Shown piece after piece: positions 1-60,525 of a stretch of DNA of 60,525 nucleotides (its first letter is position 1; every line of letters begins with the position of its first letter). Position numbers and translations under genes: made by a program. The DNA comes from Alphaproteobacteria bacterium (GTDB lineage Bacteria; Pseudomonadota; Alphaproteobacteria; Thalassobaculales; Thalassobaculaceae), in NCBI GenBank assembly GCA_013203465.1, contig JABMNR010000107.1, positions 1 through 60,525 of the forward strand. The letters run 5' to 3'. The notes below the pieces were generated by a model. The model saw only the letters and a list, made by a program, of their open reading frames with translations. It was not told the origin of the DNA and made no database searches.

Positions 1-528
1 GAGATGTACGACGCCATCGACAAGCTGCAGAAGCCGGTGATCGCCATGGTCAATGGCTTCGCGGTCGGCGGCGGCAACGTGCTGCAGGTGGTCTGCGACC
101 TGACCATCGCCAAGGAAAGTGCCGTGTTCCGCCAGGTCGGCCCGATGATGGGCAGCTTCGACGCCGGCTATGGCACCTGGTATCTGGAGGACGCCATCGG
201 CAAGAAGCGGGCGAAGGAGATGTGGTACAGCAATCGCAAGGTGTCCGCCGCCGAGGCGCTGGACTGGGGGTTGATCAACCGGGTGGTGCCCGACGACCGG
301 CTGCGCGACGAGACCCGGAAATGGGCGCTGGAAATCGCCGAGCGCGGACCGCTGGCGCTGGCCGGGATCAAGCACGCGTTCCTGGCACGGCACGGCGGGG
401 TCGGCGGGCTCGGCCGGATCAGCCATGACATGCTGCTGAAGCTGTATCTGAAGACCGACGAAGCCAAGGAGCTGTCGTCGGCGTTCGGCGAGCGGCGTAC
501 GCCCGATCCCGATAAATTCGGCCATTGA
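1..528 (+). CDS. MenB/BadI-type crotonase-fold acyl-CoA hydrolase or cyclase, 5' end outside window
   Basis: The frame is open from base 1, so the N-terminal third is missing and the internal ATG at 4 is not the start. The visible 175 residues hold crotonase-fold signatures: KPVIAMVNGFAVGGGN for the oxyanion-hole loop, then GSFDAGYG and KRAKEMWY. These are typical of the MenB/BadI branch rather than of simple hydratases. MenB makes the naphthoate ring and BadI hydrolytically opens 2-ketocyclohexanecarboxyl-CoA. The next genes encode a CoA ligase, hydratase, dehydrogenase and hydroxyacyl-CoA dehydrogenase, so a BadI-like ring-opening role fits better than menaquinone synthesis. This functional choice is inference. 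The gene ends 10 bases before the ligase start. Confidence 0.8.
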   Translation, partial: EMYDAIDKLQKPVIAMVNGFAVGGGNVLQVVCDLTIAKESAVFRQVGPMMGSFDAGYGTWYLEDAIGKKRAKEMWYSNRKVSAAEALDWGLINRVVPDDRLRDETRKWALEIAERGPLALAGIKHAFLARHGGVGGLGRISHDMLLKLYLKTDEAKELSSAFGERRTPDPDKFGH

Positions 529-538
529 GGCGGCACCG

Positions 539-2194
539 ATGAGCCGGCTTCTCACCCTGCACGACCCGGCCACCGCCAAGGGCTATTACGCCGCCAGGGT
601 GTGGCATGACGAGACGTTCTACGCGCTGCTGGCCAAGCACGCGGCGGCGCGGCCGGACGCCAAGGCGATCCGCGATTCCGCCCGTCACCTGAGCTGGGAT
701 GAGCTGAAGGGCTGGGTCGACGCCATCGCCGACGCGTTGCACGAGGCCGGGGTGCGGACCGGCGAGCGGGTGGCGCTGTGGGCGTCGAACCGGGTCGAGG
801 TGGCGGCGTGTTTCCTGGCGTGCTCGCGTCAGGGTTATGTCTGCAACCCGTCGCTGCACCGCAATTACACGGTCGAGGAAATCACCGGGCTGCTCGGCCG
901 GGTGCGGGCGACCGCCGCCATCGTGGAGCAGGGATGGGGGGTCGACACCGACCGGCACGATCCGTTCGGCCCGATCGGCGCGCTGCCCGCCATGCGCCGG
1001 GTGTTCCGGCTGCCGGCGGCGCGAACGCCGGGCGATCTGCCGCCGCTCGGTACGCCAGCGCGCCATCTCCGAGTGCCCGATCCGAACCCCGACACCGTGT
1101 GTTATCTCGCCTTCACCAGCGGCACCACCGGCCGGCCCAAGGGGGTGATGCACTCCGACAACTCGCTGCTGGCGAACTGCCGCGATCTGGTGGCCGACTG
1201 GAACCACGGGACCGACACGGTGCTGCTGACGCTCTCGCCGCTCAGCCACCACATCGCCTGGGTGGCGGTGGGCCAGTGGCTGGTGGCGGGGATGGAGCTG
1301 GTGATCGACGACCCAGCGCCGGGGCTTTCCCGGCTCGATTGGATCGTCGAGACCGGGGCGACCTATGTGATGGGGGTGCCGACCCACGCCATGGACATCC
1401 AGGCCGAACAGGCCACGCGCGGGTTGGCGCGTCTGGGATCGGTCGACCTGTTCTACATGGCCGGCGCGCCGATCCCGCCGGCGGTGGCGGAGCGGTTCGT
1501 CGCCCAGGGTATCCGGCCGCAGAACATCTATGGCATGACCGAGAACTCCAGCCATCAATACACCCACCCCGGCGACGACAAGGAGACGGTCTGCACCACC
1601 TGCGGCCGGGGCGGGCCCGCCTACACGGTGCGCATCTTCGATCAGGAGAACCCCGATCGTGAGGTGCCGGCCGGCACCGTCGGCCAGATCGGCGGCAAGG
1701 GGGCGGCGCTGATGCTGGGCTATTTCGACAACCAGGAAGCCACCGAGACCTCGTTCAACCGCGATGGCTGGTTCCTGTCCGGTGATCTCGGCGTGTTGGA
1801 CGCGCGGGGTAATCTCTCGATCGTCGGCCGGCTCAAGGACGTGGTGATCCGGGGTGGCCATAACATCTATCCGGCCCGGATTGAGGATCTGGCGGTGAAA
1901 CACCCGGCCGTCGCCAAGGCGGCGGCGTTCCCGGTACCGGACGAGCGGCTGGGCGAGAAGCTGTGCCTGGCGGTGTTGCCGGTGGCCGGCCGGGCGCCCG
2001 AGGTTGATGCGCTGTTGCGGCATCTGTTCGAGGTCGGGCTGTCGAAATACGACATGCCGGAGTACTTCCTGGTGATGGACAGCTTCCCGCTGACCCCCAG
2101 CGGCAAGATTTTGAAGCGTGAATTGGCGGCGTGGGCCAAGACCGGCCGCATCGCGCCCGAACCATGCCGGTTCGGCGCCCCCGAGACCACCTGA
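539..2194 (+). CDS. Acyl-CoA synthetase (AMP-forming), AliA/cyclohexanecarboxylate-CoA ligase-like
   Basis: This 551-residue protein belongs to the ANL superfamily, which activates a carboxylic acid through an acyl-adenylate to a CoA thioester. The P-loop-like motif FTSGTTGRPKGVMH lies near residues 196-209. The motif YGMTENSS lies near 338, WFLSGDLG near 411, and the C-terminal lysine motif PSGKILKREL near 520-529. Length is normal. It starts 10 bases after the MenB/BadI-like gene. Its stop codon lies directly against the AGGAGGG ribosome site of the next gene, so the two are probably translationally linked. Context suggests it feeds an alicyclic or branched acid into the operon. The substrate cannot be read from the sequence. 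Confidence 0.88.
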   Translation: MSRLLTLHDPATAKGYYAARVWHDETFYALLAKHAAARPDAKAIRDSARHLSWDELKGWVDAIADALHEAGVRTGERVALWASNRVEVAACFLACSRQGYVCNPSLHRNYTVEEITGLLGRVRATAAIVEQGWGVDTDRHDPFGPIGALPAMRRVFRLPAARTPGDLPPLGTPARHLRVPDPNPDTVCYLAFTSGTTGRPKGVMHSDNSLLANCRDLVADWNHGTDTVLLTLSPLSHHIAWVAVGQWLVAGMELVIDDPAPGLSRLDWIVETGATYVMGVPTHAMDIQAEQATRGLARLGSVDLFYMAGAPIPPAVAERFVAQGIRPQNIYGMTENSSHQYTHPGDDKETVCTTCGRGGPAYTVRIFDQENPDREVPAGTVGQIGGKGAALMLGYFDNQEATETSFNRDGWFLSGDLGVLDARGNLSIVGRLKDVVIRGGHNIYPARIEDLAVKHPAVAKAAAFPVPDERLGEKLCLAVLPVAGRAPEVDALLRHLFEVGLSKYDMPEYFLVMDSFPLTPSGKILKRELAAWAKTGRIAPEPCRFGAPETT

Positions 2195-2207
2195 GGAGGG
2201 CGACGGC

Positions 2208-2987
2208 ATGAGCGTCATATGGGATACACAAGACGGCATCGCCATCCTGACGATTGAACGACAGGACGCCTTGAATGCATTAAATTTCAATCTGATAAAC
2301 GATATTTCTCAGAAACTAGATGAGATATCGTCAACCAACGTACGCGGCCTGATCATCACCGGCGCGGGCGACAAGGCGTTCTGCGCCGGGGCCGACATCC
2401 CCGAGCTGATGGGCCGTGACATGATGGCCCAGAGGCGCGGCGCCGAGCTGGGACAGCGCACCTTCGCCCAGATCGCGGCGCTGAACATCCCCTCCGTCGC
2501 GCTGATCAACGGCTATGCCTTTGGCGGCGGGTTGGAGATAGCGCTGGCCTGCACGTTCCGGCTGGCCGTGCCGACCGCGAAGATGGGCCTGCCGGAGATC
2601 AAGCTGGGGTTGACCCCGGGCTATGGCGGCACCCAGCGGCTGCCGCGCCTGATCGGCGAGGGTCGGGCGCTGGACATGGTTCTGACCGGCCGCACGGTCG
2701 AGGCCGAGGAGGCGCTGGCTATCGGGCTGGTCAATCGGATCGTCGCGACCGGGGACGGCGCCGAGCCGATGGCCGAGGCCAAGGCGTTTCTCGGACAGGT
2801 CACCCGTTATGGCCTGCCGGCGATCGGTTTCGCCAAGGATGCCGTGACTCGGGCGCTTGATCTGCCGATCGATGAGGGGCTGAAGGTCGAGGCCGATCTG
2901 TCGACGCTCGCCTTTCAGACCGAGGACGCGGCGGAGGGTCTCGCCGCCTTCGTCGAGAAGCGCAAACCCGTCTTCAAGGACCGCTGA
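2208..2987 (+). CDS. Enoyl-CoA hydratase/isomerase
   Basis: The ATG at 2208 was chosen because AGGAGGG at 2194-2200 sits at good spacing and the protein then begins like the family (MSVIWDTQDG). The 259 residues carry GAGDKAFCAGADI near 52-64, NGYAFGGGLEIALAC near 97-111, and MGLPEIKLGLTPGYGGTQRL near 125-144. Both the first acidic residue (E in LPEI) and the GYGGTQRL loop of true hydratases are present. It should add water to a 2-enoyl-CoA made by the downstream acyl-CoA dehydrogenase. The cyclohex-1-ene-carboxyl-CoA hydratase BadK belongs to this family. Bases of about 2211-2340 are notably AT-rich for this operon, while the rest matches its neighbours. Confidence 0.88.
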   Translation: MSVIWDTQDGIAILTIERQDALNALNFNLINDISQKLDEISSTNVRGLIITGAGDKAFCAGADIPELMGRDMMAQRRGAELGQRTFAQIAALNIPSVALINGYAFGGGLEIALACTFRLAVPTAKMGLPEIKLGLTPGYGGTQRLPRLIGEGRALDMVLTGRTVEAEEALAIGLVNRIVATGDGAEPMAEAKAFLGQVTRYGLPAIGFAKDAVTRALDLPIDEGLKVEADLSTLAFQTEDAAEGLAAFVEKRKPVFKDR

Positions 2988-2989
2988 CC

Positions 2990-4162
2990 ATGACCACCGT
3001 GCTCGACCGTCTGGACGCGGAGCTGGACCTGCCCGAGGACGAGGCCATGGTGCTGGAGCAGGTGCGCGTCCTGGCCCGCGACAAGATCGCCCCGCGCGCC
3101 GCCGATTACGACGCCTCCGGCGAGTATCCGGCCGACAACATCGCCGATATGAACGCGCTCGGCATGAACGCCATGTTCGTGCCCGAGGCCTATGGCGGCA
3201 TCGGCTTGAGCTATTCGGTCTACCTCGCCTGCGTGCGGGAGATTTCCAAGGCCTGCGCGTCGACCGGGATCATCTGGGCGACCAATTTCCACGGCATGAA
3301 ACCGGTGATGGATTTCGGCACCGAGCAACAGAAGCGGCGCATCCTGCCGACCATCGCCGAGGGCGGGCTGGGCGCGTTGTGCATCACCGAGCCGACCGCC
3401 GGCTCCGACGCCACCGGCATGAAGACCCGGTTCACCCCGGCGGACAATGCCGAGGTCGTGGTTCAGGGCGGGAAGATCTTCATCTCCAACGGCAACGTGG
3501 CCGACCATCTGCTGGTGTTCGGCAAGTGGAGCGAGATCGACGATCCCAAGGGCGCGATCACCGCCCTGGTGGTGGATAAGGACACGCCGGGCCTGGGTAT
3601 CCTGCGCAAGGAAGACAAGATGGGCCACCGCGCCGCCCCCACGGTGGCGCTGTCGTTCGAGGAGATGCGGGTGCCGCGCGCGAACGTGCTTGGCGAACCG
3701 GGGGAAGGGCTGAAGATTCTACTCGCCTCGCTGAATAAATCGCGGCCCAGCGTGGCGGCGCATGCGCTCGGCATTGCCCGGGCGGCGTTCGAGGACGCGG
3801 TCGACTACATCAACGGCCGCGAGCAATCCGGCCGCCGCATCGTCGAGTTCCAGGGCATCCAGTTCACCCTGGCCGATCTGGCGACCGATCTGGCGATGTG
3901 CGAGGCGTGGCTGTGGCGAGTCGGGCGCATGGTCGACGGCGGTGCCACCGATTTCGGCATCGAGGCGTCGATGCTGAAGATGCGCGGCTCCGATCTGGCC
4001 ATGCGCATCGCCGACGAGGCGGTACAGTTGCACGGCGGCTACGGCTATTGCCGCGATTACCGGGTCGAACGGCTGATGCGGGACGCCAAGATCACCCAGA
4101 TATGGGAAGGCACCAACCAAATCCACCGCCAGCTGATCGGCCGGCATTTCGCCCGTAAGTAA
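2990..4162 (+). CDS. Acyl-CoA dehydrogenase
   Basis: This 390-residue FAD enzyme starts two bases after the hydratase stop. It shows CITEPTAGSD near residue 130 and FISNGNVADH near 165, the usual flavin and acyl contact segments. The catalytic base is Glu373 in IWEGTNQIHRQLIGR, the position used by short- and medium-chain dehydrogenases. It should oxidise an acyl-CoA to the 2-enoyl-CoA and pass electrons to ETF. Neighbouring hydratase and hydroxyacyl-CoA dehydrogenase genes make one beta-oxidation turn. AliB, which desaturates cyclohexanecarboxyl-CoA, is a plausible relative, but substrate preference is inference. Confidence 0.92.
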   Translation: MTTVLDRLDAELDLPEDEAMVLEQVRVLARDKIAPRAADYDASGEYPADNIADMNALGMNAMFVPEAYGGIGLSYSVYLACVREISKACASTGIIWATNFHGMKPVMDFGTEQQKRRILPTIAEGGLGALCITEPTAGSDATGMKTRFTPADNAEVVVQGGKIFISNGNVADHLLVFGKWSEIDDPKGAITALVVDKDTPGLGILRKEDKMGHRAAPTVALSFEEMRVPRANVLGEPGEGLKILLASLNKSRPSVAAHALGIARAAFEDAVDYINGREQSGRRIVEFQGIQFTLADLATDLAMCEAWLWRVGRMVDGGATDFGIEASMLKMRGSDLAMRIADEAVQLHGGYGYCRDYRVERLMRDAKITQIWEGTNQIHRQLIGRHFARK

Positions 4163-4171
4163 GAGGAATCC

Positions 4172-5047
4172 ATGACCGAGATCCGAACCGTCGGCGTCTG
4201 CGGCGCCGGAACCATGGGGGCGGGCATCGCCATCGTGGCGGCCCGCGCCGGCTACGCCGTGGTGCTGTACGACACCAACGCCGACAGCCTGGAGCGCGCG
4301 GCCACCCAGACCGAGGGGTTCTTCGCCAAATCGGTCGAGCGCGGCAAGATGACCGAGGCGGATCGCGACGCCGCCTTGGCGGCCTACACCCGCACCACAA
4401 AGTTGGACGATTTGGCGGCCTGCGATGCGGTGATCGAGGCGGTGTTCGAGAACCTGGAGGTCAAGCGCGGCTTGCTCGCCGCGTTGCACAAGGTTTGCCC
4501 CGAGCACACGATTTTCGCGTCCAACACCTCGACCCTGTCGATCACCGAGATCGCTGGCGGCTGCGGCCGCGAGGACCGGGTGGTCGGCATGCATTTCTGC
4601 CTGCCGGCGCAGCTGATGAAGCTGGTGGAGATGTCGTCGGGGCTGAATACCTCGGAGGCGGTGTTCGCCGCCGCCTGGGCGTTCTGCGAGGCGCTGGGCC
4701 AGCGGCCGGTCAAGACCAAGGACGCGCCGGGCTTCATCCTGAACTATTTCCTGGTGCCGTTTAACAACGACGTCATCCGGCTGATTGAGGCGGGCGTGGC
4801 CGAACCGGCCGACATCGACAAGGCGATCAAGGTCGGCATGGGCTACAAGATGGGGCCGTGCGAGCTGTTGGATCTGGTCGGGCTCGATACCCAGGTGCTG
4901 CTGTGCGAGGCGTTCCATGGCGTGACCAGCGATCCGCGCTGCGCCGCTCCGCCGCTGTTGAAGCGCATGGTCGCGGCCGGCCATCTGGGCCGCAAGTCGG
5001 GCCGTGGGTTTTTCACCTACGACCGTAACGCGATGTACGGAGCCTAA
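4172..5047 (+). CDS. 3-hydroxyacyl-CoA dehydrogenase, N-terminal two-domain half
   Basis: This 291-residue NAD enzyme opens with the Rossmann motif GVCGAGTMGAGIA. It carries FENLEVKRGLL near 95 and the catalytic-His segment GMHFCLPAQLMKLVEM near 145. It ends with the alpha-helical 3HCDH domain motif KMGPCELLDLVGLD and a typical GRKSGRGFFTY end. AAGAGGA precedes the ATG. Family enzymes oxidise L-3-hydroxyacyl-CoA to 3-ketoacyl-CoA. The next gene lies in the same reading frame one codon beyond the TAA and encodes what looks like the second half of the roughly 500-residue PaaH-type protein. The two genes together therefore resemble one split enzyme. Confidence 0.92.
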   Translation: MTEIRTVGVCGAGTMGAGIAIVAARAGYAVVLYDTNADSLERAATQTEGFFAKSVERGKMTEADRDAALAAYTRTTKLDDLAACDAVIEAVFENLEVKRGLLAALHKVCPEHTIFASNTSTLSITEIAGGCGREDRVVGMHFCLPAQLMKLVEMSSGLNTSEAVFAAAWAFCEALGQRPVKTKDAPGFILNYFLVPFNNDVIRLIEAGVAEPADIDKAIKVGMGYKMGPCELLDLVGLDTQVLLCEAFHGVTSDPRCAAPPLLKRMVAAGHLGRKSGRGFFTYDRNAMYGA

Positions 5048-5050
5048 GCC

Positions 5051-5704
5051 ATGCCGAGCTATTCGATTGTCGATACCGGCAACAGCCGGTCGTTTCCCGT
5101 GGATCATCCGTTCCTGGCCGGGGCCGAGGACGGCGGCGCGGTGCTGGTCTATCTCGGCATCGGCGCCGGTGACGCGTGGCGGGCCGATGGCTCGAAGACC
5201 GCCATTCTGGTCGAGCTGGGCACCGGTTGCCTGGGCGCGGTAACCGGCGAGAGCCGAGGCGAGGAAGGCTCGAATACCCTGGGGTTCGCACGGTTCCGGG
5301 TGGGCGATGGCGCGCCGTCCGATCTGGTCGAGCTGGTGCGTCAGCCGCACAGCGATGCCGCCGCGATCGCGGCGGCGACCCTGATGCTGGAAGGTGCGGG
5401 GCTGGAGGTCTCACTCTGCACCGACGCCGCCGGCCGCATTCTCGACCGGTTGCTGCGGCCGTATTTCAACGAGGCGCTGGCCAAGCTGGACGAAGGATTG
5501 GCGACCGCCGACGACATGGACCTGACGCTCAAGCTCGGGCTTGGCTATCCCGAGGGGCCGATCGAGCTGTTGGAGCGTACCGGCTTGCACCACCACCACG
5601 ACGTGACCAAGGCGCTGTTCGAGACATATGGCACCCGGCACTACGCTCCGGCCCGCCGGGCGGTGGTGGCCAAGCAACGGGCCGCGCGCGGGTCCGGCAC
5701 ATGA
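5051..5704 (+). CDS. Stand-alone 3HCDH C-terminal-domain protein (second half of a PaaH-type dehydrogenase)
   Basis: This 217-residue protein has no GxGxxG nucleotide motif. Its second half, from about residue 125, matches the helical 3HCDH domain: RILDRLLRPYFNEALAKL, then LGLGYPEGPIELLERTGL. The first half could be the degenerate Rossmann-like domain found in the same place in full-length PaaH-type enzymes. GGAG at 5039-5042 lies 8 bases before the ATG, so independent initiation is credible. Frame and spacing (GCC TAA GCC ATG) show that it would fuse to the preceding gene if the TAA were read through, giving about 510 residues. It probably forms a heteromer with that partner. Direct catalysis alone is unlikely. 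Confidence 0.75.
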   Translation: MPSYSIVDTGNSRSFPVDHPFLAGAEDGGAVLVYLGIGAGDAWRADGSKTAILVELGTGCLGAVTGESRGEEGSNTLGFARFRVGDGAPSDLVELVRQPHSDAAAIAAATLMLEGAGLEVSLCTDAAGRILDRLLRPYFNEALAKLDEGLATADDMDLTLKLGLGYPEGPIELLERTGLHHHHDVTKALFETYGTRHYAPARRAVVAKQRAARGSGT

Positions 5705-6831
5705 CGGCACCGCGCAAGCCGCTGAAAGGCGTGCGGGTGCTCGATTTCTCCACCCTGCTGCCGGGACCGATGGCGACGCTGATCCTGGCCGAGGCCGGGG
5801 CCGAGGTGATCAAGGTCGAGCGGCCGGGCAGCGGCGAGGACATGCGCCACTACCCGCCGATGGTGACCGAGGATGCCGGCACCAATTTCGCGCTGTTGAA
5901 CCGGGGCAAGCGGTCGCTGGCGCTCGACCTCAAGGACCCGGCGGCGATCGCCCGCGTCAAGGCGCTGGTGGCCGAGGCCCAGGTGGTGGTCGAGCAATTC
6001 CGCCCCGGTGTGATGGACCGGTTGGGCCTGGGCTACGAGGCGCTGAAGGCGATCAACCCGGCGCTGGTCTACTGCTCGATCTCCGGCTTCGGTGCCACCG
6101 GGCCCAAGGCGCTGCTCGCGGCCCATGACCTGAACTACATGGCCGAGACCGGCATTCTCAACCTCGGCGCCGACAGCCAGGGCCAGCCGGTGCTGCCGCC
6201 GGTGCTGGTCGCCGACATCGGCGCCGGCACCATGCCGGCGGTGATCTCCATCCTGCTGGCGTTGCGCGAGGCTGAGCAGACCGGCCAAGGCGCCTATCTC
6301 GATGTGGCCATGGCCGACAACCTGTTCGCCTGGGGCTATTGGGCGTTGGGCGCGCGGGCGGCGGGCAGGCCGGACCCGGTGCCCGGCGGCGAGTTGGTCA
6401 CCGGCGGCTCGCCCCGGTATCAGGTTTACCGCTGCGCCGATGGCCGCTGGCTCGCCTGCGCGCCGCTGGAGTCCAAGTTCTGGGCCAATTTCTGCGCCGT
6501 GATCGACCTGCCGCAGGCGCTGCGCGACGACGCCCATGACCCCGCCGCGACCATGGCGGCGGTGCGGGAGATCGTCGCCTCGAAGCCGAGTGCCGCGTGG
6601 CTGTCGGCGTTCGACGGCGTGGACGCCTGTGTCACCCTGGTGAAGTCGTTGGGCGAGGCGGCGGCGGACCCGCATTTCCAACAGCGCGGCCTGTTCCGGG
6701 GCCGCCTGCCGGCCGGTGACGTCCCGTTGCCGCCGCTGCCGCCGCCGATTGCGCCGATCTACCGCGATCCGGATGGCGGCCAGAGCTTTCCCGCCCTTGG
6801 TGAGGCGAACGACGTCTACGGGGAGGGCTGA
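5701..6831 (+). CDS. CaiB/BaiF family protein, alpha-methylacyl-CoA racemase-like
   Basis: The ATG at 5701 overlaps the upstream stop as ATGA, giving 376 residues. The start MTAPRKPLKGVRVLDFSTLL and the motifs LILAEAGAEVIKVERPG and LNRGKRSLALDLK are typical of the family. AHDLNYMAETG near residues 140-150 matches the GHDINY loop holding catalytic His in alpha-methylacyl-CoA racemases. VADIG near 170 supplies the conserved Asp and APLESKFW near 256 the conserved Glu. Racemase activity on 2-methyl-branched acyl-CoA is therefore more likely than CoA transfer, though both occur in this fold. Such an enzyme would give the dehydrogenase of this operon the correct stereoisomer. Confidence 0.82.
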   Translation: MTAPRKPLKGVRVLDFSTLLPGPMATLILAEAGAEVIKVERPGSGEDMRHYPPMVTEDAGTNFALLNRGKRSLALDLKDPAAIARVKALVAEAQVVVEQFRPGVMDRLGLGYEALKAINPALVYCSISGFGATGPKALLAAHDLNYMAETGILNLGADSQGQPVLPPVLVADIGAGTMPAVISILLALREAEQTGQGAYLDVAMADNLFAWGYWALGARAAGRPDPVPGGELVTGGSPRYQVYRCADGRWLACAPLESKFWANFCAVIDLPQALRDDAHDPAATMAAVREIVASKPSAAWLSAFDGVDACVTLVKSLGEAAADPHFQQRGLFRGRLPAGDVPLPPLPPPIAPIYRDPDGGQSFPALGEANDVYGEG

Positions 6832-6832
6832 G

Positions 6833-7819
6833 ATGCGGGCGATGGTGATGCAGGCGTTCGGGGCGCCCGAGACCGCCGTGCTGCGTGAGCTGCCGATGCC
6901 GATCCCCGGCCCCGGCGAGGTGTTGGTGCGGACCCGCGCCGCCGGGGTGAACTACCCGGACCTGCTGGTGGTCGAGGGCAAATATCAGCACAAGCCGCCG
7001 CTGCCGTTCACCCCGGGCAAGGAGCTGGCGGGCGAGGTGGCGGCGCTGGGCGAGGGGGTGACGGCCCTCGCGGTCGGCGACCGGGTCATGGTGCAGGTCG
7101 AATACGGCGCCTTCGCCGAGGCGGTGATCGCCCGGCCGGAGCAGTGCTTCCGGCTGCCCGACGCCATGCCCTACGCCGACGCCGCGGCCATGGGGCTGGT
7201 GTATCAGACCGCGTGGTTCGCGTTGATCGACCGGGCGCGGCTCCAGGCGGGGGAGACAGTGCTGGTCAATGGCGCCACCGGCGGGGTCGGGCTGGCGGCG
7301 ATCCAACTGGTCAAGGCGCTGGGCGGGGCCGCGCTCGCCGGCGTCACCACCATGGCCAAGGCCGATGCCGCGCGTAAGGCCGGCGCCGATCAGGTGATTG
7401 ACCTCTCGGGTGACGATCTGCGTAACAGCTTGCGCGATCAGGTATACGCCGTGACCGAGGGCCGAGGCGTGGATGTCTGCATCGATCCGCTCGGTGGCGA
7501 TCCGTTCGACGCGGCGATGCGGGCGCTGGCTTGGCGCGGCCGCATGGTGGTGGTCGGCTTCGCCGCCGGGCGCATCCCGGTGATCAAGGCAAACTACCTG
7601 CTGGTCAAGAACATCGAGGTCTCCGGGCTGCAATGGTCCGACTACCGCGACCGCACGCCCGGGCGCATGGCCGAGGCCCAGGCCGCGATCTTCCGGCTCT
7701 ATGGCGAGGGCAAACTCTCCGCCAACGTGACCGAGCGCTTCCCGCTGGACCGCATGGCCGAGGCGCTGGCGGTGATCCGCGACCGTAAGGTGGTCGGCAA
7801 GGTGGTGCTGGAGGTTTAA
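6833..7819 (+). CDS. Zinc-independent MDR oxidoreductase (NADPH:quinone reductase-like)
   Basis: The start ATG 6833 is one base after the racemase-like stop, and GGGAGGG lies just upstream. The 328-residue protein opens with an MDR catalytic domain (PGPGEVLVRTRAAGVNYPDLL) and has the nucleotide fold with VLVNGATGGVGLAAIQL near residue 143. Structural-zinc cysteines are absent, which places it with quinone oxidoreductases, enoyl reductases and acryloyl-CoA reductase-like enzymes. It is the last gene of the CoA operon. A role in reducing an enoyl-CoA or quinone-like intermediate is possible but unproven. Confidence 0.85.
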   Translation: MRAMVMQAFGAPETAVLRELPMPIPGPGEVLVRTRAAGVNYPDLLVVEGKYQHKPPLPFTPGKELAGEVAALGEGVTALAVGDRVMVQVEYGAFAEAVIARPEQCFRLPDAMPYADAAAMGLVYQTAWFALIDRARLQAGETVLVNGATGGVGLAAIQLVKALGGAALAGVTTMAKADAARKAGADQVIDLSGDDLRNSLRDQVYAVTEGRGVDVCIDPLGGDPFDAAMRALAWRGRMVVVGFAAGRIPVIKANYLLVKNIEVSGLQWSDYRDRTPGRMAEAQAAIFRLYGEGKLSANVTERFPLDRMAEALAVIRDRKVVGKVVLEV

Positions 7820-7848
7820 GAGGTCAATGATCGTACGGCGGCGATCGC

Positions 7849-8832
7849 TCAGGCCAATGGGTATGGGCCTTTATCGAATTCCCGCGCGTGGTAGCCTTTC
7901 GAGCCGATAACGCACGCGAGCGGGCTTCGCGGATCGTTATCCTCGGCAAGACAGCTGATCGTGTGGTGAAAGTCGTATTTCGGCTGCCAGCCAAGATCAT
8001 TCCGGGCCCGGTCGTTGACATAGACTCTGTCGATGCTGGGAAACATTCTCCAGCTACGACGCTCATACTCTGCTCGATAGCGTGGGATTCGCCGCTGTAG
8101 AACCTGTGGTGCGTCGGTGCGCAACTCTCGCAGATCATCAGGCGAGAACGGTGTCGTCGCGCTGATGATGTATCGCGCGAAACCAATCGAGGGCGCTTTT
8201 TGCGCCGCGCGCATGTGTGCGTTCACCACATCCTCGATATCGACCCTCCGAAACAGGAACTCATTCGCCTTGATGTTGGCATCCGCATAGGCGTGTCGCG
8301 TTGCCTCGTTGTCGTCTTCTTCCGGAAAGAACCGCGAGGTTCTGAGGACTACACAGGAAAGGCCATGATTTCGATGAAACAACTGGCAAAAATCCTCGGC
8401 GGACGCTTTCGTGACGCCGTAGATGTTCTTGGGAATGGGCGCCACATCTTCGGTGATCCACGCCGTCGGACTGTGCGGCGGCGGTATGAGAGCGTCACCA
8501 AAGACGCTCGTCGTGCTGGTGAAAACAAACGATTTAACATCGGCGGCGACCGCCTCTTCCAGAAGGTTCAGGGTGCCTGTGATGTTGGTGTCGATGAAAT
8601 CCTGCCGGCTATGCGTGCCGACGTGTGGTTTGTGCAATGTCGCGCTGTGCAGGATTGTTTCTACGCCCGCCATGCATCGCGCCACGAAATCGCGGTCCAC
8701 GATCGAGCCCGTGTGGGACGTAAATGGGGATTCGAGAATGTCGATGCCCGCAACTTCGCGGCCTGCCAGCCGAAAAGCACGGACCAGAGCCTCTCCCAAG
8801 TGCCCTGCACTGCCTGTCACCAAAACCGTCAT
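7849..8832 (-). CDS. NAD-dependent epimerase/dehydratase family protein
   Basis: This 327-residue extended SDR has the nucleotide motif VTGSAGHLGEALV at the N-terminus, FTSTTSVFGD near 105, and the catalytic YGVTKASAEDF near 140. Members act on nucleotide sugars or on hydroxysteroid-like substrates. No sugar biosynthesis gene lies nearby, so the substrate is unknown. Codon use is less GC-biased than in the flanking operons, with many A/T-ending codons, and its strand is opposite to the upstream operon, so acquisition by transfer is possible. It is convergent with the CoA operon over only 29 bases. Confidence 0.85.
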   Translation of the reverse strand: MTVLVTGSAGHLGEALVRAFRLAGREVAGIDILESPFTSHTGSIVDRDFVARCMAGVETILHSATLHKPHVGTHSRQDFIDTNITGTLNLLEEAVAADVKSFVFTSTTSVFGDALIPPPHSPTAWITEDVAPIPKNIYGVTKASAEDFCQLFHRNHGLSCVVLRTSRFFPEEDDNEATRHAYADANIKANEFLFRRVDIEDVVNAHMRAAQKAPSIGFARYIISATTPFSPDDLRELRTDAPQVLQRRIPRYRAEYERRSWRMFPSIDRVYVNDRARNDLGWQPKYDFHHTISCLAEDNDPRSPLACVIGSKGYHAREFDKGPYPLA

Positions 8833-8955
8833 GCCCGGTTTACCATGTCAGTGAGGTGAGGCGTGTTGGGTTCAATTCCGGCGCGGTTGGCTGTTGATGC
8901 CGATAGTTATTTTGGTCTCTTCAGATTTTATACGGCAAACTTTAGATTCAGATGG

Positions 8956-9765
8956 CTAGATGATCGCGTGGCGGACCCGGGCCGAGACCCATTCGCTGAG
9001 CAGCACGGTCACCAGGATCAGCAGGAAGATCACCGTCACTTGAGGCCAAGCCAGGGTGTTCATGGACTCCTGCAGACGCAGGCCGAGCCCACCGGCGCCG
9101 ACCAATCCCAGCACCGTCGATTCGCGGATGTTGATGTCCCAGCGGAACACGGTGATCCCGGCGAACGCCGGCAGGATCTGCGGCACGACGGCATAGTCCA
9201 CGACCTGCGACCGGCTCGCCCCCGTCGCGGTCACCGCTTCGACCTGCGAGGCGTCGATCTCCTCGATCGCCTCGTAGAGCAGCTTGGCGACAAAGCCGAT
9301 GGACCGTAGGGCGATCGCCACGATCCCCGCCAACACCCCGGGGCCGATGATTGCCACCAGAAGCAACGCCCAGATCAGCGAGTTGATCGACCGGCTTGAG
9401 ACGATGATCAGCAGCGCCAGCGGCCGGACGAAGCGCACGCTGGGGCTTGTGTTCCGGGCCGCCAGGAACGCCACGGGCACCGCCATGACGATGGCCAGCA
9501 GCGTGCCGAGGGTGGCGATGTTGAGGGTGTCCCACATCGGTTTGATCAGGTGCGGAATGTACTCCCAGCGCGGCGGCACCATGCGCGATCCTATGTCCGC
9601 GGCCTGCTGCGGCGCGTCAGTCACGAAGGCCCAGATCGTGGTCTGGGTCATCACCTGCCAGCAGAAGACGAAAAAGGCGACCAGCACGAGCCATCCGGCC
9701 CACATCGCCAGCTCCCGGGACGTGGTGCGCTTGCGCCAGACGGTCGTCGACGCGGCATCGGTCAT
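8956..9765 (-). CDS. phnE: Phosphonate-type ABC transporter permease, second copy
   Basis: The start at 9765 was chosen because its ATG overlaps the TGA of the other permease by one base, giving 269 residues. One N-terminal membrane segment (LAMWAGWLVLVAFFVF) is followed by a binding-protein-dependent permease domain of about five helices. The EAA-loop region reads EEIDASQVEAVTATGAS near residue 170. INIRESTVLGLVGAGGLG near 213 is a conserved PhnE segment. It pairs with the neighbouring PhnE to form the membrane channel for the PhnC ATPase and the PhnD binding protein. Nothing in the protein identifies the imported compound. Confidence 0.9.
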   Translation of the reverse strand: MTDAASTTVWRKRTTSRELAMWAGWLVLVAFFVFCWQVMTQTTIWAFVTDAPQQAADIGSRMVPPRWEYIPHLIKPMWDTLNIATLGTLLAIVMAVPVAFLAARNTSPSVRFVRPLALLIIVSSRSINSLIWALLLVAIIGPGVLAGIVAIALRSIGFVAKLLYEAIEEIDASQVEAVTATGASRSQVVDYAVVPQILPAFAGITVFRWDINIRESTVLGLVGAGGLGLRLQESMNTLAWPQVTVIFLLILVTVLLSEWVSARVRHAII

Positions 9766-10583
9766 CACTGCACCCATTTGCGCACGAAGCCGGACAAGTA
9801 CTCCGCCGCCATGACGATGACGATGATCAGCATCAGGATGGCGGCCGCCGAGTCGTACTCGTACCGGTCCATCGCCGTGTTCAGCGTGGCCCCGATACCG
9901 CCGGCGCCGACGATGCCGATCACCGACGACTCGCGGAAGTTGATGTCCAGGCGATAGAGGCTGAGGCCGATCAAACGCGGCATGACCTGCGGTTGGATTC
10001 CGTAATTCACGATCTGCCACCAGCCGGCGCCGGTGGCGCGGATCGCTTCCGCCTGGCTCTCGTCGATATCCTCGATGTCCTCCGCGAGCAGCTTGGCGAG
10101 GAACCCGATCGTCGCGAAGGACAAGGTCAGGAAGCCCGCGAACGGGCCAAACCCGAACATCACCACGAACAGAATAGCGACGATGATCTCCTGGAAGCTC
10201 CGGGACAGCGCCACGATCGCGCGGCAGACGGCATAGACCGGTAACGGCGCGATGTTACGCGCGGCCCCGATACCGATCGGCACGGAGATGGCGACGCCGA
10301 CCACCGTCGAGGTCACCGTCATGGTGAGGCTCTCCTGCATCCCGATGACGATATCGCCCCACCGGCTGGTGAAGTCGGGCACCAGAAATCCCTTGATGAA
10401 CCGCAGGCCGCGATCCAGCCCTTCCCACACGCGGACCCAATTCACCTCGACCGAACTGATTGCCGTGATCAGATACACCAGAGCGCCGCCATACAGCGTC
10501 CATCGCAGCCCGCGACGTTTGATGAAGGGCGGCCGCGACCAGGTTTGAGCGAAACGGGTCTCCGTCGCCGCGACCGCCGTCAT
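9765..10583 (-). CDS. phnE: Phosphonate-type ABC transporter permease, first copy
   Basis: This 272-residue inner-membrane permease overlaps the phnC stop by four bases (ATGA). It has an N-terminal helix ([14 protein letters not shown]), several further helices, and the coupling-loop segment [17 protein letters not shown] near residue 177. [18 protein letters not shown] near 220 is shared with the second permease, showing that the two are paralogues. Two-permease PhnCDEE systems are known for phosphonate and phosphite uptake. Tight overlaps on both sides imply a single transcript and balanced translation of the two halves of the channel. Confidence 0.92.
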
Positions 10584-11443
10584 GTCAGACCCGCCAGCCG
10601 CTCACGGTCGATCACCTCGCTGACCGGGTCGGACGTCTTCGGGAGTACATCGTCGCCAGCGTCCCCGGATTCCTCGTCGTCGGCCTTGCGGATTGTCGCC
10701 GACCAATCCTCCTCGCCGTAGATGCGGGTGAGCACCTCCGCGTCGAGATCAGCCGGGTTGCCGTCGAATACAACGACACCGGCCTGGAGGCCGATGATGC
10801 GGCGCACGAACTGTTGGGCGAGCGCCACATCGTGGATGTTGATGATGGCCGGCAATCCGCTCTCGTCACAGATCTCGACGATCAGACGCATGATCTGACG
10901 CGACGTCTTGGGATCGAGGGAGGCCGTCGGCTCGTCCACCAGCAGCAGGTCCGGGTCCTGCTCAAGCGCGCGGGCAATACCGACGCGTTGACGTTGGCCG
11001 CCGGAGAGCGCGTCCGCCCGCTTGTCGACTTGATCCGACAGCCCGACACGATCCAGCAGCCGATAGGCTTTTTCCACGGCTTCCGGCGGAAAGCGGCGGA
11101 AGAAGCTGCGCCAGAAGCCGACATAGCCAAGCCGACCCGACAACACGTTCTCCATCACGGTGAGGCGTTCGACCAGCGCGTATTCCTGGAAGATCATGCC
11201 GATCCGCCGCCGAACCTGCCGCAGGCCGCGTCGGCTGAGCTTGGTGACGTCGATGTCGCCGAGAAACACTTGGCCGGAGGTCGGCTCGATCAGACGGTTC
11301 ACGCATCGGATCAGGGTCGACTTGCCGGCGCCGGATGGCCCGATCAGGCCGACTACCTGACCGGGTTCAACCGTGAACGTTACACCGGAGAGCGCCCGAT
11401 CGCCGGTCGCGTAGACCTTTGTCAGGTCATTCAGTCGCAGCAT
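10580..11443 (-). CDS. phnC: Phosphonate-type ABC transporter ATP-binding protein
   Basis: The 287-residue ATPase shows Walker [10 protein letters not shown] at residues 35-43, the ABC signature [15 protein letters not shown] near 148, and Walker [13 protein letters not shown] near 168 with the following H-loop (NIHDVALA). The PhnC-type spacing [18 protein letters not shown] is also present. It powers import through the two permeases. An acidic C-terminal tail of about 35 residues ([13 protein letters not shown]) goes beyond the usual domain end. The gene follows phnD by 45 bases and precedes phnE with a 4-base overlap. Confidence 0.93.
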
Positions 11444-11488
11444 CGGATCGCTCTCCGTGATCGCGGTATCGGTCGATCGCGCAAGCGA

Positions 11489-12451
11489 TCACTTGCAGGT
11501 GTAGGAGACGCCGTTGGCGGTGTCGATCTTCCGGATCACTTCCCAGAACTTCTGGTAGGTGATCGGAATGAACTGCTCTTCGCCGGATCGCGCGAATTCC
11601 TCTTTCAGGGCCGAGCCCTCCCAGGGGAAGGTGAAGAACGCTTCCTTGATCTTCTCCTGAAGTTCGGGCTTGAGGTTGTAGACGTAGCCGAAGCCCGTGG
11701 TCGGGAAGGTCTGGGATTTGTAGATCGACTTGACCTGCTCGGCCTTGATCACGTTGCGGGCGATCATACGGTGCATGACCGAGTTGGCGATCGCCGCCGC
11801 CGGATAGTCCTTGTTGGCCACACCGAGGATCGAGTTGTCGTGCTTACCGGAGAAGACCGGCTCGAAATCCCGGTTGGGTATCATGCCGTAATCGGCCTTC
11901 AGGATCGCCGATGGCGCCTTGAACCCGGAGTTCGAGGTTTGCGAGGTGAAGGCCATCTTCTTGCCCTTGATGTCCTCGACCTTCTCGATGCCGCTGCCCG
12001 GATAGGTGATGATTTCCATGTTGTAGCCGAAGTGACCGTTCTTGCTGGCCATGATGGCGAAGGACACGAACCCGGCGCAGTTGACCGCCAGCGGGTTGGA
12101 CCCGGTGTTGAAGCCGGCGACGTGGAGCCGGCCGGCGCGCATGGCCTCGATCTGGGCGGCGTTGGATTGAACGGGGAAGAACTGAACCTTCTTTCCCGTC
12201 ACCCGCTCCATGTGCCTGAGGAAGCTGTCCCAGACCTTGGCGTAGACGGCGGGGTCCTCAACCGGCGTGTAGGCGAAGATGATCGTGTCGGGATCGACCA
12301 GTTGGCTGGGGTCGGTCGGGGTATCGGCGACCAAATCACCGTTCTTGTCCTGAAAGCGCGTATCCAGCGCCGATGCCGGGGCGGCCCAGGTGACGGCGAG
12401 CGCCGCCGCAAAGCCGAGCGCCGCGGTAGTGATGAAGGTTCTGCGTATCAT
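11489..12451 (-). CDS. phnD: Phosphonate-type ABC transporter periplasmic binding protein
   Basis: The start at 12451 was preferred to the upstream Met at 12481 because GGGAGA lies 6 bases before it and the protein then begins with a clean signal peptide (MIRRTFITTAALGFAAALA, likely cleaved after ASA). The 320-residue mature-type protein has the PhnD pattern: AYTPVEDPAVYAKVWDSFLRHM, then FFPVQSNAAQIEAMRAGRLHVAGFNTG. It captures the ligand in the periplasm. No C-P lyase, phosphonatase or phosphite dehydrogenase gene is seen in this window, so the physiological substrate stays open. It leads the operon phnD-phnC-phnE-phnE. Confidence 0.92.
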   Translation of the reverse strand: MIRRTFITTAALGFAAALAVTWAAPASALDTRFQDKNGDLVADTPTDPSQLVDPDTIIFAYTPVEDPAVYAKVWDSFLRHMERVTGKKVQFFPVQSNAAQIEAMRAGRLHVAGFNTGSNPLAVNCAGFVSFAIMASKNGHFGYNMEIITYPGSGIEKVEDIKGKKMAFTSQTSNSGFKAPSAILKADYGMIPNRDFEPVFSGKHDNSILGVANKDYPAAAIANSVMHRMIARNVIKAEQVKSIYKSQTFPTTGFGYVYNLKPELQEKIKEAFFTFPWEGSALKEEFARSGEEQFIPITYQKFWEVIRKIDTANGVSYTCK

Positions 12452-12700
12452 GATGTTTCTCCCTGTTACCGCACCCTCCACCCGGCCCGAGCCTCGGGTA
12501 GCGTGGGGATGTCTTTAGCACTTGCAGGAATATCGAAGATTCCGAAGAGACTAAAGAAACAAATGTTCCGGCGTACCGGCCCGTCGGTCCGGTCAGGAGG
12601 ATTCCCGATCTGGTCCCAGCGTCGGTGCCGCCCGGTTCCTGGGGATCGTTGAACGGCTGTCGGTGCCGATAGCGACCTTGGCTCCTACCCCCGGCGGGTA

Positions 12701-13120
12701 CTACCCCCGGCTCGGTTGACTGTACTCGCTCTCCACCAGGAATCGCGGGTTGGACAGCTTGAGACGCTCGATCACCAGCGCGCGCAGGACATCGTAGACC
12801 GGCCCCGGTTCACCGAGTTCGTCGTCGTGCTCGCCGTCGCGGATTTCCCGAGCCAGATGGCGGTTGAGGTTGGGGATGCGCTCTGCGGCGTCGAAGCCGG
12901 CGTGGTAGACGTTGTCCTGGCCGTACAGATCGGCGTAGGCATCGAGGACATGGCGTGGCGGCTCGTATCCGGCGGCGACTTCGCGCCGGGCGATGCCGAT
13001 GGCGTTCAACACCATCAGGGCGGCGTATTTCGCGGCGCCATCAAGGGCCGGCAGCACGTCGGTCTTCAAGGATTCCTCGGTCACGGCCAGCAACGCCGCC
13101 CGGCTTGGCTCGTCGAACAT
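12701..13120 (-). CDS. DUF6285-like small protein, partner of the APH kinase
   Basis: The ATG at 13120 overlaps the kinase stop as TGATG and gives 139 residues, MFDEPSRAALLAVTEE onward. No catalytic motif is evident. It is mainly helical, with KYAALMVLNAIGIARREV near 40-57 and ALVIERLKLSNPRFLVE near the end. I associate this pattern with the DUF6285 family, whose genes often sit beside an APH-type kinase and an acyl-CoA dehydrogenase. In the levulinate pathway a small protein, LvaB, is needed with the kinase LvaA. I infer a similar accessory role here. The family assignment is from memory of the pattern, not from a search. Confidence 0.6.
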   Translation of the reverse strand: MFDEPSRAALLAVTEESLKTDVLPALDGAAKYAALMVLNAIGIARREVAAGYEPPRHVLDAYADLYGQDNVYHAGFDAAERIPNLNRHLAREIRDGEHDDELGEPGPVYDVLRALVIERLKLSNPRFLVESEYSQPSRG

Positions 13121-14166
13121 CAGCTTGCCTCCGCCTTGGCGTCCGCGATCTGCCGGATTTGGGCCAGCACGTCGTATTCCATCTCGGCGGCCTTGCGGCC
13201 GGTCAACGCCAGCTCCATGGAGATTTCCTTGCCTGACAAATGCCGTTGGCCCTGGTGCCGGGCGATGATCGCCCAGCGGATAGTGGCCAACATCTCCCAG
13301 AACGGCAGCGACTCCCACTCAAGCGCGTGCCCCGCCTCGGCTTCGTAGCCACGGATGAAGTCTTCGAGATTACCGATGCCGCCGACTTGCCGGTCGTCGG
13401 CACCGAAGCGCCAGCAGCGGGCACAAATCCAGCCCACATCCTCCATCGGATCCGACCAGCTGGCGAATTCCCAGTCCAGCACCGCGGTGACCCTGCCCTG
13501 GTCGGCCGGATCGATCATCAGGTTGCCGCAGCGGAAATCGCCATGACCCAGAGCGGTCATCTGGCTGTCCGGGGCGTTGTGATGCAGCCATCGGATGCCG
13601 TATTCCAACACCGGATGGGCGTCAGGCAGGGCGTCGAGCTGTGCCGCGAACTCGTCGATCCGCCGACGGGCCGGGGACCGTTCATCGAGCGGCAGAAAAT
13701 CGAGATCGGCGTGGCCCGGTTTAATCGAATGGACGCGCGCCAGCTCACGGCCCAGCGCTTCGGTGATCGCTGGCCGGTGGGGGTCGAGGTCGGCGTCGCG
13801 GGCCAGGGTGCGCGGATTGGCGGTGCCCGCCGCCCGCCGCATGACATAGGCGGGCTTGCGCAACACCTTGCCGTCGGCGTCCAGCGCCAACGGCTCCGGC
13901 ACGGTCACGCCCGCCGCGAACGCGGCTTTCAGCAGCGCGAACTCGTGAGCGCGGGAGTGGCTGATCGACACACCGGACGGCGCGTCGGTTCGCAACACCA
14001 GCGGCAGCGAGCCGGCATGCGGTCCGCCGGTCACCTCGGCATCGAGCCGCCAGTTTTCCTGGACAGCGCCGCCGGACATTTTCGCGGGCGGGGCAAGGCG
14101 TAGAAAATCGGCCCCCAACTCCCCTTCCAGCCAGCGTTCGAGCACCTCGATCTCAGCCTGTTCCAT
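13120..14166 (-). CDS. APH-family phosphotransferase, candidate hydroxyacyl-CoA kinase
   Basis: The 348-residue protein has the aminoglycoside-phosphotransferase/choline-kinase fold. The catalytic loop ALGHGDFRCGNLMID near residue 207 carries the Asp and Asn. The metal-binding DWEFASWSDPMEDVGW near 228 corresponds to the DFG segment. Its neighbours are an acyl-CoA dehydrogenase and a DUF6285-like protein, not antibiotic resistance genes. In LvaA and in eukaryotic ACAD10/11, kinases of this kind phosphorylate the 4-hydroxyl of a hydroxyacyl-CoA before elimination. That role is inferred from context. The stop overlaps the small partner, and the start follows the dehydrogenase by three bases. 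Confidence 0.8.
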   Translation of the reverse strand: MEQAEIEVLERWLEGELGADFLRLAPPAKMSGGAVQENWRLDAEVTGGPHAGSLPLVLRTDAPSGVSISHSRAHEFALLKAAFAAGVTVPEPLALDADGKVLRKPAYVMRRAAGTANPRTLARDADLDPHRPAITEALGRELARVHSIKPGHADLDFLPLDERSPARRRIDEFAAQLDALPDAHPVLEYGIRWLHHNAPDSQMTALGHGDFRCGNLMIDPADQGRVTAVLDWEFASWSDPMEDVGWICARCWRFGADDRQVGGIGNLEDFIRGYEAEAGHALEWESLPFWEMLATIRWAIIARHQGQRHLSGKEISMELALTGRKAAEMEYDVLAQIRQIADAKAEAS

Positions 14167-14169
14167 CGT

Positions 14170-15375
14170 TTAAAGGCCCCAACGCCAGAAATCGCCGCGC
14201 TCCTGCTTGTAGAAGCGGGCGAGCACCATCTTGTGCACCTCCGAGGCGCCGTCGACCAGGCGCGCCTGCCGGGCGTAGCGGTAGATCCACTCCAACACCG
14301 TGTCCTTGGAATAGCCGCGCGCGCCGTTGATCTGGATCGCGGCGTCGACCGCCTCGTGCAAGGTGTCGGCGACATGGATCTTGGCCATCGACACTTCCTT
14401 GCGGGCGAAGTCGCCGGCGGCCAGCTTCCACGCCGCTTTCATGGTCAGCAAGCGGCCGATCTCGATCTTGTAGGCAAGCTCGCCGAGCATGGTCTGCACG
14501 CTTTCCCGGTCGGCCAGCTTAACGCCGAAGCTTTCGCGCCGCTCGGCGTACTCGATGGCGATTTCCATCGACCGCTTGGCGAGGCCGAGCCAGCGCATGC
14601 AGTGGGTCAGCCGGGCGGTGCCGAGCCGGATCTGGGTCAGCTTCAGGCCGTCGCCGACCTCCATCAGCCGGTCGGCGTCGTCGATCTCCAGCCCGTCGAA
14701 CTCGATCTCGCAATGCCCGCCATGTTCCTCCGGCCCCATGATCGGGATGCGCCGGACGATCCGCCACCCCGGCTGATCCTTGTGGAACATGAAGGCGCTT
14801 AGTCCCTTGCGCGGGTCGTCGGAGGTACGGGCGATCAGAATGAAGTGGGCCGCGTCCTCGGCGCCGGTGATGAACCACTTGGTACCGGTGACCCGCCAAC
14901 GGTCGTTGCCCGCCGGTTCGGCCTTGGTCAGCATCATCGAGGGATCGGAGCCGGAGCCGGGGCTCGGCTCGGTCATCACGAAGGAGGAGCGGACCGCCCC
15001 ATCGACGATCGGTTGCAGCCATTTGGTCTTCTGTGTCTCGGTTCCGACCCGGTTCAGGATGTACATGTTGCCGTCGTCCGGCGCGGCGACGTTGAAGCAG
15101 GCGGGCCCGAAGATCGACCGGTTGGCCTCTTCGTAGAACGCCGCCATGCCGACCTGATCGAGGCCAAGACCACCCCGCTCGACCGGCATCTGCGGCGCCC
15201 ACAGCCCGGCGGCCTTGACCTTGGCCCGGACCTGGTTGAGCGGCTCGGCCCGGATATTCTCATGGGCGTCGTAGGCATCCCGGTCCGCTTCCAGCGGGAC
15301 AATGTGCTCGGCGACGAAATCTCGAACCCGGAGACGAATTGCGTCGATCTCGGGGGACAGGGTGAAATCCATCAT
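14170..15375 (-). CDS. ACAD10/11-like acyl-CoA dehydrogenase
   Basis: This 401-residue flavoprotein has SFVMTEPSPGSGSDPSMM near residue 131 and TKWFITGAEDAAHF near 163. At the usual catalytic glutamate position it reads LVDGASEVHKMVLAR, so Asp375 replaces Glu. The VDGxxEVH pattern is the one I know from ACAD10/ACAD11 and their bacterial relatives. It begins a three-gene minus-strand operon with the APH kinase and the DUF6285-like gene. The likely role is processing of phosphorylated or hydroxylated acyl-CoAs, rather than standard alpha,beta desaturation. An alternative start at the second Met would shorten it by one residue. Confidence 0.88.
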   Translation of the reverse strand: MMDFTLSPEIDAIRLRVRDFVAEHIVPLEADRDAYDAHENIRAEPLNQVRAKVKAAGLWAPQMPVERGGLGLDQVGMAAFYEEANRSIFGPACFNVAAPDDGNMYILNRVGTETQKTKWLQPIVDGAVRSSFVMTEPSPGSGSDPSMMLTKAEPAGNDRWRVTGTKWFITGAEDAAHFILIARTSDDPRKGLSAFMFHKDQPGWRIVRRIPIMGPEEHGGHCEIEFDGLEIDDADRLMEVGDGLKLTQIRLGTARLTHCMRWLGLAKRSMEIAIEYAERRESFGVKLADRESVQTMLGELAYKIEIGRLLTMKAAWKLAAGDFARKEVSMAKIHVADTLHEAVDAAIQINGARGYSKDTVLEWIYRYARQARLVDGASEVHKMVLARFYKQERGDFWRWGL

Positions 15376-15502
15376 GTGTCTCGCGTTAAGGCTCGCCCCG
15401 TCGGATAGAGCGAGGCTAGGATAGGTTGCTAGCTTACTCCCGATGCGGCGTGGCGCAACGCGCTTCAGCCGCGTATTTCACTCAAATCCAGGACATAAAC
15501 CC

Positions 15503-15859
15503 ATGACGATCCAACGGTTTCACACCAATCAACGGATGAGCCAGGCGGTGATTCACAACGGCACGGTCTATCTCGCGGGCCAAGTTGCCCAGGACGCGCC
15601 GGGTGCCAGCGTCACCGACCAGACCCGCAACATCCTGGAGCGGATCGACGGACTGCTGGCCGAGGCCGGCTCCGATAAGAATCATCTGCTGTCGGCCACC
15701 CTCTGGCTGAACACCATGGACGATTTCGCCGAGATGAACGCGGTGTGGGACGCCTGGGTGCCCGAAGGCCATGCTCCGGCGCGTGCCGGCGTCGAATCGC
15801 CGCGCCTCGCGTCGCCGAAATTCACCGTCGAGATCGGCGTGATCGCGGCGGTTAAATAG
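15503..15859 (+). CDS. RidA/YjgF-family enamine-imine deaminase
   Basis: The start ATG 15503 has AGGA at 15490-15493 and gives 118 residues, the normal family length. [14 protein letters not shown] near 16-29 and the C-terminal [20 protein letters not shown] carry the conserved Arg of the active site. RidA proteins hydrolyse reactive 2-aminoacrylate and similar imines. The next gene encodes an Asp/Glu racemase-fold enzyme and starts with no gap. The pair could therefore belong to amino acid or nitrogen-heterocycle breakdown, where RidA-like proteins also act. It is divergent from the acyl-CoA dehydrogenase operon across about 127 bases. Confidence 0.88.
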
Positions 15860-16651
15860 GTGGAAATGCCGGGCGGGCCGGTCTTTCGGCGTTATCCAGC
15901 GTCTTATGATGATGGTCCGGCCTCGGTGGCGCGGGTCGGCCTGATCGCGCTCGCCTCCGATCACACCGCGGAGAGTGAATTACGATCTTTGGTGGAGCGT
16001 CCGGGGGTGGCGCTCTACACCACACGGATCGCGAATGACCCGGTGGTCACGCCGCAAAGCCTGCGGGCGATGGAGGCCGGGCTGACCGACGCGGCCGCCC
16101 GCCTGTTGCCCGGCGTCGAGTTCGACGTGATCGCCTATGGCTGCACCTCGGCGTCGACGGTGATCGGTGAGGATGTGGTGGCGGACCGGGTGCGCGCGGC
16201 CAAGCCGGGCGTCGCCATCGCCACGCCGATCGGCGCGGCGCGGGCCGCCCTGGCGGCGCTGGGCGCGCGGTCGGTCGCGGTGCTGACGCCGTACACCGAC
16301 GATGTGAACGTCCGCATTCACGGCCATCTGGTCGACCATGGGATCACGGTCACCGCGTTCGGCTCGTTTCACGACGCCAACGACAACAGCGTGGCGCGGA
16401 TCGACGCCGGCTCGATCGCCGCCGCCGCGCGCGCCCTGGCGGCGGCGGCGGGGACGGAGGCGGTGTTCATCTCCTGCACCTCGATTCGCTTCGCGGCGCA
16501 GGTGCCGGCGCTGGAGGCGACGTTGGGTTTGCCGGTGATAACCAGCAACACCGGTCTCGCCTGGTCGATTCTGCGTCAGGCGGGGGTCGACGAACCGGAA
16601 CCTGACAAGGGGCGGTTATTCGCCTTGCCTTATCCCGATCCGGCGCCTTGA
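15860..16651 (+). CDS. Asp/Glu racemase superfamily enzyme (maleate isomerase/arylmalonate decarboxylase-like)
   Basis: A GTG at 15860 directly follows the RidA stop, and an ATG two codons on (15866) is an equal candidate. The protein has up to 263 residues. Two cysteine motifs, YGCTSAST near 93 and ISCTSIR near 206, are the catalytic pair of maleate cis-trans isomerases. In arylmalonate decarboxylases only one of the two Cys remains, so retention of both favours isomerase or racemase chemistry. RVGLIALASDHTAE at the N-terminus is the typical substrate loop. It is coupled to RidA. The 3' end overlaps the convergent phosphatase gene by 22 bases. Confidence 0.82.
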   Translation: MEMPGGPVFRRYPASYDDGPASVARVGLIALASDHTAESELRSLVERPGVALYTTRIANDPVVTPQSLRAMEAGLTDAAARLLPGVEFDVIAYGCTSASTVIGEDVVADRVRAAKPGVAIATPIGAARAALAALGARSVAVLTPYTDDVNVRIHGHLVDHGITVTAFGSFHDANDNSVARIDAGSIAAAARALAAAAGTEAVFISCTSIRFAAQVPALEATLGLPVITSNTGLAWSILRQAGVDEPEPDKGRLFALPYPDPAP

Positions 16652-17079
16652 GCCGCGAGCGAGCGGAGCCACTCTTCCTGACCCGGCGTTTCGATCGCGC
16701 CCGGTCGCGCCCGGCGGGTGCTTGTGATGGCGTCCTCCGCCGTCAATCCGGCGTCGATCAACAGCGCCGCGACGATCGTCCCGCTGCGTCCGTGGCCGCC
16801 GCGGCAATGCACCAAGACGCGCTCATTGGCGTCCAGGCGGGCGCGAAGGCGCTGGCATAACAAGGGCCAGGCTTGCAGAAACTTGGTGTCCGGAGCGCCG
16901 AAATCCTGGATCGGAGCGTGCAGCCACGCCATCGATTCAACGGCGATCCACGTCGGCAGTTCCGTGAGATCGAGACGCCCGAGTTCATCGTCCGGCATCA
17001 GCGTCAACACCACGGACGCCCCCCACGCGGCGATGTCGGTCACGTCCTTCGGGGTCATCGGCGCCGGGCCAAGCGCCAA
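16630..17079 (-). CDS. Dual-specificity/tyrosine phosphatase-like protein
   Basis: The phosphatase P-loop HCRGGHGRSG holds nucleophile Cys92 and Arg98, counted from the TTG at 17079. PIQDFGAP near 56-63 could supply the general acid Asp. It should dephosphorylate a phosphoprotein or small phospho-compound in the cytoplasm. The start is uncertain. No ATG or GTG lies at the expected place, but the frame stays open upstream to 17169 and encodes a family-like stretch (YIVAPIDHGPWPGRLALG). A non-standard start near 17127-17145, inside the depolymerase 3' end, is therefore possible. The family normally has such an N-terminal strand. Confidence 0.75.
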   Translation of the reverse strand: MALGPAPMTPKDVTDIAAWGASVVLTLMPDDELGRLDLTELPTWIAVESMAWLHAPIQDFGAPDTKFLQAWPLLCQRLRARLDANERVLVHCRGGHGRSGTIVAALLIDAGLTAEDAITSTRRARPGAIETPGQEEWLRSLAAQGAGSG

Positions 17080-17123
17080 GCGCCCAGGCCACGGTCCGTG
17101 ATCGATCGGCGCAACGATGTAGC

Positions 17124-18341
17124 TCAGGAGTGACCCCGGATGAATTGGGTGATTTGCGGCAGGATCTCCTCACGCCAGCGGCGCCCGTTGAAGATCCCGT
17201 AATGGCCGACCCCCTTGGCCAGATAATCGGCGCGCTTGTTTGCCGGAATGTTCTTGGTGAGGTCGTGCGCGGCCAGGGTCTGGCCGGGAGCCGAGATGTC
17301 GTCAAGCTCCCCCTCGACGGTCAGCAGCGCGGTCTTGGTGATGGCCTCTGGCCGCACCAGCGTGCCGCGCCAGAGCAATTTGCCCTGCGGCAGCAACCGC
17401 TCCTTAAACACCCGCTGCACGGTCTCAAGGTAGTATTCCGCCGGCACGTCCATGACCGAGAGGTATTCGTCGTAGAACCGCTGCGAATTCTCGGCCGATT
17501 CCCCATCACCCTCGACCAAATGTCGGAACATCTTCATATGGGCCGAGAAATGCCGGTCGGGGTTCATGGCGATGAAGGCGCCGACCTGCAGAAACCCGGG
17601 ATAGACCCGGCGGCGCACGCCCGGATAGAAGGCCGGCACGGTGGTGATGCAGCGGGTCTCGAACCAGCTCATCGCGCGCGACTCGGCGAACTGAGTGACC
17701 ACGGTCGGCGCGGCTTTCGTGTCCACCGGCCCGCCCATTAGGGTCATCGAAGCAGGCTGTTTCGGGTCGTCCTGATCGGCCATCAGCGCGACCGCCGCCA
17801 AGGTGATCGGCGCCGGCTGGCACACCGCGATGACATGAACGTCCGGGCCGAGGTGGCGGATGAACCGCATCAGCAGGTCGAGGTAGTCGTCTAGGTGGAA
17901 CGAGCCCTGGCTCAGCGGGATGGAGCGGGAATCTTTCCAGTCGGTGACATAGACGTCGTGTTCGGCGATCAGTCCCTTGATCGTGCCGCGCAACAGTGTC
18001 GCGAAGTGGCCGGATATCGGCGCGACCAGCAAGACCTTGGGATCCTTGCGTTTGCTGGCACGTCGCACGTGCACCAGATCGCAAAACGGTGTGTCGATCA
18101 CCGGAGCGAACGACACCGGCACCGCGCCGTCGGGGGTGTCGGCCTGGTCGATCTCCCAATCGGGTTTGCCTCGGTGCTTGATAACCCCGTCCAGCACCTC
18201 CAGGCCGGCTTCCATCGCCTTGCCGAAGATGGCGTAGGAAAGGGGGGCGAGGGGGTGGCCGTTAAGCGCGCGGCTGCTTTGGGTGAGCAACCGCATTGGC
18301 GCCATCATGGCCCGCTGAGTCTCGTAGATGGAATAAAGCAA
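17124..18341 (-). CDS. phaZ: Intracellular polyhydroxyalkanoate depolymerase
   Basis: A TTG start at 18341 restores the family N-terminus MLYSIYETQRAMMAPMRLL and a length of 405 residues. The ATG at 18563-side positions would add an unlike tail. The nucleophile is Cys174 in VIAVCQPAPITL, as in the cytoplasmic PhaZ enzymes that use Cys rather than Ser. GELDDISAPGQT and GVGHYGIFNGRRW supply the Asp and His. It breaks down stored poly-3-hydroxybutyrate inside the cell. A PHB synthase is not in the window. Upstream DNA is AT-rich. An ATG at 18308-18310 is the alternative start and would lose the conserved N-terminus. Confidence 0.9.
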   Translation of the reverse strand: MLYSIYETQRAMMAPMRLLTQSSRALNGHPLAPLSYAIFGKAMEAGLEVLDGVIKHRGKPDWEIDQADTPDGAVPVSFAPVIDTPFCDLVHVRRASKRKDPKVLLVAPISGHFATLLRGTIKGLIAEHDVYVTDWKDSRSIPLSQGSFHLDDYLDLLMRFIRHLGPDVHVIAVCQPAPITLAAVALMADQDDPKQPASMTLMGGPVDTKAAPTVVTQFAESRAMSWFETRCITTVPAFYPGVRRRVYPGFLQVGAFIAMNPDRHFSAHMKMFRHLVEGDGESAENSQRFYDEYLSVMDVPAEYYLETVQRVFKERLLPQGKLLWRGTLVRPEAITKTALLTVEGELDDISAPGQTLAAHDLTKNIPANKRADYLAKGVGHYGIFNGRRWREEILPQITQFIRGHS

Positions 18342-18562
18342 AATAATTGTCCAATGGCCGTTGCTGACAAGGTATTGTAATTGAAGAATCTTAAACAAAC
18401 ACTTAATGACACTGACGATCAAGCACGATTGTGCACCGCAGCGACATGGTTTCGTTCCCGGCTGGCCGGCTTCTCGCTGATCCGTGATTGGCGCTGAAGC
18501 GGGAAGCGTGGACACTGCACGGGATCGAATGATCCGATAGCCCGTCAACTAGGAGCGTCTCC

Positions 18563-19078
18563 ATGCCCACGAAACTCGCGGCCGGCGCGGCCCTTCCCGA
18601 GATCACCCTGCCGACGGTCGGCGGCGGTCACGCCACCATAGGAGGTAAACACGACCGTTGGCAGGCGATTTTTGTCTATCGCGGCCTGCATTGCCCACTC
18701 TGCAAAGGATATCTCGCCAAGGTTCAGGAAAAGAAGGACGACTTCGCCGAGCAGGGCGCCGATATCCTGTTTGTCTCGGGCGACCCGAAGGAGAAGGCGG
18801 AGGCCTTCGCTCAAGAGGTTGGTTTGACCCTGCCGGTGGCCTACGGCCTCAGCGTCGAGCAGATGAAGGCCTTGGGTCTGTATGTCTCGATCCCGCGCAG
18901 CGACGCCGAAACCGATCGCCCATTCCCGGAACCGGGCCTGTTCGTCGCGAATCCCGATGGCGAGGCGCACATCGTTGAGATTTCCAACGCACCGTTCGTG
19001 CGGCCGGAACTCGATCTGATCGTGCGGGGTCTCAAGGCGGCCGGTGGCGGTTATCCGATTCGCGGCACGATGGCTTGA
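18563..19078 (+). CDS. Peroxiredoxin-like AhpC/TSA thioredoxin-fold protein
   Basis: The 171-residue protein has a thioredoxin fold with YRGLHCPLCKGYL near residues 39-51, where the CPLC sequence replaces the PxxxTxxC of classical peroxiredoxins. VSGDPKEKAEAFAQEVGL near 72 and EPGLFVANPDGEAHIVEI near 121 follow the AhpC/TSA pattern. It probably reduces peroxides or disulfides in the cytoplasm. The start has AGGAG at 18551-18555. It is divergent from phaZ. A 14-base tandem repeat begins just after its end. Confidence 0.85.
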   Translation: MPTKLAAGAALPEITLPTVGGGHATIGGKHDRWQAIFVYRGLHCPLCKGYLAKVQEKKDDFAEQGADILFVSGDPKEKAEAFAQEVGLTLPVAYGLSVEQMKALGLYVSIPRSDAETDRPFPEPGLFVANPDGEAHIVEISNAPFVRPELDLIVRGLKAAGGGYPIRGTMA

Positions 19079-19085
19079 ACGCAGC

Positions 19086-19127
19086 GTGAACCAGTGGTCG
19101 TGAACCAGTGGTCGTGAACTGGTGATG
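19086..19127 (+). repeat. 14-bp tandem repeat, three units
   Basis: GTGAACCAGTGGTC occurs twice in a row, at 19086-19099 and 19100-19113. A third diverged unit, GTGAACTGGTGATG, follows at 19114-19127. The array sits between the peroxiredoxin-like stop and amn. It looks like a slipped-strand duplication. I see no protein or known regulatory role. Confidence 0.85.
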
Positions 19128-19172
19128 CGGATCGAGTAGACTGGCGGGGCGCGCCGCTGAAAGGATGCCCCG

Positions 19173-20663
19173 ATGGACGCCCCCGCCGGTTCCACCGCCG
19201 CCACGATCGATCAACCGCCGCCGGTGGCGGACAAGCACTATGACGATGCCGGCGCGGTGGTCGCGGCTCTTGACCGGGTGTATCGCCAGCATATCACCTT
19301 CCTGCAGGAGCGGTTCGCCGAGTTCGAGGCGGGGACGCTCGGCCACCGGGTGCGCGCCGTCTATCCCCGCGCGCGGTTCCGGGTTGGCGACGAGAATCCA
19401 GCCGGCCCGACAGCCTCCTACGGCTACGCCGACAAGCCCGGCCTCTATGAGGGGACGTTCACCCGGCTGGATCTGTTTCGCAGCCACCTGACCAAGCAAT
19501 TCCGAGAACTTCTCAGCAATCACGGCGGCACGATCGAGGTCGGTCTGTCCGACATCCCGATCCCCTTGCCGTTCGCCTTTCCCGACGGCATGAGCGTGGG
19601 GGACGGCTTCGACGCCGCCGCCATGACCCGGCTGCGCCGGCATTTCGACATGCCGGCGCTGGCGTTGATGGATGACCGCATCGTCAACGGCGAGGTCGAG
19701 GCCGAGCCGGGGGGGATCATGCCGCTGGCGTTGTTCACCGCGCCCCGGGTCGACTATTCGCTGCACCGGTTGCGGCATTATTGCGGCTCCGGGCCGGAGC
19801 ATTTTCAGAACTTCGTGCTGTTCACCAACTACCAGGTCTATGTCGACGGCTTCATCCAGCGGGCCGAGGAATTGGTCCGCGATCCGGACAGCGGCTACAC
19901 CGCGTTTGTCGAACCGGGGGAGCGGATGCTGCGAAGCGACGGCACGGCAATCGGCGTGCCCTCGGCGCGGGCGCCGCAGATGCCGGCCTACCACCTGATG
20001 CGCGAGGGTCATCAGGGCATTACCATGATCAACATCGGCATTGGCCCGTCGAACGCCAAGACCATCTCCGACCATGTGGCGGTGCTGCGGCCGCATGCCT
20101 GGATCATGCTGGGCCATTGTGCGGGCCTGCGAAACACCCAGCGGCTGGGCGATTACGTGCTGGCCCACGCCTACCAGCGCGACGACCATGTCCTGGACGC
20201 CGATCTGCCGGTCTGGGTGCCGATCCCGGCCCTGGCCGAGGTGCAGCAGGCGTTGGAAGGGGCGGTGGCCGACGTGACCGGGCTCGACGAGGTCGGGGTC
20301 AAGCGGATCATGCGTACCGGCACCGTGGCCTCGACCGACAACCGGAACTGGGAGCTGCGTGAGCAGCGCGAGCCCGACCGCAAACTCTCGCAATCCCGGG
20401 CAATTGCCTTGGACATGGAAAGCGCCACCGTGGCGGCCAACGGCTTCCGGTTCCGCGTGCCCTACGGCACCTTGCTGTGCGTGTCCGACAAGCCGCTGCA
20501 TGGTGAGTTGAAGCTGCCGGGCATGGCCGATGATTTCTACCGCCGCCAGGTGGCCCAGCATCTGGATATCGGCTTCCGCACCATGGAGCGGCTGCGCGCC
20601 CTGCCGCCGGAGAAGCTGCATTCGCGCAAGCTGCGCAGCTTCAACGAGGTGCCGCTGCAGTAA
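19173..20663 (+). CDS. amn: AMP nucleosidase
   Basis: This 496-residue protein matches the full length of Amn, which cleaves AMP to adenine and ribose 5-phosphate. An N-terminal regulatory domain covers about residues 1-165. The nucleoside-phosphorylase-like domain follows, with HQGITMINIGIGPSNAKT near 280 and RPHAWIMLGHCAGLRN near 307. The catalytic region is AIALDMESATVAANGFRF near 410 and CVSDKPLHGELKLPG near 437. It controls adenylate levels in many proteobacteria. It stands alone between the repeat and an AT-rich intergenic region. Confidence 0.93.
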   Translation: MDAPAGSTAATIDQPPPVADKHYDDAGAVVAALDRVYRQHITFLQERFAEFEAGTLGHRVRAVYPRARFRVGDENPAGPTASYGYADKPGLYEGTFTRLDLFRSHLTKQFRELLSNHGGTIEVGLSDIPIPLPFAFPDGMSVGDGFDAAAMTRLRRHFDMPALALMDDRIVNGEVEAEPGGIMPLALFTAPRVDYSLHRLRHYCGSGPEHFQNFVLFTNYQVYVDGFIQRAEELVRDPDSGYTAFVEPGERMLRSDGTAIGVPSARAPQMPAYHLMREGHQGITMINIGIGPSNAKTISDHVAVLRPHAWIMLGHCAGLRNTQRLGDYVLAHAYQRDDHVLDADLPVWVPIPALAEVQQALEGAVADVTGLDEVGVKRIMRTGTVASTDNRNWELREQREPDRKLSQSRAIALDMESATVAANGFRFRVPYGTLLCVSDKPLHGELKLPGMADDFYRRQVAQHLDIGFRTMERLRALPPEKLHSRKLRSFNEVPLQ

Positions 20664-20928
20664 CGTCCGCCCAGGTGTGTCCGGCATGGCCGCGCCAATT
20701 CGCGACATTCTTGACTTGTCGCACGCTATGAGGGAGCGTGTGTTTGCAAGGGGAGACAGATAAAAAATGCATGCGAGAGCCCTTACCGGGACGGCACGCC
20801 TTGATACGGTGTGCGCAACTCGAAGACCTTTCACATGGTTTTACAAGAATATTGTTTAAGAAATACTACACCTTGTCGTGGAAATGACTTGGAGTTTCGG
20901 AAATTAAAACGCCTGTGGGGGATATCTG
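20664..20928. other. AT-rich intergenic region with small hairpin and a doubtful 30-codon ORF
   Basis: These 265 bases turn AT-rich towards the secreted-protein gene and probably hold its promoter. CACGCT at 20722-20727 and AGCGTG at 20735-20740 can pair around a 7-base loop. An ATG at 20767 is preceded at 11 bases by AGGGGAG and opens a 30-codon frame ending at 20859. Its peptide (MHARALTGTARLDTVCATRR at the start) resembles nothing I know. I treat the frame as unproven. Confidence 0.35.
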
Positions 20929-22206
20929 ATGAACGGCCAGAGAATAAAAAATGTAACTTCCAGAAATTTTAAAGCGCCCCTGTTCACCATAGCCATGTTT
21001 CTGGCGGTTTTCGGAGCTTTGGCGTTCTCACCGATGAAAAGTGAAGCACAAGCGGAGGCCGTAGTAGGGCGTATATCAATTGTATTTAACAATGCGACGC
21101 TATGCTTGGGTTTGATGGGCAGTCCTTCAGCGGAAGTGGAAGCGACAACCGTTCAATGTGACACCGCGCCTTCGTGGACTTTATGGGATGCGGCCGCGAG
21201 TAGCTCCCGTATTGCGTACGGCCCGGATGGTAGCAGCGCTCAATACTGTCTGGATGTTGATACGGCCCATCCCGTCCATGGGGAAAAACTCGGGTTATGG
21301 AATTGTGCTGGAAGTACCAGCGCCAACCAGCTTTTTTCTTGGCCGACACCCGTAGGGCAGTCAAAGCCGAACGGGGCCATAAACCTTTCTTCTTCTTCGT
21401 CGCCGCAGAAATGTGTGGCCCCGGCGGTGGAAGGCGCACAGGTATTCGTGATTGCCTGTAACACCGCGACGCAAACCTGGACGATGTTGGACCCGGTGCC
21501 AAGTCCAGCCGGATCGCAACTGTTCACCGCGGACGGCACGTTCACCGCCTCCAAGACCGCGACCTATCGTGTGCTTGCGATCGGCGGCGGCGGCGGCGGC
21601 TCCAACGACGAAGGCGCGGGCGGCGGTTCCGGGCTCGTCGGGTACACGACCGTTCGGCTCAGCAAGGATACCATCGTCACCGTCACGGTCGGGGCCGGTG
21701 GCGCGATTGGCTCAGGCATTGCAGCCGGCGTCGATGGCGCAAGCACGACGTTCGGCACCCATCTGACGGCGACGGGAGGCAAGGGCGGTCTGGGTAACAA
21801 CCAATCCGGCGGCGCCGGCGGTTCGGGCGGCGCCGGTGATCCGGATGCGTCGCGCACGTCGCAGACCGGCGGCAGCAACGGCAGCAACGGCACCAGCAGC
21901 GGGGCCGGTGGGGGCGGCGGTCAAGGCTCATCGTTCAGCGCCAATTTTAGTTCGATCACCACCTACGCCCTGACAGCCGGAGCGGGAGGGACCACCTCGA
22001 CGTCAAATGCCGCCGGCGGCGGTGGCGGTGGCGGTATCGTCATCGATGACGATAAATCTGTCGGCGCCGCCGCTAACGTGGCGGCAACCGCCAGGGGCGG
22101 GGTCGGCTATGGCGCCGGGGGCGCCGGCGGCAACGGCACCGGTGCCGCCGCAAACCGCAATGGCAGCGCCGGAGAGGGCGGTATGTTGATCGTCGAGTGG
22201 GACTAA
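20929..22206 (+). CDS. Secreted ricin-B-like/glycine-rich protein
   Basis: The 425-residue protein starts with a signal peptide: hydrophobic core at residues 16-33 and likely cleavage after SEAQA near 42. Residues 47-190 hold three weak repeats with paired cysteines and tryptophan ends (VQCDTAPSWTLW, LGLWNC and NQLFSW, VFVIACNTATQTW), suggesting a ricin-type beta-trefoil lectin. From about 195 to the end it is glycine-rich, beginning LFTADGTFTASKTATYRVL, similar to glycine-rich domains of phage tail and surface proteins. It ends MLIVEWD. It is probably exported and binds carbohydrate or forms a surface adhesin. The AT-rich 5' part contrasts with the GC-rich glycine part. Confidence 0.78.
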   Translation: MNGQRIKNVTSRNFKAPLFTIAMFLAVFGALAFSPMKSEAQAEAVVGRISIVFNNATLCLGLMGSPSAEVEATTVQCDTAPSWTLWDAAASSSRIAYGPDGSSAQYCLDVDTAHPVHGEKLGLWNCAGSTSANQLFSWPTPVGQSKPNGAINLSSSSSPQKCVAPAVEGAQVFVIACNTATQTWTMLDPVPSPAGSQLFTADGTFTASKTATYRVLAIGGGGGGSNDEGAGGGSGLVGYTTVRLSKDTIVTVTVGAGGAIGSGIAAGVDGASTTFGTHLTATGGKGGLGNNQSGGAGGSGGAGDPDASRTSQTGGSNGSNGTSSGAGGGGGQGSSFSANFSSITTYALTAGAGGTTSTSNAAGGGGGGGIVIDDDKSVGAAANVAATARGGVGYGAGGAGGNGTGAAANRNGSAGEGGMLIVEWD

Positions 22207-22222
22207 CCACCCCGCGAACGTC

Positions 22223-22284
22223 CGGCGAGGCTCGCCGAGCGCGGACCATGAAGCCGCTCCACGCAACTGTTCTGCATGGAGCGG
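22223..22284 (+). terminator. Two hairpins after the glycine-rich gene
   Basis: CGGCGAG-G-CTCGCCG at 22223-22237 is a perfect short palindrome. CCGCTCCA at 22254-22261 pairs fully with TGGAGCGG at 22277-22284 around a 15-base loop. No T-run follows, so intrinsic termination is uncertain. The position directly after the stop codon supports a transcript-end role. Confidence 0.4.
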
Positions 22285-22381
22285 TCGTCGTCATGGCGCA
22301 CAAATCGGGAATTAATCGATCTTTCAATATGCTGACGAATGGAAATAAGGTCCGCTATTGGCATTTCTTGACGGACATTCC

Positions 22382-23221
22382 ATGGAGTTTCCGGTGTTTT
22401 TGGCGGTGCTCGCCGCCGCCGTCATGCACGCGGGCTGGAACGCGGTCATCAAGCTCGACCTCGACCGGTTCTCCGCCATCTTGCTGCTTGCGCTGATGCA
22501 GAGCGGTCTGGCGGCGGGGCTTTTGTTGTTCGTCGACTGGCCAGGATTGGACGCGTGGGGCTGGATCCTCGTCGCCGGGTGTCTGCACGCCGGCTACAAG
22601 ATCTTTCTGATCCGCGCCTATCAGCACGGTGATCTGGGACAGGTCTATCCGATCGCGCGCGGCACCGCGCCGCTGATCGTCGCGGTCTTCGGCGCCCTGG
22701 TCCTCGGGGAGGCGTTGTCCGTCCTCGCGTCGGCATCGGTGATCGCCATCGGTGGTGGTGTCATGCTGATGGCGATGAAGGGGGGTGCTGGGCCTCGGAT
22801 GTCGCGCCAAACCCTGGTGTACGCGCTGATTACCGCCGGTTTCACCGCGTCCTACACGATGGTCGACGGGGTCGGCGCCCGGTTGGCCGGAACCGCCAGC
22901 GGCTTCGCCATGTGGATGTTCGTCGCCGACGGGGTGGTGATGGTGCTCTACGCCCTCGCGGTCCGGGGTCCCGTGGCGTTTCGCGGCTTGCGCGCCTCAT
23001 GGCGCCCCGGCCTGATCGCGGGTGCGCTGTCGCTCGGCTCCTACTGGATCGCGATCTGGGCCATGACCCAGGCGCCGATCGCCATGGTGGCCGCGCTGCG
23101 CGAAACCAGTGTGCTGTTCGCGATCCTTATCGCGGCTCTGGTACTGCGTGAGCCGACCGGTCCGTGGCGCTGGGGCGCCGGTGGCTTGATCGTCGCCGGG
23201 GTGGTCCTGATGCGGCTCTGA
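22382..23221 (+). CDS. EamA/DMT-family membrane transporter
   Basis: The ATG at 22382 gives 279 residues beginning MEFPVFLAVLAAAVMHAGWN, the normal DMT start with its conserved HAGWN. About ten membrane helices form two EamA repeats, with a loop near residue 130 (GGAGPRMSR). QVYPIARGTAPLIVAVFG near 83 and MVAALRETSVLFAILIAALV near 231 are typical half-ends. The family exports amino acids, metabolites or drugs. No neighbour names the substrate. An upstream Met at 22358 is less likely because it adds residues outside the family pattern. Confidence 0.87.
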   Translation: MEFPVFLAVLAAAVMHAGWNAVIKLDLDRFSAILLLALMQSGLAAGLLLFVDWPGLDAWGWILVAGCLHAGYKIFLIRAYQHGDLGQVYPIARGTAPLIVAVFGALVLGEALSVLASASVIAIGGGVMLMAMKGGAGPRMSRQTLVYALITAGFTASYTMVDGVGARLAGTASGFAMWMFVADGVVMVLYALAVRGPVAFRGLRASWRPGLIAGALSLGSYWIAIWAMTQAPIAMVAALRETSVLFAILIAALVLREPTGPWRWGAGGLIVAGVVLMRL

Positions 23222-23232
23222 TCCGAGGCTTG

Positions 23233-23258
23233 AATCTGGGGCTTAAATCTGGGGCTTA
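23233..23258 (+). repeat. 13-bp perfect tandem duplication
   Basis: AATCTGGGGCTTA is repeated twice with no gap, in the 54-base space between the convergent EamA and SDR genes. It looks like a local slippage event. Confidence 0.85.
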
Positions 23259-23275
23259 CGCCGCCTCGGCACCGA

Positions 23276-24046
23276 CTACATCATCCAGCCACCGGCAACG
23301 TCCAAGGTCTGGCCGGTGACGAAATGACCGGCGTCCGAGGTTAGGAACAGCGCCGCCGCCGCCACGTCGGCCGGGGAGCCGATCCGGCCGAGCGGCGTGG
23401 CCTTGACGATCGCGGCGTTGACTTCCGGCGGTACACCTTGCGCCAGCGGCGTGTCGATGCGGCCCGGGGCCAGGGCGTTGACGTTGATGCCGTTCGGCCC
23501 AAGCTCGCCCGCCCAGTGCGTTGTGAGTCCCATCAGGGCGGCTTTGGTCGCCGGGTAGTGCGCGCCAACCACCGGGATGAAATTTTTCGCCGCGACCGAG
23601 GATTGATTGACGATCGACCCCCAGCCACGCGTCGCCATGGCCGGGCCGAAGGCCCGCACACCGTGGAAAACGCCGGTGAGATTGACCGCGATCACCCGGT
23701 TCCATTCATCGGGGTCCATCTCCAGGGTCGCGGCACCCTTACCGTCATGTTTGGGTGAGATGCCGGCGTTGTTGATCAGGATGGCGGCGGAGCCGAACGC
23801 GCGTTCCACCACGGTCGCCGCCGCTTGAACCGCGCTCCAGTCTGCCACGTCGCAGCCCACGGCGATGGCCCGGTGCCCGGCGGCGGTCATGGCGTCGGCG
23901 GCGGCATGGGCGGCGGCGGTGTTGGCGTCCAGCACGGCAACGCTCGATCCGGCCTCGGCGAACGCCTTGACCAGGCCGAGGCCGATGCCCGAGCCGCCGC
24001 CGGTCACCACGACCACGCGATCCCTATGACTGCCATCGGTGATCAT
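23276..24046 (-). CDS. SDR-family oxidoreductase
   Basis: The start at 24046 (MITDGSHRDR) gives 256 residues and follows the thioesterase stop by four bases. It has the classical SDR pattern: TGGGSGIGLGL near 15, NNAGIS near 94, catalytic Ser in NQSSVAAKN, and Tyr/Lys in HYPATKAAL. The glycine pattern with an acidic residue (VLDANTAAA) after beta-2 suggests NAD preference. It ends LDVAGGWMM, as do FabG-like dehydrogenases. It is coupled to a 4HBT thioesterase, so the pair may act on a hydroxyacyl-CoA or hydroxy acid. The substrate is unknown. Confidence 0.88.
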   Translation of the reverse strand: MITDGSHRDRVVVVTGGGSGIGLGLVKAFAEAGSSVAVLDANTAAAHAAADAMTAAGHRAIAVGCDVADWSAVQAAATVVERAFGSAAILINNAGISPKHDGKGAATLEMDPDEWNRVIAVNLTGVFHGVRAFGPAMATRGWGSIVNQSSVAAKNFIPVVGAHYPATKAALMGLTTHWAGELGPNGINVNALAPGRIDTPLAQGVPPEVNAAIVKATPLGRIGSPADVAAAALFLTSDAGHFVTGQTLDVAGGWMM

Positions 24047-24050
24047 CGCC

Positions 24051-24563
24051 TCATTCCTCCCTGGGGTTGTCGAGCGTTCGGATCGATCCCCGGACCGCAT
24101 CCGGGATCGCCACCTTCTCGCCGGTGTCGTTGATCATCAGCACCAGTACCGCCGTGCAGGTCGCGGCACAGCCATCCTGGGTCCAGGCGGCGTAATCCAT
24201 TTCCAGCGACCGCCGGCGCATCGCGGCGGTGCGCACGGTCACGAACACCGGCTCATGATAGGCCAGCGGCCGCAGGTAACGCACCCGCAGATCCATCATC
24301 ACCGGCCCCGGCGTGTTCGAGGCGTGGCGCGGCAGGCCCATGGCTTCGAGGTAGCGATTCCGGGCCGCCTCGAACCAGAGAAGGAAGGCGGTGTGGTTGG
24401 CATGGCGAAAGGCGTCGACATCGCGCCATTCGACCAGCCGCTCCATCCCCGAGCGCCAGTCGGGGCCGATGCCGAACCGGTCGCGTGCCGATGCCGGGAT
24501 CGCGAGATCCGCGCCCGGTGACCTGGCGTCGGTGTCGGTTGGGGACGAGGCGGTGTCGACCAT
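24051..24563 (-). CDS. 4HBT-type hotdog acyl-CoA thioesterase
   Basis: The 170-residue protein has an N-terminal extension of about 40 residues and then a hotdog domain. VEWRDVDAFRHANHTAFLL matches the active-site region of 4-hydroxybenzoyl-CoA thioesterase-like proteins, with the catalytic Asp in WRDVDAF. MMDLRVRYLRPLAYHEPV and RSLEMDYAAWTQDG follow the fold. It should hydrolyse an acyl-CoA in the cytoplasm. It is the first gene of a pair with the SDR and is divergent from cbtB. Confidence 0.85.
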   Translation of the reverse strand: MVDTASSPTDTDARSPGADLAIPASARDRFGIGPDWRSGMERLVEWRDVDAFRHANHTAFLLWFEAARNRYLEAMGLPRHASNTPGPVMMDLRVRYLRPLAYHEPVFVTVRTAAMRRRSLEMDYAAWTQDGCAATCTAVLVLMINDTGEKVAIPDAVRGSIRTLDNPREE

Positions 24564-24566
24564 GAC

Positions 24567-24697
24567 AAAGGTTCCAGGTGCGTTTGGCGGTCATCATCGG
24601 AAGAACGGCGCCGTGGGGCAACCGCATGTCTCACGTTGACCGCGAGGCGAGGGTCGACTACGGATTCCATGGACGCGGATGAACGAGGGAGTACGGC
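24567..24697 (+). promoter_or_regulatory. Possible structured leader of cbtBA
   Basis: The 131 bases before cbtB contain GGTTCCAGGTGCG, later GGGGCAACCGC, and a 7-base stem GTTGACC/GGTCGAC at 24635-24641 and 24652-24658. Cobalt transporter genes of this type are often under cobalamin riboswitches, and GGTGC and GCAAC recall two conserved stretches. A clear B12 box (CAGGAGACC-like) is not visible, so this may be a variant, a promoter region only, or chance. Confidence 0.3.
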
Positions 24698-24874
24698 ATG
24701 ACGACAACCACCCTGAAGCAGGGCACGGTGAGCCGGCGCGAGGCGCTGGTCGCGGCGTTTCTGGCGCTCTTCCTGGGCAGTGTCCTGACCTTCGGCGTCG
24801 GCCTCGCGAGCCCCGACGCGGTGCACAACGCCGCTCACGACTGGCGCCATTCCATGGGCTTTCCCTGCCACTGA
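24698..24874 (+). CDS. cbtB: Cobalt transporter subunit CbtB
   Basis: This 58-residue protein has a single membrane helix (ALVAAFLALFLGSVLTFGVG) and a C-terminal histidine-rich segment, HNAAHDWRHSMGFPCH, which is the hallmark of CbtB and a likely cobalt site. GAGGGAG precedes the ATG. It is followed by cbtA after 23 bases, and the two are thought to work together in cobalt uptake for cobalamin. The gene is short and a larger frame on the same strand masks it, so it is easy to miss. Confidence 0.88.
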   Translation: MTTTTLKQGTVSRREALVAAFLALFLGSVLTFGVGLASPDAVHNAAHDWRHSMGFPCH

Positions 24875-24897
24875 CGCCTTAGGGGAGGGGGAACGCG

Positions 24898-25632
24898 ATG
24901 GTCCGGCGGGTTTTCTTCGCGGCGTTGGCGGCCGGTCTGCTGGCCGGGCTGTTGCTGGCCTTGTTGCAGGAAGTGACGACCACGCCGCTGATCCTGCAGG
25001 CCGAGTTGTATGAAAACGCGACGGCGAACACGGCGCCCCGCACCCAGGATGCGACGGTCGCTCCTGCGGCGGCCGACGGGCATCATGATGGCGAGGCCTG
25101 GGCGCCCGAGGACGGGCTCGAGCGATCATTCTTCTCGGCGCTGACCAATCTGCTGAGCGGCGTCGGCTTCGCGCTGTTGCTGATCGCCGGTTTCGTCTTG
25201 CGCGGCGCGCCGGTGGATGCGATGCGCGGGGTGCTGTGGGGACTTGGCGGGTTCGCCGCCTTCACCTTGTCGCCGGCGCTGGGGTTGGCGCCGGAAGTGC
25301 CGGGCGCCGCCGCCGCCGAGCTGGCCAGCCGGCAGGTATGGTGGCTGGCCACGGTGGTCGGCACCGGCGTTGGACTTTGGCTGTTGGCGTTCGGCCGGTC
25401 GGCGGTTTGGCGGCTGGCGGCAATTGCGGTATTGGTCCTGCCGCATGTGGTCGGCGCGCCGCACGCCCCGGCGGGCGAGGCCGGGTTGGTGCCGCCGGAG
25501 TTGGCGGCTCATTTCGCCGCCGCCTCGATCGTCATCCAAGGCGTCTTCTGGGCCGCGCTCGGCTGGCTGTCGGCGACGTTCTACGCGCGGTTCGGCGTGG
25601 CCGAGGCCGACGCGGTGAGCCAAGCGGCCTGA
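24898..25632 (+). CDS. cbtA: Cobalt transporter subunit CbtA
   Basis: The 244-residue membrane protein begins MVRRVFFAALAAGLLAGLLLA, the typical CbtA first helix, and GGGGAGGGGG precedes the ATG. About five helices follow, with a periplasmic-type loop rich in Ala, Asp and His near 40-75. Conserved segments include FFSALTNLLSGVGFALLLI near 77, GLGGFAAFTLSPALGLAPE near 114, and VLPHVVGAPH near 178, which carries histidines that could bind cobalt. It is co-transcribed with cbtB. A 14-base-period repeat starts directly after its stop. Confidence 0.87.
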   Translation: MVRRVFFAALAAGLLAGLLLALLQEVTTTPLILQAELYENATANTAPRTQDATVAPAAADGHHDGEAWAPEDGLERSFFSALTNLLSGVGFALLLIAGFVLRGAPVDAMRGVLWGLGGFAAFTLSPALGLAPEVPGAAAAELASRQVWWLATVVGTGVGLWLLAFGRSAVWRLAAIAVLVLPHVVGAPHAPAGEAGLVPPELAAHFAAASIVIQGVFWAALGWLSATFYARFGVAEADAVSQAA

Positions 25633-25688
25633 CGTTCCCCGCGCTGGGTTTCCCGCGCCCGGTTTCCCATACCGGGTTTCCCCCCGCG
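25633..25688 (+). repeat. 14-bp-period degenerate tandem repeat
   Basis: GGTTTCCC appears at 25647-25654, 25661-25668 and 25675-25682, exactly 14 bases apart. A weaker unit (CGTTCCCC) lies at 25633-25640. The intervening six bases vary. It begins immediately after the cbtA stop. Confidence 0.8.
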
Positions 25689-25768
25689 TGATTCCCTCGC
25701 TAGACTTCCTGGAAGCGGCCCGGCGACCGTCGGTGTCGGATCAACAAAACTGTCCGTGGGGAGGGCTC

Positions 25769-26713
25769 ATGCCCGACATCGTCGCCATTGCCGGAGCGGG
25801 ACTGATCGGCCGCGCCTGGGCCATCGTGTTCGCGCGGGCGGGCTGTCCGGTGCGCTTATGGGATGCCTCGACCGAAGCCTTGACCGGCGCGGTCGATCTG
25901 ATGCGCGGCAATCTGGAGGATATGGCGGCTCAGGGCTTGATCGAGGCGGTCGATCCGGTCGCCAATCGGGTCACGCCGGTGAGCACGCTGGCCGAGGCGC
26001 TGGACGGCGCCACCTGGATGCAAGAATGCATCGCCGAGCAGGTCGAGCCCAAGGCGGCGTTGTTCATCGAGGCCGACCGCTGGGCCGAGCCGGACGCGAT
26101 CCTGGCGTCCTCTTCCTCGGCGATCGCCGCCTCGCGCTTCACCGAGGATCTGCCGGGGCGGCTGCGCTGTCTCGTGGTCCACCCGGTCAACCCGCCCTAT
26201 CTGGTGCCGCTGGTCGAGCTGTGCCCGGCGCCGTGGACCGACGCCGCCGTTCTCCAACGCGCCCGCCAGACCATGGAGGCGGTGGGTATGGTGCCGGTGA
26301 CGGTAAACAAGGAGGTCGAGGGTTTCGTGCTCAACCGCCTGCAGGGCGCGCTGCTGACCGAGGCCATGCGTCTGGTGGCCGATGGGGTGATCTCGGCCGA
26401 AGACTTGGATAAAACGGTCAAGGACGGGCTCGGTCTGCGCTGGTCGTTCATGGGGCCGTTCGAGACCATCGACTTGAACGCGCCCGGCGGCGTCGCCGAT
26501 TACTGCGCCCGCTATGGGCCGTTCTATGAGCGGTTGCAAGAACAGCAAGCGGCTCATCGCCCCTACGACACCGCACTGGTCGCGCGGATCGAGGCGGAGC
26601 GGCGAGCGTCCCTGCCGGAACGTGGCCTTGGCGACCGCGCGGTCTGGCGCGACCGTCGGCTGATGGCGTTGCTGAACCACAAACGCGCGGCCACCGATCA
26701 ACACGGGAGTTAG
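25769..26713 (+). CDS. Lambda-crystallin/CRYL1-like 3-hydroxyacyl-CoA dehydrogenase-family protein
   Basis: The ATG 25769 follows GGGGAGGG and gives 314 residues. It has the NAD motif IAGAGLIGRAWA, the SSSSAIAAS segment near 114, and VVHPVNPPYLVPLVEL near 134, where HPVNPPY is diagnostic of the lambda-crystallin/L-gulonate 3-dehydrogenase branch. EGFVLNRLQGALLTEAMRLV near 185 starts the helical domain. Family members oxidise L-gulonate, carnitine-like or short hydroxy acids. It is coupled to the fused E1 gene four bases downstream. A 2-oxo or 3-oxo acid product might thus be passed to that enzyme. This is inference. Confidence 0.88.
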   Translation: MPDIVAIAGAGLIGRAWAIVFARAGCPVRLWDASTEALTGAVDLMRGNLEDMAAQGLIEAVDPVANRVTPVSTLAEALDGATWMQECIAEQVEPKAALFIEADRWAEPDAILASSSSAIAASRFTEDLPGRLRCLVVHPVNPPYLVPLVELCPAPWTDAAVLQRARQTMEAVGMVPVTVNKEVEGFVLNRLQGALLTEAMRLVADGVISAEDLDKTVKDGLGLRWSFMGPFETIDLNAPGGVADYCARYGPFYERLQEQQAAHRPYDTALVARIEAERRASLPERGLGDRAVWRDRRLMALLNHKRAATDQHGS

Positions 26714-26717
26714 CACC

Positions 26718-28919
26718 ATGGCCCGACGGATCAAACTCACCACCGACACGCCCTGGGTCGAAATCCGCTCGACCGCCGCCGATTGGCAGAAGGCCGGGCG
26801 CGATGGCTTGCTGACCCTGTTGCATCGGATGCAACTGGTTCGCGCCTTCGAGGAATCGGTGCTGGAATTGGCGAGCGAGCAGCTGGTGCACGGCCCGGCG
26901 CATTCCTCGATCGGCCAGGAAGGGGCGGCGGTCGGCTCGATCGTGGCACTGACCCCGGGCGATCAGATCAACGGCTCGCACCGCTCGCACCACCAATTCA
27001 TCGCCAAGGCGCTGGGCGCGGTGCTGGATGGCAAGAAAGTCGACCCGGTGGCCAAGGCCGAGCATCCGGCGATCGCGCCGATGCTGAAAATGACCCTGGC
27101 CGAGATCATGGGGCTGGACCCGGGGATGACCCACGGCCGCGGCGGCTCGATGCACCTGCGCTGGGGTGAGGCGGGAGTGATCGGCTCCAACGCTATCGTC
27201 GGCGGCGGCGTGCCGTTCGCGCTGGGGGCGGCGTGGTCGCGCCAGCGGGCCGGAACCGGCGACGTGGCGGTGACCTATTTCGGCGACGGAGCCTTGAACA
27301 TCGGCGCCGTGCTGGAAAGCTTGAACCTGGCGGCGACCTGGGGGTTGCCGATCTGTTTTTTCGTCGAGAATAACCAGATCGCAGTCGCCACCACGGTGGC
27401 CGAATCGACCCGCGAGACCCGGCTGTCGGCCCGGGGCCAGGCGTTCGGCATTCCGTCCTATACCGTCGACGGCATGGATCCGCTGGCGGTCAAGCTGACC
27501 ATGGACGATGCGTTGGGGCTGCTGCGCGCCGGCAAGGGCCCGGTGATCGTCGAGGCCGATTGCTACCGCTATTACCACCAGTCCGGCCCGCTGCTCGGCT
27601 CGGCCTTCGGCTACCGTACCAAGGAGGAGGAGGAAGCCTGGAAGGCGCGCGATCCGATCCGCCGGGTGGCCAAGGAAATGATCGATCGCGACCTGCTGAG
27701 CACCGACGAGGATCAGTGGATCCGCGAGCGCTCGATCGCCACCATGAGCGCGGTGGTGGGTGATCTGGTCGAGCCGGAGGGCAACGGCCGGCGGATTGTC
27801 CCGGCGCTATGGCCGAAGCCGGAGACCGTGGACACGGGCCTGCGCAGCACAGGGGCCGAGTTCGACGGCATCGCCACCACCGAGCTGGAGGATTTCACCG
27901 GTGCGGTCGCCGAGATCAAATTCATCGACGCGGTGTCGGCCGTCATGGACCGCCGGATGGCACGGGACGAGCGGGTGTTCGTGGTCGGCGAGGACATCCA
28001 CCGGCTGCGTGGCGGCACCAACGGGGCGACCAAGGGGCTGTACGACAAGTACCCCGACCGTATCCTGCCGACGCCGATCTGCGAGCAGACCTTCGCCGGA
28101 TTCGCCGGCGGTGTGGCGGTCGACGGCCGCTACCGGCCGGTGGTCGAGTTCATGTACCCGGACTTCTCCCTGGTCGCCTGCGATCAGTTGTTCAACCAGA
28201 TCGGCAAGGCGCGCCACATGTTCGGCGACACGCTCTCGATGCCGCTGGTGGTGCGCACCAAGGTCGCCATGGGCGCGGGCTACGGCTCGCAGCATTCGAT
28301 GGACCCGGTGGGGATGTTCGCCTTGTTCCCCGGCTGGCGCATCGTCGCGCCCAGCACGCCGTTCGACTATGTCGGGCTGATGAACAGCGCGTTGACCTGC
28401 GAGGACCCGGTGCTGGTGGTCGAGCATGTCGACCTCTACGCCTCGTCCGGCCCCGGTCCGGTGGAGGATTTCGACCTGCACGTCCCGTTGGGCAAGGCCA
28501 AGGTGGTGCGGCCGGGCGGCACGCTGACCGTGGTCACCTACCTCGCCATGGTGGCGGCGACCCGGCGGGTGGTCGACCGGCTCGGCTTGGATGTCGAGGT
28601 GATCGACTTGCGCAGCCTGGACCGCGCCGGTCTTGACTGGGGCACGATCGAGGCCAGCGTGCGCAAGACCAACGCGCTCGTGGTGGTCGAGCAGGGACCG
28701 CTCACCGCGTCCTATGGTCAGATTCTCGCCGACGAAGCCCAGCGGCGGCTGTTCGATTGGCTCGACGCGCCGGTGATGCGCATCCATGGCGGCGACGCCT
28801 CGCCGACGATCTCGAAGGTGTTGGAGCGGGCGGCGATCACCACAGAGACGACGATCGAGGCCGGCCTGCGATCGGCGCTGGCGGCGTTGGGCCGAGGGAA
28901 CGCGGTGGCGGCGGAGTAG
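26718..28919 (+). CDS. Fused alpha-beta thiamine-diphosphate-dependent E1 dehydrogenase
   Basis: In this 733-residue protein the two subunits of a branched-chain/acetoin-type E1 are joined in one chain. The alpha part covers about residues 1-330, with the ThDP motif GDG at 189-191 ending at NN 218-219 and THGRGGSMHL near 138. The beta part starts near 393 (IKFIDAVSAVMDRRM), with EQTFAGFAGGVAVDGRYRPV near 454 and HSMDPVGMFALFPGWRIVAP near 526. It should decarboxylate a 2-oxo acid and pass an acyl group to lipoyl E2. No E2 or E3 gene is adjacent. It may use a shared E2 or act as a stand-alone decarboxylase. Confidence 0.88.
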   Translation: MARRIKLTTDTPWVEIRSTAADWQKAGRDGLLTLLHRMQLVRAFEESVLELASEQLVHGPAHSSIGQEGAAVGSIVALTPGDQINGSHRSHHQFIAKALGAVLDGKKVDPVAKAEHPAIAPMLKMTLAEIMGLDPGMTHGRGGSMHLRWGEAGVIGSNAIVGGGVPFALGAAWSRQRAGTGDVAVTYFGDGALNIGAVLESLNLAATWGLPICFFVENNQIAVATTVAESTRETRLSARGQAFGIPSYTVDGMDPLAVKLTMDDALGLLRAGKGPVIVEADCYRYYHQSGPLLGSAFGYRTKEEEEAWKARDPIRRVAKEMIDRDLLSTDEDQWIRERSIATMSAVVGDLVEPEGNGRRIVPALWPKPETVDTGLRSTGAEFDGIATTELEDFTGAVAEIKFIDAVSAVMDRRMARDERVFVVGEDIHRLRGGTNGATKGLYDKYPDRILPTPICEQTFAGFAGGVAVDGRYRPVVEFMYPDFSLVACDQLFNQIGKARHMFGDTLSMPLVVRTKVAMGAGYGSQHSMDPVGMFALFPGWRIVAPSTPFDYVGLMNSALTCEDPVLVVEHVDLYASSGPGPVEDFDLHVPLGKAKVVRPGGTLTVVTYLAMVAATRRVVDRLGLDVEVIDLRSLDRAGLDWGTIEASVRKTNALVVVEQGPLTASYGQILADEAQRRLFDWLDAPVMRIHGGDASPTISKVLERAAITTETTIEAGLRSALAALGRGNAVAAE

Positions 28920-28926
28920 AGGCGGC

Positions 28927-30162
28927 TCAGACGGCCTCTTTCACGGCCGGTTCAAGTCGTTCCTCCGGCGCTCTTCCCAGCCGGGGATGCAGGCGTCCGG
29001 CGATCGCCCAGGCGACCAGCAGCCCGCCGCCGGCCGCGGCGAATACCCCGGCGAGTGGCGCGACCAACAGCACGAGCCAGGCAATTCCCGGCGTCACGAT
29101 GCCCGAGACGTCCCGGTAGCTGGAATAGATCGCCGACATCTCGGTGCGCTCCGACGGTTTGACCGCCATCAGAAAGGGCAGGCCGGCGGTGATGTCGAGC
29201 AGGACGAGGAACGCCGAGCCAACCATCAGCAGCCCGATCGTTTGCGACGGTATCGCGGCGCTTAGCCACGCCAGCGCGAAACATGATCCGCTGACGAGGA
29301 ACCCCGTTCTGACCGCCCGGCGGACGGAATGGCGCTGCACCAGACGAAGCATCAGAGGTGTCAGAAACAAACAGCCATTGCTGATCGACAGCACGACACC
29401 GCCCAGCCGCTCGTCCAACCCGTTCTGGACCGCGTAGATCGGCAGATAGACCACATAGACCCACCAGCCGCAGGAGCGCACGACCGCGAAGATAAACCCG
29501 GCCACCAAGCGCGGCTGCGCCAGGAAGCGTGGCAGATAAGCCAACGGATTGGGCGCCGGCGCCCGTGCCTTGGTGATCAGCTTGCCGTTGCCCAGGCGCA
29601 TGACCCAGAACACGGTAATCAGACAGCACGCGGCGAAAGCGGACACCAGAAATGGTGCTGGTGCCCAAACTTCCAGCAACCACACGCCAAGGGCCGGACC
29701 CGTCGTCCAAGCCAGCGCGCTGTAGAACATGCGGAGGGTCTCGCACCGCCCGAGTTGGGACCGTGCGACGAAATCCAGAACGTAGGCGTTGAAACACACG
29801 AACATCGTCACGACGGCCGCCGAGGTTGCCGCCAGCGCCAGGGCGGTCGTGGTTTGACCGCCCACGGTCGCGAGAAGCGCGCCGATGATGAACAGCAACG
29901 CTCCGAAGGAGTAGACCCATCGGCGTGGAATGAACCGAGTGAGCCACGGCACCATCAAGCCGGACGTCAGCGAGATCAGGCCGACAACGAAGTAGACCTC
30001 CGAGACCACGGCCGCGTCGCCAAAAGCCCGGTACATGGCGATTGGAAAAACCGAGATGAGCATGCCACGAGCGGCCGCCTCGACACCGGCCAGCAGGGCG
30101 AATCCCCTGACACTGGGTGTGTGGGCGTGTCGTAGCCACTCCGGTATACGCCGCTGGAACAT
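28927..30162 (-). CDS. MFS transporter
   Basis: The start at 30162 (MFQRRIPEWLRHAHTPSVRG) gives 411 residues and a normal 12-helix MFS layout. A longer frame begins at 30333, but its N-terminal 57 residues have no membrane or family features. The loop after helix 2 reads WLTRFIPRRWVYSFG, the usual basic MFS loop. The central loop is near KLITKARAPAPNP. Near the C-terminus YSSYRDVSGIVTPGIAW is conserved-looking. The substrate is unknown. It is convergent with the E1 gene over 7 bases. Confidence 0.83.
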   Translation of the reverse strand: MFQRRIPEWLRHAHTPSVRGFALLAGVEAAARGMLISVFPIAMYRAFGDAAVVSEVYFVVGLISLTSGLMVPWLTRFIPRRWVYSFGALLFIIGALLATVGGQTTTALALAATSAAVVTMFVCFNAYVLDFVARSQLGRCETLRMFYSALAWTTGPALGVWLLEVWAPAPFLVSAFAACCLITVFWVMRLGNGKLITKARAPAPNPLAYLPRFLAQPRLVAGFIFAVVRSCGWWVYVVYLPIYAVQNGLDERLGGVVLSISNGCLFLTPLMLRLVQRHSVRRAVRTGFLVSGSCFALAWLSAAIPSQTIGLLMVGSAFLVLLDITAGLPFLMAVKPSERTEMSAIYSSYRDVSGIVTPGIAWLVLLVAPLAGVFAAAGGGLLVAWAIAGRLHPRLGRAPEERLEPAVKEAV

Positions 30163-30405
30163 GTCACGGCCCCATGTTGCACGCTTCTTCAGACCGCAAA
30201 ACGAAGACGTATACTTCCCTGGCCGCGACGCTGTTTCCCAAACACGACAGGAAAAGTCCGTATTGCCGAGAATTCGTGCCGATGCGAGGCAGAGGATCGA
30301 TACTTGTAATCCCAAGAGAGCGCCGACACTCATTCCCGCGCGCGGTCTTCCCCAGAGGCGCCGGGCCGACTATGACGAGCGGGATAGCAACGCGAGGAGA
30401 CAGCC

Positions 30406-31410
30406 GTGGCCGACATTCCAGCGACGATGACCGCCATCGAGATCGAGGGCGAGGGCGGTGGGCCCGAGGTGTTGAAGCCGGCCACCCGCCCGGTGCCGCA
30501 ACCCGGCGCGGGCGAGGTGCTGGTCAAGGTCGCGGTCGCGGGCGTCAACCGGCCGGATTGCCTGCAGCGGTCGGGCGGCTACCCGCCGCCGCCGGGGGCG
30601 TCGGATATTCCGGGACTGGAACTGGCGGGGACCGTGGTTGCCGTGGGCGAGGGAGTGAGGCGCTGGACGCTCGGCGACGGGGTTTGCGCCCTGGTCCCGG
30701 GCGGCGGCTATGCCGAGTACTGTGTCTGTGCCGAGGATACCTGCTCGCCGATCCCCAAGGGCTACTCGATGGAGCAGGCGGCGGCGATCCCGGAGAATTA
30801 CTACACGGTCTGGACCAACGTGTTCGAGCGTGGCCGGCTGCAACCGGGTGAGACCATCCTGATCCATGGCGGCTCGTCCGGCATCGGCACCACGGCGATC
30901 CAGCTCGCCCATGCCTTCGGCGCCCGGGTTATCGCCACCGCCGGCTCGGCCGAGAAGTGCAGGGTCTGCGAGGAGTTGGGCGCGGAGCGGGCGATCAACT
31001 ACCGCGAGGAGGATTTCGTCGCGATGATGAAAGAACTCGGCGGCGCCGACGTGATCCTCGACATGGTGGGCGGGCCGTATATCCAGCGCAACCTGGACTG
31101 CCTGAAGCTGGAAGGCCGGCTGGTGCAGATCGCCTTTCTGCAGCCGCCGGTGGTCGAGAGTTTCAACTTCCTCAAGGTGATGCTGCAGCGCCTGACGATC
31201 ACCGGCTCGACCCTGCGGCCGCGCACCGTGGCGCAGAAGGCCGCCATCGCCCGGCAGTTGGAGGAAAAGGTCTGGCCGTTGCTGGAGTCCGGCGCGGTCA
31301 AACCGCTGATCCACGCCCGTTTCCCGCTGGAACAGGCGGCGGCGTCCCACGCGCTGATGGAATCCAGCCAACACATCGGCAAGATCATGCTGACGGTGGA
31401 GGGGCGGTAG
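30406..31410 (+). CDS. NAD(P)H:quinone oxidoreductase, PIG3-like MDR
   Basis: A GTG at 30406 with GAGGAGA upstream gives 334 residues. MTAIEIEGEGGGPEVLKPA and VAVAGVNRPDCLQRSGGYPP are the N-terminal PIG3-type pattern. The nucleotide site is ILIHGGSSGIGTTAIQLAH near 149. PENYYTVWTNVFERGRL near 128 and AFLQPPVVESFNFLKVMLQR near 243 match the TP53I3/QOR-2 branch. It likely reduces quinones with NADPH. It stands between the MFS gene and the sox operon, facing the latter, and shares no operon with either. Confidence 0.9.
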   Translation: MADIPATMTAIEIEGEGGGPEVLKPATRPVPQPGAGEVLVKVAVAGVNRPDCLQRSGGYPPPPGASDIPGLELAGTVVAVGEGVRRWTLGDGVCALVPGGGYAEYCVCAEDTCSPIPKGYSMEQAAAIPENYYTVWTNVFERGRLQPGETILIHGGSSGIGTTAIQLAHAFGARVIATAGSAEKCRVCEELGAERAINYREEDFVAMMKELGGADVILDMVGGPYIQRNLDCLKLEGRLVQIAFLQPPVVESFNFLKVMLQRLTITGSTLRPRTVAQKAAIARQLEEKVWPLLESGAVKPLIHARFPLEQAAASHALMESSQHIGKIMLTVEGR

Positions 31411-31463
31411 CCCTAACGCGCCTGCGCAACTCGCATTCCCGGACGCGCAGCGATCCGGGCTTG

Positions 31464-31482
31464 CCCCGGGCGCGACCCGGGG
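31464..31482 (+). terminator. GC-rich hairpin between convergent genes
   Basis: CCCCGGG (31464-31470) pairs perfectly with CCCGGGG (31476-31482) over a 5-base loop. It lies between the quinone reductase end and the soxG end, where a bidirectional terminator would be expected. There is no T-run, so it could also be a dispersed intergenic palindrome. Confidence 0.4.
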
Positions 31483-31491
31483 ATCGAGCCG

Positions 31492-32103
31492 CTACACCAA
31501 TCGAACGCCGTACTCGCCGCCGGCGTCCAGCAGCGCTTCGTACAGGTGAACCGCGAAGCCGCGCATGGCGTGCACATCGAAGATAGAGGTGCCGCGCCGC
31601 CGGTCGATCGTGACCGCGAGCTGGAACAGCGAGGTCTGGGCCACGGCGTTCTCGGCGAAGGCGCGGGGGTGCAGGTCGATGCCGGTGCTCTTGGCCAGGG
31701 TATCGCGTGCCTTTGCCCCCTCGATGCGCAGGATGGTGCGGCCGTGGCTCTGGTCGACAACCACGCCGCCGACGCCCTCGGTGAGGCTCCGAAGCCGGGG
31801 CTCCAGATCGGCCGGCGTCGCGGTCTGCAACAGCCAGCGGTCCGGGCCGAGCCACAGGGCACGGACATCGCCGGTGGTCGTGGCGCGTCCTGGGCCGGGC
31901 AGACCGAGCCCGAACGCGGCCGCCACCGCCTTGCCGACGCCGTCCGTCGTCCCGCGCTGGGCGTCGAGTTGGATCGCCGTGATGTCGCGCCGCTCACGCA
32001 GCGTCACTTGCGGGCCGGTGAAGCCGATGCGGCCGTGATCGCCGGGGTGCCACACGTTTGCCAGGGCGGAGCGGCGGGGCGGCGGGGTTGTGCTTTCAGA
32101 CAT
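31492..32103 (-). CDS. soxG: Sarcosine oxidase gamma subunit
   Basis: This 203-residue protein is the last gene of soxBDAG and overlaps soxA by eight bases. WLGPDRWLLQ near 86 and VVVDQSHGRTILRIEGAKA near 113 are the gamma-subunit pattern. DLHPRAFAENAVAQTSLFQL and the end GFAVHLYEALLDAGGEYGVRL complete it. The fold resembles the T-protein domain and it sits at the interface of the heterotetramer. Gamma is poorly conserved in general, so gene order gives much of the confidence. Confidence 0.9.
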   Translation of the reverse strand: MSESTTPPPRRSALANVWHPGDHGRIGFTGPQVTLRERRDITAIQLDAQRGTTDGVGKAVAAAFGLGLPGPGRATTTGDVRALWLGPDRWLLQTATPADLEPRLRSLTEGVGGVVVDQSHGRTILRIEGAKARDTLAKSTGIDLHPRAFAENAVAQTSLFQLAVTIDRRRGTSIFDVHAMRGFAVHLYEALLDAGGEYGVRLV

Positions 32104-35100
32104 GCAACCGGCTCCCTTCCGGATCGACGAAACACGGCTCCACCACCTTGACCTGGACGCTCAGGTTCCGCAGCGGAAACACCGCCCACACGGTCTCGCC
32201 CAGCCGGTCGCGGCCGCGCGCCAGGAAGCCGAGCGCGATCGGGTGGCCGACCGTCGGCGACAGATAGGCGCTGGAGGCCACATGGCCGAGCTTCGGCACC
32301 GGTGGTGGGGTCGCCGGATCGGCCACCAGAATGGCGCCCGCCGGGATTCTGGTCTTGCCATCGACCGGCACCAACCCGACCAGCTTGGGCCGCTCGGGGT
32401 CGATGAAGGCGGGTTTGTCGAGCATGCCGCGGCCGACGAACCATTTCTTGCTGCTGGCCATGCGCCCCATGCCGACATCGTCGAGGGTGATGCGGCCGTC
32501 CAGCTCGGCGTGGGTCACGTGGCCCTTCTCGATCCGCAGGATACCCATGGCCTCCATGCCGTAGGGCGTGATGCCGTGCGGCTCCCCGGCGGCGATCAGC
32601 GCCTCCCACACCGAGGTGCCCCAATCGGCGGGAACGTTGACCTCATAGCCAAGCTCCCCGGAGAAGCTGATGCGGAAGAGGCGCACCGGCACCCCGGCGA
32701 TCGAGCCGTTGATGACGCCGAGATAGGGCAGGGCGTCGTTCGATACGGCGGTGCCGTGGTCGGCGGCGGCGGCGAGCACCTCACGCGCCTTGGGGCCGGC
32801 CAGCGCCATCGCCGCCCACTGCTCGGTCACCGAGGTGACCCGGACATCAAGGTCCGGCCAGACGACCTGAAGGTACCACTCCAGATCGGCCAGCACCTTG
32901 GCGGCGTGGGCGGTGGTGGTGGTCATCAGGTAGTGGGTGTCACCCAGCCGCGAGGTGGTGCCGTCGTCGTCGACGATGCCGTCCTCGCGCAGCATCAGCC
33001 CATAGCGCGCCTTGCCGACAGGCAGGGCCTTGAAGCCGTTGGCGTAGACCCGGTTGAGGAATTCGGCGGCATCCGGTCCTTGGATGTCGATCTTGCCCAA
33101 GGTCGAGACATCGACCAGCCCGACCTTGGAGCGGACAGCCCGCACCTCGGTCTCGATCGCCCGGTCCATGACGGCTTTCGCCTTCGTCACGCCCGGTCGC
33201 AGGTAGTATTGCGGCCGCAACCAGGCTCCGGCTTCGACGAACACCGCCCCGTGCTCGGCATGCCAGTCGTGCATCGCCGAGCGGCGCACCGGGGAAAAAT
33301 GCAACCCGCGCTCGGCCCCGGCGAAGGCGGCCATGGCGACCGGGGTGTAGGGCGGGCGAAAGCGGGTGGTGCCGACCGTCGGAATCGGCTGGCCCCGCGC
33401 CTCGGCCAACAGCGCATGGCCGGTGATGTTGGAGGTCTTGCCCTGATCGGTGCCCATGCCCAGCGTGGTGTAACGCTTTAGATGCTCGACCGACACGAAG
33501 CCCTCGCGGTGGGCCAGGGCGATGTCATCGATCGTCACATCGTCCTGCAAGTCGACGAACCGCTTGACCGTGCGGTCGGTGGGGCCGGGGATCGACCAGA
33601 TCGCCTTCAGCGGCGCGGTGGCGATCTCATCGGTTATGGGTGTGTCGGGGTGTGCGCCGATCGCGAACCCGCACGCCTTCGCCGCCTCGGCGCCGGCCTT
33701 GAGGCCGTCCGATAAAGCCTCGGCCAGACCGAAGCGGCCGCGCGCCGCACCGACCGAGACGTGACCCAACCGATTGGCGCCGGGCACGAAGGCGGCGATG
33801 CCGTCATCCCAGTCGGCCTTACCGTCGCCATGGCTGTGCAAATGGACCGATGGGCTCCACCCGCCGGAGGCGGCGATCAGATCGCACGGAACATAACGGG
33901 TGTCGCCGACGCCGCCATGGCCGTCCAAAGTGGCCACGTCGCAGCCGACCACCCCCATGCGACCATAGGCGTTGACCACCGCCGCTCGCTGCATGACGTC
34001 GAGCCCGGCGGCGACCGCCCGTTCGCGCCATGCACCGGCCCCGGCGGGGCGGGTATCCAAAACCTGCATCACCTCGACCCCGGCCCGCGCCAGATCGAGG
34101 GCGGTGCGGTAGCCGTCGTCATTGTTGGCCACCACCACCGCGCGCTTGCCCGGCGTCACGGCGAAGCGGTGGAGATAGCTGCGAACGGCTCCCGCCAGCA
34201 TCACGCCGGGCCGGTCGTTGCCGCCGAACACCAGCGGCCGCTCGATGGCGCCGGTCGCCAGGATCACCCGGCCCGCCCGGATGTGCCACAGCCTTTGCCG
34301 AGCCATATGCTCCGGTGGGGCGGCGAGATGGTCGGCCACGCGCTCCAAGGCGCCCACCATGTTGTCGTCGTAACAGCCGAAGGCGGTGGTGCGCGTCAGC
34401 ACCCGAACCTCGTCCATGTCCGCCAACTCGGCCCGGGTCTTGGCGACCCAGCCCATGGCGGGCTTGTCGTCGATCGTTTCGCGCTCGCTTCGCAACCGAC
34501 CGCCCAGGCCGTCGGTCTCCTCGACCAGGATCACCCGCGCGCCGGCGCGCCCAGCCATCAGTGCCGCCGCCAGACCCGATGGTCCGCCACCGGCCACCAG
34601 CACGTCGCAATGGGTGTTCATGTGCTCGTAACGGTCGGGGTCCCACTCGACGGTGCCCGATCCCATGCCGGCTGCGGCGCGAATGCGTTTCTCGTAGAAG
34701 CGCCAGCCGGGGAACCCCATGAAGGTCTTGTAGTAGAAGCCCGCCACCAGGAAGCGCGAGGCCAGGTCGTTCAACTCCATGATGTCGAGCGCCAGCGATG
34801 GCCAGCGGTGCTGGCTTGTGGCCTCAAGCCCGGCGAACAGCTCGATCATGGTGGCGCGACTGTTCGGCTCCTTGCGGCCGCCGCCCCGCAGCTCGACCAG
34901 GGCGTTCGGCTCCTCCGGCCCGGCCGACAGCACCCCGCGCGGGCGGTGGTACTTGAAGCTGCGGCCAACCACCGTCACACCGTTGGCCAGCAGGGCGGAA
35001 GCGAGGGTGTCGCCGGCATAGCCGCGATACGCCTTGCCGTCGAAACGGAACGGCAGCGGCGCCAGACGGTCGATCTCACCGCCGGTGGGCAGCCGGTGGC

Positions 35101-35131
35101 TCTGTTCAATGGCTACGCGTCCGAAGATCAT
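32096..35131 (-). CDS. soxA: Sarcosine oxidase alpha subunit
   Basis: The start at 35131 (MIFGRVAIEQSHRLPTGG) overlaps the soxD stop by four bases and gives 1011 residues. The N-terminal part holds the ferredoxin-like domain (PLPFRFDGKAYRGYAGDTL) and the FAD/NAD fold with VLVAGGGPSGLAAALMAGRA near 180. The C-terminal half is a folate-binding GcvT-like domain (SFSGELGYEVNVPADWG, then GMEAMGILRIEKGHV). The complex oxidatively demethylates sarcosine to glycine, giving H2O2 and formaldehyde or methylene-tetrahydrofolate. It works with SoxB, SoxD and SoxG in the cytoplasm. Confidence 0.95.
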   Translation of the reverse strand: MIFGRVAIEQSHRLPTGGEIDRLAPLPFRFDGKAYRGYAGDTLASALLANGVTVVGRSFKYHRPRGVLSAGPEEPNALVELRGGGRKEPNSRATMIELFAGLEATSQHRWPSLALDIMELNDLASRFLVAGFYYKTFMGFPGWRFYEKRIRAAAGMGSGTVEWDPDRYEHMNTHCDVLVAGGGPSGLAAALMAGRAGARVILVEETDGLGGRLRSERETIDDKPAMGWVAKTRAELADMDEVRVLTRTTAFGCYDDNMVGALERVADHLAAPPEHMARQRLWHIRAGRVILATGAIERPLVFGGNDRPGVMLAGAVRSYLHRFAVTPGKRAVVVANNDDGYRTALDLARAGVEVMQVLDTRPAGAGAWRERAVAAGLDVMQRAAVVNAYGRMGVVGCDVATLDGHGGVGDTRYVPCDLIAASGGWSPSVHLHSHGDGKADWDDGIAAFVPGANRLGHVSVGAARGRFGLAEALSDGLKAGAEAAKACGFAIGAHPDTPITDEIATAPLKAIWSIPGPTDRTVKRFVDLQDDVTIDDIALAHREGFVSVEHLKRYTTLGMGTDQGKTSNITGHALLAEARGQPIPTVGTTRFRPPYTPVAMAAFAGAERGLHFSPVRRSAMHDWHAEHGAVFVEAGAWLRPQYYLRPGVTKAKAVMDRAIETEVRAVRSKVGLVDVSTLGKIDIQGPDAAEFLNRVYANGFKALPVGKARYGLMLREDGIVDDDGTTSRLGDTHYLMTTTTAHAAKVLADLEWYLQVVWPDLDVRVTSVTEQWAAMALAGPKAREVLAAAADHGTAVSNDALPYLGVINGSIAGVPVRLFRISFSGELGYEVNVPADWGTSVWEALIAAGEPHGITPYGMEAMGILRIEKGHVTHAELDGRITLDDVGMGRMASSKKWFVGRGMLDKPAFIDPERPKLVGLVPVDGKTRIPAGAILVADPATPPPVPKLGHVASSAYLSPTVGHPIALGFLARGRDRLGETVWAVFPLRNLSVQVKVVEPCFVDPEGSRLHV

Positions 35132-35406
35132 CGCCCGGCCTCCAACGTGTCGCCGGGCATCCCGGCGGCGAGCACCTCGTGGGTCGACGTGTCGCGCAGC
35201 ACCTTCACATAGGCGCGGCATCCTTGGGTGTGATGCCAGTACTCCATATGCGGGCCGCGCGGGTTATCGCGGAAGTAGACGTAATCGTGCCAGTCGGCCG
35301 CCGTCGCCGCGTCCGGATCGGCCGGGCGGATCTTGGTCGCGTCACCGGCGTAGCTGAACTCGGCGTGGTCGCGCGGGCCGCAATGGGGGCAGGGGATACG
35401 GATCAT
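35128..35406 (-). CDS. soxD: Sarcosine oxidase delta subunit
   Basis: The 92-residue protein carries CPHCGPRDHAEF at residues 6-17, with the zinc-ligand cysteines, and HHTQGCRAYVKVLRDTSTH near the C-terminus, both standard for SoxD. The zinc-bearing small subunit binds to SoxA. It lies between soxB and soxA, ending four bases inside soxA. Confidence 0.94.
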   Translation of the reverse strand: MIRIPCPHCGPRDHAEFSYAGDATKIRPADPDAATAADWHDYVYFRDNPRGPHMEYWHHTQGCRAYVKVLRDTSTHEVLAAGMPGDTLEAGR

Positions 35407-35417
35407 GGCGGGCTCCC

Positions 35418-36674
35418 TCAGTGCAGCTTCGGGGTCGGCCCCTTGCCGCCCTCGTCGATCAGATGGCCGGTCGCGAACCGGTCCAGCGTCATCGCCTTGT
35501 TGAAGTCATGCGGCGTGTCGTTGGCGATGGTGTGGGCGAACACATAGCCGGACCCCGGCGTCGCCTTGAACCCGCCATAGCACCAGCCGGCGTTGAGATA
35601 GAGATTGTCGATCGGGGTCTTGGAGATGATCGGGCTGCCATCCATCGACATGTCCATCAGCCCGCCCCAGCCGCGCAGGATCCGCACCCGCCCGAGATAC
35701 GGCATCATCGCCAAGCCACAGGCCATTACGTGCTCGACGGTCGGCAGGTTCCCGCGCTGGGCATAGGAGTTGTAGAAGTCGAGATCGCCGCCCAGCACCA
35801 GCCCGCCCTTGTCCGATTGGCTGATGTAGAAGTGCCCGGCGCCGTAGGTGATCACACCGTCGACCAGCGGCTTCAACGGCTCCGAGACGAAGGCTTGCAG
35901 CACGTGGCTTTCGATCGGCAGGCGCAACCCCGCCATGGCGGCGACCCGGCTGGTGTTGCCGGCCACCGCCATGCCGACCCGGCCGCAGCCGATGGTGCCG
36001 CGCGTGGTTTGAATGCCGGTGACGCGGTTGCCATCGCGCTCGAAACCGGTGACCTCGCAGTTCTGGATGATGTCGACACCCAGGCGGTCGGCGCCGCGCG
36101 CGAACCCCCAGGCGACCGCATCGTGCCGCGCGGTGCCGCCCCGCGCCTGCAGCAAGCCGCCATAGATCGGAAAACGCGCGGCCGCGGAGAAATCCAGGTG
36201 CGGATAGAGCCGCTGCACATCCTTGCGGTCCAGCAACTCGGCGTCGACGCCGTTCAACCGCATGGTGTTGCCGCGCCGGGCGTAGGCGTCCATCTGGCCG
36301 TCGGAATGGCCGAGGTTGAGCACGCCGCGTTGGCTGAACATGACGTTGTAGTTCAGATCGCGGCTCAACCCCTCCCAGAGCTTCAGGCTGTGCTCGTAGA
36401 AATGGGCGTTGCCGTCCAGCATGTAGTTGGAACGCACGATGGTGGTGTTGCGCCCGACATTACCGCCGCCGATCCAGCCCTTTTCCAGCACGGCGACGTT
36501 GGTGATGCCGTGGTTGCGCGCCAGGTAGTAGGCGGTCGCCAAGCCATGGCCGCCGCCGCCGATGACGATGACATCGTAGTGCTTCTTCGGTTCCGGGTCG
36601 CGCCAGGCACGGATCCAATCCTTATGCCCGCCAAGCGCATTACGGATCAGGGAAAAGACGGAATATTCGGCCAT
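35418..36674 (-). CDS. soxB: Sarcosine oxidase beta subunit
   Basis: The start at 36674 follows GGAGGAG and gives 417 residues, the usual SoxB length. VIVIGGGGHGLATAYYLA near 36-53 binds FAD. His184 in GTARHDAVAWG lies where characterised SoxB carries the covalent FMN. WGGLMDMSMDGSPIISKTP near 350 and GWCYGGFKATPGSG near 378 are typical DAO-family ends. The active site for sarcosine is in this subunit. It leads the minus-strand operon soxB-soxD-soxA-soxG and is divergent from the gamma-glutamyltransferase gene. Confidence 0.95.
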   Translation of the reverse strand: MAEYSVFSLIRNALGGHKDWIRAWRDPEPKKHYDVIVIGGGGHGLATAYYLARNHGITNVAVLEKGWIGGGNVGRNTTIVRSNYMLDGNAHFYEHSLKLWEGLSRDLNYNVMFSQRGVLNLGHSDGQMDAYARRGNTMRLNGVDAELLDRKDVQRLYPHLDFSAAARFPIYGGLLQARGGTARHDAVAWGFARGADRLGVDIIQNCEVTGFERDGNRVTGIQTTRGTIGCGRVGMAVAGNTSRVAAMAGLRLPIESHVLQAFVSEPLKPLVDGVITYGAGHFYISQSDKGGLVLGGDLDFYNSYAQRGNLPTVEHVMACGLAMMPYLGRVRILRGWGGLMDMSMDGSPIISKTPIDNLYLNAGWCYGGFKATPGSGYVFAHTIANDTPHDFNKAMTLDRFATGHLIDEGGKGPTPKLH

Positions 36675-36778
36675 GGGCTCCTCCACGATCCGGCGGTCTG
36701 CCGCGGCACCCAAATACTGGCGCCGTGATCATCGGACGCATACTGTCTTGAAGACGACGGATAAAGGAAGAGGTTGCG

Positions 36779-38539
36779 ATGAGCCGGTTGATTGTACCCC
36801 GCCGGACAGTACTGGCGGGCGGGGCGGCCCTTGGCCTTGTCGGACCGAGTCTCGCCCACACGGCGCGCGCGGCGTTCGAGGCGCCGGTGTTCGATGGGTC
36901 GAGCCGGCGGCTGTATCCGGCGGAGTCGGCAACCGGCATGGTGACGTCACGGGAGGCGATCGCCGCCCATGTCGGGGCGCAGGTTCTGGCCCTGGGCGGT
37001 AACGCGGTCGACGCCGCCATCGCCACCGGTTTCGCGTTGTCGGTGACCCTGCCGCAGGCCGGCGGGATCGGTGGCGGCGGTTTCATGGTGGCGCACTTGG
37101 CCGAACCGGGAACCACGGTGGCCTTCGACTTTCGCGAGGTTGCTCCGGCAGCGGCCCGGCGGGAGATGTTCCTGGCGGCTGACGGCTCGACCGACCAGGA
37201 GCGTGCCCGTTATTCCCATGCATCGGCCGGGGTTCCAGGCGTGGTGGCCGGGTATGCCGAGGCGCTGGAGCGCTGGGGCACTTGGCCGCTCGCGAGTATC
37301 ATGGCGCCGGCGATCCGTCTGGCACGGGAGGGGTTTCCGGCCTCGCGTTGGCTGATCCGCGACATCGACCGCTCGATGCCGCGCTTCGAAAAATGGCCGC
37401 AAAGCCTGGCGGTGATGCGCAAGCCGGATGGCTCGGCCTGGCGCCTGGACGACGCGTTCCGTCAACCGGATTTGGCGAACACGCTTGAAGCGATCGCGCG
37501 CGACGGTCCCCAGGCCTTCTATGAGGGGCCCATCGCGGTTGCCATCGCGGAGGAGATGCGGCGCCATGACGGCCTGATCGACGAGGCCGATCTGGCGGCT
37601 TACCGAACGGTCACGCGGAAACCGGTCTGGGGGCGGTATCTCGGTTTGGACATCGCCTCCATGCCGCCGCCAAGTTCCGGCGGTGCGCATCTGATTCAGA
37701 TGCTGAACATCCTGGAGGGGTTTCACCTGGGCGCCCTTGGTGCCGGCTCGGCGCAGACGATCCACCTGATGGTCGAGGCGATGCGCCGCGCCTATGCCGA
37801 CCGGTCGCGGCATGTCGGCGATCCAGCGTTCTACGCGGTGCCGCTATCGGGATTGATCGACAAAGGTTACGCCGATGTGCTTCGCGCCGACATTGATCCC
37901 GACCGGGCGACGCCGTCCGAGTTGATTGGCCCCGGTGACGCGCCGTCTTGGAGCGATGGCAACACCACTCATCTGTCGGTGATGGATCGCGCCGGCAACG
38001 CGGTGGCGTTGACCACGACGTTGAATTTCGCCTTCGGCACGCGGATCGTCGCCGAGGGGACGGGCGTGTTCCTGAATAATGAGATGAACGATTTCGCCTC
38101 GGCGCCCGACCGGCCGAACGCCTGGGGGCTGGTCAGCGGCGATGCCAACGCCGTCGAGCCCGGCAAGCGGCCGCTCTCCTCGATGTCGCCGACCTTGGCG
38201 TTTGTCGATGGACGCCCGGTCTTGGCGACCGGCGCGCGCGGCGGCGGTCAGATCATCACCAGCGTGATGCAGGTGATTTTGAACATGATTGAGCATCGCA
38301 TGAACTTGGCGGAGGCGACGCTGGCGCCGCGCGTGCACCATCAATGGCGGCCGGACACGCTGCGGATGGAACCGGGATTCTCGCCCGACACGATCGAGCG
38401 GCTGGCTGCCATGGGGCACGCCGTCGAGCCGTCGGGCTCGCTTGGCACCGTGCAATCGGTTCGGCGTGTCGAGGGCGGCGGGTATCGAGGCGTGTCGGAC
38501 CCGCGCCGTCCCGGTGGCACGGCGGTGGGCGTCGACTAA
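36779..38539 (+). CDS. ggt: Gamma-glutamyltransferase
   Basis: This 586-residue precursor starts MSRLIVPRRTVLAGGAALGL, a twin-arginine-like signal, so it is probably exported folded. The catalytic Thr396 in GNTTHLSVMD begins the small subunit after autocleavage. LPQAGGIGGGGFMV near 91 and RPLSSMSPTLAF near 463 are the family's substrate segments. It hydrolyses or transfers gamma-glutamyl groups, for example from glutathione. AGGAAGAGG precedes the ATG. The 104-base space shared with soxB contains the palindrome GTCTTGAAGAC at 36745-36755. Confidence 0.93.
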   Translation: MSRLIVPRRTVLAGGAALGLVGPSLAHTARAAFEAPVFDGSSRRLYPAESATGMVTSREAIAAHVGAQVLALGGNAVDAAIATGFALSVTLPQAGGIGGGGFMVAHLAEPGTTVAFDFREVAPAAARREMFLAADGSTDQERARYSHASAGVPGVVAGYAEALERWGTWPLASIMAPAIRLAREGFPASRWLIRDIDRSMPRFEKWPQSLAVMRKPDGSAWRLDDAFRQPDLANTLEAIARDGPQAFYEGPIAVAIAEEMRRHDGLIDEADLAAYRTVTRKPVWGRYLGLDIASMPPPSSGGAHLIQMLNILEGFHLGALGAGSAQTIHLMVEAMRRAYADRSRHVGDPAFYAVPLSGLIDKGYADVLRADIDPDRATPSELIGPGDAPSWSDGNTTHLSVMDRAGNAVALTTTLNFAFGTRIVAEGTGVFLNNEMNDFASAPDRPNAWGLVSGDANAVEPGKRPLSSMSPTLAFVDGRPVLATGARGGGQIITSVMQVILNMIEHRMNLAEATLAPRVHHQWRPDTLRMEPGFSPDTIERLAAMGHAVEPSGSLGTVQSVRRVEGGGYRGVSDPRRPGGTAVGVD

Positions 38540-38566
38540 GTCATACGCTTAGGCTTTGGCCCATGG

Positions 38567-39196
38567 CTACCGTCGCTGCGCTTGTTCTTCGAGCCGGCCG
38601 GTGATCGCGGTGGACAGGCGGGCGGCCTCCTCCGCCATGGCGTCGACCAAGGTATGATCGAGGTTGCGGACGCTGCTGACGATACGTTCGGCCAGGGTGC
38701 GACCTGGAGAATCGGCGACCGTGACCGCGCGCTCGGCGAGGGTGGAGAGCCTGTCCTGCACAAGATCGAGGCGTAGCGGATTGGCCCCGAGCCAGCGGAC
38801 AACCCGGTCGCGTACCGGCTGAATCGACGGGTCGTCGATGACGAATCGGCGCACCCGTTCGCCGGATTTGTCCGGACCGAAGCGGGCTACGAGCTCGATG
38901 GTGATCCAGGCAAACCACCAGCGCCAAGGGTCGGCGCGGAAGAAACCGTCATCATAGACGTCCTGCATGAAATGCAGCGTGGTCATCGGCGCATTCGGCT
39001 TCAAACGCACCAGCTGTGGCGGCAAGCAGGTTATGGTCAATGGTCGTAAGCTTTTGTCATAGTTGTCTTTTGGGTTTTTCGACGGTAACAGCCCAGCACG
39101 GCGTTGCTCGGCCTCCAGGTCGCGCACGTCGAACCAGTGACGCAAGGCCATGGCCATGCCGCGAACCTGATCGTTGAGGTCGATGTCAGCGCTCAT
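38567..39196 (-). CDS. Conserved-looking protein of unknown function
   Basis: I do not recognise this 209-residue protein. It has no signal peptide or obvious membrane helix. It is rich in Arg and Asp and contains DDGFFRADPWRWWFAWITIE near residues 82-101, a dense aromatic patch, followed by VARFGPDKSGERVRRFVIDD. Codon use fits the neighbourhood, which supports a real gene. It is divergent from the M23 peptidase gene across 118-142 bases and convergent with ggt, from which it is separated by 27 bases. A cytoplasmic role is likely, nothing more. Confidence 0.65.
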   Translation of the reverse strand: MSADIDLNDQVRGMAMALRHWFDVRDLEAEQRRAGLLPSKNPKDNYDKSLRPLTITCLPPQLVRLKPNAPMTTLHFMQDVYDDGFFRADPWRWWFAWITIELVARFGPDKSGERVRRFVIDDPSIQPVRDRVVRWLGANPLRLDLVQDRLSTLAERAVTVADSPGRTLAERIVSSVRNLDHTLVDAMAEEAARLSTAITGRLEEQAQRR

Positions 39197-39314
39197 GCGT
39201 TATCTCCGCCACGCTCAGAACCTTGCCTAACATACGCGCTAAAGTTAACGTGCCTTTACCGTTAGGGAGAGACGGTACCGCCGGTCGATGGTCCGGGGCA
39301 CGACCGACAGATAA

Positions 39315-40808
39315 ATGTTAAGTGACGGGGGCGTCCGTATGGAGGAAGAGACCATAGGTTTGACGCGGCGGATCCGCGACGTGGCGCTGCGTTGGTTGCC
39401 TGAGCGACAGATTATCCTGCGTACCGATGGTGAAACCAGCTACCTGCGACTGACCACCGGGGCTCAGCTTGGTTTGGTCGCGATCTGGATCGCCTTTGCC
39501 GGTTGGGTCGGGTTCACCACTGTCGGCTATTACACCCAGGACGCCATTATCACGGCCAAGAGCGACTCAATCGATCGCTCCCGCCACGCCTATCGTAAAC
39601 TTCTTGATCAGATATCGGATTATCAGCTGTCGATCGTCGGCATCACCCGCGATCTTCAGGCGACCGAGGCGGAGATGCGCCGGGTCTTCGGTCATAACAA
39701 GGAGCTGAAGCAGGACCTGAGTTCAACCGAAGTGGCGCTGCGGACCTCCGAGGCCGAACGGCAAAGGATCGCGACGGTCCGATCGTCGATGGGCGGTCAG
39801 CTTGAGATGCTTGGCTCCGAGCTTCGGCAGATATCCGGCAAGAACAACGCGCTGGAAGCGCATATCGGGACTTTGCGTCGGCATCTGGAAGTCGTTGAAG
39901 CCGAGAAGGCGGAGATCGCCGCCGAGCGCGCTGCCCTCGACGATCGGTTGTGGGCGCTGCACAACGAGCTGGAGGCGGCCAATTCGCGCGTGGTGCTCTT
40001 GGCAAACAACGTTCGGGCTTTGAAGACCGATTTACGGTCGGTGATCCTGGAGCGGAGCTCGATCGCGGCCGACAATGATGCGCTGCGGACCGAGGTGTCG
40101 AATCTGCAGCAGAATCTCGATGAGGAGCGCGAGGCCCACCGGGTGGAGCTGCGCGTCATTGCCGATCGCGCGCTGGACAACATTAATACCGTCGAGGAAG
40201 TGATCCGCCGAACAGGACTCAAACTGGACGAGATCGCACCGCTTCCTGACCGTCAGCTCACAGGGCAGGGCGGGCCGTTTGTTCCCTACCACCCCGAGAT
40301 GGACGTGGACGAGGACGCCGATGACCTTCGCGCCGCGCTCGGTCGGCGGCTCGATCGCTGGGATCAGTTGCGCGGTGTGTTCGCCTCATTACCGTTGTTG
40401 GCTCCAGTGGATAAATTCTATATCTCCAGCCGCTATGGTCGCCGTAAGGATCCATTCAACGGCCGTTGGGCGATGCACTACGGCCTCGACATGGCGGGGC
40501 CGAGGAAACAGCCGATCGTGGCGACGGCGTCGGGAACGGTGGTGTTCGCCGGACGACGCACGCGGTATGGCCGGGTGATCGACATCGATCATGGCCATGG
40601 GTTGGTGACGCGGTACGGCCACCTCGCTAAGATCACCGTCAAGAAGGGGCAGACGGTGGCCTTGGGTGACCAAATCGGGTTGCTCGGCTCCAGTGGGCGC
40701 AGTTCTGGACCACATGTGCATTACGAGGTTCGGTATCACGGTAAGCCGGTCAACCCCGTGAGGTTCTTAAAGGCGGGAAAAAATGTTCAATCAAAAAAAG
40801 ACGGTTAA
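39315..40808 (+). CDS. Membrane-anchored M23 (LytM) endopeptidase with coiled coil
   Basis: Up to 497 residues; starts at 39315 or ATG 39339. One membrane helix (LGLVAIWIAFAGWVGFTTVG) near 53-72 is followed by a long coiled coil to about 290 (many Glu, Arg and Leu heptads). The M23 domain then has MHYGLDMAG, HGHGLVTRYGHL and GPHVHYEVRY, with all zinc and catalytic histidines. It should cut peptidoglycan cross-bridges in the periplasm. Its 3' end overlaps the bactofilin gene by 26 bases. M23 peptidases with coiled coils are known partners of bactofilins in cell-shape control, so the two likely work as one module. Confidence 0.9.
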   Translation: MLSDGGVRMEEETIGLTRRIRDVALRWLPERQIILRTDGETSYLRLTTGAQLGLVAIWIAFAGWVGFTTVGYYTQDAIITAKSDSIDRSRHAYRKLLDQISDYQLSIVGITRDLQATEAEMRRVFGHNKELKQDLSSTEVALRTSEAERQRIATVRSSMGGQLEMLGSELRQISGKNNALEAHIGTLRRHLEVVEAEKAEIAAERAALDDRLWALHNELEAANSRVVLLANNVRALKTDLRSVILERSSIAADNDALRTEVSNLQQNLDEEREAHRVELRVIADRALDNINTVEEVIRRTGLKLDEIAPLPDRQLTGQGGPFVPYHPEMDVDEDADDLRAALGRRLDRWDQLRGVFASLPLLAPVDKFYISSRYGRRKDPFNGRWAMHYGLDMAGPRKQPIVATASGTVVFAGRRTRYGRVIDIDHGHGLVTRYGHLAKITVKKGQTVALGDQIGLLGSSGRSSGPHVHYEVRYHGKPVNPVRFLKAGKNVQSKKDG

Positions 40809-41259
40809 GACCGACGGTTCTCAGAAGCCGGTGGCGCCTTCGATCATCTCGGCCGATTTGTCGATCAATGGCAATCTGACCAGCGATGGCGACATCCAGG
40901 TGGATGGCACGGTCGAGGGTGACATCGTCTCGAAGAAGCTGACGGTGTCCAGTAGCGCCACCGTACGCGGCGCGGTCGAAGCCGAGACGGTGGTGATCTC
41001 CGGAGCGGTCACCGGCCAGATCAAAGCCCGGCATGTCACCTTGCTCAATACGGCGCGCGTCATCGCCGACGTGGTGCAGGAGCGCCTGTCGATTGAGCCG
41101 GGTGCCTTTTTCGAGGGCAATTGCCGTCATTTTCCCAGTGAGAGCGAGGTGCGCCCCGCCCCGAGGCTGGAGCCGGTCAAGCCCGCCGTGCCACGTCGCG
41201 AGGGTGATGGAATTTTAGGCGCGGGGTCGGTGGCGGCGGTTGCCGGGGCGACGACGTAG
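40783..41259 (+). CDS. Bactofilin (polymer-forming cytoskeletal protein)
   Basis: The 158-residue protein has the bactofilin beta-helix at about residues 18-115: SIISADLSINGNLTSDGDIQ, then VDGTVEGDIVSKKLTVSSSA and VVISGAVTGQIKARHVTL, repeating units of turns with G and V. Short disordered ends flank it (N-terminal MFNQKKTVKTDGSQK; C-terminal Pro/Arg-rich). Bactofilins polymerise without nucleotide and place peptidoglycan enzymes at the membrane. It starts inside the M23 gene in another frame, so translation is probably coupled. Confidence 0.92.
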   Translation: MFNQKKTVKTDGSQKPVAPSIISADLSINGNLTSDGDIQVDGTVEGDIVSKKLTVSSSATVRGAVEAETVVISGAVTGQIKARHVTLLNTARVIADVVQERLSIEPGAFFEGNCRHFPSESEVRPAPRLEPVKPAVPRREGDGILGAGSVAAVAGATT

Positions 41260-41261
41260 GC

Positions 41262-42269
41262 TCATTCGGCGCCTTTAGCGCTCTCCAGCGCCCGGCGGAA
41301 CACCGCCGGGTCGACATTGCCGCCCGAGCCGACGACGGCAATCGTCTTGCCGGCGATTGGCAGTTTGCCAGACAACGCCGCCGCCAAGGCCACGGCGCCG
41401 CCGGGTTCCAGCACCACCTTGAAGGCTTCGAACGCCGTGGCCATCGCCGCCAGCGCTTCGTCGTCGCTCACGGCGAGACCGCCGGCCAGCAGGCGCTTGT
41501 TCAGCGGAAACGTGATCTCGCCGGGCGTCGGCGCCAGCAGGGCATCGCAGATCGAATGAGCATCGGCGGCGTTGCTTTGACGCGTGCCGCTGTCCAGCGA
41601 CCGTCGCGTGTCGTCGAAGCCCTCCGGCTCGACGCACCAGACCGGCACGCCCGGCGCGGTGTCCGACAGGGCCAGCGCCGTGCCGGAGACCAACCCACCG
41701 CCGCCACAGCAAACCAGAACCGCGTCCAGGGAGGCGTCAAGCTCGGCCGCCTGGGCCGCGATCTCCAGGCCGATGGTGCCCTGACCGGCGATGATCCCCG
41801 GGTCGTCGTAGGGCCGCACGATGGTGGCGCCCGTGCGCTCGGCCAGCGCCGCGCCAATCGCCTCCCGGTTTTCGCTGTAGCGGTCGTAAGGGACGACAGT
41901 GGCGCCCCAGGCTTCGGTGTTGGCGCGTTTGATGGCCGGCGCGTCGGACGGCATGATGATCGTGGCCGGTGTGTTTAGCATCCGGGCGGCCGCGGCCACG
42001 CCCTGGGCATGATTACCGGAGGAATAGGCGACCACGCCCCGGCCGCGGTCGCCAGCCGGGATCATCGAGATTCGGTTGTACGCGCCGCGAAATTTGAACG
42101 ATCCGGTGCGTTGCAAGCATTCGGGCTTGAGAAGCAGACGCGCGCCGATCCTGTCGTTCAGCAGCGGCGCTTCCAGCAGCGGGGTACGGACGGCGACCCC
42201 AGCGATGCGGGCGGCGGCGGCGCGAATGTCGGCGACGGTCGGCGGGTCAGTGGGCAATGAGGAAGTCAT
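41262..42269 (-). CDS. PLP-dependent threonine/serine dehydratase-like enzyme
   Basis: The start at 42269 (MTSSLPTDPPT) gives 335 residues. GSFKFRGAYNRI near 53 holds the PLP lysine. SSGNHAQGVAAAARML near 82 and CCGGGGLVSGTALAL near 184 are phosphate- and cofactor-binding loops. There is no C-terminal ACT domain, so it is the catabolic-type threonine dehydratase or serine racemase group rather than allosteric IlvA. It makes 2-oxo acids from threonine or serine. It overlaps the hydrolase gene by 23 bases and ends a four-gene minus-strand set. Confidence 0.9.
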   Translation of the reverse strand: MTSSLPTDPPTVADIRAAAARIAGVAVRTPLLEAPLLNDRIGARLLLKPECLQRTGSFKFRGAYNRISMIPAGDRGRGVVAYSSGNHAQGVAAAARMLNTPATIIMPSDAPAIKRANTEAWGATVVPYDRYSENREAIGAALAERTGATIVRPYDDPGIIAGQGTIGLEIAAQAAELDASLDAVLVCCGGGGLVSGTALALSDTAPGVPVWCVEPEGFDDTRRSLDSGTRQSNAADAHSICDALLAPTPGEITFPLNKRLLAGGLAVSDDEALAAMATAFEAFKVVLEPGGAVALAAALSGKLPIAGKTIAVVGSGGNVDPAVFRRALESAKGAE

Positions 42270-43098
42270 CGAGCGCGCCTCGGGCTTCGGGTTCATCCAG
42301 GGTCGGCGCATGACCAACGCCGTCGAGGGTCAGGGCGGTCATCGCCGGGTGTCGTGTTTGCATGGCGGCGAGGGTATCGGCCGATAACACCGCCGATTTA
42401 CCGCCGCGCATCACGAGAACGGGGATCGGTCGCAAGGCACCGAACAAGGGCCACAAATCTTGCGCCGGCGCTGTATCGTCGGTCAACGGCTTGACGATTG
42501 CCGGATCCCAATCGATGTGCAGCATGCCGTCGTCGCCTTGGCGAAACGTGTTCTCGGCAAACGCGCGCCACGCATCGTCGGTATGTAGTGACAAGTCGGG
42601 CAGCAGGCGGCGCAACTCCGCTATGGCGCCATTCCAATTGTTCTGCGGTCGGTCGCGGCCCATGTAGTCGAGCAAGTAGTCCGCGCCCGCCGGCTCAACC
42701 ATCGGGCCGACATCGTTCAGCACCACACCGGCCAGTGCCGTCGGCGCCGCCACCGCCAATCCCATGGCCAGAATCCCGCCGAGCGAGGTGCCGACGACCA
42801 CCACCTTGTGCAGGCCGAGGGCGATGAGCACATGGCGGACGTCGTCGAGCAGGGTTTGCGGGTCGTAGGCGCGCCAGTCGTGCTCGTACTCCGACCGGCC
42901 GCGTCCGCGGTAGTCGAGGCTGACCAGACGCCGAGGGGCCAGGCGTTCGGCCAGATGTCGGAAGTCCTTGGCGTTGCGGGAATAACCGGGGAGGCCGAGG
43001 ATCGGCGGACGCGGGTGGTGCGGGTCGCCCCAATCGGCCACGAACATGCGCTTGCCGTTGGTGTTCCTGACAAAGCGTTCGCGCGGGGCCAGCGCCAT
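42247..43098 (-). CDS. Alpha/beta hydrolase
   Basis: The start at 43098 gives 283 residues. ILGLPGYSRNAKDFRHLAER near 33 is the oxyanion region, GTSLGG near 102 contains the nucleophile Ser, and GVGHAPTLDEP near 262 the catalytic His. DYRGRGRSEYEHDW is typical of esterase or MhpC-like members. Substrate is unknown. It lies five bases after the haloacid dehalogenase gene and overlaps the dehydratase. A far longer frame extends upstream to 43677 but only duplicates the dehalogenase region out of frame. Confidence 0.87.
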   Translation of the reverse strand: MALAPRERFVRNTNGKRMFVADWGDPHHPRPPILGLPGYSRNAKDFRHLAERLAPRRLVSLDYRGRGRSEYEHDWRAYDPQTLLDDVRHVLIALGLHKVVVVGTSLGGILAMGLAVAAPTALAGVVLNDVGPMVEPAGADYLLDYMGRDRPQNNWNGAIAELRRLLPDLSLHTDDAWRAFAENTFRQGDDGMLHIDWDPAIVKPLTDDTAPAQDLWPLFGALRPIPVLVMRGGKSAVLSADTLAAMQTRHPAMTALTLDGVGHAPTLDEPEARGALDDFLIAH

Positions 43099-43103
43099 CG
43101 GTG

Positions 43104-43826
43104 TCAGACGCCTACGATCCCGGGCAACGGATCGAGGCTGCGCAACTCGACATCGGGGTTGCCGGGCAACCGTTCGCGCGCTTGGCCGAAACGGTTGCAC
43201 CAAGCGACCCGAAAGCCGAAGGCCGACGCGGCCGAGGCGTCCCAGGCGTTCGAGGATTGGAAACTGACGGCCGATGGCCCGCTTACTCCCAGCCGGTCGA
43301 CCGCCAGGCGGTAGACACTCGGGTGCGGCTTGAAGACGCCAACCGCCTCGACCGACAGCACGGCGTCGAGCACGGTGTCGATCCCGCTGCTTTCGCACAC
43401 CTTCTCCAGCATGCTTGGAGAACCGTTCGACAGAATGGCGGTCTTCATGCCGCCGTCCTTGAGCCGTTTCAACACACCCGGCACCTCGGAGTAGGTGTGC
43501 AGGGTGAGGTAGCTGTCCATCAACGCTTGGCGCAACCCGCTGGGCGGGCTGCTGTCCGTGAACGCTGTGTCCAGGGCGAAATCCAGCGCCTCGCCCGTGA
43601 CTTGCCAGAAATCGACATGGTGTTGCCGGCCCATCAAGGCGCGTAGCCAAGTGTATTGCAGCTGTTTGGTTCGCCACACGTCCGACATGGTGGCCGCGGC
43701 ATTGGGCGCCAATTCGAAACGATCACGGCACTGGGCGACGGCAGAATGCACGTCGAACAGCGTGCCATAGGCGTCAAAGACGCAGGCCTCGATACCGTCG
43801 AACCGGGTGGCGATCTCCGTGCTCAT
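43104..43826 (-). CDS. (S)-2-haloacid dehalogenase (HAD type II)
   Basis: The 240-residue protein has the HAD nucleophile Asp18 in CVFDAYGTLFD. It also has WRTKQLQYTWLRALMG near 51-66, the L-2-haloacid dehalogenase signature, plus ILSNGSP, KPHPSVYRLA and SSNAWDASAASAFGF, which supplies the Asn and Asp of the active site. It hydrolyses 2-haloacids to 2-hydroxyacids, or acts on a natural phospho- or haloacid analogue. It overlaps the transglycosylase gene by four bases (ATGA). A functional link to that gene is not obvious. Confidence 0.9.
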   Translation of the reverse strand: MSTEIATRFDGIEACVFDAYGTLFDVHSAVAQCRDRFELAPNAAATMSDVWRTKQLQYTWLRALMGRQHHVDFWQVTGEALDFALDTAFTDSSPPSGLRQALMDSYLTLHTYSEVPGVLKRLKDGGMKTAILSNGSPSMLEKVCESSGIDTVLDAVLSVEAVGVFKPHPSVYRLAVDRLGVSGPSAVSFQSSNAWDASAASAFGFRVAWCNRFGQARERLPGNPDVELRSLDPLPGIVGV

Positions 43827-45913
43827 TCATCTCTCCCCAGACGCAGGGCCGCCTGTTGCCGATCCAGCAGCACACCGCAGGCGTAGACACACCACACATC
43901 CTGGGGCCCCGAGGCGCCGGGCGTCGACCGTAGCGCGACCCGCGCGTTGGTGGAAAGCCGGCTGCGGTAGACATGCAGTGCTTCCAGAACGCGTTGAACG
44001 TAGTTGCGGGTCTCGGAGAAGGGAATCCGCTCGATCCAGTCGACGACGTCGACCGAGGGGTCATTCGGATGGCCATGACGCTTGATCCAGCGCGCCACCC
44101 GATGCGGGCCGGCATTGTAGGCGGCGATGGCCAGAACGTAGTGGCCGTCGAACCGCGCCAACATCTCGGTCAGGTAGCGCCGGCCAAGGGTGATGTTGTA
44201 GTCGGGCTCGGTGAGCAAATCGCCGAGGACATACTTCAAACCCGCGTTGCGGGCGGTCTGCTTGGCGGTCGCCGGCATGAGCTGCATCAATCCACGCGCG
44301 CCGACCCGGCTGATTGCGCCGCTATCAAACCCGCTTTCCTGGCGGATGATCGCGTGCACCAAGGCCGGCTCGGGCGGTGCGTCGGGCTGTGGGCTCAGGA
44401 ACGGGTATCCCCGATCGGTCAGGATGAGGCACTTCTGAGCCGCCTTGCGGGCGGTGTAGACGGCGGTTCCGGTAAAGCCGTTGGCGGCCGCGATTTCGGC
44501 GATGTGGGCGGCGTGATCGGCCTGATCGGCGCGTCGAGCCAGCGTGCGCAAAAACCGTTCCGCCAATTCCCGGCGCTCAACCCGGATCAGGACCTCCGAT
44601 GCGCGCACCAGGGGATGTCCCCGGATCTCGGCCAGACGCGCGATATCCGGTGCCGGTGCCGGCGGCAGGTCCGGACCCTCGGCGCCAAGGCGGGCGGCGG
44701 CCAACTGACCGTAAAAGGTGGTTACGTGCGCCGCCGCGCGGCCATACCAAGATCGCGCGTCGTCGGTGCTCTTCAACTGCTCGGCGGCACGTCCGGCCCA
44801 ATAGGCGGCCCGGCCAAGGCTGATCGGCGTCGTGACCCCGGCGTACAGCAAGCCGAAATGGCGTAAGCCAACCTCTGGTTTGTTCATGAAGCGCAAGGCG
44901 ATCCAGCCGGCCAGCCATTCGGCCTCGGCGAAGCCCGCACCTTTTGTCTGTTTGTGGCTGGCGGCCAGCAGATAGGCGTCGTTCAGATCGCCATCGTCGA
45001 TCGACTCGCGGATGTGCCAGATCCGCTCACGCCACCAAAGGCTCAGGAATTCCTCGGCCGGCGGGGCCTCAAGCAGCAGTTCGCGGGCGGCGGTGGCCAG
45101 ACCGTGACGCCGCCGCCAGCGCATGCGCTCATAATGCAGGCCCGGATCGCCCAGCAAGGTCTCGGGAACCCGATTAACGGCGGCGTCCACACCGGCTTTG
45201 TTGAAGCGCAGACGCAGGCGGGCATCCGCCAACAGCCGCCAATCCTTCGGCACCCGCTTCAAGGTGAGGCGGGCGGCGCCCGCACGGCCCCGCCACAGCA
45301 TCTCGTCGAGCCGGCTGATGTGGTCGTCCTGGGTCAGGAGATTACCCCAGCGCTTGATGAAGGTGGCTTCGGCCCGGCGGCCAAGCTCGATATTGCGCCA
45401 GATGCGTTTCACCTCGGCTTGCAGCCGCGTCGGGTCGCCGGTCTCCTCAATCGTTCGAAGGTAGAGGATGCGTCCGTCGGTGGTATGCGGCGGGTAGGTC
45501 TCGAACCAGTCGAGCCGTTGTTGCAAGGCCAGCTCCGCCGGCATTGTCTGCTCGGCGCGCTTGATCAGCTCTTTTTCGTCCGGCCAATCGGGGTTGTCGG
45601 CCAGGAAGAGGCGCACACGCTCGAAGCTGGCCGGCCGCTTCCGGTCCGACAGCCACAGCCATTCGAGCACCGCCGCCAACGCCGGGTCCGGGGTTCGGCC
45701 TTGCACGGCCATGGCCATGGCCCAATCACCGCGCTCCGCGTAGGCAATGGTCGCGCGCCACGCCGCATCACCAGGCGGCAGGACTCCGAGGCCATCGGTT
45801 GGACGCGGTGTCGGGATCGGCGGTGTCGCGGCACGGGCGGGCGAGCTCGTGCCGATGACGGCATGAGCCAGCAGCGCAACGATGATGGGGAGCCAAAGGA
45901 GTCGCCGGGGCAT
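43823..45913 (-). CDS. Soluble lytic murein transglycosylase
   Basis: The start at 45913 gives 696 residues with a signal peptide (MPRRLLWLPIIVALLAHAVIG, cleaved after ARA). A long helical superhelix of repeats covers about 50-520, as in Slt70. The catalytic SLT domain starts near 545: HAIIRQESGFDSGAISRVGA with the catalytic Glu, RGLMQLMPATAKQTA, and AIAAYNAGPHRVARW. It cleaves glycan strands in the periplasm, forming 1,6-anhydro ends. A Met 18 codons upstream (45967) gives a tail unlike a signal peptide. It leads the four-gene minus-strand operon. Confidence 0.92.
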   Translation of the reverse strand: MPRRLLWLPIIVALLAHAVIGTSSPARAATPPIPTPRPTDGLGVLPPGDAAWRATIAYAERGDWAMAMAVQGRTPDPALAAVLEWLWLSDRKRPASFERVRLFLADNPDWPDEKELIKRAEQTMPAELALQQRLDWFETYPPHTTDGRILYLRTIEETGDPTRLQAEVKRIWRNIELGRRAEATFIKRWGNLLTQDDHISRLDEMLWRGRAGAARLTLKRVPKDWRLLADARLRLRFNKAGVDAAVNRVPETLLGDPGLHYERMRWRRRHGLATAARELLLEAPPAEEFLSLWWRERIWHIRESIDDGDLNDAYLLAASHKQTKGAGFAEAEWLAGWIALRFMNKPEVGLRHFGLLYAGVTTPISLGRAAYWAGRAAEQLKSTDDARSWYGRAAAHVTTFYGQLAAARLGAEGPDLPPAPAPDIARLAEIRGHPLVRASEVLIRVERRELAERFLRTLARRADQADHAAHIAEIAAANGFTGTAVYTARKAAQKCLILTDRGYPFLSPQPDAPPEPALVHAIIRQESGFDSGAISRVGARGLMQLMPATAKQTARNAGLKYVLGDLLTEPDYNITLGRRYLTEMLARFDGHYVLAIAAYNAGPHRVARWIKRHGHPNDPSVDVVDWIERIPFSETRNYVQRVLEALHVYRSRLSTNARVALRSTPGASGPQDVWCVYACGVLLDRQQAALRLGRDE

Positions 45914-46084
45914 TCTGACCTCGCGGGCGGACAGGACAAGCGATCTGCCGTAAGTGGGCAGACTCATTCAAGATTCTACACGTTTACGCGGATTCGCGCC
46001 AGTAGCGGCCTTGCCCCGATCCGGGGTGCGGCGTAAGGTCCGCCTCCGCTGACTTCTAACACGCCGAACTCGGGGAGATGACCG

Positions 46085-46984
46085 ATGGGCTACGCATTCG
46101 GAGAACCGCCATTCAAAGGCTCGCTCGTGGCACTGATCACACCGTTCAAGGACGGCGCGGTTGACGAGGCGGCGTTCCGAAAACTGGTCGACTGGCAGAT
46201 CGAGCAGGGCACCAATGGCCTGATCCCGGTTGGTACGACCGGCGAGAGCCCGACGTTGAGCCACGAGGAACACAAGCGCGTGGTCGAGCTTTGCGTCGAG
46301 CAGGCGGCGGGGCGCGTTCCCGTCATTGCCGGCGCCGGCTCGAATTCCACCGCCGAGGCGATCGATTTCACGGTCCACGCCAAGCAGGCCGGGGCGGACG
46401 CGGTGCTGCACGTCACGCCGTATTACAACAAGCCGACCCAGGAAGGGCTGTACCAGCACTTCAAGGCGATCAACGACTGTGCCGACATTCCGGTGATCAT
46501 CTACAATATTCCGGGCCGTTCGGTCGTCGACATGTCGGTCGCGACCATGGCGCGCTGCGCCGAGCTGACCAACATCGCCGGGGTGAAGGATGCGACCGCC
46601 GATCTGGTCCGGCCGATCCAAACCCGCCTGGCGATCGGCGCGAACTTCGCCCAGCTCACGGGTGAGGACGCGTCGGTGGTGCCGTTTCTCGCCCACGGCG
46701 GCCACGGCTGCATCTCGGTGACCGCCAACGTGGCCCCCAAGCCGCTGTCGGATCTGCACGTGGCGTGGCAGAACCGGGATCTGGACACGGTGTTCGGCAT
46801 CAACGAGCGGCTGCAACCGTTGCATGCCGCCTTGTTCTGCGAGACCAGCCCGGGTCCGGTGAAATACGCCGCCAGCCTGCTCGGCCTGTGCGACGGCTCG
46901 ACACGGTTGCCGATCTGCGAGGTCGCCGACAGCACCAAGCGCCGGGTCGAGGACGCCATGCGCCATGCCGGGGTGTTGAACTAA
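46085..46984 (+). CDS. dapA: 4-hydroxy-tetrahydrodipicolinate synthase
   Basis: The 299-residue protein is a class I aldolase-type enzyme. GTTGESPTLSHEEH near 50-63 binds pyruvate. HVTPYYNKPTQEGLYQHF near 109, IIYNIPGR with Tyr140, and Lys168 in IAGVKDATADL (the Schiff-base lysine) complete the active site. It condenses pyruvate with aspartate semialdehyde in the lysine and diaminopimelate pathway. GGGGAG lies just before the ATG. It is followed by smpB after 42 bases and is divergent from the transglycosylase. Confidence 0.96.
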   Translation: MGYAFGEPPFKGSLVALITPFKDGAVDEAAFRKLVDWQIEQGTNGLIPVGTTGESPTLSHEEHKRVVELCVEQAAGRVPVIAGAGSNSTAEAIDFTVHAKQAGADAVLHVTPYYNKPTQEGLYQHFKAINDCADIPVIIYNIPGRSVVDMSVATMARCAELTNIAGVKDATADLVRPIQTRLAIGANFAQLTGEDASVVPFLAHGGHGCISVTANVAPKPLSDLHVAWQNRDLDTVFGINERLQPLHAALFCETSPGPVKYAASLLGLCDGSTRLPICEVADSTKRRVEDAMRHAGVLN

Positions 46985-47026
46985 GACGGGCCGAACCGGA
47001 CGAACCAACGCAAAGGATGCGGCATC

Positions 47027-47497
47027 ATGGCGGGCGCCACGAGTGCCAACCGGGATGTCGCGCGTAACCGACGGGCCCGGTACGACTATCAGATCGAGGA
47101 TACGATCGAGGTCGGGCTCGTGCTTACGGGCTCCGAGGTCAAATCGTTGCGCGAGGGCCGGGCCTCGATCAACGAGGCTTACGCCGGCGAGCACCAGGGT
47201 GTGTTGTCGTTGTTCAACGCCCATATCCCCGAGTACAAACCGGCCGCCCCGTTCAACCATGCGCCCAAACGCGTACGCAGGCTGCTGGTCCACCGCAAGG
47301 AGCGCGACCGGTTCCTGGGACTGATCCGCCGCGAGGGTTACACGCTGGTGCCGCTGGCGCTGTACTTTAATGATCGTGGCATCGCCAAGCTGCAACTCGG
47401 CCTCGCCAAGGGCAAACGCACGGTCGACAAGCGCCAGGACATCAAGAAACGCGAATGGGACCGTCAGAAGGCCCGGTTGATGCGTGAGAAGGGGTGA
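47027..47497 (+). CDS. smpB: SsrA-binding protein
   Basis: The 156-residue protein has NRRARYDYQIEDTIEVGLVL, TGSEVKSLREGRASINEAYA and the basic C-terminal tail KRTVDKRQDIKKREWDRQKA. It binds tmRNA and rescues stalled ribosomes. AAAGGA precedes the ATG. The dapA-smpB order is common in alphaproteobacteria. No tmRNA gene was found in the flanking DNA. Confidence 0.96.
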   Translation: MAGATSANRDVARNRRARYDYQIEDTIEVGLVLTGSEVKSLREGRASINEAYAGEHQGVLSLFNAHIPEYKPAAPFNHAPKRVRRLLVHRKERDRFLGLIRREGYTLVPLALYFNDRGIAKLQLGLAKGKRTVDKRQDIKKREWDRQKARLMREKG

Positions 47498-47594
47498 GGA
47501 AGCGGTCGCCGTCTGATATACCTCCACGCCACGCCTTTTGGTTGTCGGTCGAGTACGGCCTCAACTGATAACGATCGACACGGGAGTCCGTTGG

Positions 47595-48344
47595 ATGCGC
47601 CAAATTGCCTCACTGGTTTTCGTTGCCGCCGCCCTGTTTCTCGCACCGGGGGCCGTGGACGCGCAGACCGATTTCCTGAAACGGGGGACCGATCTGCTGC
47701 GCGGACTGTCCAGCGGCGGTAGCGGCGGGGCGTCGTCCGCGTTGTCGGAGCAAGAGATCGGAAGCGGGTTGCGCGAGGCGTTGAAGGTCGGCGCCGATAC
47801 CGTGGTCTCGAACATCGGCGCGGTGGACGGCTTCAACGCCGACCCGAAGATCCACATCCCGCTGCCGGACAGCTTGACCACCGTGCAGAGCACGCTGTCG
47901 CGTATTGGCCTGTCCGGCATGATGGACGATCTGGAGACACGGCTGAACCGGGCGGCGGAAGAGGCGGCTCCCGAAGCACGGCAGGTGTTATGGCAAGCGA
48001 TCGACGACATGACCTGGGACGATGCGCGGGGCATTCTCGAAGGGCCGGATGACTCGGCGACCCGTTACCTCGAGTCGAAAATGTCGGTGCCGCTGGCCGA
48101 TCGCATGAAGCCGATCGTCGAGTCGAGCTTGCGGGAGGTCGGCGCGGTGAAGGCCTATGACGAGGCGATCGGCCAGTACAAGACCGTCCCCTTCATGCCG
48201 GACGCGAAGGCGAACCTGACCGACCATGTGCTGCGGCGGGCGTTGCAGGGGTTGTTCCTCTACCTCGGCGAGGAAGAGGCGGCCATTCGCCAGAATCCGG
48301 CCAAACGGTCGACCGAGCTGTTGCGCAAGGTGTTCGGCGGCTGA
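47595..48344 (+). CDS. DUF4197-like secreted protein
   Basis: The start at 47595 (MRQIASLVFVAAALFLAPGAVDAQ) gives 249 residues and a clear signal peptide cleaved after VDA. A Ser/Gly linker near 40-50 leads into a mostly helical domain. EIGSGLREALKVGADTVV near 57, [18 protein letters not shown] near 118 and MTWDDARGILEGPDDSATRY near 139 are the DUF4197 pattern as I know it. The function of that family is not established. It is likely periplasmic. An upstream Met at 47538 would add 19 residues ahead of the signal. Confidence 0.8.
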   Translation: MRQIASLVFVAAALFLAPGAVDAQTDFLKRGTDLLRGLSSGGSGGASSALSEQEIGSGLREALKVGADTVVSNIGAVDGFNADPKIHIPLPDSLTTVQSTLSRIGLSGMMDDLETRLNRAAEEAAPEARQVLWQAIDDMTWDDARGILEGPDDSATRYLESKMSVPLADRMKPIVESSLREVGAVKAYDEAIGQYKTVPFMPDAKANLTDHVLRRALQGLFLYLGEEEAAIRQNPAKRSTELLRKVFGG

Positions 48345-48350
48345 CCGGGG

Positions 48351-49010
48351 TCAGCCGTTCAGAAGCCCTCTGATCCGGACGAACACGTCGTCGAACATCG
48401 CCTCGTTCAACCGGCCGGTGTTGGTGTTGTAGCGCGAGCAGTGGTAGGAGCCGACCAGCCAGCGGTCATCGGGCAGCGGGTAAACCGCGTTGTGGCCGAA
48501 CTTGACGTGGCTTTTCTTCAGTCCCAGCGCCGCCAGGGTGGCGCCATGGGCCAACCCACCCAGAACCAGCAGCACACGGAGCGCCGGCATCTCGGCCAAG
48601 GTCGCCGTGAGGAACTGGCGGCAGGCCGTCACCTCGGCACCCACCGGCTTGTTCTGCGGCGGCACGCAACGCACGGCGTTGGTGATGCGGCAGTCGATCA
48701 GGCTCAGGCCGTCATCGGCGCGTTTGTCATAGACGCCCTCGGCGAAGCCGTGGCGGCGCAGGGTGGCGTACAGCAGATCGCCGGCATAGTCGCCGGTGAA
48801 CGGCCGACCGGTCCGGTTCGCTCCCTTTAGCCCCGGCGCCATGCCGATGATCAACAGCCGAGCGTCCGTGGACCCGAAGCTGGCGACCGGAGCGTTGTGA
48901 AATTCAGGATAGGCGGACTGGTTGGAGTCGCGAAATGCGGCGAGGCGCGGACAGAAGGCGCAATCGAGGGGTGGATCGGACACCGATGGGCCCGACAAAT
49001 GCGTCGGCAC
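48351..49010 (-). CDS. Family 5 (UdgB-type) uracil-DNA glycosylase
   Basis: The 219-residue protein has CAFCPRL near residue 17, the first Fe-S cysteine pair. GMAPGLKGANRTGRPFTGDY near 56-75 is the motif that separates UDGb enzymes from families 1 to 4. Further cysteines at about 114 and 129 complete a [4Fe-4S] site. GSYHCSRYNTNTGR near 187 holds the motif 2 His. It removes uracil and related damaged bases. It is convergent with the DUF4197-like gene, separated by six bases. Confidence 0.88.
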   Translation of the reverse strand: MPTHLSGPSVSDPPLDCAFCPRLAAFRDSNQSAYPEFHNAPVASFGSTDARLLIIGMAPGLKGANRTGRPFTGDYAGDLLYATLRRHGFAEGVYDKRADDGLSLIDCRITNAVRCVPPQNKPVGAEVTACRQFLTATLAEMPALRVLLVLGGLAHGATLAALGLKKSHVKFGHNAVYPLPDDRWLVGSYHCSRYNTNTGRLNEAMFDDVFVRIRGLLNG

Positions 49011-49020
49011 CGATGATCAC

Positions 49021-49710
49021 TCAGTCGGCGCGACGGGGGGTCGGGGTGCGGCTAACCACCACGGGCGGCTCGTCCTGGTCCTCGTCTTCGTCCTCGTAGT
49101 CATAATCATCGTCATCGATGTCCTCGTCCTCGACGACATCCTCGACCGGGGCAGGACGCTCACGCCGCGGGCCGCGATCGGAATGCACCCGCTCGATCTG
49201 AGCAGCCAAGGTGTTGAGTTCGATGAACTGGTCGGCCTGCCGCCGCAACTCGTCGGCGATCATCGGCGGCGAGGTTCGGATCGACGAGACCACCGTGGCG
49301 CGAACGCCTTTGCGCTGGACCGCCTCAAGCAGGGAACGAAAGTCACCATCGCCGGAAAACAACACCACATGGTCCAGGCGATCGACCATTTCCATCATGT
49401 CGACCGCCAACTCGATGTCCATGTTGCCCTTAATCTTGCGGCGGCCCTGGCTGTCGGTGAATTCCTTGGCCGGCTTGGTCACCATGCTGTAGCCGTTGTA
49501 GTCCAGCCAGTCGACCAGCGGCCGGATCGGGGAATACTCCTGATCTTCCAGTAAGGCGGTGTAATAAAATGCCCGCACCAAATTGGTCTTGGAGGCGAAC
49601 AGCTCCAACAACCGCTTATAGTCGATATCGAATCCAAGGGACCGGGCGGCCGAGTACAGATTGGCGCCGTCGATGAACAAGACAGTTTTTTCTCCGGGAT
49701 GGAATATCAT
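49021..49710 (-). CDS. NYN-domain (LabA/DUF88-like) putative RNase with acidic tail
   Basis: The 229-residue protein is a PIN-like nuclease fold. LFIDGANLYSAARSLGFDID near 11-30 gives the first acidic site, MDIELAVDMMEMVDRLDHVV near 97 and LFSGDGDFRSLLEAVQRKG near 117 the others. All key Asp residues are present. The last 60 residues are strongly acidic (VEDVVEDEDIDDDDYDYEDE), an extension that may mediate protein or RNA contacts. It lies directly behind the glycosylase gene. The 251-base upstream space is AT-rich and probably holds its promoter. Confidence 0.88.
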   Translation of the reverse strand: MIFHPGEKTVLFIDGANLYSAARSLGFDIDYKRLLELFASKTNLVRAFYYTALLEDQEYSPIRPLVDWLDYNGYSMVTKPAKEFTDSQGRRKIKGNMDIELAVDMMEMVDRLDHVVLFSGDGDFRSLLEAVQRKGVRATVVSSIRTSPPMIADELRRQADQFIELNTLAAQIERVHSDRGPRRERPAPVEDVVEDEDIDDDDYDYEDEDEDQDEPPVVVSRTPTPRRAD

Positions 49711-49961
49711 ATCTGTTTCCTAACAATAGCTTGAGAGAATGAGTTAAGGTAGCTTATGAATTTCAGCCGACCGAGCGACTGATCGATATCACAACTAAGA
49801 ACAACAGCTACATACTAAAAGACCATGCAGGCTCCGTATAGATGAAATCCCCGAGGCGTCGGCGGGTATCAAGACCGATCGACGATGTGGTGATTTTAGG
49901 GCGATAGCACAATCGAGATCGCGAAGGTTACGGATAAATTACGGATAAAAAAGGTGTGCCG
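49711..49961. other. AT-rich divergent intergenic region with an 11-bp tandem repeat
   Basis: These 251 bases separate the NYN gene from folK and are markedly AT-rich. TTACGGATAAA is duplicated without a gap at 49928-49938 and 49939-49949, directly before the folK ribosome site AAAAAAGG (49947-49954). Promoters for both genes are expected here, but no clear hexamer pair stands out. Confidence 0.6.
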
Positions 49962-50483
49962 GTGAACGAGCGGATGATTCTGGTGGCGGTCGGCGCCAAT
50001 CTTGCCGCCGACGGGTTCGCGAGCCCACTGGCCACGTGCGAGGCGGCGGTTGGGCGGTTGTCCGACGATCCGGACCTTGCCGTGATGGCGGTATCGCGCT
50101 GGTACGAGTCCGAGCCGGTGCCGAGGTCGGAGCAACCTTGGTACGTGAACGGCGTCGTCCGTCTCGACACGCCGCTTGATCCGGCGGCGCTGTTGGCACG
50201 GCTTCACGCGATCGAGGCCTCGTTCGGCCGGGTGCGGCGTGTGCGCAACGAAGCGCGCCCGCTCGATCTCGACATTATCGACTACCGCGGGCTGTTGGCC
50301 GAGGGTGGCGAGGGCGAACCGATCTTGCCGCATCCACGGGCGCGCGAACGGCTGTTCGTGCTGCTGCCGCTTCGCGATGTGGCTCCCGCTTGGCGCCATC
50401 CGACCACGGACGAGAACCTAGAGACGATGATCGCGGCGCTGCCGGCCGATGAAACGGTGATTAACCCGCTGGAAATGCGCTGA
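49962..50483 (+). CDS. folK: 2-amino-4-hydroxy-6-hydroxymethyldihydropteridine pyrophosphokinase
   Basis: A GTG at 49962 is preceded at 7 bases by AAAAAAGG and gives 173 residues. Another GTG (49956) and an ATG (49974) are possible. VGANLAADGFASPLATCEAA, SRWYESEPVP and FGRVRRVRNEARPLDLDIID near 87-106 carry the ATP and pterin contacts with the metal-binding Asp pair. HPRARERLFVLLPLRDVAP is the usual C-terminal block. It makes the diphosphate intermediate of folate synthesis. No other fol gene is nearby. Confidence 0.93.
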   Translation: MNERMILVAVGANLAADGFASPLATCEAAVGRLSDDPDLAVMAVSRWYESEPVPRSEQPWYVNGVVRLDTPLDPAALLARLHAIEASFGRVRRVRNEARPLDLDIIDYRGLLAEGGEGEPILPHPRARERLFVLLPLRDVAPAWRHPTTDENLETMIAALPADETVINPLEMR

Positions 50484-50500
50484 AGACAAGCGTTTGCGGC

Positions 50501-50529
50501 TTGTTTCGCACCCGCGAGATGCGTATAGT
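50501..50529 (+). promoter_or_regulatory. Likely sigma-70-type promoter of rpoZ
   Basis: TTGTTT at 50501-50506 and TATAGT at 50524-50529 are separated by 17 bases. They lie 45 bases before the rpoZ start. The -10 box has five of six consensus bases and the -35 box four. Confidence 0.5.
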
Positions 50530-50573
50530 ACGCGGCTCAGTATTCCCTATGGACGTCGAGAAAGAGGCAGACC

Positions 50574-51008
50574 ATGGCACGGGTCACCGTCGAGGATTGC
50601 ATTGTTAGAATTCCGAACCGGTTCGAACTGGTGATGGCTGCCGCGCAGCGGTCACGTGATGTCTCAGCCGGCGCTGAGATCACCATCGATCGCGACAACG
50701 ACAAGAACCCAGTGGTCGCGCTGCGCGAGATCGCCGAGGTGACGGTTGATGCCGAGGCCTTGAAGGAGAGTTTGATCAAGGGCCTGCAGAAGCATGTCGA
50801 AATCGACGAGCCCGAGGACGATGATATGGAGCGCCTGATTGGCGCCGAAGGCATCGGTGACGGTTCCGTGGGACTGGACGGCCGGCTCGGAGAAGGCGAG
50901 ACTCTGACGGAGGACGCGATGGCGGGCCTCGGCATGGAGGTCGAGCAGGGCGAGAATGGCGCTAGTTTCGAGGATGTGGACGGCACCGTTCTCAACGAGG
51001 AGACCTGA
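50574..51008 (+). CDS. rpoZ: RNA polymerase omega subunit
   Basis: The 144-residue protein begins MARVTVEDCIVRIPNRFELV, the omega signature, with AAAQRSRDVSAGAEITIDRD and KNPVVALREIAE following. The C-terminal 70 residues are acidic and glycine-rich (DGRLGEGETLTEDAMAG), which is longer than the usual 90-residue E. coli form but occurs in alphaproteobacteria. It helps assemble RNA polymerase and can bind ppGpp. The next gene encodes the ppGpp enzyme, the common rpoZ-spoT order. Confidence 0.95.
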   Translation: MARVTVEDCIVRIPNRFELVMAAAQRSRDVSAGAEITIDRDNDKNPVVALREIAEVTVDAEALKESLIKGLQKHVEIDEPEDDDMERLIGAEGIGDGSVGLDGRLGEGETLTEDAMAGLGMEVEQGENGASFEDVDGTVLNEET

Positions 51009-51086
51009 TCTCGCGCGCGGGATCGCAACGGGCGGCGTCAAGCCGGGATCACTCCCGGAGTGGCCACCAAGCGTGGGGGTGACGCC

Positions 51087-53228
51087 GTGATCCGCCAATA
51101 CGAACTGGTCGAAGCGGTTCGCACCTATGATCTGACCGCGGACGAGGCGGCGTTAAACCGCGCCTACGTCTACGCCATGAAAATGCATGGCTCGCAGAAG
51201 CGGGCGTCGGGCGACCCGTTTTTTTCTCATCCATTGGAAGTCGCGGGCATCCTGACCGGGATGAAGCTCGACCACGGCACCATCATCACCGCGTTGTTGC
51301 ACGACGTTATCGAGGATACCGCGGCCACCCTCGATGATATCAAGCGCCTGTTCGGCGACGAGATCGCCCGGCTGGTCGATGGGGTGACCAAGCTCACACG
51401 GATCGAGCTTCAGTCCGACCGCACCAAACAGGCGGAGAATCTCCGCAAGCTGGTCCTGGCCATGAGCCAGGACATCCGGGTGCTGTTGGTCAAGCTCGCG
51501 GACCGCGTGCACAACATGCGGACGCTGCATTTTATCGAGAATCCGGACAAACGTCGGCGCATCGCCGCCGAAACCATGGACATCTACGCGCCGTTGGCCG
51601 CCCGCATCGGCATCAACGATATCAAGGACGAGCTTGAGGATCTGGCCTTCGCCGAGCTGAACCCGGACGCGCGCAGCTCGATCACGGCGCGGCTCGACTT
51701 TCTGCGGTCGGAAGGCGGCGACATCGTCGAGCAGGTGATCGACGAGTTGCAGGCGGTCCTGGCCGAGGGCGGGGTCGAGGCCGAGGTCAACGGACGGATG
51801 AAGACCGCCTATTCGGTATGGCAGAAGATGGAGCGGAAGAACGTCGGCATCGAACAACTCTCCGATATCATGGCGTTCCGGCTCGTGGTTGCCGACGTGG
51901 CGGCCTGCTACAACGCCCTCGGACTGTTGCATGCGCGCTATCCGGTGGTGCCCGGCCGGTTCAAGGATTTCCTCTCAACGCCCAAACCGAACGGCTATCG
52001 GTCATTGCACACCGGTGTCATCGGCCCATACCGCCAGCGCATCGAGATTCAGATCCGCACCCGCGAGATGCACGAAGTGGCCGAGCTGGGTGTCGCCGCG
52101 CATTGGTCCTACAAGCAAGGTGCTGGCACTAGCGAGGGCAAGAAGTACCGCTGGATCAGGGAGTTGCTGGACATTCTGGAACAGACCTCGGGCCCGGAGG
52201 AGTTCCTTGAGCATACCAAGCTCGAGATGTACCAGGATCAGGTGTTCTGCTTCTCGCCGAAGGGTGATCTGATCGCCTTGCCGCAGGGGGCGGTGCCGAT
52301 CGATTTCGCCTACGCGGTGCATTCCGACATCGGCGATACCTGTGTCGGTTCCAAGGTCAACGGCCGGCTGGTGCCGTTGATGACGCCGTTGCGGAACGGC
52401 GACCAAGTTGAAATCTCCACATCCAAAACCTCGACGCCCTCGCCGAACTGGGAACAGGTCGTCGTTACCGGCAAGGCCAAGGCCCGGGTGCGGCGGTTCA
52501 TTCGGCTCAAACGCCGCCAGCAGTTCTCGGACCTCGGCAAGGCAATGCTGCAAAAGGCCTTCCGTCAGGAGAACCACCCGTTCACGGAAAAGGTTCTCGA
52601 TCCGCTGACCGAGAAGTTCCACGTCGAAACCATCGAGGATCTCTACGCCAGCATCGGCGAGGGGTTGCAGAGCGCGCTCGAGGTGGTTCACGCGGCGTTC
52701 CCGCAAGTTCGGCCGGAGTCGAAGGATATCAACGTCGTGCCGATCACCAAGGCACGCGGCAAGACGAAGAAGAACCGTAAGGACGCGATCCCGATCCGCG
52801 GTTTGATCGAAGGCATGGCGGTCCATTTCGCGCGCTGCTGCCATCCGCTGCCGGGGGAGCGGATCGTCGGCATTGTGACCACGGGCAAGGGTGTGACCGT
52901 CCACACCATCGATTGCGAGACCCTGGACGGCTTCCAGGACCAGCCCGAACGGTGGTTGGACGTGTCTTGGGACGATGCGGCGGAAAGCGGCCATGTCGGC
53001 CGGCTCGACGTGGTGATCGCCAACGAGCCGGGCAGCCTCGGCGCGCTGTCCACCGTGATCGGCAAGAACTCCGGTAACATCCTCAACCTGAAGATCGTCA
53101 ACCGATCGATCGACTTCTTCGAGATGCTGATCGATGTCGAGGTCGAGGATGTGCGGCACCTGACCACGATCATCGCCGCTTTGCGCGCGACCCCGGTGAT
53201 CAATTCGGTCGAGCGCGCGCGGGGCTGA
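51087..53228 (+). CDS. rsh: Bifunctional (p)ppGpp synthetase/hydrolase (Rsh)
   Basis: The GTG at 51087 gives [15 protein letters not shown], the alphaproteobacterial Rsh start, and 713 residues. A GTG at 51060 is the alternative. The HD hydrolase has [15 protein letters not shown] and LLHDVIEDT near 45-78. The synthetase region contains [20 protein letters not shown] near 241. A TGS domain near 390 ([15 protein letters not shown]) and a C-terminal ACT domain from about 635 follow, with [12 protein letters not shown] near 586 between them. It sets the stringent-response level of ppGpp. Both catalytic halves look intact. Confidence 0.95.
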
Positions 53229-53254
53229 TTGGGCAGCACGACGGGAGTGGAACC

Positions 53255-54013
53255 ATGACGGCACGGTATTTGAGACTGGGCGTGAACATCGATCACGTGG
53301 CGACCATTCGGAACGCCCGTGGCGGGCCGCATCCCGATCCGGTGCGGGCCGCGCGCGCGGCGGTCGAGGCCGGAGCCGACGGCATCACCGCCCATCTGCG
53401 TGAGGACCGGCGACACATCTCCGACGCGGATATTGAGCGTTTGGCGCGGGAGATCGATCGGCCGCTCAACCTGGAGATGGCGGCGACCGGGGAGATGCTG
53501 GAGATCGCGCTGCGGCACACGCCGCACGCGGCGTGCATCGTGCCGGAGAAACGCACCGAGGTGACGACCGAGGGCGGTTTGGACGCCGCCAGCTTGCACA
53601 ATCATCTGTATCCCGTCGTCGATCGCTTGTCCGAAGCCGGCATACGCGTCTCGCTGTTCATCGAGGCCGACCCGCGCCAGCTTGAAGCGGCGGCTCGCCT
53701 CAAGGCGCCGGTGGTGGAGCTGCATGTCGGCGCCTATTGCGACGCCGAGGGCGCGGAGCGCGCCCGGCATCTGGAACGCATTCGCGCCGCCGCCGCGCTG
53801 GCGGAGGAGCTCGGGATCGAATGCCACGCCGGCCACGGCCTGGGCTTCGACACGGTCGGCCCGATCGCCGCGATCGAGAGCTTGGTCGAGTTGAACATCG
53901 GGCATTTCCTAGTTGGCGAAGCGATTTTCGGCGGTCTGGACAGCACGATCAAACGTATGCGTGCCTTGATGGACAAGGCGCGGGCCGAGGCCACCGGCGA
54001 CAAGTGCGCCTGA
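53255..54013 (+). CDS. pdxJ: Pyridoxine 5'-phosphate synthase
   Basis: The 252-residue TIM barrel has [19 protein letters not shown] at 5-23, [13 protein letters not shown] near 46, [15 protein letters not shown] near 70, and the [12 protein letters not shown] end near 191. It condenses 1-deoxyxylulose 5-phosphate with 3-amino-2-oxopropyl phosphate to PNP, the last step of DXP-dependent vitamin B6 synthesis. GGGAGTGG lies upstream. It precedes acpS, a frequent pairing. Confidence 0.96.
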
Positions 54014-54035
54014 TGGAAAAGACGAGGGAGGTCCC

Positions 54036-54461
54036 GTGATCCTAGGGGTAGGCGCCGATCTGGTCGACACGCGGCGGGTGGCACGGGCGCTGGACCGGTT
54101 CGGGGAACGCTTCAAGCAGCGCTGCTTCGCGCCGTCTGAGATCGCCCGGGCCGAGGCCACGGCCGATCCGTCCCTGGTGTACGCCAAGCGGTTCGCCGCG
54201 AAGGAGGCGATTTGGAAGGCGCTGGGCGATGGCCCAAGGGCCGGCATCCGCTGGCGGGAGTTGGTGGTGGAGAATGAGCGCTCCGGCAAACCGTGTTTCG
54301 TGCTGTCCGGCCGCGCGGCCGAGCGTCTGGCCGAGATCACCCCCGAGGGCATGGTCGCGCGGATCGATCTTAGCCTGTCGGACGAGCCGCCGCTCGCACA
54401 GGCCTTCGTCGTCGTATCAGCCACCCGGAGCAATGACGAAGCAAGGCGGAGAACGGACTGA
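54036..54461 (+). CDS. acpS: Holo-[acyl-carrier-protein] synthase
   Basis: A GTG at 54036 with GAGGGAGG upstream gives 141 residues. MILGVGADLVDTRRVARALD is the metal-binding start (Asp8), and FAAKEAIWKALGDG near 52 supplies the second metal ligand and CoA contact. It transfers 4'-phosphopantetheine to ACP. The C-terminal tail beyond about residue 130 (TRSNDEARRRTD) is not conserved. Confidence 0.95.
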   Translation: MILGVGADLVDTRRVARALDRFGERFKQRCFAPSEIARAEATADPSLVYAKRFAAKEAIWKALGDGPRAGIRWRELVVENERSGKPCFVLSGRAAERLAEITPEGMVARIDLSLSDEPPLAQAFVVVSATRSNDEARRRTD

Positions 54462-54546
54462 TCGCCGATTGGCGCACCTTGCCCCGGCGCCGGAAATTCG
54501 GCATACCGAGCCGGTCCGTGCTGGCGGACCCCTGTCCGCGTCCTGA

Positions 54547-55299
54547 ATGAGTCCGTCCATGGCGAATAGAAAATCTGGCGGCTTCGGCGAGATGCTTCGC
54601 ACGATCGGTGTTGCCGTCGTCATCGCCCTGGGCATTCGTACCTTTGCCTACGAGCCGTTCAACATTCCCTCGGGCTCGATGATCCCGACGCTTCTGATCG
54701 GTGACTACCTCTTCGTCTCGAAATTGTCTTATGGCTACAGCCGGCATTCCTTGCCGTTTTCACTGCCGTTGATCCCGGGCCGCGTGTTGTTCACCGAGCC
54801 CGAGCGTGGCGATGTGGCGGTTTTCAAGCTGCCGAGCGACAACAGCACCGACTACATCAAGCGCATCATTGGCCTACCTGGTGATACGATCCAGGTGATC
54901 GCCGGTGTCTTGAATATCAATGGCGTGGCGGTGAAGCGGCGTGAAATCGCGCCGTACCAGACCACCGGCCGCTTCGGACGCGATATGACGGCGAAGCAGT
55001 ACATCGAGACCCTGCCCAACGGCCGCGAACATGTGATCATCGAAGTGGGCGACACCACCCCGCCGGGCGACGACACGCCGGTGTTCACCGTGCCCGAGGG
55101 GCACTACTTCGCCATGGGTGACAACCGCGACAATTCCCAGGACAGCCGGTTCGCCCAGGTCGGTTATATCCCGCGCGAGAATCTGGTCGGTCGGGCGGAA
55201 TTACTGTTCTTTTCGACCGACGGTGGCGCCCAGTGGTGGGAGTTCTGGAAGTGGCCGTTCGCCATCCGGTATGGCCGGATCCTGGACTCCATCGAATGA
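54547..55299 (+). CDS. lepB: Signal peptidase I
   Basis: The 250-residue protein has one N-terminal membrane helix (TIGVAVVIALGIRTFAYEPF), the catalytic Ser44 in IPSGSMIPTLL and Lys105 in DYIKRIIGLPGD. GHYFAMGDNRDNSQDSR near 189 is box E. It cleaves secretory signal peptides. It starts 85 bases after acpS and ends by overlapping rnc with ATGA. An ATG at 54559 (MANRKSGG) is a possible alternative start. Confidence 0.95.
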   Translation: MSPSMANRKSGGFGEMLRTIGVAVVIALGIRTFAYEPFNIPSGSMIPTLLIGDYLFVSKLSYGYSRHSLPFSLPLIPGRVLFTEPERGDVAVFKLPSDNSTDYIKRIIGLPGDTIQVIAGVLNINGVAVKRREIAPYQTTGRFGRDMTAKQYIETLPNGREHVIIEVGDTTPPGDDTPVFTVPEGHYFAMGDNRDNSQDSRFAQVGYIPRENLVGRAELLFFSTDGGAQWWEFWKWPFAIRYGRILDSIE

Positions 55300-55979
55300 G
55301 CGAGGCCGCCGGCGATCTCGACGCGCTTTCGGGCGTTCTCGATCACGCCTTCGGCCATCCCGACCTGCTGCGCCGCGCCGTTACCCATGCCAGCGCCGAG
55401 CCGCGCTCGTGGAATGCCTATGAGCGGCTGGAATTTCTCGGCGACCGGGTGTTGGCCCTGGTGGTCGCCGAACAACTGCTTGACCGTTTCCCGCATGAAC
55501 GCGAGGGCTCGATCGCCAAACGCCATGTTAATTTGGTGCGCCGGGAAGCGTTGGCCGTGGTTGCGAGAACCATTGATCTGGGCCGCTATCTGATCGTCTC
55601 CCGCGGCGAGGATGAGGCGGGATCCCGCGAGAGCGAGGCCATCTTGTCGGACGCCATGGAGGCGGTGATCGGCGCGCTCTATCTGGATGGCGGCCTGGCG
55701 GCGGCACAGCGGTTTATCCTGCGGTATTGGAACCCGCTCCTGGAGCAGGATTTGCAGCCACCGCAGGACGCGAAGACCGAGTTGCAGGAATGGGCGCAGG
55801 GACGGCGGCTACCCTTGCCGGTGTATGAGGTTGTCGAACAAACCGGCCTGGCCCACGCGCCTGAGTTCACGATCGAGGTGCGCGTCGAGGGCCAACAGCG
55901 GGTTCGGGCCGTCGGTAAATCCAAGCGCCAGGCCGAACAATCGGCGGCCATATTGCTGCTCGAGAAGGTACGCTCATGA
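55296..55979 (+). CDS. rnc: Ribonuclease III
   Basis: The start at 55296 overlaps the lepB stop as ATGA and gives 227 residues. ERLEFLGDRVLALVVAEQLL at 43-62 is the catalytic signature and ESEAILSDAMEAVIGALYLD near 110 the second acidic site. A double-stranded RNA binding domain covers about 155-225 (DAKTELQEWAQGRRLPLPVY). It processes rRNA and structured mRNAs. Overlap with era is another four bases. Confidence 0.95.
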   Translation: MSEAAGDLDALSGVLDHAFGHPDLLRRAVTHASAEPRSWNAYERLEFLGDRVLALVVAEQLLDRFPHEREGSIAKRHVNLVRREALAVVARTIDLGRYLIVSRGEDEAGSRESEAILSDAMEAVIGALYLDGGLAAAQRFILRYWNPLLEQDLQPPQDAKTELQEWAQGRRLPLPVYEVVEQTGLAHAPEFTIEVRVEGQQRVRAVGKSKRQAEQSAAILLLEKVRS

Positions 55980-56881
55980 ACGGCGCACCGACCCGGTGCG
56001 GGTTCGTCGCCCTGCTGGGGGCGCCGAACGCGGGTAAATCGACACTGATCAACCAGTTGGTCGGCGCCAAGATCAGCATCGTCACTCACAAGGTGCAAAC
56101 GACCCGGACCCGTATCCGTGGCATTGCAATTGAGGGGACGACACAACTCGTGCTGGTCGATACCCCCGGTATCTTCGAGCCGAAGCGGCGGCTCGACCGG
56201 GCGATGATCCACGCCGCCTGGTCCGGGGCCGGCGATGCCGACGCGGTGGTGGTGGTTGCCGATGCCGCATTGGGCCGGATTGACGAGGATACCCAGCGTA
56301 TTCTCGACGGCCTGAAGCGCCAGAACCGCAAGGCCGTGCTGGCGCTGAACAAGATAGACGGCCTGAAACGGGAGCGTCTGTTGCCGCTGGCCGGTCAGTA
56401 CGCCCATGCCTTCGAGTTCGAGCGGGTCTTCATGATCTCGGCGCTGAACGGCAACGGCTGTGACGACCTGCGAGGCTGGATGGCCGAGCGTATGCCGGAA
56501 GGGCCGTGGCTCTATCCCGAGGACGAGTTGTCGGACCTGCCGATGCGGCTGATGGCGGCGGAAGTCACCCGCGAGAAAGTGTTCCTGCTGCTGCATGACG
56601 AATTGCCGTATTCGGCCACCGTCGAGACCGACATGTGGACCGAGCGCGACGACGGGTCGGTCCGCATCGATCAGACGCTGTATGTCGAGCGTGACGGTCA
56701 GAAGAAGATCGCGTTGGGTAAGAGCGGGCGCAAGATCAAGGAGATCGGCCGTCAGTCCCGCGAGGAACTGGAGGAGATGCTGGAACGCCGTGTTCATCTA
56801 TTCCTGTTCGTCAAGGTCCGCGAGAACTGGCAGGAAGATCGCCAGCGGCTGGCCGAATGGGGCCTGAAATGGGACGTGTGA
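55976..56881 (+). CDS. era: GTPase Era
   Basis: The 301-residue protein has the P-loop GAPNAGKST at 15-23, the switch region TTRTRIRGI near 42, DTPGIF near 62, and NKID near 124. The KH domain starts near 205, with ERDGQKKIALGKSGRKIKEI near 237. It binds the 3' end of 16S rRNA during 30S assembly. rnc-era-recO is a classical order. It overlaps rnc by four bases. Confidence 0.96.
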   Translation: MNGAPTRCGFVALLGAPNAGKSTLINQLVGAKISIVTHKVQTTRTRIRGIAIEGTTQLVLVDTPGIFEPKRRLDRAMIHAAWSGAGDADAVVVVADAALGRIDEDTQRILDGLKRQNRKAVLALNKIDGLKRERLLPLAGQYAHAFEFERVFMISALNGNGCDDLRGWMAERMPEGPWLYPEDELSDLPMRLMAAEVTREKVFLLLHDELPYSATVETDMWTERDDGSVRIDQTLYVERDGQKKIALGKSGRKIKEIGRQSREELEEMLERRVHLFLFVKVRENWQEDRQRLAEWGLKWDV

Positions 56882-56906
56882 CGCCGCCGGCGCGGTTGTA
56901 GGAGCG

Positions 56907-57668
56907 ATGGTCGATTGGACCGACGAAGGCATCGTCTTGGCCGCCCGGCCCCATGGCGAGGGATCGGCGGTGGTTACGCTGTTGACCCGTGCCCATGGCC
57001 GGCACGCGGGGCTGGTGCGGGGTGCGTTCTCGGGCCGGGCGCGGGGGGTCTATCAGCCGGGCAATCGGATCAATGCCGAATGGCGCGCGCGGCTGTCGGA
57101 GCATCTAGGAAACTACACGGGTGAGCTGAGCGCGGGGCACGCGGCGGCGGTGTTGGACGACCCGCTGAAGCTGGCGGGGCTATCCTCGGCTTGTGCCGTA
57201 GCCGATGCGTCGCTGCCGGAGCGTGAGCCGCATCCTCGGGTGCATGACGGGCTGGCGGCGCTGCTGGACGCCATGGTGATGGACGGGATCGGCGACGCCT
57301 GGATCGCCGCCTACGTGAGTTGGGAGATCGGGCTGCTGGCCGACCTCGGGTACGGCCTCGACCTCGATGCCTGCGCCGCCACCGGCAGCAACGACGACCT
57401 CGCCTATGTCAGCCCGCGATCGGGACGGGCGGTGTCGTTGGCGGCGGGGGAGCCATACCGCGACAAATTGTTGCCGCTGCCCCGATTCCTCGTCGGCGCC
57501 GGCGGCGGCGACCCGGACGATCTGTTCGCTGGTTTGGCGTTGTCGGGATTTTTCCTGGAACGTCATGTGTTTGCGACCCACGGCCGGCACCCACCACCAT
57601 CGAGGACACGTTTCGTTGAACGATTCGCCCAGGGCACTACACTATCTGGTGGAGGTCGCCGCGAATGA
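56907..57668 (+). CDS. recO: DNA repair protein RecO
   Basis: The 253-residue protein starts [20 protein letters not shown], the OB-fold start of RecO, then [20 protein letters not shown]. The remaining part is helical with [20 protein letters not shown] near 143. RecO helps load RecA in the RecFOR pathway. Stop codon and parC start overlap by four bases. Confidence 0.93.
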
Positions 57669-59899
57669 ATACGATATCTGCTGAAACTCCCGATATCCGC
57701 GATACGTGGCTCGCCGACGCGCTGAGCGAGCGGTATCTCGCCTACGCGCTGTCGACGATCATGGCGCGGTCGCTGCCGGATGTGCGCGACGGCCTCAAGC
57801 CCGTACATCGGCGCTTGCTGTTCGCCATGCGGCAGCTGCGGCTGAACCCCGACTCACCCTACAAGAAATCCGCCCGCGTGGTCGGCGACGTCATGGGTAA
57901 GTTCCACCCGCACGGCGACACCGCGATTTACGACGCCATGGTGCGCTTGGCGCAGGATTTCGCCGTTCGCTACCCGTTGGTCGACGGCCAGGGGAACTTC
58001 GGCAACATCGACGGCGATAACGCCGCCGCCATGCGCTACACCGAGGCGCGGCTGACCGATGTGGCGCAGTCGCTGCTGGAAGGTATCGACGAGGACGCGG
58101 TCGATTTCCGCCAGACCTATGACGGTGAGGACGAGGAACCGGTGGTCTTGCCGGCGGCGTTTCCCAATCTGCTGGCCAACGGTGCCCAGGGCATCGCGGT
58201 CGGCATGGCGACGTCGATCCCGCCGCACAACGTCGACGAGCTGTGCGCCGCCCTGCAGCATCTAATCAAGTATCCCGATGCGCGGGACGAAACGCTGGTC
58301 GACCTGATCCCCGGCCCGGACCTGCCGACCGGCGGCATTCTCATCGAGTCGCGGGAGTCCGTGCTGGAAGCTTACCGCACCGGTAAGGGCGGGTTCCGGG
58401 TGCGGGCGCGCTGGGAGGTGGAGAAGCTCAAGAACGGCACGTGGCAGGTCGTGGTCACCGAAATCCCCTATCAGGTGCAGAAATCCCGCCTGGTCGAGCG
58501 CATGGCCGAGCTGTTGCAGGCCCGCAAACTGACGATGCTGGGCGATATCCGCGACGAGAGCGCGGCCGATATCCGTCTGGTGCTGGAGCCGAAAAGCCGC
58601 AACGTCGATCCCGACGTGCTGATGGAGAGCCTGTTCCGGCAAACCGATCTGGAAAGCCGAATCCCGCTCAATCTCAACGTGCTCGACAAGGACATTGTGC
58701 CCCGGGTGATGAGCTTGAAGGAGGCTTTGCACGCCTTCCTGGAGCATCGTCACGAGGTGCTGATCCGGCGGACCAACCATCGCCTCGCCAAGATCGCCCA
58801 CCGTTTGGAGGTGCTGGCGGGGTATCTGATCGCCTTCCTGAACCTGGATGAAGTCATCCGCATCATTCGCGAGGAGGATGAGCCCAAGGCCGAGCTGATC
58901 CGAACCTTCGAGCTGACCGACGTGCAGGCCGAGGCGATCCTGAACATGCGGTTGCGGTCGCTGCGCAAGCTGGAGGAGATCGAGCTGCGCAAGGAGTTCG
59001 AGGATCTGTCGGCCGAACGCGACGACTTGAAGGCCTTACTGGGTGATGACGTGCGGCGCTGGCGGGTGGTGTCGCAGCAGATCGGCGACATCCGACGGCA
59101 GTTCGGCAAGGCGACCGAGATCGGCCGGCGCCGGACCGAGATCGGCGCCCCGCCCAGCCCGGTGGTCGTGCCGCTGGAGGCGATGGTCGAGCGCGAGCCG
59201 ATCACCGTGATCTGTTCGGAGAAGGGCTGGATCCGCGCGCTGCGTGGCCATATCGGCAGCGATCAGGAGGTCAAATACAAGGAGGGCGACGGCGAGCGGT
59301 TCCGGGTGCACGCCGAGACCACGGACAGGGTCCTGGTGTTCGCCACCGACGGCCGGGTCTACACCATCACCGGCGATAAGCTGCCCTCGGGGCGCGGCCA
59401 TGGCGAGCCGTTGCGTCTGATGTTCGACCTGGCCAACGAAGAAGATGTGGTGGCGGTACGGGTCCACCGGCCCGGCGAAACGCTGCTGGTGGCATCGACC
59501 GAGGGACGGGGGTTCGTGGTGCCGTCCGATGAGGTGTTGGCGCAAACCCGCTCGGGCAAGCAGGTGCTGGTGCTCGACGGCAAAGCCAAGGCCATCGTCT
59601 GTGTGCCGGTTGGCGGCGGCGACACGGTGGCGGTGGTCGGCACCAACCGCAAGCTGCTGCTGTTTGATCTGAGCGACCTGCCGGAGATGAGCCGGGGTAA
59701 GGGCGTGATCCTGCAGAAATACAAATCCGGCGGTCAACTGGCCGACGCGGTGGTGTTCAAGGCCGAGGAGGGGCTGTCCTGGACCCTGCAGGGCGGGCGG
59801 CGCCGGGTTGAGACCGATCTGGAGCCCTGGCGCGGCAAACGCGCGGGCGCCGGCAAGAACCCGCCTAACGGCTTCCCGCGCCCGCCGAAGTTCACGTGA
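57665..59899 (+). CDS. parC: DNA topoisomerase IV subunit A
   Basis: The 744-residue protein shows [20 protein letters not shown] near 39, [20 protein letters not shown] near 79, and the catalytic Tyr125 in [10 protein letters not shown]. The C-terminal part has beta-pinwheel blades from about 510. Length and the weak C-terminal blades favour ParC over GyrA. It decatenates chromosomes with ParE. At the quinolone-target positions equal to E. coli Ser80 and Glu84 it has Thr86 and Asp90. It ends a coupled operon running from rnc. Confidence 0.94.
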
Positions 59900-59999
59900 G
59901 TGGCAACGGCCGCGCCTGATCCATTTTCCGAGACGTTTCAAGCCGGCACACGCCGGGGCTAAACATCCAGTGGTCTGATCTGGTGGGGCGATTCGCCAA

Positions 60000-60018
60000 A
60001 CGGATGGAACCCATCCGT
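60000..60018 (+). terminator. Perfect hairpin between parC and the zinc-ribbon gene
   Basis: ACGGATGG (60000-60007) pairs with CCATCCGT (60011-60018) over a 3-base loop. It lies between two convergent genes. A weaker stem CCGGC/GCCGG occurs at 59944-59957. Neither has a T-run. Confidence 0.4.
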
Positions 60019-60031
60019 GTCGATCGCGCCA

Positions 60032-60223
60032 TTAGATCGAGTTCACCAGACGCTGACTACGCTCGTCACGGTCCCCATGATCCTTCGGATATTCAAGCCA
60101 GTGGAAACCGCAGGCCTTACAGATTTTTCGTAGATGGTTATGTTTTTCCTCGTATTGGACGGCAACATCGAGGCTTCCACATTTCGCGCATTCCCGATCA
60201 ACTTTGAAGCTCATGATACTCAT
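60032..60223 (-). CDS. Small zinc-ribbon protein
   Basis: The start at 60223 follows GGAAG at good spacing and gives 63 residues, MSIMSFKVDRECAKCGSLDV onward. Two CxxC pairs, CAKC near residue 12 and CKAC near 37, make a zinc ribbon. The frame is open to an ATG at 60298, which would add 25 residues with three more Cys, but no ribosome site precedes it. Composition is AT-rich compared with parC, and an IS end lies about 220 bases on, so it may belong to an acquired segment. Confidence 0.7.
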   Translation of the reverse strand: MSIMSFKVDRECAKCGSLDVAVQYEEKHNHLRKICKACGFHWLEYPKDHGDRDERSQRLVNSI

Positions 60224-60298
60224 GGGGTCTTCCAAACATAGATATAGGCAGTTTTTACATATCGGTATAAAATTATTTTTATCAACAGCAATAATCAT

Positions 60299-60443
60299 AG
60301 CGTGTATAGATTATATACATAATATATTTTATATATAATTAGAACAATCAATACTCAAAAAAAGCACAACAAGAGCCACCGGAACCTGATCGCCCCGAAA
60401 CCGGCTCTGGCCGCCACACCGCTCGCATTAGAGCCTCTTCAAT
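60299..60443. other. AT-rich intergenic segment next to an insertion sequence
   Basis: Bases 60299-60365 are extremely AT-rich (TATATTTTATATATAATT). The rest holds a possible IS end near 60429-60443 (TTAGAGCCTCTTCAA). No gene is seen. Confidence 0.4.
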
Positions 60444-60525
60444 TTAATCTCGGTCATACCCTGCGGCGGCGAAGTAGTTTTCGCATTCGGTCGGTGTGAA
60501 GGTTTCTATAGCCTTGGCGACCGCA
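60444..60525 (-). mobile_element. C-terminal end of an IS630-like transposase, cut by the window edge
   Basis: On the minus strand the frame ends with the TAA at 60444-60446 and encodes AIETFTPTECENYFAAAGYD before it. The FTPxECxNYFxxAGYD end is typical of IS630-family DDE transposases. The rest lies beyond the window, so intactness cannot be judged. The element end should lie just past the stop, near 60429-60443. Confidence 0.7.

Follow-up and report, generated by a model that had tools for sequence, protein, structure and literature searches.

Three adjacent minus-strand genes within the 60,525-nucleotide stretch analysed here (the window), from an alphaproteobacterium of the Thalassobaculaceae, encode an acyl-CoA dehydrogenase (ACAD), an APH-fold kinase and a small DUF6285-like protein, and raise the question whether their products phosphorylate a hydroxyacyl-CoA and then eliminate the phosphate, and if so, on which substrate. 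Phosphorylation–elimination chemistry is catalysed by kinase/ACAD pairs, both bacterial and mammalian (PMC11342911). The bacterial point of comparison is the lva operon (LvaA-LvaB-LvaC) of Pseudomonas putida KT2440 (Rand et al. 2017, as described in PMC6692424 and PMC9399607), in which lvaA, lvaB and lvaC are each required for growth on levulinate (PMC6692424); homologues of lvaABCD in Alphaproteobacteria were, according to the account in PMC6692424, already found by Rand et al. 2017. We consider it very probable, judging from the sequences, that the window module is an alphaproteobacterial form of the LvaABC machinery, which would phosphorylate a 4-hydroxyacyl-CoA and then eliminate the phosphate to give an enoyl-CoA. 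A preliminary description of the window had taken the locus for a kinase, a phospho-eliminating ACAD and an LvaB-like subunit acting on a hydroxyacyl-CoA, and residue signatures, trees, operon context and gene fusions all lend this core reading strong support.

The three genes are indeed tightly coupled on the minus strand, as first described (Table 1). The ACAD gene ends (14170) 3 nt ahead of the kinase start (14166), the kinase TGA stop (13122–13120) shares one nucleotide with the DUF6285 ATG (13120), and a GGAGG stands a few bases 5′ of that ATG. Of 40 sampled relatives, 13 have an ACAD at 72–87% identity, nearly always with the kinase and then the DUF6285 gene next to it, and the order ACAD-kinase-DUF6285 is held in nearly all same-family relatives with a window-type ACAD (77–87% ACAD identity). 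Pairwise dN/dS against family members amounts to 0.11–0.23 for the ACAD, 0.15–0.30 for the kinase and 0.22–0.45 for DUF6285. All three genes are under purifying selection and, given the conserved order and dN/dS values well below 1, are more than chance open frames. A RidA-family gene lies divergently beside the module and occupies the same place in many family relatives. Just downstream, on the module's strand, lie genes for an ABC transporter of the phosphonate type, namely a substrate-binding protein, an ATPase and two permeases; we rejected this PhnCDE transporter as part of the unit, since no PhnC-type gene adjoins the module directly in the relatives examined, some relatives having one at a distance of 2.5–3 kb or more.

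Table 1. Positions of the module genes, their key residues and nearby genes in the window
Feature	Position	Strand	Basis
LvaC/ACAD10-11-type acyl-CoA dehydrogenase homologue, predicted 4-phosphoacyl-CoA eliminase, 401 aa	14170..15375	-	Pfam, ACAD11 structures, LvaC identity, tree
Phosphate-binding motif RLGTARLTHCMR: R250, R255, H258, R261 (= ACAD11 R626, R631, H634, R637)	14593..14628	-	alignment with ACAD11
Codon of catalytic Asp375 (= ACAD11 D753), within VDGASEVH	14251..14253	-	alignment with ACAD11
LvaA-type APH-fold kinase, predicted 4-hydroxyacyl-CoA kinase, 348 aa	13120..14166	-	Pfam APH, LvaA identity, tree
Catalytic loop HGDFRCGN, kinase residues 208-215 (D210, N215 = ACAD11 D220, N225)	13522..13545	-	exact match
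Metal-binding Asp231 of LDWEF (DFG equivalent)	13474..13476	-	alignment
DUF6285/LvaB-type accessory subunit, predicted kinase partner, 139 aa	12701..13120	-	PF19802, LvaB identity, fusions elsewhere
RidA-family gene	15443..15859	+	
Phosphonate-type ABC transporter genes	8956..12481	-	
SDR-like frame	23273..24019	-	

The ACAD matches the N, M and C domains of its family (Pfam, E 1e-16 to 1e-36), its closest solved structures in a PDB sequence comparison are those of ACAD11 (8v3u, 8v3v and 2wbi), and it is 42% identical to the LvaC of a Pseudomonas lva-type operon, the LvaA, LvaB and LvaC comparators used throughout being plasmid-borne Pseudomonas homologues with RefSeq names and not the KT2440 proteins. 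In ACAD11, R626, H634 and R637 contact the 4-phosphate, R631 is a general ACAD arginine and D753 is the catalytic base; substitution of R626, H634 or R637 stops elimination and the phospho-intermediate builds up (PMC12440821). The window ACAD possesses every one of these ACAD11 residues for 4-phosphoacyl-CoA elimination, and the full set recurs in just one other ACAD homologue recovered from the same genome, on contig C8. Asp375 had initially been singled out as replacing the usual Glu: the VDGASEVH sequence is exact, but the notion of an unusual departure falls away, as Asp occupies the catalytic position in every subfamily member with the phosphate-binding motif and in ACAD11. With the 4-phosphate elimination residues of ACAD11 all conserved as well, Asp375 is a hallmark of the subfamily, and an odd substitution is ruled out. 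Maximum-likelihood analysis unites the motif-bearing ACADs in a single clade (41 rows, 100/100). The window ACAD falls inside a mostly alphaproteobacterial subclade of it (33 rows, 100/100), whose sister is the LvaC group (97/86); the ACAD10/11-like proteins branch outside.

The kinase matches the APH family (PF01636, E 2.9e-35; Pfam) and shares 48% identity with LvaA from an lva-type operon on a plasmid of Pseudomonas aeruginosa, against 28% with an ACAD10/11-type kinase encoded on contig C91 of its own genome. ACAD11 and 3dxp are its closest solved relatives; the C91 kinase also matches both, very strongly. The catalytic loop is intact, exactly as the preliminary description had it, and H208, D210, N215 and D231 are all in place; all 51 aligned kinases agree in the catalytic His, Asp, Arg and Asn and in the Asp that binds metal. 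In the kinase tree, LvaB-linked kinases (44 rows, LvaA and the window kinase included) stand apart from the ACAD10/11-type (7 rows), and the window kinase lies in a clade (98/94) that holds LvaA. Five loci in family relatives show a long-branched or shortened kinase and DUF6285, with the kinase catalytic residues present and the neighbouring ACAD strongly conserved; the kinase match in one of these relatives contains an in-frame TAA. At another locus, two tandem kinases of the LvaB-linked type are followed by one DUF6285 gene.

The 139-residue protein scores 64.6 bits with DUF6285 (PF19802; Pfam), above the 28.1-bit cut-off. Among its best annotated plasmid relatives is a protein named LvaB, 4-hydroxypentanoyl-CoA kinase subunit, which is 35% identical to it and itself matches PF19802 (85.3 bits), this plasmid "LvaB" name being an automated annotation. 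The small protein is therefore of the DUF6285/LvaB type, as had been suspected, and not of an unrelated family. A scan of the genome contigs with it returned one relative only, and its nearest named relative belongs to a Thalassobaculaceae MAG. PDB sequence searches with the DUF6285 and LvaB proteins gave no related solved structure, the AlphaFold model from the single DUF6285 sequence (pLDDT 44.5, an all-helical guess) was too poor for a fold search, and the name DUF6285 was not found in the open-access papers searched. Kinase and DUF6285 share one open frame in seven alphaproteobacterial loci, and these fusions in other genomes support a physical partnership of the two proteins across the family; in P. 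putida KT2440, LvaB was pulled down with LvaA (PMC6692424). A histidine-phosphatase-family gene recurs beside kinase-DUF6285 in four loci (Thermus, Azospirillum, Stutzerimonas and Azoarcus), and its product might clear stalled phospho-intermediates. For P. citronellolis LA18T a histidine-phosphatase gene and no lvaB have been reported (PMC6692424); in the matching S. stutzeri cluster DUF6285 sits between kinase and phosphatase, so that the lvaB of LA18T may have been missed.

Each half of the module has natural replacements. In one genus of the same family, kinase and LvaB stay at the syntenic RidA locus and the window-type ACAD is gone, a true LvaC-type ACAD (RLAPARLTHCMR, RIYDGPSEVH) being located elsewhere; that an LvaC-type enzyme stands in for the window-type one points to overlapping substrates. 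The reverse exchange is seen on plasmids of Chelatococcus, Sulfitobacter, Pseudosulfitobacter, Mesorhizobium, Aminobacter and Roseivivax, where the window-type ACAD is accompanied by an ACAD10/11-type kinase, with LvaB absent. That either half can be exchanged for a functional counterpart speaks for a joint role of the two in a single pathway. In the window's own genome the C91 kinase and the second phosphate-motif ACAD on C8 lie on separate contigs, and such a kinase and a motif ACAD are adjacent in several family relatives (five loci); the bacterium thus seems, from its gene content, to hold two parallel 4-hydroxyacyl-CoA systems.

With the lva operon the module shares adjacent genes of the same families, namely a kinase, a DUF6285/LvaB subunit and an Asp-type ACAD with the phosphate-binding motif. 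It differs in its order (ACAD-kinase-LvaB instead of A-B-C), in an ACAD of the sister subclade, in identities of 35–48% to the plasmid-borne lva-type operon and in that LvaD, LvaE, a regulator and a transporter are not linked to it. With mammalian ACAD10/ACAD11 (PDB 8v3u, 8v3v) it shares all 4-phosphate contacts and the catalytic Asp of the ACAD as well as the kinase D and N, whereas the window kinase and ACAD are separate polypeptides (one in the mammalian enzymes), a DUF6285 partner is present, and the kinase lacks the Arg next to the αC Glu and is closer to LvaA than to ACAD11. Nearest in arrangement are the plasmid SDR-ACAD-kinase-DUF6285 clusters of Paroceanicella profunda and Azospirillum sp. 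B510, with an ACAD of the same subclade (about 71–72% identity) and the same ACAD-kinase-DUF6285 order; unlike the window module, both keep a linked LvaD-type SDR, and that of Azospirillum sp. B510 adds a histidine phosphatase gene.

The enzymes could in principle be something more ordinary. A kinase for antibiotics, choline or another small molecule, placed in an acyl-CoA operon by chance, would belong to the same APH superfamily and would fit the weak matches that models of macrolide and aminoglycoside kinases give. These matches (NCBIfam) reach 11–25 bits against cut-offs of about 200–700, so that no family cut-off is attained, and the kinase groups with LvaA and apart from choline and antibiotic kinases, contrary to the clustering that the preliminary description had named among its refuting outcomes; as its best solved relatives are ACAD11 and 3dxp, its identity to LvaA is nearly half and LvaB is adjacent or fused, we regard such a kinase as extremely improbable. 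Somewhat less remote, and still very improbable, is an ordinary FAD- and ETF-dependent ACAD of beta-oxidation, for which the canonical three-domain architecture speaks. Conventional ACADs do not have the Asp and the R/H/R phosphate pocket seen here, ACAD10/11 with such a site are inactive on plain acyl-CoAs (both PMC12440821), and the gene is linked to a kinase.

More weight attaches to the possibility that the chemistry is as proposed and the levulinate label wrong, the substrate being another hydroxyacyl-CoA, whether a longer, branched or aromatic one or one with its hydroxyl at position 3 or 5. In its favour, the ACAD belongs to a subclade separate from LvaC, neither an LvaD reductase nor an LvaE ligase adjoins the window module, and a separate C91 kinase and C8 ACAD suggest a partition of substrates as in mammals (PMC12440821). 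The absent neighbours had earlier been taken as a sign of a new substrate, an argument that loses its force on comparison. Full ligase-SDR-ACAD-kinase-LvaB operons with the same ACAD subclade occur in four alphaproteobacterial loci and an SDR alone accompanies this subclade in five others, the array being reduced in the window's own family to ACAD-kinase-LvaB, usually beside the RidA gene. An unlinked SDR on contig C190 of the same genome falls in the LvaD clade (99/98; SDR tree), at 50–61% identity to alphaproteobacterial, Pseudomonas and betaproteobacterial operon SDRs, and LvaE-like ligases on contigs C124 and C205 share 64% and 61% identity with an operon ligase; P. putida with lvaE deleted still grows on levulinate (PMC6692424). 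Given these full operons in relatives, the unlinked SDR and ligases and the lvaE-less growth, missing neighbours make a weak case for a new substrate. Of 25 family genomes, 20 retain the LvaD-clade SDR, and some of these (two genomes) lack the module, so that the SDR may serve another pathway; its tie to the module pathway is plausible from its clade. A further SDR-like frame, in the window itself, has one in-frame TAG and is possibly a pseudogene or an assembly error. With LvaD-clade SDRs and LvaE-like ligases in the operons of close relatives, a true LvaC-type ACAD replacing the window-type enzyme and phosphate-binding residues that are those placed for a 4-phosphate, a different hydroxyacyl-CoA is a serious but distinctly minority prospect. 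The likeliest substrates are 4-hydroxyacyl-CoAs of short or medium length that derive from 4-hydroxy or 4-keto acids, of which levulinate is an example; carrying levulinate itself over to the module would be unsafe, as the identity to the levulinate enzymes is moderate (35–48%).

On the preferred reading, that of an LvaABC-type module for 4-hydroxyacyl-CoAs, the kinase-DUF6285/LvaB complex would transfer the ATP gamma-phosphate onto the 4-hydroxyl of the 4-hydroxyacyl-CoA. The ACAD, with FAD, Asp375 and the pocket R250/H258/R261, would then remove the phosphate to give the 2-enoyl-CoA, a step predicted from exact residue matches, and the product would be partly hydrated to the 3-hydroxyacyl-CoA and enter beta-oxidation. 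Unlinked genes would see to CoA activation and to the reduction of any 4-keto group, with the LvaE-like ligases on C124/C205 and the LvaD-clade SDR on C190 as candidates.

The alignment also bears on what DUF6285 may do. The ACAD11 kinase has been modelled by molecular dynamics to hold CoA by the Arg beside the αC Glu and by R176 (PMC12440821), the former being called R86 in PMC12440821; it would be R84 when the aligned chain is counted with D220 as reference. An Arg precedes the αC Glu in 7 of 7 LvaB-free (ACAD10/11-type) kinases and in 1 of 44 LvaB-linked ones, and the R176 position is Arg in 7/7 and 7/44, respectively. The window kinase has His74 before the αC Glu, Arg167 at the R176 position and an adjacent DUF6285 gene, and so falls outside the ACAD10/11-type, which combines both arginines with the lack of LvaB. 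DUF6285 proteins contain two nearly invariant arginines, R46 (36/38) and R94 (34/38). Because the kinase arginines are mostly missing where LvaB is linked and invariant where it is not, DUF6285 may give the kinase its CoA contact, an idea that rests on one deep tree split and a molecular-dynamics model. The larger proposal, that DUF6285/LvaB is a CoA-binding subunit replacing two kinase arginines and that two parallel 4-hydroxyacyl-CoA routes (the LvaABC-type module and the C91 kinase/C8 ACAD of ACAD10/11-type) split substrates like mammalian ACAD10/ACAD11, is speculative and, taken whole, rather unlikely. The CoA-contact idea nonetheless suggests a mutagenesis-ready reason why a small partner is required by some of these kinases and dispensable for others, the mammalian enzymes among them. 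The module gives a functional context to DUF6285, a Pfam domain of unknown function, and the predicted LvaABC-type phospho-elimination would be widespread in Alphaproteobacteria and separable from the levulinate ligase and reductase.
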